DNA of 64,000 nucleotides from Heliocidaris erythrogramma (lineage: Eukaryota; Echinodermata; Echinoidea; Camarodonta; Echinometridae), in NCBI GenBank assembly GCA_025617745.1, contig CM046861.1:12548516-12612515 (forward strand), given 5' to 3'. Under the pieces are notes generated by a model. It did not search any database, had not been told where the DNA came from, and worked only from the letters and a program-made list of their open reading frames with translations. A program made the position numbers and the translations under genes. How positions within the stretch are numbered: position 1 is the stretch's first letter; every line of letters starts with the position of its first letter. This document shows, piece after piece, positions 1-64,000 of the stretch.

Positions 1-179
1 TTTTGAAACTCTATGGGTTAGCCAAGCTCCCAAGAGGCTCAAGCATTCAAGGAATTTCTTCCTGTCAGTTAATTGTAACCATTCCTCTTCACCTCCCGGA
101 TAGAGAGAGGCAACTGTACACTTTCTAATTAATGTCTTGCCCAATAAAGGAATTAGTTCAGTCTTTAAAGGGAAGGAGG
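1..179. other. No feature recognised
   Basis: Seen: AT-rich sequence with no convincing reading frame, tRNA-like box or clear repeat before the left arm of the foldback element begins. Confidence 0.4.
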
Positions 180-1755
180 GGTTCTGGGAAAGTTAAAAAT
201 AATTTGTGAGCTTTCTCATTCCTTAAATACATGTATACACACATATATATATATATGTATATATGTAGTAGAAATTTCCCCTGAAAAGGATTGCTCTTCA
301 AATGCACTCATATTCAGAATATGACGAGAGATAGCTACACCATGTAAAATGTTCAGCCGAACATGTGTGTAGTCACATTTCAGTGTGCAGTGCATGTGAC
401 TCTCAGCAGGATTGAGTAAATTTCTTCTCATTTTGGTGATTCCAAAACCTTATATAATCAACCTTTCCCAATTGCTTTGGGAATTGGGAGAGTTTCTTTC
501 ACTATGTTGGTCTCGCAGGACCAGAACTCAACTTTATCTTTGACCCATCTCACCAACCCCAACATCAACTTCACGCATAAACCAGTACAATATTTTCCAG
601 CATCAAGTGGTCATCATACATTGTACATGTATGTGTATGTGCACTCATATTCTGTATTTTGCATTAATGTCACTTTAAAACACATTGAGCAAACATCAAA
701 TGGATTTTTCAAGTGTGGTATGAGTGGTGTGCAAATAAATCTCTTGAACTGAATTTTCATCAGAATTACATATAGTGTTAAATAATTTCAGACCTTGATT
801 TCAAACTATTGGCAATGAACTCCAGGCGACCTCTTTTGTTAAACAAATGTATATGAACTGTAGTACCAAACACCAGCAGGGGAGCGTGTCATCAAGCGTT
901 TTGTCAGTGATTTTTACTGACAAATTTGCTCTCAGCCAATCAGATGCAAGGATTTCAGTAGCTTATAACAGTTGTCTGTAAAAATCACTGACAAAACGCT
1001 TGATGAAACGCTCCCCAGGTCTACAGAACCAGAAACTTTCAATAAGTTTTCATGCCCGCAGTTTTTGGGGCAAGAAGCTTTCGCAAATTGCTAGAATGAA
1101 AATTGAGTGATTTACATAAACATTGTAATGTTATTAAAAATGCAAATTTATCTCTAAACCAAAATACAACTGAATGTTGGTAAACAAATTTATGGTAATG
1201 GCATAGAGCTACAGAAATTTTTCAAAATGAGTTTCCTTTTATCTGGACACTCTGTGTATTACATTTCATAGCTTGGTAAAACAAACAAGAAACCAAACAA
1301 AACACCCTGCCAATGAATATTTTAATGTACATGTGTATGAACATTTATACTGGAACTTTAATGTTGTTGTATGTTTGCTTAAAGATAAAGTTGAGTTCTG
1401 GTCCCACGATTACATTGTGAATAACTTGTCCCAGAGCAATTGGGAAAGGTTGATCACGTCTACCGGTAAATAAGAATTGGTGTAAAATGATAAGATACTG
1501 ACCCATTCTTGCTGAAAAGCACATGTACTTGACACAGAAATTGGTATGGGACTATACACACAAGTGGCATGAATGTTCAGCCCGAACATTTCAGGTATTT
1601 CTTGTCATATTTTGAATATGAGGGCATCTGAAGAGCAATCCTTTTTAGGGGACATTTCTACTTTAATATGATGTTCTTCCAAACAGACATAAAATGAAGA
1701 AGAAAGCTCACAAGTTATTTTTCACCTTTCCCTGAACTCAACTTTCCCATTAAAG
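180..1755. repeat. Large imperfect foldback repeat
   Basis: Seen: the left arm (about 180-560) is matched in reverse complement by the right arm (about 1380-1755). Paired blocks include GGGAAAGTTAAAAATAATTT against the sequence near 1715-1735, the stretch around 290 (ATTGCTCTTCAAATGCAC) against that near 1630, and AACCTTTCCCAATTGCTTTG near 460 against that near 1435. The loop holds a separate MITE. Copies of single arms recur at 37197-37335 and 44590-44985, so this is a dispersed family. No coding capacity is seen. Arm ends are approximate. Inference: a non-autonomous foldback-type transposable element. Confidence 0.65.
880..1015. mobile_element. 136-bp MITE with ~40-bp inverted repeats
   Basis: Seen: the left end begins GGGAGCGTGTCATCAAGCG and the right end is its near-perfect reverse complement (one mismatch in the first 18 bases). 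Both arms continue through GTTTTGTCAGTGATTTTTAC. CAG lies directly outside each end, consistent with a 3-bp target duplication. No coding capacity. It sits in the loop of the foldback element, so it may have inserted later. Confidence 0.75.
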
Positions 1756-2632
1756 TGGAATAAAACTCAACTGAAATGGGGAAAAAGTAATTAGGTTCAT
1801 ACTAGTTTCTTGTCTTAGGTGTTTAACGGGTCTGTTGCATTATAATTTCCATATACAAATAGGCCCTGATCACATTCAAGCACTGACATTGGTCTATATA
1901 GTCCCTATTCTTCTATTAAACAGAGAGGCAAACTTGGAACATATCACTTTGAGATCTCTGTAGTTTTATCTGCCCCTGTCCATTGTATACTGTGCATGGT
2001 CACTGTATTATGTTGGTACAATGATCGCAAATACAGATTACAAAGTGATCAAGCTCCAACAGAAGTGACACATTACCCTAGTGATATACTCAAAGGGAGT
2101 CAAGTACATGATACATAAATACTTTAAAAGTTTGAAATGCTTTTGTTGTCCTTCCAGCAAGTACCCAAGGATTAGATTTCCTAATATTGACATGGAACAA
2201 TATGTAGATATTAAATCCTTCAAATAAAAATACACTCTCAATTCAATTCAATTCATTTTATTTCACATATCTTTAAAAAGTTTATAACAATACATGCATA
2301 CAATCAGAGATAAACAACATAAGGGAATTAACAACAATGCAAGAATATACATGTACATATAAAAAATGGCCCCAGCTCTGGTACCATGAAACGGCACATA
2401 CACTACATGATGTTTTTCCTAGTGAATGGTTTAAAGTTTTTTACAACTCAAAACATAAAATGATTAAAGGACTGTTCAGAAATAAATACAATTTTTGGCG
2501 CTACAGTGACACTGAACTGTACAGTAAGTAGATGCTGCGTAAGAAAAAAAAAATATGCAAGTTTGTGGTGTCATCATGGAAACCTGGGCACTCTTTTGGG
2601 GCACTCTTTTGGGACAGCGATCTGTAAAGCAT
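1756..2632. other. No gene; LINE-tail-like motif
   Basis: Seen: no supported exon. Near 2238-2262 a short (AATTC)n run joined to ATTTTATTTCACAT reads, on the minus strand, like the 3' tail of CR1/L2-type LINEs (a polyadenylation-like motif followed by a short microsatellite). No reading frame is associated with it. Confidence 0.35.
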
Positions 2633-2810
2633 AAGTGTATTGAGCAAATCGGTGCTTGGATCTGAAGAACAATGGTATAATATTTACACAAAGCTATACA
2701 TCCTATTAAGTATACAAGTGTATTGAGCAAATCGGTGCTTGGATCTGAAGAACAATGGTACATGTATCATAATATTTACACAAAGCTATACATCCTATTA
2801 AGTATACAAA
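2633..2810 (+). repeat. Local tandem duplication, ~83-bp unit
   Basis: Seen: a block starting AAGTGTATTGAGCAAATCGG at 2633 is repeated at 2716 with near identity through CATCCTATTAAGTATACAA. The second copy carries a ~10-bp insertion (CATGTATCAT). The high identity suggests a recent duplication. No coding meaning. Confidence 0.85.
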
Positions 2811-4299
2811 TGTATGTATGACAGAAGGCTGCAACAATTAGTATATGAACTTCTATGAACTTGTTTGAAGGTGTTCTTGTATGAGCACGTAAGTTTACCG
2901 CAAACCTCATACTTGAATTAATGTGGCTTACATGTATACCGTAGTCTTAATTCAGACACCTCAAAATGAAATGGACATAACAATATGACGATAATGATGA
3001 TGATCAATGTTGCTGTTGTTATTAACATTATAATCACTATCATTATCAAATCCTTATTCTGTTACTAATATTATGTCAGTGAATAATTTCAATTACATGT
3101 ACATCCTGCAGAACTAAATTTGGTCCTCTAGACTCCCCCCCCCCCCCAAAAAAAAAATATCAAAACAACAACAACTAAATTCTGGATATATACAAAACAG
3201 GGAGTTAATGTACATGTAACACAAAAATTTGACATACAAGGGGACATACATTTGCAAACTGTTACATTAAGTATTAAAATCCAGATTACCATACTGTTTT
3301 AATTATTTTTTTCAGTTCATTTGGTTGAAAACTCACTTTGCATAATTTATTTTGTTTTTCTGGGAATGATTAAAGAAATAATGGTGTAATAATGGAAAGT
3401 GATTCAGTGATTGTAGTCTAGGAAATGTAAAACTGAAGTTGGAAGTTCAGGATAATGATTAGGTTCACAAACCATGGAACAAAAAAAGTCCTGCAAGCCT
3501 TGACATGGCACTAACATCAAGTTTATGCGGGTTAGAAAACGACAGGAAATTACTAAGCTAGTGCCAAAAGAATAATGGCCCTGAGCCTTGCAGATACATA
3601 CATGTACATGTACATATACATGTAAAGAACATGTGACTAATTGTTTTCACTTTAGTTCAGGCATGTACATGTGTCAGTGAAAGAATATTTCTATTAAACT
3701 ACTAGAGATTGAAACAGAAATTTAAAAAAAATATTACTGAACTACTTGTTGTAGTGTACTATACTCCATCAACAACAAATCTCTATTTAGTGGAAATTAG
3801 TCCATTAAAAACACCTACATAAAAATATAGATGTTCAGCTTTAGGCCTGTAAAAGTCAACCCTCAAAATACCTTGAGGCATTCCTTATTGTTGAATGGTT
3901 GCAAGTATGGAGTATGAAGAAAATAAAACCCCATTGCAAGGAATCAAAGTTGGACTTGAGGTCCGAGTTCGTCCATGCATGAACTGCCATACAGGTGTGT
4001 AGAGTAGTCTACTCAAACACAGTTTGCAAACTCTCTTTGAGAAGTTACATTTGAAAGCTAACCAGCATGAAAGCCAAAAATTCAGAATAAAAAAATATCC
4101 AAATATTTTGGGGTGGTTGGTCCCCTTTGGGTATTCTTATTCTTACAGAAAACATGAGACACCAAAGTCCATGCAGTTGGTTGGTTGAATGAAATTGTTG
4201 TACTATATTCACTGGTCATAATATTGCTGCAATATTCTATAAAAGTCATGAATTTATCCTACAAAATGTATATCAGTTTACATTTGCATCGTATCATTT
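2811..4299. other. No gene seen
   Basis: Seen: AT-rich sequence with scattered ACATGTACATG motifs (for example 3600-3625), a C-run followed by an A-run near 3135-3158, and no plausible exon. Confidence 0.4.
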
Positions 4300-4795
4300 T
4301 TTTTTCTTATTCTATGATATACACACATACGTATGTTTTTGTCACTCATGATATGTTTGTATATATGTAGATTATTCATACAATACTCTAGTACTAACAT
4401 ATCATGTGTGACTGATATGTTAAATATAGAATATTGTATGAAACTGTTATTAAGTCTGTTACTACAGTCAATTTGTTTTTGTCACTCATGATATGTTTTA
4501 TAGAATATTCATACAATATTCTATACAAAAATATAAGTCGCTCATGTTTGTATAGAATATTGTATGAAAATATTATTACGGTAAGTTTGTTTTTGTCACT
4601 CATATGTTTACCGGTATATAGAATATTCATACAATATTTTATACAAACATATCATGAGTGACCGATATGTTTGTATAGATTATTGTATGAAACTATTTAC
4701 TACAGTCAGTTTGTTTAAATGTCACTCATGATATGTTTGCTATTCATACAATATTCCATACAAGCACATCATAGTCATGAGAATGTCTTATAAGC
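4300..4795. repeat. Palindromic satellite
   Basis: Seen: alternating direct and inverted copies built from GTCACTCATGATATGTTTGT and ATTCATACAATATTCTATA, at about 4340, 4480, 4590, 4640 and 4710. Each copy can fold on its neighbour. Short frames on both strands here are by-products of the repeat. A SINE-tail-like stretch (CATTTATAACGCGCCACC) follows at about 4890-4945. Confidence 0.7.
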
Positions 4796-5231
4796 TACTT
4801 TCAGCTGTTATATGTACTGTACATGTACCATACTGAAATGAAATGAAATAATGAAATATTTATGATAATATTTAATAATAATAATAGACATTTATAACGC
4901 GCCACCTATCTACAATGTAGGTAACCTATTCCGAGGCACGGGAAAGTACTACTACCCTGGCTTTATGTTTGTATAGATTATTGTATGAAACTTTTTATAT
5001 ATATTTGTCTTCTTTTTTTCAGTCTGGTAGGCCGCCTTTAGCGTATATTTTGCAGTTGGTGAATACAATGTATTCACCAGCTCATTTATCGTGTTCTGAG
5101 AAAAATGAAAACTATCCCTCAGGCTCATGTTTGTTATTGATGTACATTAGACAGGAGCCTGGCTCATGCTTGACTACTAATACTGTGTCACATGTGTTAC
5201 TCTCTTGACTTCTACAATATTCACATCAGGT

Positions 5232-5471
5232 AGACTTCCTTTTGCGACAGCCACAACAAGTGAAAAATATATAGAGAGAGACATGGAGAGAGGTCTAAAA
5301 TAGGAAGCTAAATATATTCAGCTCCTTATTTTAGACCTCTATACGTGTCCATGTAGATTCTATATATTTCAGAAATGTTAGGTGACTCCAGAGTCCTAGT
5401 GTTAGGGTTAGTGTTAGGGTTAGGGGGGTTGGGGGGTTAGGGGTTTGGGTGGCTGTCGCAAAAGGAAGTCT
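5232..5471. mobile_element. 240-bp MITE with nested hairpin and telomere-like core
   Basis: Seen: AGACTTCCTTTTGCGACAGC at the left end is matched by its reverse complement at the right end. Inside, GAGGTCTAAAATAGGA (about 5290) pairs with its near complement at about 5325. The right half holds GTTAGGGTTAGTGTTAGGG and degenerate G-rich derivatives (about 5399-5450). No coding capacity. Confidence 0.7.
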
Positions 5472-5845
5472 TTCCTTAACATCTACTACAGCTTGAAATG
5501 AAAGGTTAAACAACAAAAAAGATGAAAGAAGATTCAAAAGGGAAAGTTGAGAAACTGGCACATACATGTAGTCTACATTTGTCCAATATTCAAACTCATA
5601 AACAAACAATATATAATTGACGAAAGAACAACAGATCAGTTACTAAAATATATATATATAAATAAATTAAAAATGTGATCATGAACATGATGAATTCAAA
5701 TAAAAAATGCAACAAGTCTTCTTTTTTTCTTCAAATTTTTCAATCCGATTCCTAAAAATTGTCTATTTTTTACAATCTAACTACATGTATAAACGTTAAA
5801 TAGTAAATTAAACTTTATTAGAAAAAATCTACATCAGGAACTTAC
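5472..5845. other. Intron side of the TLC-domain gene, nothing else seen
   Basis: Seen: AT-rich sequence just inside the donor of the minus-strand TLC-like exon. Downstream exons of that gene were looked for on the minus strand in 1-5845 and none was recognised. Confidence 0.4.
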
Positions 5846-6087
5846 CAATAAACTGATCCAGTCCCCGTGAGGAAAGCATGAAGAAAAGATGCCATAACAT
5901 TGCGCCATTTAAAACGATTTCCACCAGAATATTTTTCAGGAGCAGGCACATAGTTGAGCGCTTGGTTGTAGCACTGGAAGCCCAACACTGCCCCGAACAA
6001 AGTATACAGCACCACGGACCAAACAGCAGGCACTTCGTTCAATCCGGCTTCGACGTGCCTCCGTAAATTTGACTCGATTTGATCCAT
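5846..6087 (-). CDS. First coding exon, TLC-domain (TLCD-like) membrane protein
   Basis: Minus-strand exon of 80 codons plus two bases. It starts at an ATG (6087) and ends at a strong donor (TATTG|GTAAGTTC), so translation continues in an exon I could not find in the window. Seen: an acidic N-terminus (MDQIESNLRRHVEAGL), a hydrophobic stretch at about residues 22-42 that fits a membrane helix, then a KWRN motif and SFLHAFLTGTGSVYW at about residues 62-80. Family knowledge: a WRN motif followed by a Ser/His-rich helix is typical of the start of TRAM/LAG1/CLN8 (TLC) domains, as in TLCD1/2, multi-pass membrane proteins. No catalytic assignment is possible from one exon. Inference: a real, expressed gene, since it combines an open frame, a good donor and a recognisable motif. 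Confidence 0.65.
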
Positions 6088-6858
6088 CTCTGTCCACTAA
6101 TATTTCTTCTCAAAGTTTGATGGGATGACTGACAATGATTTGGATCAACTTTTGAACATGTTAATTATGCTCCTACCATATGACCACACAGATTTTAGTA
6201 TCAGTAACGTTACCTCTTCTTTCCTTTGAAAGAGTTTCTCTGAGACGTTGAATGCATGCAGTAAATCCAATCTACACGTACTATACATGATATGTAACTA
6301 CTCATATGGATATGGGCACACAAGTACATCATACAGAATCGTATTGCGGTTTGCATTTAGTTACGGGCGTCGGATTACATAAGCAGATCTACAGCACACG
6401 CCCTTCTTTGAAGTTTGAGTCTGTCGCAGTGGATCCGAACACACTTTCTATTGTTAGTGGGGGATGATGAATAGATTACCCCCCCCCCCCACTAACAATG
6501 GATAATTATGCGTGTCTACGCCCGTGGTCTGTAGCATATTAAAACATCATGTGGGCAGGGTCGCTAGGGTGGCCCGCAGGGTGGGGGGGGGGGGGTGGGG
6601 TGTGGCCCCCCCCCCCTAACTCAAAATTGCTATCGGCAAATGCGCCACCTCTGCCGACAAAAAAAGGAGGGGAGAGGGAAGAGGAAACTGGAAAAGGAGA
6701 AAAGCCAAAGGAAAAGACAAAATAAAAAAGTTCAAGTTTAAGTTCAAGTTTATTTATCTTTCTTTATACTAGTACATCAGATACATATGACCTATGGGAT
6801 AATAATGTAGGAGAAATAGCTATATATTATATAAGTAACGATGATTTAACAACCAGGG
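6088..6858. other. Upstream of TLC-like gene; poly-G/C and MITE scraps
   Basis: Seen: the presumed promoter and 5'UTR side of the TLC-domain exon (6088-6420) without a clear core motif. Then a short inverted repeat around a C-run (TTGTTAGTGGGGG near 6450 with its complement near 6500), a G-rich/C-rich block (6540-6620), and a LINE-tail-like (CAAGTTTAAGTT) stretch near 6730-6760 in minus orientation. Confidence 0.4.
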
Positions 6859-6997
6859 CCCTCTTCCATAAAAAGTTGCGATTAAACGCAACTCAAAAAA
6901 TTAAACGTAACTTGGTTTTCAATCAGGATCGTGTATTTTGGACTTGCGTTAAATCTTTTTGAGTTGCGTTTAATCACAACTTTTTATGCAAGAGGGG
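6859..6997. mobile_element. MITE with ~43-bp inverted repeats
   Basis: Seen: CCCTCTTCCATAAAAAGTTG at the left is matched by the complement of the right end (CTTTTTATGCAAGAGGGG). The arms continue with GATTAAACGCAACTCAAAAA. A related half-site occurs near 32595-32630 (AATCGCAACTTTTTATAAG). Confidence 0.7.
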
Positions 6998-7029
6998 TCG
7001 ACGGCCCAGGACCCCCCCCCCCCCCCCCA

Positions 7030-7260
7030 GGACCGCTATGACCACTCAGGCTATTCATAAGGACCGCTATCCATTAAAATGAATAGCGGTTTTGTATGAA
7101 TAGCAAGCAAACCATATAGACAATTACCTCGCTATTCATAAGGACCTCCGTTCATTAGGACCGCTATTCATAACTAATAATAAGAACCGCTATTGATAAC
7201 GCGTGTTAAATAATATTAGCGGGATTCTGTGAATAGCGGTCCTTATGATTAACGAGCAGA
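7030..7260. repeat. CGCTATTCATAA minisatellite, first cluster
   Basis: Seen: repeated GGACCGCTATTCATAA-like units in both orientations at about 7035, 7060, 7085, 7130, 7155 and 7215. The same core builds a regular array at 45535-45935. No coding role. Confidence 0.65.
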
Positions 7261-7774
7261 CCCCACAGGAAGAACGTATGTAACATGAAGATGGACGCCG
7301 AGACCTATAGGCAAGCATAGCTTTGTGAAATAAGGTCCCTCTCAAGGCAATTGCAAGATAATTAATTTTCAAATTACTAGTAATATGGCTAACGACTAAT
7401 CCTATACTAAACAATATCCTACTTTTAATGTAATAAATGCATTGCATGACATAATGCGTGCTAGGGTATCTAGAAAAAAAAAGAGAAAGGTATGTGTACA
7501 AAAGTGGAAAGATAATTACCTGACAAGATACATTTGAAAAAGGAAAAAAAAGAAGAGGGAAAGGAAAGATCATTGGGACAGAACACACGTTCACAAGACA
7601 AAAACAAACAGGAAAAAAATAGTTGACTATATGTACAGCAGCACATGTCGAGATAATTAAAACCATTAACCAACCATTCTTCTGTTTCAGCATGAAATTT
7701 CTCATTTAAAACAAAATGCAGGTAAAATCTCTACTATCAAGCCCCAAAAGGTATTCAGTCATTAAAACTATAGT

Positions 7775-8400
7775 CACCTCGAAGAATCAACTGTATATAA
7801 TTTCGGCTTAAAGACAGGTAAACTGGCAGCCTCTTTTAAATGCACTGGAAACAAGCAAGTTCCAGAACCTTGGCCCATGCAGTGCAGTATTGAGAATAAA
7901 TTGAGTTCTCGAACGAAGCAAATGAAAATCTGATGCCTGTCTTGTTGAATATTATGTACCTGATTATTTTTCACAAATATCTTAGTCAAAGCTAATGGTA
8001 TATGATAATTTCCTTCATTAAGACTGTACATGTACATGGAAAAGCCCAACTGTACACTTATCAAGAAAAAATGAATTGTACATACATTTTTAGAATTTCT
8101 GTAATAATATCTGTAATGCCATTGTTTGTTTTCTTTCTGTTTGAAATGAAATGAAATAAATACGAATTTGAATTTGAATTTGAAAAACTGCAGATTATAA
8201 ACATCCTCTATCCTTCAAAATTTTATGTTTCGAAAATAGACCATCTGTGTGGGCTCGGAAAGCAGCATTAGGCCTACACACTATCCTTACAGCCGTCTTT
8301 TGAATTATGAGTAACCTCTCGAAGATTCTAATTGAGTTTTGAGTGTTTTCTCCCCTGCAAGTATATGGAAGAATTAGAGATGAGTACAATATAACAAAAA
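7775..8400 (-). pseudogene. Degenerate LINE 3' end (CR1/Jockey-type RT C-terminus)
   Basis: Seen: the minus strand at 8195-8389 encodes ERLLIIQKTAVRIVCRPNA and then AHTDGLFSKHKILK. This resembles the post-RT region of the intact LINE in this window (LQKKALRICSHSH, AHTDPIFHKFKTLK). The minus strand at 7774-8064 encodes KIFVKNNQVHN and a terminal ASLPVFKPKLY, matching the last ~100 residues of such proteins. The two parts are separated by about 130 bases that look like a plus-strand LINE tail ending in (GAATTT)n near 8150-8185. Frameshifted, 5'-truncated and dead. Confidence 0.65.
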
Positions 8401-8589
8401 AATTATGTATTACTGTGTATTACTCCTGTATTCGACAGCAACTTGCATACTTAGTTAGCTTATCAACATGACATTTCCAGTTCAATTGATCATCAATAAT
8501 TTATGTAAAAGAAAAGGGAAACAAAAACAGAAAGCAAAGAAGGAAATAAAAATGGAAGGAAAGAAAAAGAAGGAAAAGCTGGGCAATTT

Positions 8590-9500
8590 TTTGCTTGCTC
8601 ACTTCGCTCGCTCAAAAAAACACTGGAAAGCTATTATTCGGGCAAAAGGCGTCCTCCTTCGGCATTAGGCTGCAACCCCCCCCCCCCCCCCCCCCCCCCA
8701 CCCCCGAGGTTTTCAAAGTTCCGATATTCGGGCAACCACCACTTCATATTCGCCCATATTCGGGCAGCGGATTATGTAACCTCTGTACATTTTCTCTACG
8801 AAATTTTTTTAAAAATTTGCTCAAAAAAATTGAAAAGTTGATATTGGGTCAAAAGGACTGGTGTCCCCCTTCGGCAATTGACTGCAGCCCCCTCCCCCGA
8901 GTATTTTCAAAGTTCCGATATTCCGGCAGCGAAGTGAGGTGCCAGAATATCCACATATTTGGGCAGCGAGGTTCCCCGATAATAATATGTAACTTCTCTT
9001 TTCTTTACGAAAAGTCTTTAAAAATTTGCTCGCTCGCAAAAAATTAGAAATTGAAAAGTTGATATTCGGGCAAAAGTTGTCCCCCTTCGGCAATGGGCTG
9101 CAGCCTCCCTCCCCCGAGGATTTCAAAGTTCCGATATTCGTGCAGCGCAGTGAGGTGTCAGAATATCCACATATTTGGGCAGCGAGGTTCCCCGATAATT
9201 ATGTAACTTCTCTTTTCTTTACGAAAAGTCTTTAAAAATTTGCTCGCTCGCAAAAATTTAGAAATTGAAAAGGTTGACACTCGGCCAAAAGTTGTCCCCT
9301 TTCGGCAGTGGGCTGCTGCCTCCCTTCCCCGAGGATTTTCAAAGTTCCGATATTCGGGCAAGCACCACTTCATATTCGGGCAGCGAGGAGCCAGAATATC
9401 CACATATTTGGGCAGCGAGTTTCCAAGATAATTATGTAACTTCTGTCTATAAATTTTCACTAAGAAAAGTTTAAAAATTTGCTCGCTCGCTTCGGTCGCT
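8590..9500 (+). repeat. Tandem array, ~215-bp unit
   Basis: Seen: about four units, each with TTTGCTCGCTCGCAAAAA, a GAAAAGTTGATATTCGGGCA block, a CTTCGGCAATGGGCTGCAGC block, a run of C followed by GAGG, TTTTCAAAGTTCCGATATTC, and CCACATATTTGGGCAGCGAG. Unit starts lie near 8590, 8815, 9025 and 9240. Diverged or inverted pieces occur at 15505-15600 and 16420-16545. Open frames crossing this region on both strands come from the repeat. Confidence 0.85.
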
Positions 9501-9504
9501 CACC

Positions 9505-12500
9505 AAGCACCAAGCACTCCAGATTCATTATATTGTACTGCATACCAATTTGTTCTTCATTCATGGATATGGATGATATATTAAATGATGAACTATTTAA
9601 TTCCCAGAGCAAATACTACACTGCAAAAGAATTCATTTCTACTTTTAATTCAACAAACCAAAATGGTAAACGAAATTTTTTCAGCGCAATACACATAAAT
9701 ATCCGAAGTTTGCAAAAGAACTTTGATACTTTCAATGAATTTTTATCTATATTAAATTCATTTCCTTTTTCTGTAATAGCTTTGACAGAGACATGGTTAC
9801 ACTCAACGACCCCTCCCATATTTGATATCGAGAATTACACATTTAACCATATAGATCGCAAAAATGGTAAGGGAGGCGGTGTGGCGTTTTATATTCACAA
9901 TAATCTGCATTATAAAGTGAGGCATGATATTATAATTAACGGCGTAGAAACCCTATTTATAGAAATTATTGACGATAACTATAAAAATAAAATAGTCGGT
10001 GTAATTTATAGACCACCAAACAACATAGCTGATATATTTTTAGATAAATTAGAATCATGTCTTGAAATCGTATCTCGAGAAAACAAAGACATTTACCTCA
10101 TGGGTGATTTTAATATAGATCTCTCTCTACCTTACACTGCCCTTGGGCAACATTTTACTAATTTATTATTATCATTTTCTTTCAAACCTCTTATTGACAA
10201 ACCTACGAGGATTACAAATACAACACATACAATCATTGACAACATTTTCTCAAACGTACTGAGTACAGATGGTAATGGAATAATATATTACGATATCTCA
10301 GACCATCTACCAATTTTCACGATATGTTCAGATAATAAACGCTTACATCAACATTCAAATAAAGAACGCATTACTCGACGAAAAGAAACCAAACGCAACA
10401 TAGAGTCCCTAAAAACAGATTTGAGTACAGAAGGATGGCAAGATGTTTTTCATGAGACAAAGGCTAATAATTCATATGAAATATTTATAAACAAACTTCT
10501 TCATTATTATGATAAAAATGTGCCTCTGACAAGAATAACTTCCAGCAAAAAGAAGAATAAACAACCGTGGATCACTCAAGGAATAATAAAATCAATATTT
10601 ACTCGTAATAGATTATATAAAATATCACTTAAATCACCTACTTTGGCACATCAAAACAAATATAAAAAATACCGTAATAAGCTAACTTCTATTATCCGTT
10701 TAGCACGAAAATCATATTTTTCTGACAAAATTGAAAGCAATAAAGACAATAACAAAACATTGTGGCATACAATTAATGAAATGTTAGGTAAAAAAAGAGA
10801 AAATGTACAAAATGTTGAATTATTAGAGAATGGAAATTACATTAAAGACAATGGTCTTATTGCTGATGCATTTAATACATATTTTACCAATGTTGGCCCA
10901 AAATTGGCCTCAAAGATTAATACTAATGATAATGATTTTTCACAATATCTAAATAATCATACCGAGCACTCATTATTTTTTAATCCGACGAATGTTCATG
11001 AAATTTTAGAAATTGTTCGATCTCTAAGTCCTTCTAAATCTAGTGGCCATGATGGAATAAGTGTACATCTTTTAAAACAAATTATTCATTTCCTGGCTTC
11101 CCCGCTGGCACATATTTTCAATCTATCTCTTTCCCAGGGAATTTTTCCTGATTCACTAAAACTTGCCAAAATAATTCCAGTATTTAAAAAAGATGACCCA
11201 TGCCTTATTGCAAATTATCGCCCAATCTCGTTGTTACCAAGCTTTTCTAAAATACTTGAAAAAATTGTTTACAAACGTTTATACTCTTTTTTGGATATGA
11301 ATAAACTATTAATTCCCAACCAATATGGCTTCAGAAAAAATCATTCGACTGACCACGCAATTTTACAACTGTACGACAAAATAACTGATTCATTTTCAAA
11401 AAAGGAGCACACTGTTGGGGTTTTTATGGATTTATCGAAGGCATTCGATACAATGGATCATGCTATATTATTATGTAAATTAAAGACATATGGCATCAGA
11501 GGGATCGTACTTTCCTGGTTTAAGGACTACTTAGATAATAGACGTCAATATGTTAATTTCAAATCCAAATCATCTATTATATGTACTGTGAAATGTGGAG
11601 TACCACAGGGCTCAATCTTAGGGCCCTTACTGTTTTTAATATATATGAATGATATTGTCAATGCATCACCTTTACTAACATACGTTTTATTTGCAGATGA
11701 TACTAACATATTTTATTCACACCAAAATTTAAACATGCTTGTTACAACTCTGAATCTAGAACTAAAGAAATTATCATTGTGGTTTAAATCCAATAAACTC
11801 TCCCTCAATATAAACAAAACAAACTTCACGTACTTTAAACACATTAATTCTACACATGTATTTCGCAATAATATTTTCATTGATGACATGCCCGTTACTG
11901 AAAAACATGAAACAAAATTTCTAGGTATATTGATCGACTCAAATGTAACTTGGAATAGTCACGTTCGTAACATCAGCATGTTGGTAGCAAGAGGCATAGG
12001 TATTTTATATAAATTGAAATATTATCTTTCTCAAAGATCACTATTAATGCTCTACAATTCATTTATTTTGTCACATATATCGTACTGTAACATAGTATGG
12101 GGAAATAGTAACAAAATGAATATAGACACTATCTTGCGTCTTCAAAAGAAAGCACTCCGTATCTGTTCTCATTCTCATTATTTAGCCCACACCGATCCTA
12201 TATTTCATAAGTTTAAAACATTGAAAATTAACGATATTCACACCTACCAAACTGCTATATTTATGTATAAATTTTCCACCAACGCTACACCAATATCCTT
12301 TCATAATATTTTTATCTACAACAGAGATGTCCATTCCTACCCGACACGACATTCATCAGATCTTCATTTAACAAATCCAAAATTAATAATAGCTCAAAAA
12401 ACGATAAGATATCATGGTCCAGATGTTTGGAACAATTTACCTCATGATATTAAACACGCCGTATCTCTTTTTTCTTTTAAAGCTTCGTTAAAGAAGTATT

Positions 12501-12925
12501 TGCTATCCACTTATTTGTAAACTTCTCACTTGCACACTTTTCACTTCCACACTTTTCACTTCAATCCCTTTCCTTCCCCCTTTCCCCTTCTTTTTGTAGT
12601 AAGAAATAATTTTTTTTTTCAGTTAGTGACATCGCTTTTATGATATAGACATTTTATATTAATTGTGCTTTCCATGTAACCCTTTCCACTGGCTGCTATT
12701 CATTCAAGCATTTTGCTTAAGATAGCTGGCCCCTGCATTTCTGCCATTTCTACTTGTTCATTTCGATTTATAATCATGTCTTTATTCTGTTGTCATTGTT
12801 ATTTAACTGTCACATTTGTAATTTGAACAATTATGTTGTATATTTATTACTATAATTGTTTGTAAATCTGTTATTTGATTTGACAATAAATGCAGAAAAT
12901 CCTGCTTTGCAGGTTGTTAAAAAAC
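9505..12925 (+). mobile_element. LINE (CR1/Jockey group) inserted in the tandem array
   Basis: Seen: the array stops near 9500 and resumes near 12935 (ATTGAAAAGTTGATATTTGG), so the LINE lies inside one array unit. Its body is a single uninterrupted EN-RT frame followed by a ~400-base 3'UTR ending in ACAATAAATGCAG. No ORF1 or long 5'UTR precedes the frame, so the copy is either 5'-truncated or from a family with one ORF. Target duplication was not resolved because both junctions fall in repeated sequence. Confidence 0.85.
9563..12520 (+). CDS. LINE endonuclease-reverse transcriptase
   Basis: The frame is open from 9479, but the first 28 codons come from the flanking array, so I place the start at the ATG at 9563 (MDMDDILND). 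The numbering here counts from 9479. N-terminal apurinic-type endonuclease: NIRSLQKNF (~71), ETW (~104), GDFNID (Asp at 210), SDHLPIF (Asp at 275). Reverse transcriptase: YRPISLLPSFSKILEK from 580, SKAFDTMDH (Asp at 657), GVPQGSILGPLLFLIYMND, and FADD (catalytic Asp pair at 740-741). The C-terminal domain has AHTDPIFHKF and ends KASLKKYLLSTYL. All expected catalytic motifs are present and no stop interrupts about 1000 codons, so the copy could be active or recently active. It acts by nicking target DNA and reverse-transcribing its own RNA in place. Exact clade (CR1, Crack, L2 or related) not determined. Confidence 0.92.
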   Translation: MDMDDILNDELFNSQSKYYTAKEFISTFNSTNQNGKRNFFSAIHINIRSLQKNFDTFNEFLSILNSFPFSVIALTETWLHSTTPPIFDIENYTFNHIDRKNGKGGGVAFYIHNNLHYKVRHDIIINGVETLFIEIIDDNYKNKIVGVIYRPPNNIADIFLDKLESCLEIVSRENKDIYLMGDFNIDLSLPYTALGQHFTNLLLSFSFKPLIDKPTRITNTTHTIIDNIFSNVLSTDGNGIIYYDISDHLPIFTICSDNKRLHQHSNKERITRRKETKRNIESLKTDLSTEGWQDVFHETKANNSYEIFINKLLHYYDKNVPLTRITSSKKKNKQPWITQGIIKSIFTRNRLYKISLKSPTLAHQNKYKKYRNKLTSIIRLARKSYFSDKIESNKDNNKTLWHTINEMLGKKRENVQNVELLENGNYIKDNGLIADAFNTYFTNVGPKLASKINTNDNDFSQYLNNHTEHSLFFNPTNVHEILEIVRSLSPSKSSGHDGISVHLLKQIIHFLASPLAHIFNLSLSQGIFPDSLKLAKIIPVFKKDDPCLIANYRPISLLPSFSKILEKIVYKRLYSFLDMNKLLIPNQYGFRKNHSTDHAILQLYDKITDSFSKKEHTVGVFMDLSKAFDTMDHAILLCKLKTYGIRGIVLSWFKDYLDNRRQYVNFKSKSSIICTVKCGVPQGSILGPLLFLIYMNDIVNASPLLTYVLFADDTNIFYSHQNLNMLVTTLNLELKKLSLWFKSNKLSLNINKTNFTYFKHINSTHVFRNNIFIDDMPVTEKHETKFLGILIDSNVTWNSHVRNISMLVARGIGILYKLKYYLSQRSLLMLYNSFILSHISYCNIVWGNSNKMNIDTILRLQKKALRICSHSHYLAHTDPIFHKFKTLKINDIHTYQTAIFMYKFSTNATPISFHNIFIYNRDVHSYPTRHSSDLHLTNPKLIIAQKTIRYHGPDVWNNLPHDIKHAVSLFSFKASLKKYLLSTYL

Positions 12926-12999
12926 AACTTATAGATTGAAAAGTTGATATTTGGGCAAAAGGCGTCAGCCCCATTTTGCGAAAATCGGCCTGTATGATC

Positions 13000-14579
13000 A
13001 AGATCTCTACATCTGTGATTGTCTTTTATTATTATTTGTGGGGGAGGGGGGGGGGGAGAGATTAGGGTGCAGCATTTTTGTCGGCAAATTTGGGTGTCAC
13101 ATGCACCCCCTATTCAAAATGTTCTAGCGACGCCCCTGCATGTGGGCGTTGAAGGTGGGAGGGGTCTGAGTTTTACACCAGCTTTGAATTCCTCCCGACC
13201 ACCTACAATCAGGTATACAGTTTCTATAGCTCCATGTTTTATTAAGGATTAATTTGAAAAGCGCTGTGATTTGTATGAGCACTGTTAACGCTGCTGTCAA
13301 GTTGCAATTTCATTGCTTGCCCTGGGCACCATAATTCCTAGATCAACAAACGAATTATAAAAAAAAATCTCACAGCACCCCCAGAAAAAACAACCTTCCC
13401 AGGGGCCTGGATTGGTCAAGTGCATTCAGATCATTTATGTAAATACGGCCTAATTATTTTGATCAATAAAAATCTAAATTAAAAAAAACATTAACAACGG
13501 TGGTTAGAATCGTCTTATATCTGAGAGCCAATATGCCATATAGGCCACCGTCAAATTTCAAAATGAATCATGAATCTGCAAAAATATAAACACAGAAATC
13601 TGTCCCCGAAATTTGAATTCTTCTGTTTAGCTTCGCATTTAAACTGTTAAATCAGTTAGATAATAAAGGCCTACTGTTGATTAAATCATTAAAAAAAATT
13701 CAGTGTAATGTAAATAGGCCTACATTTCAGTGGAGATGGACCCCGGCCAGATAATCTGCTATAGAGGCATAATACAGGCATATATATAGGGCGTCGCTAG
13801 CTTTTGGGTACAAAGCCAATTTTCCCCCTCTCTCTCTCTCTCGTTTCTTTTAATACCCAAGACATGCAAAATGCAAATCTTATTCGGGGGGGGGGGGGTA
13901 AGGGCCGGGGTCGGGAAATTAACCTTTAGGCTTCACAACCCCCCCCCCCCTCATTTCACCCTCAGTCACGATACACCCCCCCCCCCCTTGCGCCCCTTCC
14001 CGCCCTTTCTGGGCCCGAATGAGTCACAGGCCCCCCCCCCCCCCCCACTCCGATATTCGGGCAAGAAAAAATAATAATTGTCGCGCATCTATAGGTGCAG
14101 GTTTCGCAATTTCCCGAGAAATTTCCCGCCCGGGCGGAAAATACTGCACGCATGATAAATAGGCCTTCTGGGAAATACCTGGGGCATACCAAGTCAATAA
14201 GCCACTTCGGAGATGCAATCTGAGCATGAGCAGATAAAGGTCATCTGTACCAAATTCTAAAACCCACTGACACTAATATTCGATATGTGCTCATGAATGT
14301 CATGTAATCATTATTCAATTATGCACTAATGGTGCATTCCATGATATCCAGGTGGAAGTATTCTTTTTAAAGGGGGAAACAAAAGCTATTCATGAGGCAC
14401 CTCTATCACTCCCAGAGTTATTTTTCTGAAGTGCACATAAAGGGACCCTCCATGTCTAAAATATCTGTGGATATTTGGGGTCATTTGTACCATGCGCTAA
14501 CCCCGAACTGGCTTATACCCGAACGTTTATCGATAGACATGAATACATTATACACCCACATACAGTGTAGCTACTGATT
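13000..14579. other. No gene; poly-G/C tracts and MITE scraps
   Basis: Seen: repeated fragments of a GGGCGTCGCTAG / GCGACGCCCCTG inverted-repeat family (13123-13140, 13790-13800), G-runs at 13041 and 13888, C-runs at 13940, 13975 and 14030, and a CT microsatellite at 13828. Short frames here are proline/glycine-rich products of the runs and are not genes. Confidence 0.5.
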
Positions 14580-15200
14580 ATTTGGACACGCTAAGAAATT
14601 CATACATAAAACAATCAAATTAACAGCCTTTCAAGTTCAGATTTTTAAAATACTATCAAATGAAATGAATAAATTAATTGTAGATCAACCAATTGAAAAT
14701 TATATCGTCATTAAGATGGGTATTGTAACAAGTCATGTTCGTTTAGGCATGATGAGTTACGGTCTATTGAACTCCATTCATCACAAGAATGCTCATTTTC
14801 ATACCTTGTTGTGATTCATGTGGGGCGTTGCAAGAAAGTTGCAATCGATTGCAAATCCCCAAAATCAGTCGCAAGTCTTGCAATTGATTGCAAGTTCCAT
14901 TTAAAATACATGTATCATATTTGCAATCGATTGCAAATGGGGATTTGCAATTGATTGCAACTTTCTTCCAACACCCCAATGGACCATCAATTATAGTCAT
15001 GCTTCAACGAACATGACTTATTACTATGCCAATTTTAAAGTGATATACTTCTCTTTAATTTGATGTACAATTAATCATATTTCATTCAGAATTATACATT
15101 TTGTACACTCATTTTTCTTGAATGCATTTTCAAGATTCTTGGATACACTGGAAATACTTGTGGACACTAGATAAGATTCATGTCTCAAAGTTCAGGTATT
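14580..15200. repeat. Nested inverted repeats (MITE within foldback)
   Basis: Seen: TAACAAGTCATGTTCGTT near 14727 pairs with AACGAACATGACTTATTA near 15007, and outer parts also pair loosely (14680 with 15060). Inside, GCGTTGCAAGAAAGTTGCAA (14826) pairs with TTGCAACTTTCTTCCAACAC (14956), with GCAATCGATTGCAAA repeated in both arms. A third partial copy of the outer arm lies near 15370-15420. Confidence 0.6.
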
Positions 15201-15504
15201 ATTAACAAAAATAATACTGCATGTAATACAAAGAATTTTAAACATATATACATCACCTAACATGGGCAAATTAAAACATCATTATCACTGGGGCACGACG
15301 ACCATTAATCACAGCAAAGTCTGAAAATAAATGTTGTTGTAATTAATTGACAATAACTTGTCACACCTCAACGATCATGACTTCTTTATATCCATTATAA
15401 CGACGATATGATTTTCTTTTAGTAATTGATGTACAATAATTGTATTGTATTTATTGCTCTAGCCCATCGTAGAAAAAATTGTACAGATATTATATACAGA
15501 GGTT

Positions 15505-15600
15505 AATCATTATCTGGGAACTTCGCTACCTGAATATGAAGAGGTGGTTGCCCGAATATCGGAACTTTGAAAATTCTGGGTGGGGGCTGCAGCCTATAAG
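15505..15600 (-). repeat. Inverted fragment of the ~215-bp array unit
   Basis: Seen: TTGCCCGAATATCGGAACTT followed by TGAAAATTCTGGGTGGGGGC is the reverse complement of the unit near 8705-8745. It shows that the array sequence is dispersed as well as tandem. Confidence 0.7.
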
Positions 15601-15602
15601 TC

Positions 15603-15663
15603 AGGGGCGTCGCTAGAGAGGGGGGGGGGTGACACCCCACACGCCCCTCTAGCGACGCCCCTG
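15603..15663. repeat. 61-bp near-perfect hairpin
   Basis: Seen: CAGGGGCGTCGCTAGAGAGG at the left and its complement CCTCTAGCGACGCCCCTG at the right, around a G-run and a short spacer. It is probably the shortest form of the CAGGGGCGTCGCTAG MITE family whose half-ends recur at 13123, 13790 and 51550. Confidence 0.8.
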
Positions 15664-15760
15664 CTGGTCCACTTACATTAAGAAAGAACAGGCGGTTACA
15701 TGCCCCATTTCCGCCTGATATTTTGCATTGAATTGGACATAAATATAATATAAACTATCC

Positions 15761-15917
15761 CAGGGGCGGATCCAGGATTTTGTAAAAGAGAAGGCCGGGA
15801 GCCGGAAAAGTACACAATTAAGGAGGCACTTTTTTAATTGTGTATTTAAGGTATGCCAGTTGGGTTTCAAAGGGGGGGGGGGGGGGGGGCATTCGGCTCC
15901 CCCTGGATCCGCCCCTG
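15761..15917. mobile_element. 157-bp MITE, CAGGGGCGGATCCAGG ends
   Basis: Seen: the left end CAGGGGCGGATCCAGG and the right end CCTGGATCCGCCCCTG are exact complements. CTATCC occurs immediately outside both ends, a 6-bp direct repeat. A run of ~18 G lies inside. Family knowledge: CAGGGG termini are common in hAT-type non-autonomous elements, but those usually duplicate 8 bp, so the superfamily is uncertain. Related pieces occur at 20682-20740 and 51648-51845. Confidence 0.8.
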
Positions 15918-15919
15918 CT

Positions 15920-17504
15920 ATCCGGACCTTTGCACTGTACAAAAAATTAGTGATTCGTATATGATTTCTGTTTGGCGAAATCTATAGTTGCCTACAAGTT
16001 ACGATGCAGACAATTATGGGAATTGAGAAATCACATACTGAAATTTAATAAGGTTTAGTTCTATATACCACTTGAATAATGCCAGGGTTTTTACACTTTA
16101 CATGTTTATTATTATGAATTCCATTGCATTTCAACATTATGGTAAAGTGGATTTTGTTATAGAAGTTGAATTGATTTGAATTTTTTTATAAATTAAAACT
16201 TCTCACTAAGACATTTCAAACTTAAAAGGAAGCCATAGCGTACCCATTCATTATTTAAAGCAGCTTTTTGAACCCTTACCATGAAAAAGTCACCTTTCAA
16301 TGCTCTAGGTGTTTAATCTTGCCCTTTAACCAATAATTTTTACATTATGAGGCAATTCATTGATGAAAAATATTGTTTTCTGAGTATATTCCGGTATTTC
16401 CCAGTATTTCCCATTTTGTTCAAAATTTGGTGGGGGTATTTCCCGCCATGGTATTTACCGGCCAATCCTGGCGAGGTGCCCGCATATCCTCATATATTTG
16501 ACAGCGAGGTACCCGAATAAATAATATTCCGGTATGAAGTTGGCCGGATAGTAAACTTTCCGTAATAATTATCTAGTGCATCTTACAGTGACGAAATAAC
16601 ATTTTAAAGATAATAAATTGTCTTCTCCCGCCTCCTTTTTTTTGCTCGCTTGCAAATTTAAGGAACGGTATGGTTTCGGTCATGGAGATCCCCAAATTTT
16701 CTTTACAAAGTAATGTCAGAGCAGTGCATTTTGTGAGATACCCACTGACCTGTATAGCCTACTATAGTTATACGATGACACTCATGATCACCCGTGGAAT
16801 GCATAACACTGGATTTTCTCATAACAAACCACTTTTTTAATCATGTACATTCAATGAAGATACTTTTATCCCGTCATAAAACATTTGTGTCAAGATATTT
16901 GGTAAGGTTCAGCTGTTTCATAGGTTGGGTAGTTTCTTTTGTTAAGCAGGATTTGGCATGCACAAGTTGTTGCCTGGTCAGACAAAGGTTTGCCAATTCT
17001 TCAAAGAAATGACAAAGACCTGCTACATCCAACTGCTCCTAGATATCACCTGTGTGAGACGCTGGGGGTACCAAGATGGCTGCCATCTTGCATTGGTGGC
17101 TTTAGTTGTACCAAAGCTATTCATTATGCAACATCATATCCATTGCGTACAGGCAAATGGACATGTACGACGATGACGTCACAGTTTTTCAAAATGGCAG
17201 CCCCCATGGAATAATATCTAGCAAGGAATCTGCAGACTTTGGAGAGATTGTTCTCCTTACTAAGTAATCAAATAGGAGTATTTTTCAAGATATTTTGAAC
17301 AGGCTAACCATTTTCCACACGATTATCAGCTAAAGTTTGTTGAGTTTCATTTTCCTTTAAAGCCATGAAAATTTTATAATGCAGAGTAGTGACTATAATT
17401 ATGACATCAGTAATATCTGTATCATCGCCATCAGTTCTACATCTATGTATACAGTCACTGTGATGGAATAAGTATAATAAATACTTTTAAAAAATAGGTA
17501 AGTT
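15920..17504. other. No supported gene
   Basis: Seen: a diverged fragment of the 8590-9500 array unit at about 16420-16545. Overlapping short plus-strand frames around 16790-17214 show no domain. The stretch CAAGATGGCTGCCATCTTG at 17072 is a dyad, and a TGACGTCA occurs near 17174. No splice-framed exon is recognised. Confidence 0.45.
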
Positions 17505-18020
17505 TATGATCAGTTCTTCGACCCCGCCTCCCCCCCCCCCCCCCCCGCCTCCGCCCCTGTAAACAGTAAACTGAACAACGACAAGTAAACCATTAGTATA
17601 ATGAATTTTTACATTTGCAGATGACATGTTTTCACATTTATGATAAAGGGTCTTTCGATATTTTAGGGATTCTAATGGTCAAGATACCTCACACTCTTTC
17701 ACACGCACACACACATACATCTCATAATAACTGATCTTACATAGGTGCATTATGCAAGCCATGGGTTTTTACATTTGCAGTTGACATCATATGACCCTGA
17801 TGACATTTGAGGAAAAAATGGAAATTTTTACATTAATTTTTGTAGGCAAAATGTGTTTACATTTGTGGGCGTTTTTTTTTAAACATTTGTGGTTATTTTT
17901 ACACTTGTGGTTGACATGTTATAACATTTGTGTACGTTTTTTTTTACATTTGCGGGTGCAATGATTTTACATTATTTTGTGGTTATTCTTACATTTGTGG
18001 TATATTTTTACATTTGTGGG
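17505..18020 (+). repeat. Dispersed TTTTTACATTTGTGG repeat, copy 1
   Basis: Seen: starts near GATCAGTTCTTCGACCCCG, contains a CACACGCACACACACATACA stretch and TCTCATAATAACT, then about ten copies of TTTTTACATTTGTGG spaced ~25-30 bases. Reverse-complement copy at 47370-47795 and a shorter plus copy at 55065-55311 keep the same internal order, so the unit is a ~400-500-bp element with a repetitive 3' half, not simple satellite. Confidence 0.75.
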
Positions 18021-19136
18021 CTCTAAAAGCCCCTTCACCAAGACCCCATTACAAGTCGCGCCGTTCGCACAAGAGTTCTCCGTACATGAGCTGACAGCTT
18101 GAGGTACGACTACGTCATCGACTGGCGCAGTATATCAGAGTGAAAGCGCACTAAAGTTGATGCAAAGTGAAGAGTTGAGGGGGCACTGGCATCATGGGGG
18201 GGGGGGGGGAAGCACTAGTCTTATTAGGAAAATTCAGTGTGATTTTACGAGGCCACTGATTAGGGGGAGGGCGCGGGGAAGGTCCTGTCATTTGCCCCTT
18301 GATATTCAGCTTCCTGATTGGCGCCGAACACACGTTCCTCCATTAGTGCAAGGGTTAGAATGGCAAGCGATGGCTTTTCAACATATTCAAGGAAGAATGG
18401 ATCAGAGATGAGTTATACATATATTCAGAAGACTAAGCAGTGGCATTGATGAAAAGATTAATCGGCAAATTCCTAAAATTAGTTATTTCAGTTTCTTCAG
18501 TTTTTTTCATGTGCGTACAATTCGCAGGAATTTCTTGATATGCCAATAAAATGAAAGGTTATTAGTTATTTGTGTCTTATAGCAAATTACCAAGAGCTAA
18601 ATAAATTTGATACTGGTGCTAGAACAAAATTATAATATGTATTTATATATTTCTAAAGTAGCACGTCCTGATTGGCATGAAAACTACAAAGCTATAAAGT
18701 CTGGCTCTTACAAGGCGGCCTTTCGATCATGTCGATTGCGTCAGTACATGCGCTTATCAAGCCTGTGAAGGCAATGAACCCATACGCCAATTATTAAATG
18801 TATTGTTTGCACTGTTCATTTTGTAATTAATTTATAAACGATATCACTCTTTAATGACGCGCAAAAAACCCGTACAGGTCACTGACGCGGTCCTTACGTC
18901 AGCTAATGACGTCTCGTGTGAGCCGTGCTAAACATTACTTTGTGAAATAAGATAATTGCAAAAAAATGAATACCCGGGTTATTCATGTACATCCTATCAA
19001 CTCACCGATTCCACACGTGACTCCTGTAAACCCGGCTAAGCACGAACACTGGGATTCACTCTCTTGATTTGTATTTTGGCACGTACCTCCATTAGCTCGT
19101 GGGTTTGAAGTACAGGGAAGCTCTGTAGAATGATAT
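18021..19136. other. No gene seen; repeat scraps
   Basis: Seen: a G-run at 18197 flanked by a short open stretch (18157-18411) without recognisable domains. Nothing supports an exon. The left flank of the TTAA-bounded transposon ends this stretch. Confidence 0.4.
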
Positions 19137-19311
19137 TTAAAGGTCCCCTTTTATGGAATTACAAAGGAACTTCATTTAATAGACTTTTCTACTGTGAATC
19201 CAGATCTGTCAATCATATTACCTGAATTCCATTCATTAATCTGTAACCTTGAAAATAAAAAAATAACTGGGAACGCCCCTAAAAATTTTGGAAAATCGGT
19301 CCAGCGATCGA

Positions 19312-19329
19312 TGACGTCATGTGACGTCA
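19312..19329. promoter_or_regulatory. Two CRE-like sites, left subterminal
   Basis: Seen: TGACGTCA at 19312-19319 and again at 19322-19329, ahead of the ballast-like exon. Family knowledge: TGACGTCA is the palindromic CREB/ATF site. Inference: part of the promoter of the transposon's plus-strand gene. Confidence 0.45.
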
Positions 19330-19478
19330 CCCACAGAACGCTCGACTCTACACAAGCTGGATCAGTATCGATGTGTGTGTTATGGCTATTGAGCTTCGTG
19401 TAGATCTCTTCGACTTCGTGCCATTTCAGCCCTTCATTTTAGCTTTTTAAAGACAAAATCCTACATCAACGATGGCAT

Positions 19479-19695
19479 CATCTTCTTCAGCCAGGACACT
19501 TATTCAGGATCAGATATATCTGATTTGGAGCATCAAGTCCCAGAAGAAATTGAAGAGGAATTAGGGGCCCGGCCGTATACTATGTTTGAGCCATGCAGAC
19601 ATGTCGGATTCTGGGCAAGATTCTGATGATGACAGAGACGTCCCTGATTTTAATAACGGAGAGGATATCGACGGGAGACTTGGGAATAACAATTG
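19479..19695 (+). pseudogene. P2X7-ballast-like gene, exon 1 (frameshifted)
   Basis: Seen: three partial frames in succession. One begins with an ATG near 19472 (MASSSS). The second reads SGSDISDLEHQVPEEIEEEL followed by GARPYTMFEP. The third reads DSGQDSDDDRDVPDF and GEDIDGRLGNNN and ends at a donor-like TTG|GTAATT. An acidic leader with a RPYMFEP-like motif is, from memory, typical of invertebrate proteins annotated as P2X purinoceptor 7-like. At least two frameshifts separate the pieces. The exon expected next, with the CxCGxC and CC zinc-binding cysteines, was not found between 19696 and 20073, so this gene is broken. Confidence 0.5.
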
Positions 19696-20073
19696 GTAAT
19701 TATTTTTTGATAATAAATTACCGATTAAAGTTTAATTCACGCATATCCACGTATTATGAATCTTGTTTACGCTTGCAAATTGCCCGAGAGGCTGAGCTGA
19801 TAGAGGCAGTGAGCTCGATGTGCGCAGGGCCGGGGTACACGCCGCGCCGTTTGGTTGTTCGCCTGCTGACCCTGCCTGGGCTTGCGCTTGGGCAGTTTTA
19901 CTGGTGCATGGGGTGGTAGCGTTTGATTCTAGTAAATTCTAACATTGATATCCAGAAAACTCTTAGCTCTCCTGTTATCTTGCTTGTTTTCTTTGTGCTG
20001 CTACACTAAGTAAGTGTAGGTACCGTTATAGTTGACAATAGATATGATCTTCTTCTTCTTCTTCTCCACCCAG

Positions 20074-20180
20074 GGTTTCATCCAGTGTGTCTGCATGGAG
20101 CGGTATGTGATGGAAACTGCTTACTATTTGTATCGACAGCAGTATGGCGGACAGGCAAGGCAGGATGCAACTGAAAATCA
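20074..20180 (+). pseudogene. P2X7-ballast-like gene, internal exon
   Basis: Seen: a pyrimidine-rich tract and CCACCCAG acceptor, 35 codons plus two bases, and donor CA|GTGAGTAC. It reads GFIQCVCMERYVMETAYYLY then RQQYGGQARQDATENQ. Family knowledge: this resembles the part of the P2X7 intracellular C-terminal (ballast) domain that follows the CIT motif, where a VL(S/N)RxVL...LYxQ pattern is found. It carries none of the ion-channel part of a P2X receptor. The exon itself is open, but its phase (0 in, 2 out) fits neither neighbour directly, so flanking exons are missing. Confidence 0.6.
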
Positions 20181-20591
20181 GTGAGTACACCATATTTTTT
20201 GTTTTAATCCTTACTGCAGTATTCCTGTATTATAAAGCAGTTTGGATGCAAAATGCCAATTTGGCTCCTTATGAAATTAATATTACGATATTCTATAAAA
20301 GAAAATAATGTTTTAGCCTTAATGTAAATAGAGGAAGATTATTCTATTTGCAGTGTACATGTATTTTCTTGTCCTATGTGCAGATTAACGTTTGTTTCCT
20401 CTTTCCCCATCACAACATTTTACACTGCGGTGTTGACAACTAAATTATTAGCTAATCTTCTATTGTTTATTTGTGAAGTTCAAAGTAAAAGTTACCTCAC
20501 TATCACCTACATCATAGACTACACTGTGCATTGTTTTGAAGTTGTCTAATCATAGTTTCCTTTGTACTCTTTAAAAAAAAATCTTTTATAG

Positions 20592-20680
20592 GAAAGCTAG
20601 GAAAGCTAGGCAGGGCAGGACGTGTTCCTCTCCCATCTTGTGCCGTGACAAGAATCCGTGCAGCATTTCCATCAGAACCA
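20592..20680 (+). pseudogene. P2X7-ballast-like gene, terminal exon, cut by repeat
   Basis: Seen: after TTTTATAG the frame reads GKLGKLGRAGRVPLPSCAV then TRIRAAFPSEP. A 9-base tandem duplication (GGAAAGCTA twice) makes the GKL repeat. Family knowledge: LPSCxxxxIRxxFPSE is the signature near the C-terminus of the P2X7 ballast domain. The expected final residues (a YxGF motif) are replaced by a GGCGGATCCAG MITE fragment starting at 20682, so the C-terminus is lost. Supports a decayed gene inside the TTAA-bounded element. Confidence 0.65.
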
Positions 20681-20681
20681 T

Positions 20682-22279
20682 TGGCGGATCCAGGGGGCAC
20701 AGCCGGCCCGGCCCCCCCCCCCCCTTTTGGAAGAGAAGTATGATTTTTTTGTTGTTGCTTGTCAGGGAATTATGGAGGGGAAACTGGACCCCAATAACCC
20801 CTTACTGAGCGATTTTTGAAGGTTTGGCGAATTTCTTTTTTTGCCCCCCCCCCCCCCCCCTCACTGAGCGACTTTTCGAGAAGCTGGCGAGACCAGAAAA
20901 ATACGGGTCTACCTTTTGACAAACTTTAATTTTTGTGCCCCTTCTTTTACTCAATCCTGGATTAGAACAGATCAGGGGCTTTGAAGAGGCGTAGACCTAC
21001 ATACAATTTTGCTGTTGATATCTTTTCCCCCACCTTGTCAAGATCTATATTTACAGAAAAATAAATATTATATGTTTTACTTCCACCTTATTACTGAGAT
21101 TTTTATTACTGTTCTAAGATAGATTTTCAAAGATAATTTTTTTAAATTGGAAATATTCCCTGCATTTTACCTATTTAGGGTATTTTCTTTTCAAAGTTTA
21201 CTGTATGTATATATAATTTTTTAACCTTTGCAAAAAATCAAAAGGGAGGGCAGCTCCGTGGAACTTTAATTTAAGCTATGCAACCATTATTCTCATAATT
21301 TTTTTTACTGGGGCTTGGATATGACATGCACAAATCTCAACATTATGCAAAGGTGATAGTAGAATTGAACATTTTAAAAATATTTATGTATCAGAACTGT
21401 TGTTCCATCAGTGTAAACATTTACACAAAGTCATTATTTGAAAGAAAAAAATATTCAGTACTAATGACTGGCAAACATCTTTTATTTAATCGGGTCATTC
21501 ATGTGATCATCATTATTGTTGCTTCACATCATATTTCTTTTCAAATTTACATTATTTTTTCTACAGATTTTTTTTTTCTTCTTTCATTTGATTTATTGTT
21601 GTATTTATTATTATGTTGGTCTAGTTGTTAACTTGATAACGCTTAGATAGCATATACATTTATCATGTATATAACTGTTTATAAGAAATGTTAAAAATGC
21701 TAGTACGTCATTGTTCAGTCTGTCTTTTCATATTTAATTCCTATACATGGATATCAGTTGGGTTTATTACATGAGGGTGTGCTACACTGTGACAATGTGG
21801 TAAAAATTTTATTGCTGTTTTTGCTTCAAGTATCAGAGGAAAAGAGGAGTCTAGGAGGCTTATTTTGAATATTCATTTTCACTGTCAGAAATAAAATTGG
21901 AATTGGGTAACTGAGTTCACATCTAAGTATTTGCCCAGAGCATTTTTTGTAATTGATGTTGTAAAGATGCATGTATCTCAGTTAAGAATGATAACTCTAT
22001 TGTTAATGGCATATGAGGTCTGTTATTTTTTATGGCATTTGTTGTTTAATTTGTTAATGAAACACACTTTGGAAGCTAATCAGTTTTGTTTGTTTTGTTT
22101 TATGTTTTTTTTTGGGGGGTGGGGGTGGGCATTCTCCTATTGAATTTTTGATGTTCAATTGTAAGACAACCATTTCCTGGATACAACATCTATATCTACA
22201 TTTCTCCAGAAGTAATAATATATTTCAAATCAATTGAATATTTTTGTCATCTCTGGAAGAGCTCAAACACATTTACTAT
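20682..22279. other. Transposon interior without recognised coding
   Basis: Seen: a fragment of the GGCGGATCCAGG MITE with C-runs (20710, 20848), then AT-rich sequence. No transposase motif was recognised on either strand. Confidence 0.4.
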
Positions 22280-22895
22280 GCAAGGCTTGTCGTGAATGAA
22301 ACTAACAATTGAAAAGAAAGGTGTGAGTGCGTGAATGAGATCAAAACCAACAATTGGCAGAATGGAAAAAGAAAAAAAAAAGAGAGATAAAAAGTTGAGA
22401 GGAGATGTGTGTAATTGGAGAATATTGGGCAAAAAGAAGGAGAAAGGGAGACAGAAAGCACAAGAGAAGAAATAGTGAAAAAGAGAGGGAATCACTGGGG
22501 GAAAAGGGAGAGATAAAAAAGTTGAGGGAAGATGTGTGAAAGTGGAGAATTTTGGGCATAAAGAGGGAGAAATGGAGGGAAAGCACAAGGGAAGAAATAG
22601 AGAGAGAGGGAATCATTGGGGAAAAAAGGAGAGATAAAAAAGTTGAGGGAAGATGTGTGAAAGTGGAGAGAGAATTTTGGGCATAAAGGTTGAGAATTTT
22701 GAGCATAAAGAGGGAGAAATGGAGGGAAAGCACAAGGGGAGAAATAGAGAGAGAGGGAATTATTGGGGGAAAAAAGAGATACAAAGTTGAGGGAAGATGT
22801 GTGTAAGTGGAGAATTTGGGGCATAAAGAGGGAGAAAGGGAGGGAAAGCATAAGAGAAGAAATGGTGAAAGAGAGAGAGGGAATCATTGGAAAAC
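22280..22895 (+). repeat. Purine-rich minisatellite, unit ~90-120 bp
   Basis: Seen: five or so units sharing GTTGAGGGAAGATGTGTG, GGAGAATTTTGGGCATAAAG, AGGGAGAAATGGAGGGAAAG and GAGAGAGGGAATCATTGGGG. Serine/proline-rich frames on the minus strand here are by-products. Confidence 0.85.
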
Positions 22896-23077
22896 AGATT
22901 TTCTGTCAAATGAACTACATGTATAAGGTAGAGAAGTAGGAATCAACCTGTAACTGTGATGTATACCCCTTTTTCCTGCCGAAGGAGGGGGGGGGGGGGG
23001 GGGGGGTTGTAGGTTGAAAATTGCCAGTTACATTTTCACTACATTCAGGGTGGTAACAAAAATCAATATTAAATATA

Positions 23078-23258
23078 CGGTAGAAACTTAGTATAACAAG
23101 GTCCTTGGGACTATTAAAATTACCTGGTTAAATCCAGAATCTCGTTATATCAGTTTAAAAAAAAAAGAATATAAAGAGTTGAGACCAAAATATTGCCTTG
23201 TTATATCAGGAATATTGTTGTATCAGACCTCTTTATACTGAGTTTCCACTCTACCATG
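23078..23258. mobile_element. Small pogo/Tigger-like MITE
   Basis: Seen: GGTAGAAACTTAGTATAACA at the left is loosely complementary to the right end (TTTATACTGAGTTTCCACTC). Family knowledge: GTAGAAAC-CTCG-TATAAC ends are typical of pogo/Tigger-type MITEs with TA targets. Target duplication not clear. Confidence 0.45.
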
Positions 23259-23409
23259 ATAAACATTTTTATAACACTCTTTATGGAGAAAGATCTTTTT
23301 CTTCATCAAGAACAAAAAATAGTAAAGACCAATTGAGAGAGGTGCTTGTGAGGTTAAGCTCAGAGTCGCCAAATTTCATATTATTGATACATGTATGATC
23401 AAACTTGTT

Positions 23410-23646
23410 TCAGGGACGGCCTCTTCTTGATGCCATACGCAGCCCCGTGCTATCGACGAAGTCCTCCGCACAAAAGTGCTCGGAGCACACAACACTGTGC
23501 TCACTCGGCCCCTTCCAATGGGCGCGAGTTAATTTTACTTTTGCGGTCCATTTCCTTCTTATATTTGGGTCTTTAGGGAATAAATGTAGACTGACACCCT
23601 CCTTTGTGGTGTTACTGCAACCTGCAACAACGCAGCGTTGCGGCAT
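23410..23646 (-). CDS. THAP-domain exon
   Basis: Minus strand, start placed at MPQRC because THAP domains begin at the extreme N-terminus with M-P-x-x-C; an upstream in-frame ATG (23742) adds residues unlike the family. Seen: Cys5 and Cys10 of the C2CH zinc site (CVVAGC), a FPKDPNIRRKW segment, a second conserved Trp, and VCSEHF with the final Cys and His, followed by an acidic-aromatic pair (EDF). The frame is open for about 79 codons and ends STGLRMASRRGRP. The family's terminal AVPT-type motif is absent, so a downstream exon is missing or the frame has decayed; no clean donor was identified. THAP domains bind DNA and occur in P-element and Kolobok transposases and in host factors. Its position just inside the right end suggests the N-terminus of a transposon protein. 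Confidence 0.75.
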   Translation of the reverse strand: MPQRCVVAGCSNTTKEGVSLHLFPKDPNIRRKWTAKVKLTRAHWKGPSEHSVVCSEHFCAEDFVDSTGLRMASRRGRP

Positions 23647-23752
23647 ACTTCGCTTTAGAGGTGGTTTTCGAGGTGGTATACACAACAGAAAGTTAGTTTG
23701 CACATGTAATACATAGGCAATATTGTAAACAAGCATCGGCAATGTCGGTTTG

Positions 23753-23760
23753 TGACGTCA
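23753..23760. promoter_or_regulatory. CRE-like site, right subterminal
   Basis: Seen: TGACGTCA about 203 bases from the right terminus and just upstream of the minus-strand THAP exon, mirroring the two sites at the left end. Confidence 0.4.
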
Positions 23761-23967
23761 CACGTCAATCATGCTCGCGGAACGCGAATTCGGGGTTTAA
23801 AAGGGGGCGGAGCTTAGCAGACTGTTTTGGACATGAATACATGGGGGAAATATTATTTTAAAAATATTTTGATACGTATTTATTGCAAACGGATGTGATT
23901 TTTCAATTTAGATGAGATGCATGTACAAAATACCAAGAATTATAATTTCATAAAAGGGGACCTTTAA

Positions 23968-24363
23968 ATATGAATTGTGAGCGCTGTCTAGGTTTCTATT
24001 CAAATCGGCAAGACTGCTCAGAAAGAAATCGTGTGCATCCATGTATTTGCGAAAGCCACAAACTGAACATTTTTTTCGGTGTATAGGACAAGTCAATTAT
24101 CGCCTCAATTTGAACCATTCCTGGTAGTCTCTTTCGTCGATATTTGGATTAATTTTTGAAATAATCAAAGAAGACTGATATAGTGATAGTGATATATATG
24201 TAACTAGTGTTGGGTACATCTTTATAGCCTTATAAAGGTGAAACGTCAAGAAGATTTTCCTATAGGGACAGTAATTACAGTGTGTGCAGGACATACGGGA
24301 CTCGACGAGGAAGTATTAAATCTACAGGTGTACCCATATTAGAGGGTAAGAGAGTGGTTAAAG
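23968..24363 (+). other. Presumed promoter/5'UTR of the Reeler-EGF gene
   Basis: Seen: about 400 bases between the TTAA element and the start codon. No TATA box in a convincing place. The start context is AAAGATGGCGCCG: A at -3 and G at +4, good for initiation, and a YY1-like AAGATGGC core overlaps the ATG. Transcription start not determined. Confidence 0.35.
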
Positions 24364-24589
24364 ATGGCGCCGAATATGAGGAGGACACTTCTGCCTATCA
24401 TCATTGGATCAGTTACGTTCCTTGTCCTGTGTCAGTTTCCCTCCGGCAACGCGCTTCCGACGGGAGCCCCTTCTTCCGCCTGCAACGATATGATACCCTC
24501 AGGTCATGGCGTATCTGCCCAGACCACGGCCAGTCCTTACATCATCTCCGTGAACCCTGCATTCTACAAGGCAGGACAGAGTCTAACTG
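24364..24589 (+). CDS. Reeler-EGF protein, exon 1 (signal peptide, Reeler start)
   Basis: Begins a secreted or cell-surface protein. Seen: MAPNMRR, a hydrophobic signal peptide (LLPIIIGSVTFLVLC, about residues 9-23), a likely cleavage site before LPTGAP, then SSACNDMIPSGHG and SPYIISVNPAFYKAGQSLT. Family knowledge: PxGAPxxAC-x-DM-PxHG followed by YxPGQ is the start of the Reeler domain of reelin, F-spondin and DOMON/ferric-chelate reductase-like proteins. The exon ends in phase 1 at a good donor (ACTG|GTAAGG) and joins exon 2 to read SLTVTIS, exactly as Reeler domains do. The start choice rests on the signal peptide and Kozak context. Confidence 0.85.
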
Positions 24590-25525
24590 GTAAGGCCTCT
24601 TTGCTTCAAAGGCATTTATGAAACTTGATCAGGTGAAGGAGAGATGTAAATTCTATTACAATGCACTATGCTACTTATTTATATTATTTATTTATTTATT
24701 TTTAAAAATATTGTATTATGTTAATCAGGGAATCGTTATCATGGTTATGTATCGTTTAAATGTTTATATTGAAACGGAAATAATATTTCAAACTAAATCA
24801 AATCAAATTAAAGGGAAGGAATTTGGGTTGCTAGAAACCTAGTGTTCAGAATAAATTGTGAAAGGCAAGAGGACAAAGTTCATGTGTATTTCATGTAAAG
24901 ATTTCTCTCCAGCATAGAATGGATGTTGAAAATGAAATTCACATTTATTTCCTTCTACTAAACTGTAAAAAGTGGTTAATAGAATTATGAATACACATGA
25001 CAAAAAAAGAAGATGTCGAAACACCGAAAAGAGACATCAGGGACAACACGTTGCTGTAAAAAACATCCTCATAATTATGAATATGTTAATTTGCATAACA
25101 AAAGGGAGGAAATTTGGATTAGTTAAGAATATGCAGTAAATATGATCACGTCGAAAAAATGCTTTGTGACGATTGATGGAATTCCATGGTCATATACAAT
25201 ATTTAAAAGATGATACATGTATGTGTTTGTATTGTTTCGCTTTTTCTTCATGGATTCCATGAATACACTATTCAAAATAATTATGTTTGTCTTCTATGAA
25301 CCCGACAGTTCAAGAAACATTTGTATATAAATATTTTGATTTATTAATGTATTATGTATTTACATTATAAATGTGATTTACCTTGAATATATTTGTTAAT
25401 TTGTTGCGACTGAAATTCAATAAAATCCCTGTGGAGGGAAAAATATTGGGAAAAAATATACAATGTTTGAAGTTCACGTAATTATAGTTGTAATTGTCAA
25501 CAAATGAAGAAAGTTTAACAATGTG
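24590..25525 (+). other. Start of intron 1, no feature
   Basis: Seen: the intron opens with GTAAGG and runs about 10.2 kb to the acceptor at 34769. This first part holds only AT-rich sequence. Confidence 0.4.
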
Positions 25526-25715
25526 GGAGAGGTGTTGTGGTCTAGTGGATAAGTAATCGGACTGCAGATCACAAGGTACGGGGTTCGAATCCCACTACGG
25601 CACTAACCTCCTTTGGCAAGACACTAATCTACATTTACCACTCTCCAACCGGGTACCTGATTATGCTTGAGCGGCTCGGCTATAACCGGGGTAATAATAT
25701 GTCTAAGCTTTTTTA
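25526..25715 (+). mobile_element. tRNA-derived SINE
   Basis: Seen: A box TGGTCTAGTGG (25538-25548) and B box GGTTCGAATCC (25582-25592) at tRNA-like spacing, followed by CCTTTGGCAAGACACTAATC and ACTCTCCAACCGGGTACC. The same body occurs in the SINE at 41770-42127. The expected 3' tail is lost here. Polymerase III internal promoter. Confidence 0.8.
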
Positions 25716-25829
25716 CTTTCATCAATACATTCAGCTATTAAAGACAAGGACATTGTCTTACAGTATAAGAACTAGAGTTGAACAAGTACAACTATACAGA
25801 TGGGCCGTAGAACAGTGAAGTGAGGAGTG

Positions 25830-26390
25830 AGTGGTATTTATCAGGGGGAAAATAGCACTTATTAGAAAGTGAAAGGGGAATAATCTAACTAAAATTTGGG
25901 CACTCTTAAGATTTGAAAAAAGGGAGTGGGTCAAAAGGGCAATGGGGGGGGGGGGGGGGACACTTGTCAGAAGTAAAAAAAAAAGGCATACATGAGATTT
26001 GAAAGGGAGCACTTATCAAAATGGGAAAGGGGCATTTATAAGAAAGGAATATTATCACTTATTTTGAAGTAAAGAATGGAAAAGGGGCACTTAAAAAGAG
26101 GGGGAAGGAGACTTAATGGAAATGAAAAGGGGAACTTATCAGAGGTAAATAGGGGCACTCATCAGATTTGAAAAGGGGCACTTATTAGGATTGGGAAAGG
26201 GCATTAAATGGAAAGAAAAAGGGGCACTTATGAGACTTGAAAAAGGGCACTTATCGGAAGGGGAAAAGAGCACTTATAAAAGAGAAAATGGGGCACTTAT
26301 TCTGATAAGCGATAAGTGCCCTTTTCAAAAGTAAATTAGGGGCACTATGGGTGCTTGAAAAAGTGGATGGGGGCACTGTGCCCCCCCCCC
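25830..26390 (+). repeat. GGGGCACTTAT minisatellite (intron 1)
   Basis: Seen: about fifteen degenerate ~30-bp units, GAAAAGGGGCACTTATCAGA-like, ending in a C-run. The same motif in reverse orientation fills 49715-50400. Confidence 0.75.
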
Positions 26391-27607
26391 CCTCCCTGAG
26401 TGCTGCATCTGGTAAAAAGGACATGTTTGTATTAGTACATATTGGTAGGCTGTCCTACGTTTGTATGTTTCATCATTGCTTTCCTGTGGGTTGTCGGTCT
26501 ACTGAGATAATCCCAGCATTATTGTTCTGTAATAGGTAATGAATAGTGACAAAATGTAATAAATGGAGCTATATTTGAGTAGTCGCAATCTTCTCAATTA
26601 ATGTACTCTCTTTGTTGATATAGTTATGGTAAGTGCTGTTTGAAGTAACAAGGAACAATGGTGGTTAAAAAGTACAATGAATTCATTTCTGCGTGGGAGA
26701 GGGACTTCAAAAAAACATATTCCAGTTCTGGTTTGGGTATTTTATTTAACATGAAAATGTTGATTTTACATTGTTGGTGTGTGACCTCCAAATTCATGGT
26801 AGGTCAAGTATACTCAATGGATTATTCTATTATTATTCTCATGTATATATTGACTCATAATCATGGTACTAAAATATGTCCTGTTGTTAAAGACCTTAAA
26901 CGGGCAAGAAAAGATAAATGAAGATATACTTGAGAAGTCGCATTCGTCTCAATGTGATATCTGCGTTTATATAGACTTTAATGGTTACGGTAACTGCTGT
27001 TTGAAATAACAAAGAATAATGATGTTTATCAAGTACATGCAATATTAGGTCTGTGTGGGACAGGTACTTCGAAAAAGAAATGTCACTGTCTGGTTCGTTT
27101 CCTTCAATATTGAAATTTATGTTTAAAATATTAATGGTTTTTATTTCGAATATTTTTTAAAGATAAACACAACACAAAAAGTAAGTTCCCCCTGAAACAA
27201 ATCTCTGTAATGTCTGAATCAGTATTCTTTGAGGAAATCTGAATGTACAAAGACATGTATTTCTCAGCTACCTTTCATGTGAAATTTAGGGGAAATCATT
27301 TGAGCATGCTTCAGTGATGCTCTAAAGGCAAAATGACCACTGTTTTAAAGTTCACAAGCTTAATATCATAACTTTGATTCAATGATATTGGAACAAATTT
27401 CAAATTTTCAGCATCAGAAGGCATGCAACAAACGTTTTCTGTGCTTCCTAACATACCAAATGACTTGTGCACAAAATTTCATGCTTGAGTGAGCACAGGG
27501 TGAAAATTGCCCAAACTGCAGTTTTGACATCTTTCCCGTGCGATTGAATTCATGTTTTGCAAAGGTGTTTTTCAACATTTTGCAAACGATATCCATTGTG
27601 GCGTAAC
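26391..27607. other. Intron 1, duplicated ~360-bp segment, no gene
   Basis: Seen: two loosely similar blocks at about 26570-26760 and 26930-27090 (both with AATTCATTTCTGCGTGGGAG-like or GTCTGTGTGGGACAGG sequence and a preceding GGTAA(G)TGCTGTTTGAA) indicate an old tandem duplication. No exon is supported. Confidence 0.4.
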
Positions 27608-27785
27608 TGGGCGTTGTGGCGTGCGCCTGTAATCCAGCTACCAGTGGAAGTTATAAACTGATTCAGCGGACCCAGGTTCGAGACTGAGTCACGTCTTTCG
27701 GATGGTGACGTTAAAGGTCGGTCCCAGACGTAAATAATCATATCTGATTGATACACGTCTGTAAAAACCCAATTACACACAATTA
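27608..27785 (+). mobile_element. SINE with 7SL RNA-like 5' end
   Basis: Seen: GGGCGTTGTGGCGTGCGCCT then GTAATCCAGCTACC, followed 35 bases later by the B-box-like GGTTCGAGACT (27674-27684). Family knowledge: the 5' Alu domain of 7SL RNA reads GGGCGCGGUGGCGCGUGCCU GUAGUCCCAGCUAC, so about 33 positions align with few changes. The 3' body (GTCACGTCTTTCGGATGGTG, GACGTAAATAATCAT) is not 7SL-like as far as I can recall. A tRNA-derived SINE with chance similarity is the alternative. Located in intron 1. Confidence 0.55.
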
Positions 27786-28279
27786 AAGGTAACTAATTCA
27801 AAGTTAATAAAAACAAAAATTACCATATTAAAATTATGCAGTTAAGTATTGCTTTGATTTTGTGCAAATGTTTGTCACTCTGTGTGTAATACACATTAAC
27901 GTCATCTCTTTTTTTTTTGCGCGCGTTATAGTGTATAGTGCACGCTGTCGTTGTTGGGAATGGACTTTATATTTCTGGCCAGGTATTAATTGTTTTTTAC
28001 CTCTCGTTTGCAAAATATTTCGCCTTAGGAGGTGAAATCTACACCTCCACTTAGTATTGCTAGTATCTTGCTACTTATCAATACAAATCCAAGAAACCTG
28101 ACAAAAAGTTTTTGAGGGAGAACCAGAACTAAACATTACCTGTAAGTATGAAGTTAAATCGGAATGAGAATGTTGAGTTCTGGTAACGCACCAATCGCAA
28201 ACGTTCAACAATATCACATGCACAGTCTATTCCGGTCAATCTAAGCCACGTACGCGCACTTTCAAGAAAATATTCTAGA
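27786..28279. other. Intron 1, no feature
   Basis: Seen: AT-rich sequence with no box, exon or clear repeat. Confidence 0.35.
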
Positions 28280-28630
28280 ATTAGTCAAAATTGGTCGTTA
28301 TCTTTCAATCAAAATTTGCTAAAACGTCAAAGTTTTGGAGCTTCGCGCGGGAAGGGGGAAATACCCCACCCCCTCCCTCCCTGCACCACCCTTGTTATCC
28401 AGTGCAATATTGCGTCCACATAAATGAAAAGCAAACTTATTTTCCGCCTAAAAAAAAGGTGCTTCAAGCCGTTATCTTTCTCTCAAATTTGCTATAAAAC
28501 GTCAGAGCTTTAGAGAGGGCGAATTCCCCCTTCCCTGCACCCCCTCCCACAGGAGCACGTTTTGCGTGCTCATCACCAATTTCGCACGCTTCACGTTCTC
28601 ACAACCGCCCCCCCCCCCCCCCCCCCCGAA
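28280..28630 (+). repeat. Copy of the 'TAGCAAATTTGAGAG' repeat, in reverse
   Basis: Seen: TTATCTTTC(A/T)(A/C)TCAAA(A/T)TTTGCTA followed by AAACGTCA(A/G)AG(T/C)TTT occurs twice (about 28300 and 28475), with a C-rich stretch between them. These are the reverse complement of the units in the tandem array at 55314-55960. A run of ~20 C closes the copy. Confidence 0.65.
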
Positions 28631-29565
28631 ATGAAATCCTGGCTATGCGGTTGGATCCTTCACGTCTGTCCATTTTACCCCACACATAAATGCAGACTCT
28701 TTATAATTTGCTTCCTTTGGACATTTATTTGTTCACATATTCATAGAAAGTAAAATTAATACTTTTGAAAATGACCTTGGAATGCACCACTAACCCATTC
28801 TACCAATATTATTGAGTCATTGCTAACTCATCTTTTAGTGTATAGTAAGTTTACCAGAAGGAAAGAGGATTTCTCTTCACTTAGACTTAAGGTAACCCCT
28901 GCCCCATTTTCCCAGAGTCAAGCTTCGTTGTGAATTTGGTCCAGAGGCGGTATTCTGAGATTCATTTTATCTCAGATAAAAATAATCTGAGATTGTCAGT
29001 CAGTGAAATAAAATACCCTTAAAATATGTTGAAATCGGTATTCTGAGAACCGTTTTAGCGAGATTTTATCTCATTTAAGACACGCCCATTTATGATGCCT
29101 TAACCAATAATAAATGTCGTTAGATTTTACATTTATCATGCTGAGCCAATCGAATTGCCAGTCTCTGGGACAACAGAGCGCTAATGCGCTATTTTGACAA
29201 TTTTCAATACGCATGCCTCAAAGGATTTACTTGAAAAAAGGTCCGAGATATTAGAAGACCATCACAAGCATTACGTATTCGCTATTGTCAAAAAAGAGGG
29301 CGGAAAACTCCACAAGCAACTAATCAGAGGTCAAAGTGATCTGAACAAATTTTAAATTGCTTTCTTCTTGCCAAATGAGACTGAGATTTTGCCCCTTATT
29401 GACTCTTCAATTGTAATCATCTGAATATATTTTAATTCCGTAGAGATCAATTGTTAAATATAATTACATTTTTAAGTCATTTCCCGGTGGTTTAGAATTT
29501 GGTTCTATTTACCTTTTTACTTATATCTGTAATTGTAAATGTGTTAACTTGTTAGTTTTCGTTGT
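28631..29565. other. Intron 1, no gene; GGTATTCTGAGA pair
   Basis: Seen: GGTATTCTGAGA occurs at 28947 and 29037 next to TTTTATCTCA(G/T) stretches. They look like parts of a diverged MITE. No coding exon. Confidence 0.4.
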
Positions 29566-32355
29566 TTGTATTGTTTACATTTGTATATGCCTGACCGTAT
29601 TTCATATCAACAATGTCTACAAGATATTGATTTATTGAGAATAAATGAATTGTTATCTCCAATTGATGGTAGTGATTCGTTTAATGGCCCTAATCAAAAG
29701 TATTATTTGCCAAATGAATTTAATTCATCTCTGAAAGATTGTCAGTCCTTCAGACATTATAAAAATAAATGTTCATGCTTGCACGTAAATAGCAGAAGTT
29801 TAAGGAAAAACATCGATGTTTTAACATCCTTTTTAAATTGCATTGATTTAGATTTTTGTGCTATTGGTATCACTGAAACTTGGCTTAAAGTAGAACGTTA
29901 ATGATTTTAAATATTGGCTTAATACTTATTATTGCATAGATGGCATAAATTAAACAAGGTTATCCAAATTCAACGCTTGGAAACATTTGAAGTAATGATT
30001 ATTATCAATTATAAAACGGTAAAATACAGCCCCCGATATAGCAGCTGAAGAGCTCCTCGAACGCTGCTGAGATATGTGACGACACACCCTGAACCAGTCC
30101 TGTCTAAGCAGACGATGTCCCATAACATCTTACACATTTTTCAGAGCCTATTTTGTCATCTCCTCTTCACTTATTTCTCTTCCTTCACTAGCGTCAGTCT
30201 TAATGTTAGTCTGTTGCCTCACTCTTAACTTCGTGTATGGTATTATTTTGATGAAAAATGCAGCGTTAAAAAAATAAAGGAATCAGTCACTTGTAAACAA
30301 AATAAGACGCCATTGTATTTTCAGCTGCTTGCACCGGGCCATATGTTCGGCGTTTCAAGAGGGAACGAATACCATCCTGCTATTATTCGGAGGGCTTTTC
30401 AATTTGAAAGTGGGGTTTATTTCATTGATCATTGACCCTTCTCCTATGTATTTACAATCAAACGGTTTTAGCTATCAGAATCAGTTTCACTTTCCCTTTA
30501 TAATGGTGTGAAATAAGGTCATGTTTAAATACACCAAACTCTTTATAATTTGATAAATAATTGCATTGCAATTACGTTCATTCATTATAGGACGTCGTCT
30601 GCTTAAGCAGGATCGATCCCGAGTGTGACGACATCAAAACATCGCTATATTTCTGGCGAATCCTCGGATATTCCAGATGCTGAGAAGAGCTTTTATTTGT
30701 GTTGTTTTTATAATCACCAGATACGCAGTTGACATAAAACTTATACGATTGCCATCTGTAAGCTTCCCAGTTTCTAGTGATACATTAATTGCCATATTTG
30801 TGATTTTCTTTGAATATCTACTTTAAACAAAATGACCCTGATTATCAAATTGATGGGGACACATTTATAGGTAACTCCCGCCAGGGCCGTAGAGGGGGTG
30901 GAGTGGGAGCTTTTATTCGGAATGATTTTAACTTTGTACATAGAATTCAATTTGATGTTTTTTCTGAATCTGTTGAATCAATTTGTATAGAAATTAAGTC
31001 TTGCCTTAAAAATATTTTATTTAATGTTATTTATAGACCACCTAACTCACCGTTGCCTAATTTCATTCAATCCTTGAATATTATTTTAGAAAATGTAAAT
31101 AGTGAAAATAAATTATTGTATTTCATTGGAGATTTTAATCTTAATTTATATAATGCCTAAATCTTGCCCGTATATTAAAAGATTTTTAGATGCATTTATG
31201 ACAAAGTATGTTTATCTTTTCATTCATTATCCAACCAGAGTTACGGATCAAACTGCAACATTGATTGATAATATTTTCACAAATGATTTGAATGATGTAT
31301 CATGTGGTATTTTCCTTGTTGATATTAGTGACCATTTCCCTATTTTTTGTATACACTATAAAATTATTATAGCTAACAAAAATAAAAAAATAATTAAACG
31401 TGTGTTAAATGATCGAAATATTCAAGATTTTACGAATAAACTGAAGAATGTCGTTTGGCATATAGTTGATGATCCAAATTCTAGTTATAATAATTTTTTG
31501 ATCAATCTTTTGCAAGTTTATGATGATTGTTTCCCAAAGGTTGAAATAAAAAATAAATCAAGGAAAGATAAGCCATGGTTTAATCTACACTTGCGTAAAA
31601 TGTGTAATAAAAAGGTTTATTATATAAGAAATATATTAGAAACCCAACTGAATATAGAGAGCGGACGTATAAATCATTTCGTAATAAAGTAAATAATGAA
31701 ATTAAACGTATTAAAAGGGAATACTTTCAAAATCAATTTTTTGAAGTTAAGTCAAATTTAAAAAGAACTTGGAAAATTATAAACAATACTTTGTGTAATA
31801 AAAGAAAGGGAAAAAAATATTGGAAATATCAATGTTAACTATAAAATTATTAGTAATAAAAGCACAAACATTCAATAAATATTTTATTGAGATTGGTTCT
31901 TCATTAACTAAAAATATACAGTGCAATAGCTATGGCCATAAATTTGTGCAATACTTAAAACATAATATTTATACAGCATTTTTTAATCCCATCACCCTGG
32001 TGAAATAATAAATATTACTTGCAAGTTTGATAATAAATCTAGTGCAGGTTTCGATGAAGTAGATATTTCAATTGTTCCAAAGGTCATACATATCATTTGT
32101 CATCCTCTGTGCAATATATTTAACTCTGTTTTATCTGTTGGTGTATTTCCGGATCAATTAAAGATTGGTAAAGGTGTTCCGGTTTTTAAAAATGGATCTC
32201 CGGCTAATGTTTCAAACTATCGACCTATATAAGTGTTACCAGTGTTCTCAAAAATTCTTCAAAAATGTATATACAATCGCCTTTTATATTTTTTGGATAA
32301 ACATGACATTATTTGTAAATCCCAGTATGGTTTCCGTCCCGGGCGCTCCACATGA
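29566..32355 (+). pseudogene. Decayed LINE (CR1/Jockey group), interrupted by a TTAA element
   Basis: Seen: EN-RT protein fragments in order. 29587-29888 encodes CLHVNSRSLRKNIDVL and GITETWLK. 30827-31155 continues QNDPDYQIDGDTF, GGGVGAFIRNDFN, VIYRPPNS and GDFNLNL. 31138-31690, in another frame, has TLIDNIFTNDL and DISDHFPIF. 31990-32355 carries RT-start motifs (VFPDQLKIGKGVPVFKNGSP, YRPI then a stop, and SQYGFRPGRST). It ends abruptly in the RT domain, so the polymerase core is lost. Frameshifts and stops make it inactive. Removing the insertion at 29889-30822 with one TTAA restores ETWLK-QNDPDY in frame. Confidence 0.85.
29889..30822 (+). mobile_element. 934-bp TTAA-flanked non-autonomous element, copy 1
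   Basis: Seen: TTAA at 29885-29888 and 30823-30826; termini AGTAGAACG and ATATCTACT share the inverted AGTAGA. Longer imperfect inverted repeats lie further in (GTCTAAGCAGACGATGTCCC near 30100, with its partner near 30595). A nearly identical copy in opposite orientation sits at 42536-43467. No transposase frame. TTAA targets are used by piggyBac- and Kolobok-type transposases; the ends match neither clearly. Confidence 0.85.
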
Positions 32356-32807
32356 GAATGTTGCTTGAGAAATAAAGTCAGTACTCAGTTTCTTTTTGTT
32401 TATTTTGATCGCACGACTAGCACCATACTTGTCCAAAATATTGCACTCACCGTGCATCCTAGAGATAAAATAGCCCCTACCCTATTCTAAGTTTTATTTT
32501 ATCTTTCCCACATTATGACTGGCGTAAGCGTTTAAAGCTGTGCGTATCATGCGTACAACATGTACTACATAGATATCAATTGTAAATTATTTGCAATTAA
32601 TCGCAACTTTTTATAAGATGGGGCCCAGTACCTGGAAATCAATGGGTGACAATAATGCCAGTTGCACTCGAGTCGTCAGTTCAGTTGCATTAGGTAACCA
32701 TATTCATTCGTATTAAGACAACCCCCCCCCCCCCCCCCTTATCTCAGTACCCTCTCATTCACTGGACCCACGCTATGCCGCTCCTGTATACCGTGACGCC
32801 TAAAGGG
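32356..32807. other. Intron 1, C-run and MITE half-site
   Basis: Seen: a half-end of the AATCGCAACTTTTTAT MITE near 32600 and a run of ~18 C at 32722. No exon. Confidence 0.35.
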
Positions 32808-32994
32808 TTGGTCAGACAGGTCCGATAACAATAACGATATTTTCAATCATAGGTACGCCCTGCATGCTATATGGTTTGTACGTGTGAGTTATGATCATGA
32901 CTGGTAACTGATAATACGGAAGCTCTAGGGTGTATTTTTAATGAAAATTCTCGTTATCGTTAACTTTATCGGACAAATGTGACCAGCCTTAAAC
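32808..32994. mobile_element. MITE with ~40-bp imperfect inverted repeats
   Basis: Seen: GTTGGTCAGACAGGTCCGAT and AACAATAACGATATTTTC at the left pair with GAAAATTCTCGTTATCGTTA and ATCGGACAAATGTGACCAGC at the right. No coding capacity. Confidence 0.65.
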
Positions 32995-33369
32995 TGTCAG
33001 TGGATATCTTTTGCAGGTATCCATTGTTTCAGAGCAATTCCAAGCGAAACAGGACATGAACCCCAAAATTCCAAATCTTTCTGATCAAATCTGGTGTTAG
33101 ATTAATCGTAAATATCCAAATTTCCATCATCTGATAAAATTGAGATATTTTCACAGTTATAAATACTGAAAATTTGCATAAATGCTTAACATAATCTTTA
33201 AATCAATTTAAATCAAGTGAAAGCAATTGATACCAAAGAGCATAGGTCATACTAATATGACTTGTATGCTGAAATACACTTGATACACAAAGTTTAAGTA
33301 ACATAATAACCAAGAATAGCATAAGTTCTGCATAATTTCTCATACTTCAGTAACCTTGGAAACGATAAC

Positions 33370-34660
33370 TTTTAAAAACCTGTCATTCCGTAACGCCCAA
33401 AACACATAATTTCAACTTATTTCCGAAAACGACTATTATATCATTTTCTTATGAAAGTTGATAGGTAAATCAAGGTACCTAATTCATGTACCTACAAAAT
33501 ATATGTGCTTTTTGTTTGAAGAAATATTTTACTAATGAATTATGATATGATTAATGATGTCATTCCGTAACAAATAATGTTACCGAATGACATTAAAGTC
33601 AATTTTGCAAAACTTTTAATTCAACCCTGAACCTATACATCACTTCAGCTAATTATATCGGAGAATAATTGTAGAGAAAAGTAGAGATGATGAGAACATA
33701 TTCTTGTATGAAAATGGTATAAATTTTCATGATTTTAGGTTTGATGGACTAAACAAATGGCGAATTTTTCTCATTCCATTTGTTAATAAGATGTATTTCT
33801 TTCCTCTATAAGTTTGATTGTCCTGTATTTTATATGACTAAATATTGATCTAGATGGTAGTATCAAAAACAAAAAAACAAATCATTTGATGAAATTTATG
33901 AATAATGAACATACAATAGAATACATAAGAAATTCATAAAACAAAATACATGCAATATAAAATGGAACGTAATGAAAAATCTATCTGAATATTTTTACCA
34001 GAAGCATTTTTCACAAATGAATACTCTTCAGAATTTTTCAAAATTCTAATTTTTAACCAAAATATGAACTGATGAATAAAATTTGCATAAATTATAGATT
34101 ATTAAACATTAATAGAGCTATTTTTAACAAAGATATCTTAAGTCATTCAAAATTATCAAATTATTTGCTCAATCTGTGCTTCAAACTATGTCTTTAATAC
34201 TTACTGTACTGTATTTACATAACATGAATTTTATACACTCTTCCCCATGAAGTCACTCCGTAACGGTCATTCCGTAACGCTGCTTCATTTCATATTTTTC
34301 ATCATATTTTAAATATTTTCAAACAGATTTTCAGGAACATTGTGTCATGTCAAAGCTAACATAGTGCAGAATGCCACAGCAATATTGTAAAAGCAGATGC
34401 ATATTCAAAGTTCAAAGAGTTTGAGCACTGATTATTCCGGTTGAAAAGTCATGTCCTATTTGTGCCATTCCGTAACGAAGCAATATAATACTTAATATTT
34501 TATAAATTTGATGAATGGTCGAACTCAATATAGTTTTGAAAGCATCTCGTATAGTTGTATGTATTGCACTACCAATTTGAAAATATTTATTATGTGATGT
34601 TCATAATATTCTTCTTTCAAACTTGAAAATATTTTTTGAATGTCATTCCGTAAAGCTTGT
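33370..34660. repeat. Cluster of CATTCCGTAACG motifs (intron 1)
   Basis: Seen: CATTCCGTAAC(G) or a one-base variant at about 33383, 33562, 34253 (CACTCCGTAACGG), 34268, 34467 and 34641. An opposed near-copy (GTTACCGAATGACAT) next to 33562 forms a hairpin. No unit boundary is evident between the motifs. The function is unknown. Confidence 0.6.
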
Positions 34661-34769
34661 AATTGCCCATCAGTTTTCCTCACAATAAAACGTATTTATT
34701 CGAATTCATAAATGCACTTTGAATTTAATGCTAAATAATTGTTCTCAACTCTCTTTGATATATTTCCAG

Positions 34770-35019
34770 TCACGATTTCGACTAACACCAGCAATCCGGC
34801 GTTGAAGGGTATTCTGCTGCAAGTTCGTCGAGATGTACCGAACTCTGACAACGATACTATCATCGGCACGTGGTCGGTTGGGACTTCGACAGACTTTCAA
34901 CTTCTAGCATGTAACGGCGCAAATTCGGCAGTGACGCATACGAACAGTAATGACAAACCATCTAGTATCCAGTTTACTTGGACGGCACCTTACGTAAACG
35001 GGGATGATATCTATGTCAC
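34770..35019 (+). CDS. Reeler-EGF protein, exon 2 (Reeler core)
   Basis: Seen: acceptor TATTTCCAG, in phase 1, out phase 2 at GTCAC|GTGAGT. It reads TISTNTSNPALKGILLQVRR, then GTWSVGTSTDFQLLACNG, and ends IQFTWTAPYVNGDDIYVT. Family knowledge: a GxLLQxR strand, a G-x-F-x(n)-C segment and a W-x-AP turn are the core strands of the Reeler beta-sandwich. Open throughout. With exons 1 and 3 it completes a full-length Reeler domain, likely an extracellular adhesion or recognition module. Confidence 0.88.
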
Positions 35020-35728
35020 GTGAGTATTTGAATAGTATTTTACAAGTCAAATAGACTACGATTTATCAAATCAATTTTTTGAACAATGTTCTTTATTTAC
35101 TACTGACTGACAGGTAATTGTATAATTGATGTTTATTATATTACACTTTGACGATTTTTTGTTTAACTTAATAACATTATTAAAGTCACTGTGTAAGTAT
35201 TATGTTTTGTATAAAATACTTTTTCTTATTTTTTTTTTCAGTTTTTCTCCCAATTAGTCGGACAGTTGTTAAAAAGGTAATATTTTACCTTTTTTTTTCT
35301 TGTGGGTGTCCAATAAATCCTTCTTTATATAACATACCAGTATTGATAAATATGGCAAATAGATGAATTTGCTTTTTGAAAGTTCCATTTTTTCCCCATG
35401 AAGATGGCCTCAATATAAACCATTTTACCAAATAATGTAGAGCCTCACCATTGTATGGCCCATTACATTACATATAAATTGCCTATAAAGAAGTCCTTTG
35501 GGTTTTTTTTCAAAGTAGCTATAATCATCTATAGTTTTAACTGTACACGGTTCCAGCTTCTCCAAGTGCTGAATCCGCCGACGGTAGGAAATAATGAATG
35601 AAAACTACCCCATTCATACAATTTACAATGATAGACACATTTTACTTCTTTGCCATTGCAAGGTAATTTTGTGATGTTCTGTTGTCAGAATTTGATTCTA
35701 TTTTTCTTTTATTCATATCAACCCTTAG
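35020..35728 (+). other. Intron 2, no feature
   Basis: Seen: an AT-rich intron of 709 bases with a normal donor (GTGAGT) and acceptor (CAACCCTTAG). Confidence 0.5.
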
Positions 35729-35790
35729 GGCAACATTTGTCCAGTCTATGGATACTTTTTGGGTTGCAGAGAGAACAAGTAATATTCAAG
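35729..35790 (+). CDS. Reeler-EGF protein, exon 3 (Reeler end)
   Basis: Seen: 62 bases; the first G completes Thr from exon 2, then ATFVQSMDTFWVAERTSNIQ, and the exon ends in phase 1 at CAAG|GTATGT. Family knowledge: ATxVQSxxxFW is the final strand of Reeler domains. Phase 1 out matches the phase 1 in of every EGF exon downstream, which supports the gene model. Too short to call from open frame alone; the call rests on phase and motif. Confidence 0.8.
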
Positions 35791-37098
35791 GTATGTCATG
35801 TTCCATTCACTATTGTATTCATGGAATGACATTACATGGAATACAGCATTTTAAATAGTCATGCGACATATCCAGTGTGTTATATACCTGTTACAGCTTC
35901 GATATCTGTGGTTTAGAAACGTGCCTCATACGATCAAATCTGACTGAGGAAGACGTCTGGACCGCAGATATCGAAACTGTCTCAGGTAAGTAACCATTTG
36001 GCTTTGTCAGTGATTCGAGCCATCCGGATCCGGATGATTTTTTTCTCCAACAATACATAAAACATTTTGTTTCATAATATTTAGTCCATGTTATTCGTGT
36101 TATGTTTCATCGAATTATTAATTTAACATATATTTAGTTTTGGCATAGAATTGTAGTTGCCAAAGCCTGCAGGAAAATCCAGAAAAACGTCTCAATGTTT
36201 GTGAAATCCCTTGTGGGTATAATACATTATGCTCAAATAGAAAAGAAAATTCTGTATCCGTGTGACGTCCACGGTCTTAAATCCATCGCGACTGTAGGCA
36301 TGTGTGTTTTTGTATTCCGTAATAATGTCTGCTAATGGTCACTATATTAGAATTCTTATGCGTTTTCACAAAATAGCATCGTTTTGTGGGGAACAAAAAT
36401 ATGTTGTCAAAAAACTGAAAGCACAAATTAACACACCCGTGTGTCCCTCGGAGAAAATAGTTGGAAAATTATACTTTAATGTGTGCGGGTTATCACTACA
36501 TGTATATTATGCTTATAGTCAGTGTTCCACATTATAAAGAAAATGTAGAAACATTAATTGGCAATATTCTTTGTATCACCATCAAAGTAATTGTACATTT
36601 TACCGACGGCGAGTATTTTTTATGGAGTTTAGTACAATGGTGGCATATCACATAATCATAATCAGGGGGGGGGGGGGGGGGGGGGTGGGGAAGAAAGCAG
36701 ATTTCTATTGCCGCATAACATGCGGTACAGTATAACTATACATATTCAATTTCTTACTTTTCTGTAAATGCAATTTTTCTCTTAACTAAATATGTTCCAA
36801 ATCTGAGCTTGAATTATATGATGTGTTTTGATGTATAATGCTTCGTCATCTAGCGAAAATTATATGACGATTAGTATAAAGTAACTCTTCGTTCTCTTCT
36901 AAGAAACATTTGTACATTGTTCACGTTGTTAGTGCATGCGTTTATTTCGTTTATTTTGTACTTTTAATTATGTCTGCTCTATTTTTTACTAACAATTTTC
37001 TGTTGTTAACCCTTTTTATATCTGTATATGATTTATATCTAATGTTTACATTTTTTTTTTCCTTCTTTATTTGTGCAAAATGTGTTGTATACTCGTAG
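35791..37098 (+). other. Intron 3; hairpin and G-run
   Basis: Seen: CTTCGATATCTGTGG near 35896 and CCGCAGATATCGAAAC near 35962 face each other around an 85-base segment; as an exon it would stop at once, so it is a repeat. A run of ~21 G lies at 36666. No exon. Confidence 0.45.
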
Positions 37099-37196
37099 AC
37101 ACTTGCGCCATGAATGACCCATGTGGTGATACTGGTTATTGTGAGAGTCTTATCGGAGGTGGTATAAACTGCAACTGCGTCGGAGGATACACCGGG
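37099..37196 (+). CDS. EGF-like exon 4, truncated
   Basis: Seen: acceptor ACTCGTAG, phase 1 in, reading DTCAMNDPCGDTGYCESLIG then GGINCNCVGGYTG. This supplies five of the six EGF cysteines (C1 to C5) and the GGYTG turn. The sixth cysteine and the donor are missing because a foldback-arm repeat begins here; reading on gives a stop at about 37257. It can be included only if a donor inside the repeat is used, and the exon is more likely skipped. Confidence 0.6.
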
Positions 37197-37335
37197 GTTT
37201 CTCGACATATTTCGAATATGAGGCCATTTGAAGAGCAATCCTACTATAGGCCTATATAATTTTCTTCCAAACTAGCATAAAAAGAATGACAAAGCTCACA
37301 AATAATTTTTCACCTTTCCCAGAACTCAACTTTAA
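37197..37335 (+). repeat. Foldback-arm insertion in EGF exon 4
   Basis: Seen: TTTCGAATATGAGGCC, GAAGAGCAATCCTA and CTCACAAATAATTTTTCACC match the right arm of the foldback at 1590-1745. It replaces the end of the EGF exon. Confidence 0.75.
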
Positions 37336-37661
37336 CTTATTATCATAATGCATGAAATAATTATTATTACATTCATGTGTATCCCCGTTCGAAACCTATA
37401 TGTTTATACTATACAATATGTATTACCAACCTTAAATAAAATCACGTCATGCTTAAAATATTCATATATTCTTTGCTTGTTGAAAATAAATTAGTATTTA
37501 GAGATATTTATATAATTATGGTATCTAACCACAATAAAATGCTAACACGAATGTTTCACCCCAATAACAATGACCTGAATATGCTTAACTTATTTATATT
37601 TCCAAGATAAGAGGGCCTCACTATCTGTGCATTTGTAACATTGTTATGTATATCTATGTAG
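37336..37661 (+). other. Intron, no feature
   Basis: Seen: AT-rich, ending in the acceptor TATCTATGTAG of the next EGF exon. Confidence 0.4.
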
Positions 37662-37781
37662 AAATAGATCCATGTGCTACCAGCTTGTGTGAAAACGGGG
37701 CAACATGTATTCCAATTACTGACTCTTTAAACTACACTTGTGATTGTGTGTTCGGATTTTCAGGGGATAGATGTGAAACAG
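37662..37781 (+). CDS. EGF-like exon (intact)
   Basis: Seen: 120 bases, phase 1 in and out (ACAG|GTTGGT). It reads EIDPCATSLCENGATCIPIT then DSLNYTCDCVFGFSGDRCET, a complete EGF domain with six cysteines in the order C-x4-C-x5-C-x10-C-x-C-x8-C. Family knowledge: NGATC...YxCxCxxGFxGxxC is the usual extracellular EGF repeat. No clear calcium-binding D-x-D/N-E signature beyond the EID start. Confidence 0.88.
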
Positions 37782-38238
37782 GTTGGTATTTGCTGTGCAA
37801 TGAAATCGTTTGATACCCCCCTTCAAATCCGAGCTATTTGGATAAATTGATATGCATTAAACAAAAATTGCAACGTTTCAAATTATCATATCATTAAACG
37901 ATTCTGTCTTATTAGTATACTCTGACACAACATAACTCTGTCAACTTAGGTATCAATTCCATTTAAATATAAATCTTCTTTTTTAAAACCTTTCCTCCTT
38001 AAGATTGTATATTTCAACTCTAACATCATATAGACAAACTACAAATACCTAATAGCCCAATAACAATGACTCATGAATATATATTTCCTTTGTGTGGTAT
38101 ACTCTTCACATGTTACTATCTCAGTTAGCTATCAAAAATCAAATCAAATACAGCAGTGTATGCTGACCTATTTTGTGTACAATTCTAGAAAACATGACGG
38201 TTTGTGCATATCCGACTTATTCCTGTATAATTATGTAG
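37782..38238 (+). other. Intron between EGF exons
   Basis: Seen: AT-rich intron ending in the original acceptor ATTATGTAG of the next EGF exon, five bases upstream of the transposon insertion. Confidence 0.45.
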
Positions 38239-38243
38239 AAATA

Positions 38244-39117
38244 TACTGAACTACAAAAGAAACGTCGCACTTTTCAAATTGATATCTTTTACACATGATA
38301 TTGGAATTTGATACGTAAAATCACATTTTATGCTTTTTTAACATCACAGATATGGCATTGACCGTCCATAACACATGATCATAACAAAATGTGATTTCTG
38401 TGTAGGATTAAAACTCATATCCTTTCCGTGAACATGGTAGTGCACTCGTGCGCAGCTTTTTGAAAAGCATGATGCACATGCACATCCTCTATCCAGTGGG
38501 TTTAAAAGGGACTCAAAACCTTCATCCTGTCATTCGTTTCCTGAGCGCTGTCACCATGCCACGTCTGACTCAAAACCAGAGGGAACAAGCCATCGGACGT
38601 CTTCATGCTGGCCAACGTCCTAGAGTCATTGCCAACGACTTCAATGCAGCGTTCGGACAGTAGAGAGACTGCGGGAGCGATACAATGCAACCAACAGCAC
38701 CAACGATCGTCAGCGCAGTGGTCGTCCCAGGGTGAGATCGCCATCTTCACCGGGACCACTTGCAGGATCGCTTCCGCAGAGCAACAGAATCGGCTCTACA
38801 GACTATTGGCACACACAACAGACCAATTTCTGCAGCAACTGTTCGTCGTCGGCTGAGAAGCTTCAACTTGTCTTGTCGGCGTCCTGCTCGGGGCCCTATC
38901 CGCACCGTTCGACATCGTCGGGAACGTCTCCTGTGGGCCCAACAACGTCAGAACTGGCGCTATCAACGACGAGAGTCGTTATTGCACATCTGTACTTGTT
39001 AATCAAAACAAAGCAAAACATTTTCTCAGTTTTCACTCTTGAATAAAGAATATGTTTCATTGTAAATAAAACAGTTTCAAACACATACATGTGCGACGTT
39101 TCTTTTGTAGTTCAGTA
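38244..39117 (+). mobile_element. 874-bp Tc1/mariner-type transposon inserted in an EGF exon
   Basis: Seen: the left end TACTGAACTACAAAAGAAAC and the right end are exact complements for at least 27 bases (through CGTCGCAC). TA lies outside each end (38242-38243 and 39118-39119), the Tc1/mariner duplication. Without the insertion and one TA the host reads GTAGAAATAGATCCATGTGC, identical to the start of the preceding EGF exon. Internally it carries a decayed transposase. The perfect ends suggest a fairly recent insertion, while the broken frame suggests it was mobilised in trans. Confidence 0.92.
38556..38995 (+). pseudogene. Decayed Tc1-like transposase N-terminal half
   Basis: Seen: starts MPRLTQNQREQAIGRLHAGQ, the first helix-turn-helix of Tc1-type transposases. 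After a frameshift the next frames give SGRPRV, then DRFRRATESALQTIGTHNRP, ISAATVRRRL and RGPIRTVRHRRERLLWAQQR. These cover the bipartite DNA-binding region only. The DDE catalytic domain is deleted, so the copy is non-autonomous. Confidence 0.8.
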
Positions 39118-39120
39118 TAG

Positions 39121-39234
39121 ATCCATGTGCTAATAACTCGTGTGAAAACGGAGCTACGTGCATTCCAGTTGCCGATTCTTTAAACTACACTTGTGATTGT
39201 GTTTCTGGATTTTCTGGAGAGAGATGTGAAACAG
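39121..39234 (+). CDS. EGF-like exon with transposon-made acceptor
   Basis: Seen: starting after the AG at 39119-39120 the exon is phase 1 and reads DPCANNSCENGATCIPVADS then LNYTCDCVSGFSGERCET, all six cysteines, ending ACAG|GTCTGT in phase 1. The original acceptor (38237-38238) is now 880 bases upstream across the transposon. The transposon's right end supplies TTTCTTTTGTAG, and three AGs follow (39110, 39115, 39120). Only the last, made from the TA duplication plus the exon's G, keeps the frame. Use of the first AG would meet a TAA after seven codons. Confidence 0.7.
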
Positions 39235-39645
39235 GTCTGTATCTGAAAGAAAAATCCAGAACATTCCAGTTGGATATATTGTAAAAAACAAAGAAACAAA
39301 TTCTACAATTACCCTGTCAGCATATTTCAATTGAAAATAAATAATTTGTTTACAAACTTTTCATTGTTTAAGAATGTATATTCCAATTCTATAACCTGCC
39401 TGGACAGACTACAAACATGCATTCGCTTTACGCATTTACAGCAGTATATGTGTGTATGTTTGTTTATATCTTTATATGGATTTATTTATGTATTTCCCAT
39501 ATATATTCGTATAACCTTTATCGGTTGTTATCTCATTTTGCTAACAAATTCATTTATCAAATACAGAAAAGTATGCTAACCATTATTAAAATACTAGAAA
39601 ACATAACCCTTTGTGCCTATCCCACTCATTCCTAAATATCTATAG
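39235..39645 (+). other. Intron between EGF exons
   Basis: Seen: donor GTCTGT, AT-rich body, acceptor-like ATCTATAG. No other feature. Confidence 0.4.
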
Positions 39646-39732
39646 AAATAGATAGGTATGTTAACACCTCGTGTGAAAACGGGGCTACATGTATTGCTGT
39701 TGCTAACTCTTTTAACTACAATTGTGATTGTT
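39646..39732 (+). pseudogene. Relic EGF-like exon
   Basis: Seen: EIDRYVNTSCENGATCIAVA then NSFNYNCDCL. Relative to the intact exons the first cysteine is Tyr (DRY for DPC), and the sequence loses homology after the CDC, so the last cysteine and donor are gone. Reading on reaches TAA near 39756. A dead duplicate of its neighbours. Confidence 0.75.
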
Positions 39733-39842
39733 TAATAATTATAATCGAGATGCCATAATTCTATCGAGATACCATTTCTAATCAGTCTCCGTCTTTATTC
39801 AATAGAAAATAATTTACATTATTCTTTTCTTGGCAAATAAAG

Positions 39843-39959
39843 CCCTAGATCCCTGTGATAATAATAACTGCTCTAATGGGGCTACGTGTAACCCCGGTGT
39901 CTTCCCTAACTACTCCTGTTCTTGCATGTTTGGATACATTGGGGATTTTTGTGAAGAAG
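39843..39959 (+). CDS. EGF-like exon (intact)
   Basis: Seen: acceptor CAAATAAAG, 117 bases, phase 1 in and out (GAAG|GTATGT). It reads ALDPCDNNNCSNGATCNPGV then FPNYSCSCMFGYIGDFCEE with six cysteines. The acceptor has a weak pyrimidine tract (ATTCTTTTCTTGGC). In frame with the other EGF exons. Confidence 0.85.
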
Positions 39960-40309
39960 GTATGTTTTCGATTTGCTTTTGGATTAATAATACATTAAAA
40001 AATCGATTCCAGTATGCATGTATATACATTCTTTGGTATATATTCCTGTTTTTAGTAATGATTTCGCTTGGAAAAGCGCTTTGTATTGTTGTACATTTCA
40101 TAACAACGTTGACGCAATGACTATTAACTAATGTATCATTTCCATGTAAAATAATCATATGTAAGGAGTATATTGTCACAATCTCTGAAATTTGAAAATG
40201 TCCGTCGTGTGATCTTGTGAGTACAGTCGAGCGTGTGTGTTATCCCTGGCTTTCATGTTTATCTTTATTTTCAGTCCGAACCTTCTTAACTTTATGTCTA
40301 ACCTCCTAG
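39960..40309 (+). other. Intron between EGF exons
   Basis: Seen: donor GTATGT and acceptor ACCTCCTAG; nothing else recognised. Confidence 0.4.
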
Positions 40310-40409
40310 ATATGAACCCCTGGCGGTACATGTACCGCTGTAGCCGGCTCTTTCACTAACTACACGTGTGAATGTCCATTTGAATTTACTGGAGAATCTT
40401 GTGAAACGG
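40310..40409 (+). pseudogene. EGF-like exon with internal deletion
   Basis: Seen: begins DMNP in phase 1, then shifts: the second half, in another frame, reads GGTCTAVAGSFTNYTCECPF and EFTGESCET before ACGG|GTTTGT. About 20 bases spanning C1-C2 appear deleted and the exon is 100 bases, not a multiple of 3, so inclusion would break the protein. Confidence 0.75.
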
Positions 40410-41106
40410 GTTTGTATTATTACCGCCGCGCTAAGCAAGGGCGGTACTAATTTCAGTCGATTCTGTCCCGATGTTTGTTTGTTTGTTTGTTAGTGCTCTA
40501 ACGTTTGAATGGTTCCATTTCAGTTCACCAAACTTTCAGCGAATCTTCATCTAAGTAATATGCGATTTCCTATTGAATTCCACGGTCACAGGTGCATCTT
40601 ATTTTTTAAAATTAATTTTTTAAATTATTTTTTTTGATTTTATAGCGCCGAAGGTACAGCCCTTTATATACACGTACCGTCATTGGCCTGAACTGTGCAT
40701 GCAGTGTACGAAAAAGCACCGCAACATAGTATCTATTGAGTTATCGTATCCGCGCGCGCGTTATTAGTAAGATGAGAGACTATAGTGTAATTAGAGCGCA
40801 ATCGGAGAAACTGCTGGGGCTTAGCCGGTCACATATGCACTGTAATGTATTTTTAGTTTTTCTTTTTTCTTTTATTGTTGTTTTTATAATATTTATTTCT
40901 CCTGGCCTACAGCCGAGTACAGGACTATAAAATGTTTGTAGTCGGCCGTAGTCGCAACCAGCCTTGCTCGCAACATTTTATCATTTATCTGTCATTCTGT
41001 GTTCGTGTGTAGATCTAAGTTACTGTTAGGTCTAACGACGTTACATCTGTGCTGCTGCAGTGTAAGATATCAGCCGTCGTTCGGGTGTTGGCTATGATGT
41101 ACATTA
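40410..41106. other. Intron, repeats only
   Basis: Seen: a GTTTGTTTGTTTGTT stretch at 40481 and an unassigned GC-richer segment (40650-41100). No exon. Confidence 0.4.
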
Positions 41107-41473
41107 GGGACTTTTAGAAGCAGTGGACTAGTACTTCGTCCCAGTCGACTAATTCGCGCATGTCAACGTCGTCGACAGCCCATGTTGACTACAGTTCTGA
41201 TCATTTTAGATTTCACTCGACGTGTACGTACCGTCGACGTCAACCGGAAGTACACACTCAACGGATGAGCATAATAGTTGAGCTGTTCTGATGACGTCAT
41301 ATACGTGAACCTCGTCGAAGATTTCGGAGCACCGCAAAAACGAAGTGAACACGTTCTCGATTTTGCAAGTCAGGGAGGAGGACAGGGAGAGGGCGAGTGG
41401 CGCATGCGCAGTGGCGTAGAATGATGTCCTTGCGTACCAGTCGACTAAGTGGACGTGCAATTCTAAAAGTCCC
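41107..41473. mobile_element. 367-bp MITE with TA duplication
   Basis: Seen: GGGACTTTTAGAA at the left, TTCTAAAAGTCCC at the right, TA outside each end. Subterminal GTCGACTAA(T/G) pieces also pair (AGTCGACTAATTCGCG near 41143 and CAGTCGACTAAGTGGACG near 41437). Contains ATGACGTCAT at 41292. Probably Tc/mariner-related and non-autonomous. Confidence 0.7.
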
Positions 41474-41769
41474 TATTGGGTGCGACGACGCTCCGCTGAA
41501 CCCCCTCGCGAGGAGGAGAGCGACCAAAACAATAAAGTGACAAAAGACTCCTCCAAACAGAGGGATTTTTCCGTCTAGCGCTGCAGTGTAACTATACACA
41601 GCGATAACGCAACAGAAATTGGATGTGCGATAGCCCTTTTTTTAGCAGCATTGAAATCTGCACAATTTTTCACGTAATGTGGCTATGCCTAGCCTAGGCT
41701 AGTATTATACTTTTATAGTTTGCTGCATGGATGCAATTTCCGATTGAATTCCACAGGTGCATCTGTTTT

Positions 41770-42127
41770 TTGGATGTGTTGTGGATCAGTGGATAAGTCC
41801 CCGGACTGTGAACCACGAGGTCCGGGGTTCGAATCCCACCGCAGCACTAGCGTCCTTTGGCAAGACGTTAATCTACATTTGCCACTCTCCACCCAGGTGT
41901 TAAATGGGTACCCGGTAGGATGCGAATGTTAATGTCGTTTGCTTAACAATGTGAGCGCCACTGTGCTGCCCATTGCTGGAATACTCCCCAGGGAGCGGAG
42001 AATGTGCATACATTGAGTGCTGGCATGCCAGAATCCGATGACCGGGGTAATAATATATCTGTAAAGCGCTTAGAGACATCATCTTATGTATTAGGCGCTA
42101 TATAAAAGCGGAATATTATTATTATTA
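41770..42127 (+). mobile_element. Full-length tRNA-derived SINE
   Basis: Seen: A box TGGATCAGTGG (41782-41792), B box GGTTCGAATCC (41826-41836), body CCTTTGGCAAGACGTTAATC and ACTCTCCACCCAGGTGTTAA, and a 3' end TAAAGCGCTTAGAGACATC, GGCGCTATATAA followed by (ATT)n. The 5' half is shared with the SINE at 25526. The tail gives the LINE-recognised 3' end that the other copy lacks. Confidence 0.85.
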
Positions 42128-42281
42128 TTTTTTCTTTATTTAATTTTTTATTTTTTCTTTGTTTTGAAGGTGTGTATAGGCAATATTTAAGTCATACTAT
42201 TACTACTCTAGTTAGACCTAGATCTATAGTACAATGGCCGACAATGGCACTTATAAGGGAGCCACTTCAGTTCTAAGAACT

Positions 42282-42384
42282 CAGGGGCCGCGGAACGTCT
42301 TGGAAAGTGGAGGGGGCTGAGGGGGGGGGGGGGGGGGGCTACGTGTATAACCACATTTTTGCACTGCCCCGGTTCCGCGGTCCC
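42282..42384. mobile_element. ~100-bp MITE, CAGGGGCCGCGGAAC ends
   Basis: Seen: CAGGGGCCGCGGAAC at the left and GTTCCGCGGTCCCTG at the right are complementary with one mismatch, around a run of ~17 G. Similar design to the CAGGGGCGGATCC elements. Confidence 0.65.
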
Positions 42385-42411
42385 TGGTTCAACTGTTCTC
42401 CTAGCGGGCCC

Positions 42412-43630
42412 TGTATAACAATTACCCCATAGTCATCAGGTACAATTCAAACCTGCCCAATTATCTTGAGCACAATCTCAACTCCCCGGGGAGCATGCAA
42501 GCCAGGCTATCAGATGATGCTCACCGCTTAGTTAAAGTAGATATTCAAAGAAAATCACAAATATGGCAATTAATGTATCACTAGAAACTGGGAAGCTTAC
42601 AGATGGCAATCGTATAAGTTTTATGTCAACTGCGTATCTGGTGATTATAAAAACAACACAAATAAAAGCTCTTCTCAGCATCTGGAATATCCGAGGATTC
42701 GCCAGAAATATAGCGATGTTTTGATGTCGTCACACTCGGGATCGATCCTGCTTAAGCAGACGACGTCCTATAATGAATGAACGTAATTGCAATGCAATTA
42801 TTTATCAAATTATAAAGAGTTTGGTGTATTTAAACATGACCTTATTTCACACCATTATAAAGGGAAAGTGAAACTGATTCTGATAGCTAAAACCGTTTGA
42901 TTGTAAATACATAGGAGAAGGGTCAATGATCAATGAAACAAACCCCACTTTCAAATTGAAAAGCCCTCCGAATAATAGCAGGATGGTATTCGTTCCCTCT
43001 TGAAACGCCGAACATGCCCCGGTGCAAGCAGCTGAAAATACAATGGCGTCTTATTTTGTTTACAAGTGACTGATTCCTTTATTTTTTTAACGCTGCATTT
43101 TTCATCAAAATAATACCATACACGAAGTTAAGAGTGAGGCAACAGACTAACATTAAGACTGACGCTAGTGAAGGAAGAGAAATAAGTGAAGAGGAGATGA
43201 CAAAATAGGCTCTGAAAAATGTGTAAGATGTTATGGGACATCGTCTGCTTAGACAGGACTGGTCCAGGGTGTGTCGTCACATATCTCAGCAGCGTTCGAG
43301 GAGCTCTTCAGCTGCTTTATCGGGGGCTGTATTTTACCGTTTTATAATTGATAATAATCATTACTTCAAATGTTTCCAAGCGTTGAATTTGGATAACCTT
43401 GTTTAATTTATGCCATCTATGCAACAATAAGTATTAAGCCAATATTTAAAATCATTAACGTTCTACTTTAACACCCGACCAAGGTTCCCATCACTCATGG
43501 GTAAAAAAAAGCGAGCGGATAAAATGCCTTGCCCAAGGACATAAACACCAGACATAGTAGGGTTCGAACCCGCGACCCTCAGATCCAAAGACGAGAACCC
43601 CAATCCACTACACCACAGTGCATGCATCCG
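42412..43630 (-). mobile_element. Minus-strand tRNA-derived SINE split by the TTAA element
   Basis: Seen on the minus strand: A box TGGTGTAGTGG (43605-43615) and B box GGTTCGAAC (within 43560-43571), then GGGCAAGGCATTTTATCC, interrupted at the TTAA (43468-43471). The sequence resumes below 42535 with a GAGCATCATCTG / GCATGCTCCCCGGGGAG segment. The tRNA half is firm; continuation of the SINE beyond the insertion is inferred. Confidence 0.6.
42536..43467 (-). mobile_element. 932-bp TTAA-flanked non-autonomous element, copy 2
   Basis: Seen: near-identical reverse complement of 29889-30822, flanked by TTAA (42532-42535 and 43468-43471). Shared blocks include CTTAAGCAGACGACGTCCTA and AATGGCGTCTTATTTTG. 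Only scattered differences are visible, so both copies moved recently or one derives from the other. No coding capacity. Confidence 0.88.
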
Positions 43631-43869
43631 CAATTAATTCTTTATTGAATGGTCGAGGTGGGACACTACATCGCGCAGGCGCGGCGGTTCACTGTTGCTA
43701 AACAGTATCAATCTAGTTTTTGTTCCTTTTCATTTGCGTTTTGCTAATATTGTACATATATCCATTGATATGTATTCATTTTTTGCTTTCGTAGATAGTT
43801 ATTCTCAGTGTTCATAAGATATACGTTTGTGTTACATTTGTTAGAGCTCTTGTTGCAATATATCTTAAA

Positions 43870-44397
43870 GTCCATCATGTTCGTATAACCTTGTATTCCA
43901 TGCCGTACAGTCTCCACAACCTCCACGAGGTAATCGTACGGAGCCCGCACGGCTCCCGTGGCGAGGCTTCACGGAGGTGGTGCGGTGACTGTGCAGTCGC
44001 CGTGCCGTTTGAGGATCCCAATCCCCAGCAATAGGGATTATGTGTACATATTTCATATTTTACGGGTACTACACGGGCAGCGAGCGGCAACCTTGCGATA
44101 GCTGTGCGAGGGCCGTGCGAATGTACAATCTCCTTACGATTTTTTTTTTGCCCCCATGTCCACCAAAAATCGTTTGCTACGCTTGGCCATTGTACGGTGC
44201 CCGTGCGAGGATTGTGCGATGTCACCGACAACATGTCTACGGGCTACGGTCTTACAATTTTTAAAAAATTGTCAAACTCCTCTCGATAACAAATCGTAGA
44301 GGCTGCGGAGCCCGTGAATCCGCACGAAAATCTTACAGGGGGATACGGGCAGTTTACGGGCTCCATAGACCATCGCAAGCCAAATGTGAACTAGGCA
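43870..44397. repeat. Unclassified GC-richer repeat
   Basis: Seen: multiple short inverted pieces built on CGTACGG(A/T)GCCCG(C/T)(A/G)CG and CCGTGCGA, giving several local hairpins, unlike the AT-rich surroundings. Frames on both strands encode arginine-rich peptides without domains. Its right edge abuts an EGF exon scrap. Probably a MITE; ends not resolved. Confidence 0.45.
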
Positions 44398-44433
44398 TAA
44401 CTACACGTGTGAATGTCCAACTGAATTCACCGG
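44398..44433 (+). pseudogene. Scrap of an EGF-like exon
   Basis: Seen: reads NYTCECPTEFTG, nearly identical to NYTCECPFEFTG in the deleted exon at 40310. No start, donor or other cysteines remain. A duplicated EGF exon destroyed by repeat insertion on its left. Confidence 0.7.
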
Positions 44434-44589
44434 ATTTGTAACTTTCTTCTTTGCTTTTTGATAACTGAATATTTCTGTCCTCATATTAATGAATGATTAC
44501 TTTGTTATCCCTTTATGTCCTCGTGAATAAATAGTCTCCCCTTATGAATGTATGTTGATATTATGTTTTGACTTTTATTACTCATCACT

Positions 44590-44985
44590 TTGAAGAAGGT
44601 AGAGTTCTGGCAAAGGTGAAAATGATCTATAAGCTTTCTGGTTCGTTCTGTGTCAGTTTTGCGAAATATCATGAAATAAATTGTCCCCTGAAAACGATTG
44701 CTCTTCAGATGCCCTCACATTGGAAATATGACGAGATCTAGCTGAAAAGGTTTGGACTTCTAATCTTTCATACCACATGTGTGTAGTCCCATTTACCAAG
44801 CAGTGCTTGTCAGCAAGACTGTCATTTTTCTTCTTATTTTGGTGATTTCAAGACGTCACAATACACACCAATTCTATGTACTACATAATCAAACCTCAGA
44901 CTGCTTTCAGGAAGTTTCTTTCACAATCATGACCAGTACTCAAATTAATCTTAAAAATCCTCAAAACACAGTAACACATCTCTCC
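44590..44985 (+). repeat. Foldback left-arm copy
   Basis: Seen: GATTGCTCTTCAGATGCCCT, AATATGACGAGATCTAGCT and TTATTTTGGTGATTTCAAGA follow the order of the left arm at 290-450. A solo arm in the intron before the last EGF exon. Confidence 0.7.
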
Positions 44986-45003
44986 CCTTTCTTTCATTCG
45001 TAG

Positions 45004-45129
45004 CTGCTGAAGATCTCTGTAGTGGGAACGTCTGTCAGAACGGAGCAGGTTGTTCTCCGTTACCTGAAGCAACTCCTCCATACACGTGCCAATGTCTGAC
45101 CGGATTTACAGGACGCTTTTGCGATACAG
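45004..45129 (+). CDS. EGF-like exon (intact, last seen)
   Basis: Seen: a strong pyrimidine tract and CATTCGTAG acceptor, 126 bases, phase 1 in and out (ACAG|GTATCG). It reads AAEDLCSGNVCQNGAGCSPL then PEATPPYTCQCLTGFTGRFC-DT, six cysteines. It is more diverged from the other EGF exons and has a longer loop between C3 and C4. No later exon of the gene was recognised, so the 3' end lies beyond the window or among exons I could not detect. Confidence 0.85.
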
Positions 45130-45534
45130 GTATCGAGAAAGCAAGATAATTATGTTTAACGAATGTGTACAATAACATCCCCTATTTGTACTAACAAAAA
45201 AAACCCCACATATATTGTGATGTTGTATTAACCAACTAGTCAATACTAATTGTTATACAATGCAATTTCATAACAATTGTGAAATATTAACACAAAGTAA
45301 AAAGAGAAAAAAAAATATATATAACCTCTGTCAGCGTTGTATCATATAAAAGTGTTTCATACGCAGCAATGCCTTTTCCCAATTTTGTGTTCGTCGAGTA
45401 GTGTTTGTATTGTGGTGTATTTCACGTCATATATTTCCGTCATTTCTTATATCTAAATATGTTCGCATGATTCGCATTATTGCACTACATGATTATATAT
45501 GTCTAATTTCCTTTGCTTAGTAATGAACCGGGGT
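45130..45534. other. No feature
   Basis: Seen: AT-rich sequence after the donor of the last recognised EGF exon. Confidence 0.4.
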
Positions 45535-45935
45535 CCGCTCGCTAGTCATAAGGAGCGCTATTCATTAAAAAAATATTCATAAGGACCGCCATTCATAATA
45601 ACACATAAGGATCGCTATTCATAATACGGAAAGGGGGTCGCTATTCATAATACCAATCAGGGTCGTTAATCATAAGGGTCCCTATTCATAATACGAAAAG
45701 AGGGTCGCTATTCATAAAGGTCGATATTCATAAGGGTCGATATTCATAAGGGTCGCTATTCATAATCGAAGAAGAGGGTCGCTATTCATAATCAGAGAAG
45801 AGGGTCGCTATTCATAATCGGAGAAGAGGGTCGCTATTCATAATCAGAGAAGAGGGTCGCCATTCATAATCGGAGAAGAGGGTCGCTATTCATAATCGGT
45901 GAAGAGGGTCGCTATTCATATTCAAAGAAGAGAGT
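45535..45935 (+). repeat. CGCTATTCATAA minisatellite array
   Basis: Seen: degenerate units at first, then about seven regular ~26-bp units (GAGGGTCGCTATTCATAATC plus GGAGAA). The core is shared with 7030-7260. Not CRISPR: units have no unique spacers. Confidence 0.88.
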
Positions 45936-47369
45936 CGTAATTTAAATCAAATAAGAAAGGGAAATGGATGAAGGACAACCCAACGGTACTGTATTTAAGA
46001 AAGCCTTAGAATGCATTTCCGGCTTTTGTCAAATATATCCCTATTTTTTAATAAAGTGAACCTTATTTATCAGTGCTTCCCACACTTTGAAAGGCGCTTT
46101 GCCAATGCCGTAATAATTAAACACGATGTCTAATCCATACATCTACGTGGGAGGAGAGGAACCCCTCCCCCTCCACACACTCACACACACACACAGATCC
46201 AGATCCTCCCGTTTCTCAACTCCTGTGGAGACCCTAATCCTTAGCCTTCATCTCAAGTTCCAATTCTGAAGTGGGATTGTTGTAGGGGGTAGTTGTCCTG
46301 CAGATTAGTTGTATAGGGGGTAGTTGTCCAGATACGGGCTTAGAAATTGCCGCGAGCAATTTGTTTTTGTTTTTATTTTGGGGTGGGATATCAAGCCCTC
46401 GTAGCAATATTTTCATAATTCGTGATTTTAGTAACGTACAATTTATTGGCATCTATATCGTTCTTACAGTGTACCCTTGTTTATGGCAATGGACGTGGGA
46501 ATGAAGTATGCCCTCCCACGGTTGGGACTTTCAAATTTCCCTGAGTTAAAATCACCTTTCAGAGCATTTGAGTGCACGTGGTTTCATGGTAATTACTAAC
46601 TTAATTTCAATATTTTCTTTGAAATCTTTATTTCGGTCTTCCTAATCTTAACAAAAATCATGACAAAAATGATGACCATGTTGATCCATTCGATCGTGAT
46701 CCTATGAATAATAATCATCATGGTCATCCTCATCCTCCTCCTCCTGATCATATTATTTGATCATGTCATTTATTGAAGGTGAATTATTGCGGGAGGGGTG
46801 ATGATACAGGCCAATCCTACAGGCAACCCCCCTCCTAAATTATTTGGGGAATATATCACACATCCTCCCCCTCCTGGGGTATTGATACCCATGCTTCCCA
46901 TATAGCATTTAAAATACAAATTCTACTACTAGAACCGTCGTTTTGTAAACTCCCCACTTCCCCCCCCCCCAAAAAAAAAAAAAAATATCGTATCCCGACA
47001 ACTACCCCCGGACAACTACCCCCAGACAACTGCCCCTTGGTCAATTGCCCCCAGGACATCTCTTCCTTATGTTCCTTCATATTTTCACTCTTTTATCTTT
47101 TCTTCTGTCCAAAACTTAATATTGCTTTATCTTTCTGCATTTGTTTTCCCTAACTTTTCTTATCTTATTCTTTGTTTTAGTATCAGTTTATCTTTCTTCG
47201 TTTATCTTTCATTATCTTTCCTTTTTTTCCCCTTCTTCTTTATTTCTATCCTTCCATTCGTCTCTCTTTATTTTCTTCTTCCTTTCCTTCTTTGCTTATG
47301 CTATTCTTTGTTTTGGGCTTTCTTTCATCTTCTCTTTCTGTCCTATGTTATTCTTTGTTTCATTCTTTG
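45936..47369. other. No gene; ACAACTACCCC motif clusters
   Basis: Seen: GGGTAGTTGTCC-type motifs at 46289-46332 and CAACTACCCCC-type at 46996-47050, repeated again at 50592-50670. A T/C-rich stretch at 47090-47350 gives hydrophobic frames that are by-products. Confidence 0.45.
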
Positions 47370-47795
47370 TCAAAATAACCACAAATGTCATAACATGTCA
47401 ACCACAAATGTAAAAATAACCACAAATGTAATAATAATCGCCCACAAATGTAAAAATCGGTTTAACCACAAATGTAAAAACTTTTCGCCTACAAATCTAA
47501 AAATTTCCATTTTTACCACAAATGTCATAACATATCAACCGCAAATGTAAAAACTCATTGCTTGCATAATGTAACCATGTAAGATAAGTTATTATGAGAT
47601 GTATGTGTTTGTGCGCGTGTATGCGTGTGTGAGAGGTTTGACCGTTAAAATCCCTAAAATATTGAGACACCCTTTACCACAAATGTCAAAACATGTCAAC
47701 CGCAAATGTAAAAAGTTATTAAACTAGTCGTTTACTAGTGGTTTCCCTTTTATGATCAGTTTACAGAGACCGGGGTCGAGGAGCTGATCATAAAC
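47370..47795 (-). repeat. Dispersed TTTTTACATTTGTGG repeat, copy 2
   Basis: Seen on plus as CCACAAATGTAAAAA repeated about ten times, then AGTTATTATGAGATGTATGT and CTTTACCACAAATGTC, ending near CGGGGTCGAGGAGCTGATCA. Same internal order as 17505-18020 read on the minus strand. Confidence 0.8.
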
Positions 47796-49653
47796 TTCAA
47801 TGGCAAGAAATATTCAGATGATCCATCGATCTCTACGTAGAGCAGCAACTAATACGATTCTAGTGAGGGCAATTAATGTTGTATCCAGTAGCCAGTCCAT
47901 ATCATTATCATTAACAGAATCAGACGTCTAGAGCGAACTCGAAAGTATTGTAAAAATAAAATTGATTGCCCGCTATTTAACACGCAAAATCCCATTGACT
48001 TTCGAAACCGCGCAATACACAATTTATCGGCCCGCAATTATGTTAGCTTGGCAAAGCCGGGCAATAAAATATAAAAATTGCATTGCTCAGATGTCTGATA
48101 TGGTTAATAATAATACTTTTTTTATTCACGCGATTTTTAATGATGAAATATTTAATGGTTGAGAAATGCCTGAATCCTGCATGATATCGTTTCAATCTAT
48201 GGTCTCGCCAAGGTATTGATATTATATCAAAATCATATTGAATATGAAAGAAAACTCGCCTACATGTACGTTATAGGATGGATGGGCCGGTCACATAGCA
48301 ATTCTCTATAACCGAATTGCAGTCCCAAATCTGCCCCTGGCAGTGTCCAACTATTTTATTGTAGTGAAAATTGGTGAAGTCTGATCAGGCCTTTACTGTC
48401 AGATACACAGAACTTATGGATGATTAAAACCTTCTCTTTCAACATGGTTGCAAGTTTATGCTAATGTGGAGCTTATTATTAGAGCAACAAAATACTATCG
48501 AAGTACACTCATACATCAAGTTCAAAACATAAATGAATAAATAATAAATTAAAGTCTACAAATTGAATGATTATACTCATTCTGCAAAATTATTCAAGGA
48601 TTAATCCCCCGATTTAACAGTATACTTATAATAATTCTAATAATGCTGAATCAGATTTACCCAAAAATGTAAGTTACAATTTGCGATATTGCATACTAAA
48701 TCAGAGGTTTAAAAATTCTTTGACCTCTGGGTTTTTCTTTTAATTTGTCGTGCAAAAGCCAAACTTTATTTCATTTTTATAATACAAGTTATCATTAACT
48801 ATAACTGAAAAAAATGATACATGTTATATGAACGTTAAAACATTTATATGTATCATTATGGTTCATTATAAATTCACTGTGCGGTCCACAAACAGAATTT
48901 TCCTTTAAAAAAATATAAAGTCATGTGAATACAATGGGTCAATCTCCGGAGGTGGAACATCATATCAGAAATTGAGAGAAATAAACAACAATATTCAGTG
49001 ATGATTTGTCATGTATCCATATTGAGATAATTGAATTCTATACTCTTGGAAGAGCAGACTTAAGTATTAAGAGGGTGATGTGAAAACAATACTCTGTATG
49101 ATATTGTGTATTGTATTATGTATTGTATCACAATAACACAACGAGGACTCTAGTGGAGTAATGTACAGTTATCCTAAATTATGACAGACAGCACTTGACT
49201 TGACAGACTTTCAGAATGAAAAACATGATTGGGGAATGACTGGTGAAGGGAGGGTGTGGGAGGGGGTATCCCCCTCAAACATCAGGAATTTTTTCAAACA
49301 TCTGTCCATAAAACTTGCATTTTAGAGCATCCTGAAATGGTTTTCTGTGTGAATAAATGTTGTTAAAAAATGAATTTGGATAATTATTTTAAGTTTAATA
49401 TATCACAATTCTCCCTTATTCTATCGATTTTTTTAAATTATCATACAGGCCATCCCCCACCTCAAATTTCGGGGGGGGGGGGGGGGGGGGGAACCACCCC
49501 TCCCTCCCCCCCCCCCGGGATCGACACCCATGTTTGGGAATCTCGATGCCACTTAGCTATCTCTTCCCTTTGCATGAAAAATCTTTGCTAACTGTTCCAT
49601 GTTATAACCGATGTTGTACATCCAACAGTCGGAGACATGCAAGAGTGGGACGT

Positions 49654-49655
<2 letters not shown>
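47796..49655. other. No gene seen
   Basis: Seen: AT-rich sequence with no exon; C- and G-runs appear from 49480. Nothing else recognised. Confidence 0.4.

Positions 49656-49694
<39 letters not shown>
49656..49694 (+). repeat. Poly(G) tract, 39 bases
   Basis: Seen: uninterrupted G. The longest of many such tracts in the window. It could form quadruplex structures, and its exact length may be affected by assembly. Confidence 0.85.
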
Positions 49695-49695
<1 letters not shown>

Positions 49696-49714
49696 GAACA
49701 GTTTCTCACTTTTA

Positions 49715-50400
49715 ACATATCCCCAGAGTACCCCTTTTAAATAGGAAAAGTACTTCAGAAAGGTGTCTCCTTTTCTTTCTAACCGGTGCCAGTTCCACAT
49801 TCTTATTAAAGTCTCACTTACCACCTTCCTTTTTTTTTCCTTTTTAATAAAACCCCTATTCAAATCTGATACGTGCCCCTTTTTCTTCGATAAGTGCTTT
49901 TTTTTCCTTTGCAACAACATTTTTGTCATTCTCATAAGCTGATAAGTACCCCTTAATATATTATTCCCCGGTTAATTCTGAGAGCTACCTGTTTTACTTA
50001 GACAAGTACCCCCTTATTTCTTTTTTTCAATAAAGTGATCCTTTCCCTCTAATAGGTGCTCCTTTTCATCTGTTGAGTGCCCTATTTATTCCCAATAATT
50101 CTGCCTCTTTCATTCTGATACATGGCGTTTTCTTTCGATTAAGTGCCCTTTTGACCCCCAAAAGTGTCAATTTGTTATGAAACGTGCCCCTTATCCTTTT
50201 AATAAGTGCCATCGTTTTTAATAAGAGCTCCTTCCCCTGATCAAAATGACCCTATCAAAATCTAATAGGTGTCGTTTTCGCTTTCTGCAATAATTGCCCC
50301 GTTGTTTAAAATAATAAATACTCCAGTCTCCCTTTTCCATTCTCATACCCATACTCACTTATGATATGCAAGAAGTGCCCCTTTCTCCTCTGATTGTTGG
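49715..50400 (-). repeat. GGGGCACTTAT minisatellite, reverse copy
   Basis: Seen: about twenty degenerate units like GATAAGTGCCCCTTTTC, i.e. the reverse complement of the intron-1 array at 25830-26390. Confidence 0.75.
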
Positions 50401-50579
50401 CCTTATAGCTCACCTGAGCCGAAATGTTCCATTGGGCTATTGCGGTCGCTCACCATCTTTGTCGTCCGTCGTGTTTATCTTTTCAATTTTGTTCAACATC
50501 TTCCAAAAATGCATGGCTGGATTTTAACCCAAACTTGCTAGGATTCATTCTTAGGCAGGAGGTAACGGATTTTTTCCAA

Positions 50580-50680
50580 TGACCGATTCTAGAACAACTA
50601 CACCCTGGAAAACTATACCCCAGGACAACTACCCCAGGATTCTGGGGTAATTGGCCAGGGGATAGTTGTCCGGGGGAGGG
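50580..50680. repeat. ACAACTACCCC cluster
   Basis: Seen: GAACAACTACACCCTGGA, AACTATACCCCAGGACAACT, ACCCCAGGATTCTGGGGTAA then GGGATAGTTGTCCGGGGG. The last parts pair with the first as a hairpin. Same motif as 46289-46332 and 46996-47050. Confidence 0.6.
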
Positions 50681-50749
50681 CTATATTTTATTCGGGGGTG
50701 GGGGGGGGGGGGGGTATCAGGGTAATCGTCATTTTATGGGGGTAATTTT

Positions 50750-51240
50750 TCAAAAAGTATTATTTTTAAAAATTCGCTTGCTCGCCAAAATAATAAAATT
50801 AACATTCCCTTAGTGAATACGATTGTGCCCGCCCCGCTTCGTAATATGAAGAAGATCCCGTTTATGCTACCAATTATCATTAAAAAAAAAGAAGTTTAAA
50901 TAAAAGTTACATTCCCTTAAATACGATTGTGCCCCTCCCCCCCCAGGAAGATCCCGTTTATGCTATACATTATTATCAAAAGAGAAGTGTAAAAAAAATT
51001 GATCGCTCGCTACACTCCCTCGCCTTATCAATATTCACATTCCCTTAAATACGATTGTGCCCGCTCCACCACTTGCCAGGAAGATTCCGTTTATGCTACC
51101 AATTTTTTTTCAACGAGAAGTATTACTATTTTTTCCGCTTGCTCTCTACGCTCGTTCGCCCAGTCAAAAATTAACATTCCTTAAATATGATTATTATTAA
51201 AATCGAACATTAAAAATGGGCTTGCTCGCGAATAATTATG
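50750..51240 (+). repeat. Tandem array, ~120-bp unit
   Basis: Seen: four units sharing CTTGCTCGC-like sequence, AACATTCCCTTAAATACGAT, TGTGCCCGC/CCC and AAGATCCCGTTTATGCTA, at about 50760, 50900, 51030 and 51165 (last partial). The GCTTGCTCGC block resembles that of the 8590-9500 array. Confidence 0.8.
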
Positions 51241-51644
51241 AAATAAACACTCATTATTTTGATGTGGAACAAGTGATGGTAGGTGGTGCTTTAATTAGAA
51301 ATCGGCAAGAAAAAAAAATATATTCGAAATAGATTTGTTAAACGAAAATAGACGCACGGTTAACACTGGTTGAGAACAAATTATTCTATTACTTGCTTCT
51401 GCACCTACCCCCGGCCCCCAAAAAATAATGATGTCGTCGTTCACAAACAAAGGTGTATCGGTAATCGATGGCACACAGACTCGGGTTCGTCGGTAAATTA
51501 GTGGTCTTGACACCTCCCCCCCCCCCCCCCCCCCTCCAACTCAGAAAAGCCTAGCGACGCCCCTGGGTCTAGCCAGTCTTTCATGATGACAACGCTACTT
51601 TGAACCCCACTAGGATGACCTTTTCCTCTTCATAAGAAGCTGAT

Positions 51645-51845
51645 GTCACTGGCAGATCCAGGATTTTTCAAAAGGGGGGGGGGGGGGGTGCGAAGTCTCG
51701 ATGTGAAAGAGTGATAAGCGAAAAAGAAAGAAAAAAGAAAGGCCTCTGCCACCAAAGTAAGGGGCCGAAGTCCTAGATGTCTATCAGGGATAATTTTAAA
51801 AAGCTCCGCCAAAAGGCCCACCACCCCCCCCCCCCCGGATCCACC
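51645..51845. mobile_element. Diverged GGCGGATCCAGG-type MITE
   Basis: Seen: GGCAGATCCAGGATTTTTCA followed by G-run at the left and C-run followed by GGATCCACC at the right, the same design as 15761-15917. Confidence 0.6.
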
Positions 51846-52799
51846 ACAAGATGTCAGAGCACACTATACTATGCTCGCTTGGAAATTAAATGAATATACA
51901 GACCCTCACACTCAACTGCACACTGTGATGTAAAGCGAGAAACAAATAGGATTATTTGAATCTTTCCTGAGATGGCTTCAGAATGCAGGGTATATTGTCT
52001 ATAACTTAGGTATTCACTTTAACGTTTCCATTTATGCCTTTCCCTTTCCCTAAAAAGTTCCTTTTCTGTTAACGCCCCTTGTGCATGCCCCCTCTCCCCC
52101 AGAAGTTCCCTTTTCTGCTGCTGTCTACTCCCCCCTCCCCCAATCACGAGACGCTTTGCCGCCCTGGTCAGTGAGCACTGTTGATTAGTTGCCAACTCGT
52201 GATTTTAAGTCGCACTCTACCTCAACACTAAATTTGTGAAATTTGTGATTATACCGAATTTAGGTGCCAGCTAACCTCAATTGGTTATTTTTGAAATATT
52301 CATAGCCGTTTATTATTGTTGCTTTTACTCGTTAAGTTATTTTCTTTTATTATTTGCCTATATATTACTTGTATTTTCTTATAAAAATTGTTACCAATTT
52401 ATGCTATGCTATACCTTATTGTTTATTCCTGTTACATCAGGTCCATGATGCAAAACAGTTTTATACTGATCATGCCTTTATCCTGTATGAATAAGTTCAA
52501 ATAAATAAATAAATGAATACATAAATATATAACTAGAATTTTGAATGAATCAAGTAGCAGGTCTTGTCATCCATCATGTTCAAGGCGAAAATGTTGGTAT
52601 CACCCATTCTATTGGGGACACAAATCTTCTGGATCTAGATTTGACTCAAGTAAACAAAAATTCTGGTAGAAAGACAACACCACTTTTTGTATTAGCTACC
52701 ACTCTTTAGTAACAGCTGAGCAGATTCTAAGCGCTGACGGTGTAATTAATCTGGTTGCTATATATTTTATATTGGTTAGTTACAAGTCTTTCTTTAGTT
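51846..52799. other. No gene; LINE-tail-like end
   Basis: Seen: near 52490-52525, GTTCAAATAAATAAATAAATG resembles the 3' tail of a LINE in plus orientation; no frame is left upstream. Confidence 0.35.
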
Positions 52800-53235
52800 G
52801 GAAGATGTCATCTTCATTAACATTCCGTTTCCATGGCAACAGAATTTTTAATATACAGTGTACTATGGTAACGGCCTACACATGTAGTGGTCACATCCAT
52901 CACACCTTTACTTAAACAAATTAAGATAAGTTAGTGTCCTTTAAAAAGAAAAGATAATCATGTAGAATACAAATGTATTAATATTTACTTTTTTTCGGTA
53001 GCATCATGTTTTTTTTTGCAGAAATATGAGATTTTTTCTTACTGTTTCCATAGCGACAGCCATTTTAAAACATGATGGACACTTTTTATATCTCTTATTT
53101 GGGTTTTAATCAAGTGAGAAACTTTTGATACATTATTCTAAAATGTTACTATGTGTTTTTGTACTTTCTTAATCACGAATACATGACATTTTCTGAAATT
53201 ATATTGTTCTTGATCCGTTGCCATGGTAATAGCCC
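52800..53235. repeat. Three X-box-like GTTNCCATGGNAAC motifs
   Basis: Seen: GTTTCCATGGCAAC (52827-52840), GTTTCCATAGCGAC (53044-53057) and GTTGCCATGGTAAT (53217-53230), 173-217 bases apart in loosely similar surroundings. Family knowledge: GTNNCCATRGYAAC is the RFX X-box. This may be an RFX-bound element or a degenerate ~190-bp tandem repeat that carries the motif. Confidence 0.5.
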
Positions 53236-54354
53236 TTGAGGTCACGCCCACATTTTAATTTAGGGCAATGATGCATATTTTGGTAGTTAATGGTCCCATC
53301 TAACAGAAAAAAGAATCATTTAATATTATTTAAGGGGGTAGGGACATTTTCATTTCCATAGACTATACTGGGATAATTGCCTTATGTACATGTACACTCG
53401 GATGTACATTAAAATAGTGTTTTTCATTCAAAATGCGCATCCAGTAAAAATACATCATTCCATTTGGGATAACATAAAATGAGTTATCTATCACCTTATC
53501 GGATAATTTCTTTTCTGTGTATGACATGACAATATACATGATGTGTTTAATCAAGAAAAAGCCTTTAAATGGACAAATTTACGTTGGGTAAAAAACGTTG
53601 AAATATTGGTAGTTTTCACAACCTATTATTTTGAGTAAATCACAGTTTAATGTTTCATTACGCCATACATGTGTGTGTAATATCCAACTTTCAATTTTAT
53701 ATTAATCAGGTTTATAACTTTAAACTCAAAACAAATCTGACATCACTTGAAAAGTCTTAATCAGGTATTACATAATAGGTCAAAAATTCTTTCAAATTTT
53801 GAACCAAAAATGGCATTTTTAGGCAAAAATTCTCGTGGCATCCGCCCGTACGTTATTTCTCAGTATTTTTGCAAGAGTTTTAGCATGGAAGACGACCATT
53901 ACCCAAAAATGCCGTCCAAAGTAAAAAAAATCTTCTTGGCTGGTCTACTATAATTTTGTTTAATGATTATGCACAATATATATATATATATATTTTTAAA
54001 GAGATCACATTTTAAAGATAAATATACATGTACATTGTAATAATGTTTGGCCGCAAGCTCGCAAAATGTTGAAAAGTGTAGTTGATAGGCGTCAGTCCCC
54101 ACTTCCAAAAAAGTTCCATTTACCTGCGTTGTGGTACATGTAGTTATATTGATGATAAAAATGAATAGAAACAGAATGGCACAATGAGAGAGATGATGGA
54201 AGAATGAATATAAAGAGTACTATAAGGAAAGACGGAAGTGAAGATAAATCGATGAATAACAATGCAATAGGGAAGATTGAAAGTTAAGGGATGGAAGGAT
54301 AAAGAAATAGGCCTATATAACGTCAAGATAGAGAGAGAGAGAAAAAAAAATGGT
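53236..54354. other. No gene seen
   Basis: Seen: AT-rich sequence with an (AT)n run at 53975 and a purine-rich stretch at 54150-54355. No supported exon. Confidence 0.4.
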
Positions 54355-55060
54355 AGAAGAATATTAGACCAACTTGGTTTAGACCATATGTTGATTAGAC
54401 GAAATGGCAATTAGACAATTGATAATGGACCATATGGTTATTAGATCAAATGGTTTTAGACCAAATGGCCATTAGACGAATTAACTATAGACCGAATGGT
54501 AAATGGACGAAATGATGATTAGACCAATTCGTTATTAGACCAACTGATATGAGATGGAATGATGTCAGACCAATTGGCTATTAGACCAACTGGCTGTAGA
54601 CCAAGTGGCGATAAACCTATATAACTATGACAGGCTAAAGTTTGTCTGTAGTATTACACCAAGTGAACATTAGACCAAACTGTCATTAGACGAACTGAGA
54701 ATTGGACCAAACGATGATTAGCACAAATGGTAATTAGACGAAGTGATGATTAGACGATGTGGGTTTTAGACCAACTGGGTTTAGACAAAATGGCAATTAG
54801 ACGAAACGATGATTAGACCATTTGGTTTTTAGACCAATTGTTTTTAGACGAAATAGATTGGACCAAGTGAACATTAGACGAACTGATTATTAGACCAAGT
54901 GATGTTTACACTAAATGGGTTTAGACCAAATAGGTTTTAGACGGATTGGCTATAGACGAAATGTAGATTAGACGAATTGGTGATGGACGAATAGACCGAA
55001 TGATGTTGGACCATTTGGTTTTTAGACCAGTTGGCATTAGACCAAGTGGCAATTTACCAT
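54355..55060 (+). repeat. Degenerate ~16-bp satellite (TTAGACCAAATGG)
   Basis: Seen: roughly forty copies of TTAGACCAA(A/C)TGG or TTAGACGAAATGG with 14-18-base spacing over 700 bases. Not coding. Confidence 0.85.
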
Positions 55061-55064
55061 AATA

Positions 55065-55311
55065 ACTTACATCGGTGCATTATTTGCAAGCATGAGTTTT
55101 TACATTTGCAGACTACGTGGTAAAACTGTGGTAAAAATGGAAATTTTTACATTTGTAGGCGAAATGTTTTTACATTTGTGGTTAAACAGACTTTTACTTT
55201 TGTGGGCGATTTTATTACATTTGTGGTTATTTTTACACTTGTGGTTGACATGTTATGACATTTGTGGTAATTTTTACATTTGTGGTTGATTTTTACATTT
55301 GTGGGCTCTAC
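55065..55311 (+). repeat. Dispersed TTTTTACATTTGTGG repeat, copy 3 (partial)
   Basis: Seen: begins CTTACATCGGTGCATTATTT and runs through seven TTTTTACATTTGTGG-like units to GTGGGCTCTA, the same end as copy 1. It lacks the first half. Confidence 0.8.
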
Positions 55312-55313
55312 AG

Positions 55314-55960
55314 GGGTGTCCCCCTTCCTGGGCAAAGCGCGTAAGCTCTGACGTTTTGTAGCAAATTTGAGAGAAAGAAAATGTCTTGCAGCACCTACTT
55401 TAGGCGGAAAGTTAGTTTGACGTCGAGACTGCTTTTCAATCATCTGGACGCAATACTGCACTGTATGTAACAGGGTTGGTGCATGGAGGGGGGGGGGGGG
55501 GGGGGGATCCTAAGATCCTAAATCCCGCGCAAAGCTCTGACGTTTCGTAGCAAATTTGAGAGAAAGATAAAGGTTCGTAGCAAACAATTCTTTTTAGGCG
55601 GAAAGTTATAGGCATAGTTCGACGCCCAGAATGGTTTTCAGGTTTTTCTCTTTCCACGCGAAGCGCGAAACCTCTGACGCTTTGTAGCCAATTTGAGAAT
55701 AAGATAGCGGCTTGTACATGTAGCACCTTCTTTAGGCAGAAAGTTAGTTCTTCACCCGGACTGCTTTTCAATCATTGGACGCAATACTGTACTGTATGTA
55801 TCAGGGATGGGTGCAGATTGGGGGAGTTACTTCCCCCTTCCCGCGTGAAGCACGAAAACTTTGACGTTTTAGCAAATTTCGTAGCGCCTTTTTAGGTTTT
55901 TTCCTCCCACTTCCTCCGCTTTTTCGCTCTCGCCTTTTTTTAAAGGGGCTGAATGGAGGG
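55314..55960 (+). repeat. Tandem array, ~170-bp unit
   Basis: Seen: about four units with GCTCTGACGTTTTGTAGCAA, ATTTGAGAGAAAGA, TTAGGCGGAAAGTTAG and GACGCAATACTGCACTGTAT, separated by G-rich tracts. Reverse copy at 28280-28630. It abuts the LTR retrotransposon. Confidence 0.8.
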
Positions 55961-55995
55961 GGGGGGGGGGGGAGGGGCTGAATAAAAAATATATT

Positions 55996-57246
55996 TGTTT
56001 CCGTGAAACAATACTTTTTATTAATGAATTTCAAGAACACCATATTTTTGTCTTCAAAGACACCGTAAATTTCCCAGGTTACTTTGCAGCCACAATCCCC
56101 GACGATGAAGTAGTTGGTTTGAGTTAGAGAACAGCAAGTTTCTCCTGATTTTCTGATAATTTGCGAGGCTAATATCGCCCAAAGAGTAAGTAACATGAAA
56201 GTTAAATATTTACATTCAATAATGATGTGAAAAAGAGAGAAATTTGATAAATCTGAGTTCAGATGTTTTAAGATCAAAGTTTGATGTCATAATTATGAAT
56301 TACACAGAGCCATCATTAATGTGTTTACTACGCTACATATTTTAGCGTTTGAAGAGTGTCGATTTCATAAACAAAGAGTGAAATTGTCTATTTTGCTTGA
56401 TAAGTTTAAGATTCTAAGAGTATAGAAATTGAGATACAAAACAAGAAGTTTTGATTTAAGCTATGTCAAATAGTTGTAGTTGTACAAGCTACAAGATTAT
56501 TTTGAAAGTCATTTGTGTTTTTAAAAGGTTTAAATTATAAATTAGGCTCACATGTACATGTATCTATTACTAGTATTAGGAAGGTACAATGTAGGCAGAA
56601 CAAAAGAATGCCTAAGATAAAGGCTGAATGTTTATAAATTAAAACTGTCATGCTGCATTATGCATGAGTTTGGTTTAGATATTTTGGTCACGGTGTAAGT
56701 CATTTGCGAAGGTCATATTTCATTTCAATCAAAATGTATCTGAAATTTCTGGATGAATTAATTTATTGGATTTTATACTTTTGGGGTTCGATCTATGCAC
56801 CTTTCAAAACAATCATGACTGATAGCAAGCCATTAGAATATTCAATGTAATTATCATAAACCGTGTAAGAGGTTTTCAGGGTTAATTAGTGCATAAGCAT
56901 GCTTTGTGTGTTACAATTATTGTTCGAATATACAAAAGAACTATTTCTTGAAATTATGCTTTAATGAGCAGTTTAGGTTATGTTGCCAATCCAAGCTAGA
57001 TTGAGTATTTTACATTCAGAAAAAGTATTCACTTGAAAGGTTGTACATTGAAAGTATTTCAAGGAAATGTTGATTTTGAAGTCAACTTGCTGATTTAAAA
57101 TATTTCTTGTAATGAAGTAACTACTGACACAAAAAAGTCAGACATGACAACTGATCATTGCTTGAAGTAATCTGTTTATTATGAGACATGATACATGTAT
57201 TAGAGCATTGCACTAAACAATGCGTTTCTCTCTGTTTTCATTACAG
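55996..57246 (+). repeat. 5' LTR of the BEL/Pao element
   Basis: Seen: begins TGTTTCCGTGAAACAATAC; identity with the 3' LTR proves at least 55996-56995. The right edge is a guess: TTTTCATTACA at ~57245 would give the usual TG...CA ends, giving an LTR of about 1250 bases. A primer-binding site was not identified. The first ~280 bases carry an antisense open frame. Confidence 0.7.
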
Positions 57247-57569
57247 ATTGAATGATTTGGAAGGGAGTTCACCAATAAACTTCCATCCCATACAATATGC
57301 GGTGTTAGCCTTATTTATTGACCCCTTCTGTGACTTCAATGATCCATCGATTCAATTCTTTGATGCTGTTGCGGCCAGCTATGAATTCTTCAGCATCAGT
57401 CTGCTAACCAGTTCCGGAATCTTCTGATTCAACCTGCTAACCTGGGATCGAAGTACAGAAGGACGCTTTTGTTGAGTCAGTTACTCAACTCTACTCAGCT
57501 ACCAAGAAAAACCTAAGCCTTAAGAGATCCATCTTAGTCTGCTTACCTGGGACCCCTGAAAGATGAACC
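57247..57569 (+). other. Leader between 5' LTR and gag-pol
   Basis: Seen: an open but domain-free stretch to 57427 and imperfect direct repeats of CTGCTAACC(T)GG near 57402, 57435 and 57540. No tRNA-complementary primer site recognised. Confidence 0.45.
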
Positions 57570-60500
57570 ATGACAGAGGCAAAGAATTTACAGAGTCTAA
57601 AGCTGCAACGACGTGCTGGAAAAGCAAAGCTGACCAGATACGGGAAGGTAGTTGTCGATCTACTAGAGTCACAACAGCCTATAGAAAAAGTGAGAGAAGC
57701 ATTTCAGAAATGTGAAGTGACATTTACAGAACTCGAAGAAAAGCATGAAGAATACACACTCTGCATAGAGGATGATGATGAGTTCAACAAAGAGGAAGGT
57801 TGGATGATTGATGTCCAGAAATACTTCACTGAATTGCGGCTTGAAGTAGATAGCCATGGTAGCAGTGGCCTCTCTTCGGACAGCACCGTTAACCAGACAG
57901 TGCCAGAAGGTAATAATCAGCAACCTTCAAATCATGTTCCCGTCGACAATTCAGAGTCCATGTTCAAGCTAGAGAAGATGAAGTTGCCGAAATTCAAGGG
58001 TGATGTTAGGGATTATCACCTTTTCAAGACAGATTTCCTTCATCTTTCTAGGTCATACTCAGAAAGAGATACAATCTCTCTGCTTCACAACTGCCTAGAA
58101 GGAAAGCCTGCAGAAATGTTACGTGGAGTTACAGACACTGGAGCTGCGTGGAAGTTTTTGGAAGCAGTCTATGGTGACAAGACGTTTCTAGTAGATGCTG
58201 TGATAAACGACATCAACTCCTTCGAAGGATTGCGAGAAGGTGAAGATATGAGATTTTGTGAATTCTCACAGCTAATACTCAGGAGTTATAATATTATCAA
58301 AGGAGTGGGACGCACCCAGGATATTGATAATGTACAGATGTTGTCAACCATAGAAAAGAAATTGAACATGGAGGACAAAAAAGAATGGTTCAGGTACCTC
58401 AATTATAACAAGTATGACTCATCCTTGCCTGTGCTGATGGACTGGATGACGGATGAAATGACTGCACGTATCAGAGCAACTGCTCCACTCAGATGCAGTA
58501 ACAACAGCAGTGGTAGTAAGCAGAAAGCTTCAGTTCATCATGTAAAGTCGTCATCAAGTCGGCCTTCATTCCACAAGTGCTGGTTATGTGAGACGTCTAC
58601 TCACTGGATTGATCAATGCAAAAAACTGATCAGTATGCCCCAACCTGAAAGACTGCAAAAGATGAAAGACGGTCATGCCTGCTTCAGTTGCCTGAAAAAA
58701 GCAGGACGAGATCATCGATCTTCTAACTGTCAGAGAAGGAGAAGATGCACCGAATTAGTTGAAGGGCAACAGTGTAAATACTATCACCACCCACTTTTGC
58801 ATAGTGAACCAGAGAATAATGCCGTTGGAGTTGCTTGTGTGAGCAACACGAGATCATTGCTTCCTGTCATCACATGTCAGATTTTGAGTGACGACGCACA
58901 GAAAGAGGGTAATGTCTTGTTCGACTCTGGGGCCCAGATCAGCATAATAAAGCAGTCTGTAGCAGATGAGTTGAAGTTAAAAGGAAGGAAAACTACCATC
59001 AACATAGTTAAACTGGGCCAAAGAGAAGAAGAACTTCAGACTTACATGTACAAGGTACCTATAAGAGCCCTTGACAAACAATCTGTTTATACCATCACTG
59101 CAGTTGGGCTCCCAAGTATCAATGATGTTGTGGATGAAATACAGATAGGAGACATTGCTGCGGATCTCAACCTGAAGGAGAAGGATCTAAATAGGAGTGG
59201 TGGAGCCATTGATCTCCTAATAGGTACAGACCATCCCAGATTTCATGTTGGAGAGACCAGAGAAAGTACATGTAACAGGTACATTGCTAGGAAATCTCCT
59301 CTAGGCTGGGTCTTATTTGGAGGCAGACCATCAGATGAAAGGCATGCTGCAGTTTTCCATATCAAAATGGCAAACCCAGTTAATCTAACAGACTTTTGGG
59401 AAACTGAAGCAATGGGTGTAAAGTACAACGATTGCCAGTGTGATCCTATTCACATGACCAAGAATGACAGAGATGAGTACAATGCAATCAACAGTTCCTG
59501 CGAGAAAGTTGGAAACCAGTGGAGGATTCCTTATCCTTGGAAGAGAAATCCTCAGTCTTTGCCAAACAACAGAACGCAGGCAGAGAAGGTATTAGAGTCC
59601 ACAGAACGGAGATTGATGAAGGATCCAAGCCATGCTGATGCTTATAACAAGCAAATGGTAGAAATGGTAGAAATGAACTTTGCAAAGAAGCTCACGGAAA
59701 ATGAGATGGTGTCATACAAGGGTCCGATTCATTATGTGTCACACCATGCAGTGATAAAGCCTGAGAAGAAAAGTACGCCAGTTAGGATTGTCTTCAATTC
59801 GTCGGCCACTTACCAAGGCCATATCCTCAACGACTACTGGTTGAAAGGCCCTGACTTGTTGAATAGCTTATTTGGTGTAATGCTCCGGTTCAGAGAGAAT
59901 GCAGTTGCTGTTTCTGGAGATATTTCCAAGATGTATCATAGGGTCCTTATCCCGCTAGAGGATCAACATGTACATCGCTACCTGTGGCGCAATTTGGAGA
60001 CTGATAGGCCACCTGATGTCTATGTCAAAACTGTTTTGACATTTGGAGACAAACCCTCACCTGCGATGGCACAGATTGCACTACGACGTACAGCAGAAGA
60101 GGGAGAGAAAGCACATCCCGAAGCCAGTCGTATAATCAAAGAGGATGTCTATATGGACGACATCTGTTTCTCTACCCAAAGCAGAGAACTTGCTGTACAA
60201 CGAACCAGAGAAATAGATGATGTGTTAGCTAAAGGAGGCTTCAGAGTAAAGGGCTGGTCGTCTAATGAAAAGCTGACAGACAAGGACCATCAGAAGCCAG
60301 ATGGTAAGGGGTTACTAGAGTCTGTTACTGAGGAAAAAGTCCTAGGTGTTGTGTGGGACCAGCACAAAGATGTCTTCACATACAAGGTGAAAGAAAGCAT
60401 CACAGGCAATGAGACACAATCCAGACTAACAAAGAGGAAAGTCTTGAGTAGGATTGCCCAGTTATTCGACCCTCTAGGCTTTGCATCTGCTTTTCTGGTA

Positions 60501-62681
60501 AAGGCAAAAATAGGTATGCAGAGACTTTGGCAAATGGGACTCAACTGGGATGATGAGCTTCCAGCAGATGAAGAGAACAAATGGTTGTCTCTGTTCGAGG
60601 AAATGAAAGGTCTGAGGAACGTAGAGCTGGACAGATGCTTAACTCCTCCTGCAGCAGTAGAGAAACCAACACTGTGCTCATTTTCAGATGCTTCAGAATA
60701 TGCATTTGGGGCATGCATATACATGAGATGGCAATTGCAGGATGGAAGGTTTGAGACCAGATTCGTAACAGCCAAATCTAGAGTCGCACCACTGAAAAGG
60801 TTAACAGTGCCCAGGTTGGAATTACAGGCAGCTGTTATGGCTACAAGACTCATAGCATCAGTGGGAAAGGAGCTGAGAATGACTGTAGAAAAGACAATCT
60901 TCTTCACCGACAGTATGATTGTCTTATCATGGATAAGAAGTCAGGCAAGAGTGTTTAAACCCTTTGTATCAGCTAAAATTGGAGAAGTGCAAAGCAGCTC
61001 TGACCCAAGTCAGTGGAGACACATTCCAGGGGCCCTGAACCCGGCTGACGACTTATCAAGAGGTATATCGGTCAACCAGCTGGATGACAGATGGAAAACA
61101 GGGCCAGAATTCCTTTGCCTGCCAGAGGAACAGTGGACAGGAGATGAACTACAGGCAGATCTTCATGCTGGAGCTGAAGAGAGACGTAATGCTAAAGTAG
61201 TCATGCATGCAGCAATCCCTGAAGTTATTGACTGCACAAGAGTATCCAGCTGGAAGCGACTCCTAAGAATAACAGCGTATGTCTTCCGATTTACTCAAAT
61301 TCTAAAGAGCAAGATCCAGAAGAAGGCTATATCAGATGACAAGTTAACTCTTACACCTGAAGAACTGAGTAAAGCTGAGAAGTACTGGGTTACTCGAGCA
61401 CAACTAAGTCTATTACCCAGATATGAAAGAGGAGAATTCAAGGTACTGACTCCCTTTCTTGATGATGAAGGTGTGTTGAGAGTAGGTGGCAGAGCAGAAA
61501 ATCTGATGACGTCATATGAATCCAAACATCCAGCTCTGCTCCCATCGAATCATCACGTGTCATTTCTAATCACCAGACATATGCATGAACTAGGCCATTA
61601 CGGCATTGCCACAACGACTGCTAAAACTAGGAGAAAGTTTTGGATTCTACAGGGAGCAAAACTGGCCAAGACGATAAAATTCCAATGTGTTGTGTGCAGA
61701 AGGAATGATCACAAGAATGAAACACAGATGATGGCGGACCTTCCGAATGTAAGAGTTGCTCCCTTCACACCGCCATTTCATTTCACTGCCATCGACTACT
61801 TTGGACCAATATCAGTTAAAGTGGGCAGAAACAAGACAGCAAAATACTACGGAGTAATATTTACCTGTCTTAATACGAGAGCCGTTCACCTCGAGTTAGC
61901 TGTCGATTGTACAACTATGGAATTCATACAAGTCCTGAGAAGGTTCTACTCGGTACGAGGGCAACCAGCTAAGTTGCTCAGTGACAATGGCACCCAGTTC
62001 ATCGGGGCTCAGCGAGAACTACGCGAGATGGTCCGTGGCTGGAGCGAGACTGAGCTGAGAGACTTCTGTGCTGAAAGGGGGACAAACTGGCAGTTTTCCA
62101 CCCCCTCCGCACCACATCAAAATGGCTGCGCGGAGTCACTCGTCAAGTCATGTAAAATTGCACTGAAGAAAGCTGTTGGTAACCAAACTTTGACTCCGTT
62201 TGAGCTCTACACGTGTCTTAAAGAAGTAGCGAATTTGGCGAATCAACGACCAATTGGCAGGATACCAAATGACCCAGACAACGGTGCCTACCTTAGTCCA
62301 AATGACATGCTGCTAGGTAGATCATCGACAGCCATACCGCAAGGACCATTCAATGAATCACGAAATCCAAGACGTCGCGTAGAGTTTGTGCAGCAGATAG
62401 TCAATGCGTTTTGGAAATGCTGGAATAGAGACGTTTTCCCACTGCTAGTACCACGCAAGAGATGGAACACTCAAAGACGCAATGTACGCGTGGATGATAT
62501 TGTTGTGATCGCAGACCCCAATGCTATTAGAGGAAAATGGACTCTGGGTAGGGTAATTCATGTATATCCAGGGGCTGATGGACTCATTCGTAACGTCAAA
62601 CTAAAAACTGTGGACTCTGAACTGAGAAGACCTATCAACAAGATTGTTGTAATTTATCCCGCCGAAGGATATGAAGATTGA
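57570..62681 (+). CDS. BEL/Pao gag-pol polyprotein
   Basis: A single frame of 1703 codons. In order: an N-terminal coiled-coil-like region; the Gag domain with KLPKFKGDVRDYHLFK (from ~138); a zinc-knuckle region with CWLCETSTHWIDQC (337) and a later CFSCLKKAGRDHRSSNC; an aspartic protease with DSGA (452); reverse transcriptase with GDISKMYHR (Asp 784) and YMDD (861-864); RNase H starting SFSDAS (Asp 1040) with an ELQA motif and a TDS motif; an HHCC integrase zinc site; integrase catalytic D1409, D1472 and E1522 (AIDYFG, SDNGTQF, AESLVK); and a C-terminal DUF5641-like domain (VDDIVVI, WTLGRV). All catalytic residues are present. Product functions: capsid, polyprotein cleavage, cDNA synthesis and integration. 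The ATG is the first in the frame with an acidic start typical of the family. Confidence 0.95.
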   Translation: MTEAKNLQSLKLQRRAGKAKLTRYGKVVVDLLESQQPIEKVREAFQKCEVTFTELEEKHEEYTLCIEDDDEFNKEEGWMIDVQKYFTELRLEVDSHGSSGLSSDSTVNQTVPEGNNQQPSNHVPVDNSESMFKLEKMKLPKFKGDVRDYHLFKTDFLHLSRSYSERDTISLLHNCLEGKPAEMLRGVTDTGAAWKFLEAVYGDKTFLVDAVINDINSFEGLREGEDMRFCEFSQLILRSYNIIKGVGRTQDIDNVQMLSTIEKKLNMEDKKEWFRYLNYNKYDSSLPVLMDWMTDEMTARIRATAPLRCSNNSSGSKQKASVHHVKSSSSRPSFHKCWLCETSTHWIDQCKKLISMPQPERLQKMKDGHACFSCLKKAGRDHRSSNCQRRRRCTELVEGQQCKYYHHPLLHSEPENNAVGVACVSNTRSLLPVITCQILSDDAQKEGNVLFDSGAQISIIKQSVADELKLKGRKTTINIVKLGQREEELQTYMYKVPIRALDKQSVYTITAVGLPSINDVVDEIQIGDIAADLNLKEKDLNRSGGAIDLLIGTDHPRFHVGETRESTCNRYIARKSPLGWVLFGGRPSDERHAAVFHIKMANPVNLTDFWETEAMGVKYNDCQCDPIHMTKNDRDEYNAINSSCEKVGNQWRIPYPWKRNPQSLPNNRTQAEKVLESTERRLMKDPSHADAYNKQMVEMVEMNFAKKLTENEMVSYKGPIHYVSHHAVIKPEKKSTPVRIVFNSSATYQGHILNDYWLKGPDLLNSLFGVMLRFRENAVAVSGDISKMYHRVLIPLEDQHVHRYLWRNLETDRPPDVYVKTVLTFGDKPSPAMAQIALRRTAEEGEKAHPEASRIIKEDVYMDDICFSTQSRELAVQRTREIDDVLAKGGFRVKGWSSNEKLTDKDHQKPDGKGLLESVTEEKVLGVVWDQHKDVFTYKVKESITGNETQSRLTKRKVLSRIAQLFDPLGFASAFLVKAKIGMQRLWQMGLNWDDELPADEENKWLSLFEEMKGLRNVELDRCLTPPAAVEKPTLCSFSDASEYAFGACIYMRWQLQDGRFETRFVTAKSRVAPLKRLTVPRLELQAAVMATRLIASVGKELRMTVEKTIFFTDSMIVLSWIRSQARVFKPFVSAKIGEVQSSSDPSQWRHIPGALNPADDLSRGISVNQLDDRWKTGPEFLCLPEEQWTGDELQADLHAGAEERRNAKVVMHAAIPEVIDCTRVSSWKRLLRITAYVFRFTQILKSKIQKKAISDDKLTLTPEELSKAEKYWVTRAQLSLLPRYERGEFKVLTPFLDDEGVLRVGGRAENLMTSYESKHPALLPSNHHVSFLITRHMHELGHYGIATTTAKTRRKFWILQGAKLAKTIKFQCVVCRRNDHKNETQMMADLPNVRVAPFTPPFHFTAIDYFGPISVKVGRNKTAKYYGVIFTCLNTRAVHLELAVDCTTMEFIQVLRRFYSVRGQPAKLLSDNGTQFIGAQRELREMVRGWSETELRDFCAERGTNWQFSTPSAPHQNGCAESLVKSCKIALKKAVGNQTLTPFELYTCLKEVANLANQRPIGRIPNDPDNGAYLSPNDMLLGRSSTAIPQGPFNESRNPRRRVEFVQQIVNAFWKCWNRDVFPLLVPRKRWNTQRRNVRVDDIVVIADPNAIRGKWTLGRVIHVYPGADGLIRNVKLKTVDSELRRPINKIVVIYPAEGYED

Positions 62682-62984
62682 TTGTATATGTACAGTTGGG
62701 TTTTTTTGCGTAAGTTGAACTAACATTGATCAAAAGTTAACGTCTGATAACAAGGTTAACACATTTTTCTATGTTATCTTAAGTTTTTCTTTGCTCAGGT
62801 ATAGCTTGAATATTTCCTGAGTCAGGGTTATTTTCAAGGTTATTTTCAGGATCTCAGTTGATTCAACTTACGCAGGATTTGTTTTGTGTGTTTAATTTAT
62901 TAAGTGATATATGGTATAGATTAAGAAGTGTATAAGATGAAAAAAAAAAAAAGGATTATTCGAAAATTTTCAATTTCCCCTTTT
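62682..62984 (+). other. 3' untranslated part of the BEL/Pao element
   Basis: Seen: AT-rich sequence between the gag-pol stop and the polypurine tract, with an A-run at 62939. No additional open frame such as an envelope gene. Confidence 0.6.
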
Positions 62985-63000
62985 TTGGGGGCGGGGAGGA
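62985..63000 (+). promoter_or_regulatory. Polypurine tract
   Basis: Seen: a G-rich purine run (TGGGGGCGGGGAGGA) immediately before the 3' LTR TG, the usual plus-strand primer position. One C interrupts it. Confidence 0.75.
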
Positions 63001-64000
63001 TGTTTCCGTGAAACAATACTTTTTATTAATGAATTTCAAGAACACCATATTTTTGTCTTCAAAGACACCGTAAATTTCCCAGGTTACTTTGCAGCCACAA
63101 TCCCCGACGATGAAGTAGTTGGTTTGAGTTAGAGAACAGCAAGTTTCTCCTGATTTTCTGATAATTTGCGAGGCTAATATCGCCCAAAGAGTAAGTAACA
63201 TGAAAGTTAAATATTTACATTCAATAATGATGTGAAAAAGAGAGAAATTTGATAAATCTGAGTTCAGATGTTTTAAGATCAAAGTTTGATGTCATAATTA
63301 TGAATTACACAGAGCCATCATTAATGTGTTTACTACGCTACATATTTTAGCGTTTGAAGAGTGTCGATTTCATAAACAAAGAGTGAAATTGTCTATTTTG
63401 CTTGATAAGTTTAAGATTCTAAGAGTATAGAAATTGAGATACAAAACAAGAAGTTTTGATTTAAGCTATGTCAAATAGTTGTAGTTGTACAAGCTACAAG
63501 ATTATTTTGAAAGTCATTTGTGTTTTTAAAAGGTTTAAATTATAAATTAGGCTCACATGTACATGTATCTATTACTAGTATTAGGAAGGTACAATGTAGG
63601 CAGAACAAAAGAATGCCTAAGATAAAGGCTGAATGTTTATAAATTAAAACTGTCATGCTGCATTATGCATGAGTTTGGTTTAGATATTTTGGTCACGGTG
63701 TAAGTCATTTGCGAAGGTCATATTTCATTTCAATCAAAATGTATCTGAAATTTCTGGATGAATTAATTTATTGGATTTTATACTTTTGGGGTTCGATCTA
63801 TGCACCTTTCAAAACAATCATGACTGATAGCAAGCCATTAGAATATTCAATATAATTATCATAAACCGTGTAAGAGGTTTTCAGGGTTAATTAGTGCATA
63901 AGCATGCTTTGTGTGTTACAATTATTGTTCGAATATACAAAAGAACTATTTCTTGAAATTATGCTTTAATGAGCAGTTTAGGTTATGTTGCCAATCCAAG
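63001..64000 (+). repeat. 3' LTR of the BEL/Pao element (partial)
   Basis: Seen: begins TGTTTCCGTGAAACAATAC and matches 55996-56995 base for base except one noticed substitution. Cut by the window end. Confidence 0.93.

Follow-up and report, generated by a model that had tools for sequence, protein, structure and literature searches.

Kolobok DNA transposons of the Kol0 lineage are described as encoding KolX, a protein with the P2X7 cytoplasmic ballast fold, and it was proposed that P2X7 originated when a P2X4-like gene fused with KolX (Kojima & Bao 2022, PMC9587614). According to the same description, some piggyBac elements carry a protein similar to the KolX C-terminus, in which the cysteines are mostly missing. 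Compared with the P2X7 ballast and ZCD proteins as presented by Rump et al. (2020, PMC7016195), the KolX relatives align to positions 476-592 of P2X7 and share the conserved cysteines, but KolX differs from P2X7 in being a transposon gene without the channel part. In that report each species has fewer than 10 ZCD genes (one or a few), whereas at least 151 KolX exon matches were found here. Non-autonomous Kolobok families of Xenopus (T2-MITE and others, PMC6004289) are likewise reported to have amplified recently beside genomic Kolobok transposases; the element studied here differs from them in being 4.8 kb long and in keeping gene remnants, and the term P2X is absent from the main text of the Xenopus paper.

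With a probability of about 0.92, the copy in the window (the whole stretch of 64,000 nucleotides analysed) is non-autonomous and derives by internal deletion from a Kol0-type, KolX-encoding Kolobok DNA transposon. It resembles Kol0 Kolobok of the Kolobok-1_XT type (PMC9587614) in its TTAA, its 5'-RR ends and the KolX ballast fold, the likeness being to the description given by Kojima and Bao rather than to their KolX, transposase or Repbase end sequences. Related elements of the host genome also share pieces of the DDE transposase with Kol0, whereas the window family is internally deleted, its KolX is broken and only the THAP exon is left. What is new is the non-autonomous member; the link between KolX and the ballast was already published, as was the idea of a P2X fusion, which the original prediction had put forward as a possibility and which Kojima and Bao (2022, PMC9587614) had proposed.

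Termini, target site and copy number

The exact 15-bp inverted ends with TTAA on both sides, from which the original prediction started, were seen at 19141-23963, with exact AGGTCCCCTTTTATG at 19141-19155 (+) and 23949-23963 (-). With the TTAA flank counted in, the inverted match covers 32 nt at 94%. The termini read AGG..CCT, and the features stated for Kolobok were thus both found, namely 5'-RR / YY-3' termini and a TTAA target-site duplication (24/24 pairs).

In the 1.06-Gb host genome the AGGTCCCCTTTTATG 15-mer occurred exactly 500 times (246 + 254), and a reversed control 15-mer gave 0 + 1 matches, so the paired ends cannot be ascribed to chance. The first 100 of the 500 places yielded 24 head-to-head pairs, 2.3-9.8 kb apart, all of which were fetched. 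TTAA was observed outside both ends in every pair (24/24), which goes against the refuting condition that the two ends would never be paired, and all 24 had sequence in common with the window. One of them (L021) was similar to the window in its two end regions only. Two others (L016 and L017) were composites of two head-to-head copies each, and their outer ends therefore belong to different copies.

The window element represents a young non-autonomous family with hundreds of genomic ends, which are TTAA-flanked wherever they were read. In an alignment of 21 rows, made without L017 and with the composite L016 entered twice, 19 rows lay within 3.3% of the column majority, the other two being L021 (32%) and L016b (8%); the copies of the family are young. 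At a paralogous place both window flanks were found without the 4.8-kb element, together with ~200 bp absent from the window, and a clean empty site for the window locus was not found in the host genome.

Table 1. Features of the element and its target site in the window (a slash marks the exon end)
Feature	Position	Strand	Remarks
Left TTAA target-site copy	19137..19140		also in 24/24 fetched end pairs
Left terminal inverted repeat	19141..19164	+	first 15 bp exact
KolX exon 1 remnant	19472..19695	+	ATG to donor ATTG/GTAAT; frame broken inside exon
KolX exon 2 remnant	20067..20180	+	HPGF.. to ..ATENQ/GTGAGT
KolX exon 3 remnant	20592..20677	+	..RVPLPSCAVTRIRAAFPSE; without AYRQLVRWCW segment
Insert in KolX exon 3, ~280 bp	20678..20960		starts CCATTGGCGGATCC; right edge approximate in window
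KolX C-terminus remnant past insert	20975..20994	+	GFEEA + stop
Imperfect purine-rich direct repeats	22378..22903		spacing mostly ~118-147 bp
Transposase THAP-domain exon	23410..23646	-	3' end frameshifted
Right terminal inverted repeat	23940..23963	-	
Right TTAA target-site copy	23964..23967		also in 24/24 fetched end pairs

KolX remnants and the THAP exon

Pfam P2RX7_C scored 13.7 bits on the LPSCAV exon, below its cut-off of 23.5, and neither a Pfam search nor a PDB sequence search with the joined window exons gave a match. The intact relative P0001 was used for identification instead. The two ballast-like segments noted on the plus strand exist, and both match this one KolX protein; with the exons joined, the match is 51% across 99%. 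P0001 contains PF20478 (E 1.4e-16) and aligns to a P2X7 chain at 476-592 (E 1.6e-4); among the 41 structural matches of its predicted model, the top 14 were all P2X7 and the other 27 had E above 3. The proposed ballast profile search thus succeeded by way of P0001 and stayed below the cut-off on the window itself. The KolX ballast fold of the Kol0 lineage is accordingly represented in the window by remnants, the fold being that of the model of P0001. The nearest named KolX relatives were from Lytechinus, Diadema, Acanthaster and others, a weak hint at an echinoderm host, given that genes of transposons are able to pass between species.

Six of the eight cysteines that were invariant or near-invariant in an alignment of 35 proteins fall in the part of KolX deleted in the window family, and the window KolX lacks the conserved zinc cysteines of the P2X7 ballast. 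A query with the zinc part gave only chance-level matches in the 24 fetched pairs (best E 0.13). In exon 2 of the window the zinc-cysteine part is deleted upstream and a 4-bp insertion shifts the frame. The insert in exon 3 is flanked by an ATCAGAA duplication in the sister copy L023. An in-frame relative of the window exon 1 was found in L025, and sister copies such as L033, L035 and L063 keep open zinc-exon frames. Segments absent from the window survive in some other copies, which points to stepwise decay of KolX; the window gene lost its zinc part, gained the small insert and then acquired further frameshifts. As judged from its sequence, the window KolX, with the zinc part lost, the frame shifted and the exon split, is predicted to give no working ballast protein. 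In complete elements KolX would be a normal accessory protein. An open stretch at ~19790-19916 was common to many copies.

On the minus strand, the expected THAP domain was recovered with PF05485 (E 4.5e-14; 53.4 bits, cut-off 23.9). Of the features stated for the Kolobok domain (C2CH, P/W/F residues and an AVPTIF box), the THAP core was present. The element is of Kolobok type with a TTAA target, as had been suggested. The AVPTIF-type box was absent from the window THAP exon and from the in-frame copies examined; a box-like DAIPKIK occurs in L045 and L063. Two DDE-exon queries gave no match at E<=1 in the window and the 24 fetched pairs, both queries being from another family, so that they could miss a DDE remnant that is strongly degraded or divergent. 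The same two queries do match other families of the host genome. Because a DDE (C/DxxH) match is missing from the window and the 24 copies, the window element was not filed as an autonomous Kolobok. The description of it as carrying a gene goes too far: KolX is present in fragments, and of a transposase there is the THAP exon alone. Its longest internal frames are low-complexity repeat, and Rfam at gathering scores gave no match in the window. The end pairs L029-L032 were without a DDE match; a LINE-like frame was seen inside L029.

Related elements in the host genome and competing explanations

The KolX exon-level matches were scattered over the genome, many of them being single exons of dead copies, and KolX-bearing sister elements with ends nearly identical to those of the window occur among them. 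When 51 DDE hits were compared with 51 listed KolX matches, 15 KolX-DDE pairs came out, 14 of them no more than 10 kb apart and the other at 24 kb, and all of these (15/15) were on opposite strands and convergent. Since 37 of the 51 DDE hits lay farther than 10 kb from every one of the listed KolX matches, KolX is not established for every DDE element. In the related elements KolX lies on one strand at one end and the THAP-DDE transposase reads inward from the other; the window family keeps this order of KolX and THAP but without a DDE match. One of the pairs lies in a complete-looking element of ~12.2 kb between TTAA + AGGAACTACAG ends, which contains KolX, DDE pieces and THAP in the same order as the window, its THAP being 58% identical to that of the window. 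A DVWH (D-xx-H) motif occurs in a related, complete-looking element, and the piece that carries it has a weak sub-cut-off PF10551 match.

A search for an autonomous partner sharing the ends of the window element covered 100 of 500 + 100 of 114 ends and found none. Of the 51 DDE hits, 6 were on contigs from which no end is listed, and the smallest distance between a DDE hit and a listed end was 69 kb. The KolX exons of L063 are open; no DDE frame was found in its fetched stretch, its contig has no listed DDE hit, and a right end could not be located. The window element may have been moved in trans by the transposase of a related Kol0 element, which would use its THAP domain to bind the inverted ends and would cut and paste at TTAA.

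The open THAP core, the recognisable KolX exons and the TTAA flanks of the 24 pairs might suggest that the transposon is autonomous, with a ballast gene that functions and a THAP transposase. This is very improbable, given the missing DDE match in the window and 24 pairs, a KolX that is frameshifted and without its zinc part, and longest internal frames that are low-complexity repeat. It is hardly more than conceivable that a host ballast gene was joined by unrelated inverted repeats inserted by chance: Rump et al. (2020, PMC7016195) describe invertebrates, a sea urchin among them, as having stand-alone ballast genes, but the same exons recur inside the same ends at other loci, at least 151 KolX exon matches are spread genome-wide, and the KolX-DDE neighbours within 30 kb are convergent without exception (15/15). 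The view that the ballast-like exons are part of the transposon and not of a host gene was thus upheld by their recurrence in copies elsewhere.

A piggyBac element would also explain the TTAA target, and some such elements carry a KolX C-terminal-like protein, as is seen here in the KolX-like C-terminus. The ends, however, begin with AGG and so show the 5'-RR given for Kolobok, in contrast to piggyBac. A THAP domain is present, and the DVWH motif and weak sub-cut-off PF10551 match of the related complete-looking element also speak against piggyBac, as do the cysteines kept by the KolX relatives and mostly missing in the piggyBac versions (PMC9587614). No piggyBac Pfam match was obtained in the six window ORFs scanned, and we regard this origin as most unlikely. 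The internally deleted Kol0 derivative is the reading retained.

Transposon-borne KolX and its constraint

The transposon does provide the mobile route envisaged for the ballast domain, but the window copy is no working carrier and the idea had been published. On C4, paired TTAAAGGTTCCCTTTTATG ends at a distance of 8.4 kb enclose a match to each of the three KolX exons and nothing that matches DDE, with stops reported in two of the three KolX matches that may lie just past the exon ends. This would be an example of a transposase-free, KolX-bearing element. It is conceivable, though rather unlikely, that Kol0 elements here are able to shed the transposase while retaining and spreading the KolX gene, with KolX acting in trans. 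If so, transposase-free KolX elements would be a carrier seeding ballast exons in genomes, from which fusions such as P2X7 could be built. The results suggest that invertebrate stand-alone 'P2X purinoceptor 7-like' genes should be checked for a transposon origin before they are read as host genes.

The published attribution of the P2X7 ballast domain to Kolobok transposons gains support from one whole animal genome, because the KolX exons are genome-wide, TTAA-bounded where ends were read, convergent with DDE in 15/15 cases and constrained in exon 2. Between four families, dN of KolX exon 2 was 0.25-0.34, and dS was 1.97-2.0 for two of nine between-family pairs, the other seven values lying beyond estimation. 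This comparison shows that KolX exon 2 is under protein-level constraint between the four families.

The TTAA-bounded element and its copies

The element is bounded by inverted ends that are exact over 15 bp, with TTAA at either side. In the host genome (a 1.06-Gb assembly of 26 contigs, the window lying on contig C9), the exact 15-mer end was counted 246 + 254 times, against 0 + 1 for the control. From the first 100 listed of these 500 end places, 24 head-to-head pairs with a spacing of 2.3–9.8 kb were built, and all 24 were fetched. TTAA was found outside both ends in 24/24, which bore out the TTAA-flanked paired ends of the original prediction. All 24 pairs also shared sequence with the window, locus L021 in its two end regions only. 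L016 and L017 each contained two head-to-head copies, so the outer ends of each belong to two different elements. In the alignment, 19 of 21 rows deviated by no more than 3.3% from the column majority (L017 excluded), so the window family is young. Identical flanks were observed on contig C2 for L016 and L017, and for L022 and L023, indicating that these copies were duplicated along with their surroundings.

The minus-strand THAP domain proposed earlier was confirmed with an E value of 4.5e-14. In other copies (e.g. L012, L019, L022, L023 and L025) this frame stayed open slightly longer, ending KKRPSLKQV, and in L045 and L063 it continued to a box-like DAIPKIK; in the window copy it was already lost at the region where other copies stay open. 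Neither the window nor any of the 24 pairs gave a match at E ≤ 1 to two DDE-exon queries, although these queries came from another family and a much-decayed remnant could escape them. The same queries picked up the Kolobok-like loci L066 and L067 elsewhere in the genome at 46–60% identity, and recovered the loci from which they were taken at 100%. The element is a repeated unit, bounded by TTAA and retaining gene remnants, in which no catalytic core was detected.

KolX remnants on the plus strand

The two plus-strand segments originally described as ballast-like, together with a third one upstream, were found to be remnants of three exons of a single gene. The joined window pieces, used as a protein query, returned five proteins, 5/5 with PF20478, the Pfam domain of the P2X7 C-terminus. 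The best match was P0001, an intact KolX relative of 206 aa (51% identity, 99% of the query). P0001 scored E 1.4e-16 on PF20478, and aligned to residues 476–592 of a P2X7 chain with E 1.6e-4. Its AlphaFold model (mean pLDDT 76.7) gave 41 structure matches; the top 14 were P2X7 chains with E up to 1.9e-3, and the remaining 27 had E above 3. With P0001 as the query, 85 proteins were listed, P0001 among them, the named relatives coming from echinoderms, molluscs, nemerteans, corals and one fish. Window exon 3 alone fell short of the PF20478 cut-off (13.7 bits against 23.5), and the joined window exons gave no PF20478 score. These results count against the KolX reading, and the identity of the exons rests on the relatives. 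Through these relatives the exons could be assigned to a KolX-type gene, but the gene itself is broken in the window.

Compared with P0001 and other copies of the same genome, residues 79 to ~120 were absent in the window family. Eight cysteines were called invariant or near-invariant in a 35-relative alignment (C79, C81, C85, C96, C97, C117, C128 and C186), six of which fall in the absent part. Queried with this part, the 24 pairs gave chance-level matches only (best E 0.13). In the window's subfamily, KolX exon 2 had gained 4 bp, the AYRQLVRWCW segment was lost, and exon 3 carried a small insert starting CCATTGGCGGATCC. This insert was common to the window and the sister copies L023 and L025, and was therefore amplified along with the family; in L023 it was flanked by an ATCAGAA duplication, with the original C-terminus beyond. 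Segments lost by the window were still kept in L016, L017, L019, L022, L023, L025, L030 and L032, which suggests that the losses took place in an order.

KolX-bearing relatives and mobilisation

The P0001 search of the host genome gave at least 151 exon-level matches. Matches across the zinc-binding part were found at over 20 places, and some of them contained internal stops; among those read, the frame of this part was open in L033, L035 and L063. L063 begins TTAAAGGTTCCCTTTTATG, one base different from the window's end, and its end 19-mer occurred 59 + 55 times (control 0 + 0). In L064, of a different family, open KolX exons lay on one strand and a transposase piece (motifs ITDRH and DVWH) on the opposite one, the latter weakly resembling the MULE domain (PF10551; E 0.0011, short of that domain's cut-off). 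This piece had 51 matches in the genome. Against 51 of the listed KolX matches, these DDE matches formed 14 pairs at 4.9–9.6 kb and one at 24 kb, with KolX and DDE on opposite strands in 15/15, and 37/51 were without KolX inside 10 kb. A further KolX family was represented by L054, L055 and L056, which lie on C19, C1 and C3, are nearly identical and each have a convergent DDE match beside them.

For one KolX-DDE pair, two copies from different contigs were read out to both outer sides. On the left, starting at TTAAAGGAACTACAG, they were 99.2% identical over 238 bp, and on the right, finishing at CTGTAGTTCCTTTAA, 99.2% over 1415 bp and then 90.6% over 256 bp. The C8 copy of this complete-looking unit measured ~12.2 kb and had KolX left and THAP right, the window's order, and its THAP was 58% identical to that of the window. 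The first DDE exon of that unit retrieved 250 proteins; among the 120 listed, five had names, two mentioning transposase, two hypothetical and one called solute carrier. Across four families, KolX exon 2 had dN of 0.25–0.34; of the nine pairs that compare families, dS was 1.97–2.0 in two and outside the estimable range in seven (the tenth comparison, L063-L035, joins members of the same family). This pattern indicates constraint at the protein level.

The window element was probably moved by a related Kol0 transposase working in trans on its ends. With 100 of the 500 window-type and 100 of the 114 L063-type ends listed, and 45 of the 51 DDE matches on contigs with a listed end, the closest DDE match lay 69 kb from a listed end, so no transposase partner was pinned down among the listed ends. 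A paralogous place on C9 had both flanks without the 4.8-kb element; because it also had ~200 bp absent from the window, it does not qualify as a clean empty site.

Relation to the published system and other features

According to Kojima & Bao 2022 (PMC9587614), KolX of the Kol0 Kolobok lineage resembles P2X7 476–595 and takes the ballast fold, and P2X7 arose when a P2X4-like gene fused with KolX. The mobile-element route to the ballast domain and its P2X fusion, suggested in the original prediction, was thus already stated there. Rump et al. 2020 (PMC7016195) had earlier reported stand-alone ballast proteins; in Kojima & Bao's account (PMC9587614), it had not been noted before that these belong in Kolobok elements. 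Apart from Kojima & Bao, literature searches on this link turned up one review, with a single mention each of P2X7 and Kolobok. A THAP domain is described as usual in Kolobok transposases (PMC6004289). The window element accordingly ranks as a new non-autonomous member of this known system, the KolX-ballast link itself being already known.

Features located in the window
Feature	Position	Strand	Remark
Kolobok element	19141–23963		
Insert in KolX exon 3	20678–20960		
ORF with THAP domain	23410–23757	minus	
1018-aa open frame	9464–12517	plus	resembles LINE endonuclease/reverse transcriptase, by eye
Open frame	38624–39043	plus	like Tc1/mariner-type helix-turn-helix piece, by eye
LTR retrotransposon	55996–64000		BEL/Pao-like, by eye
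1704-aa open frame	57567–62678		between direct repeats

The 1704-aa frame lies between direct repeats with 99.9% identity across 1000 bp, of which the second extends to the window end; the LTR retrotransposon is very young.
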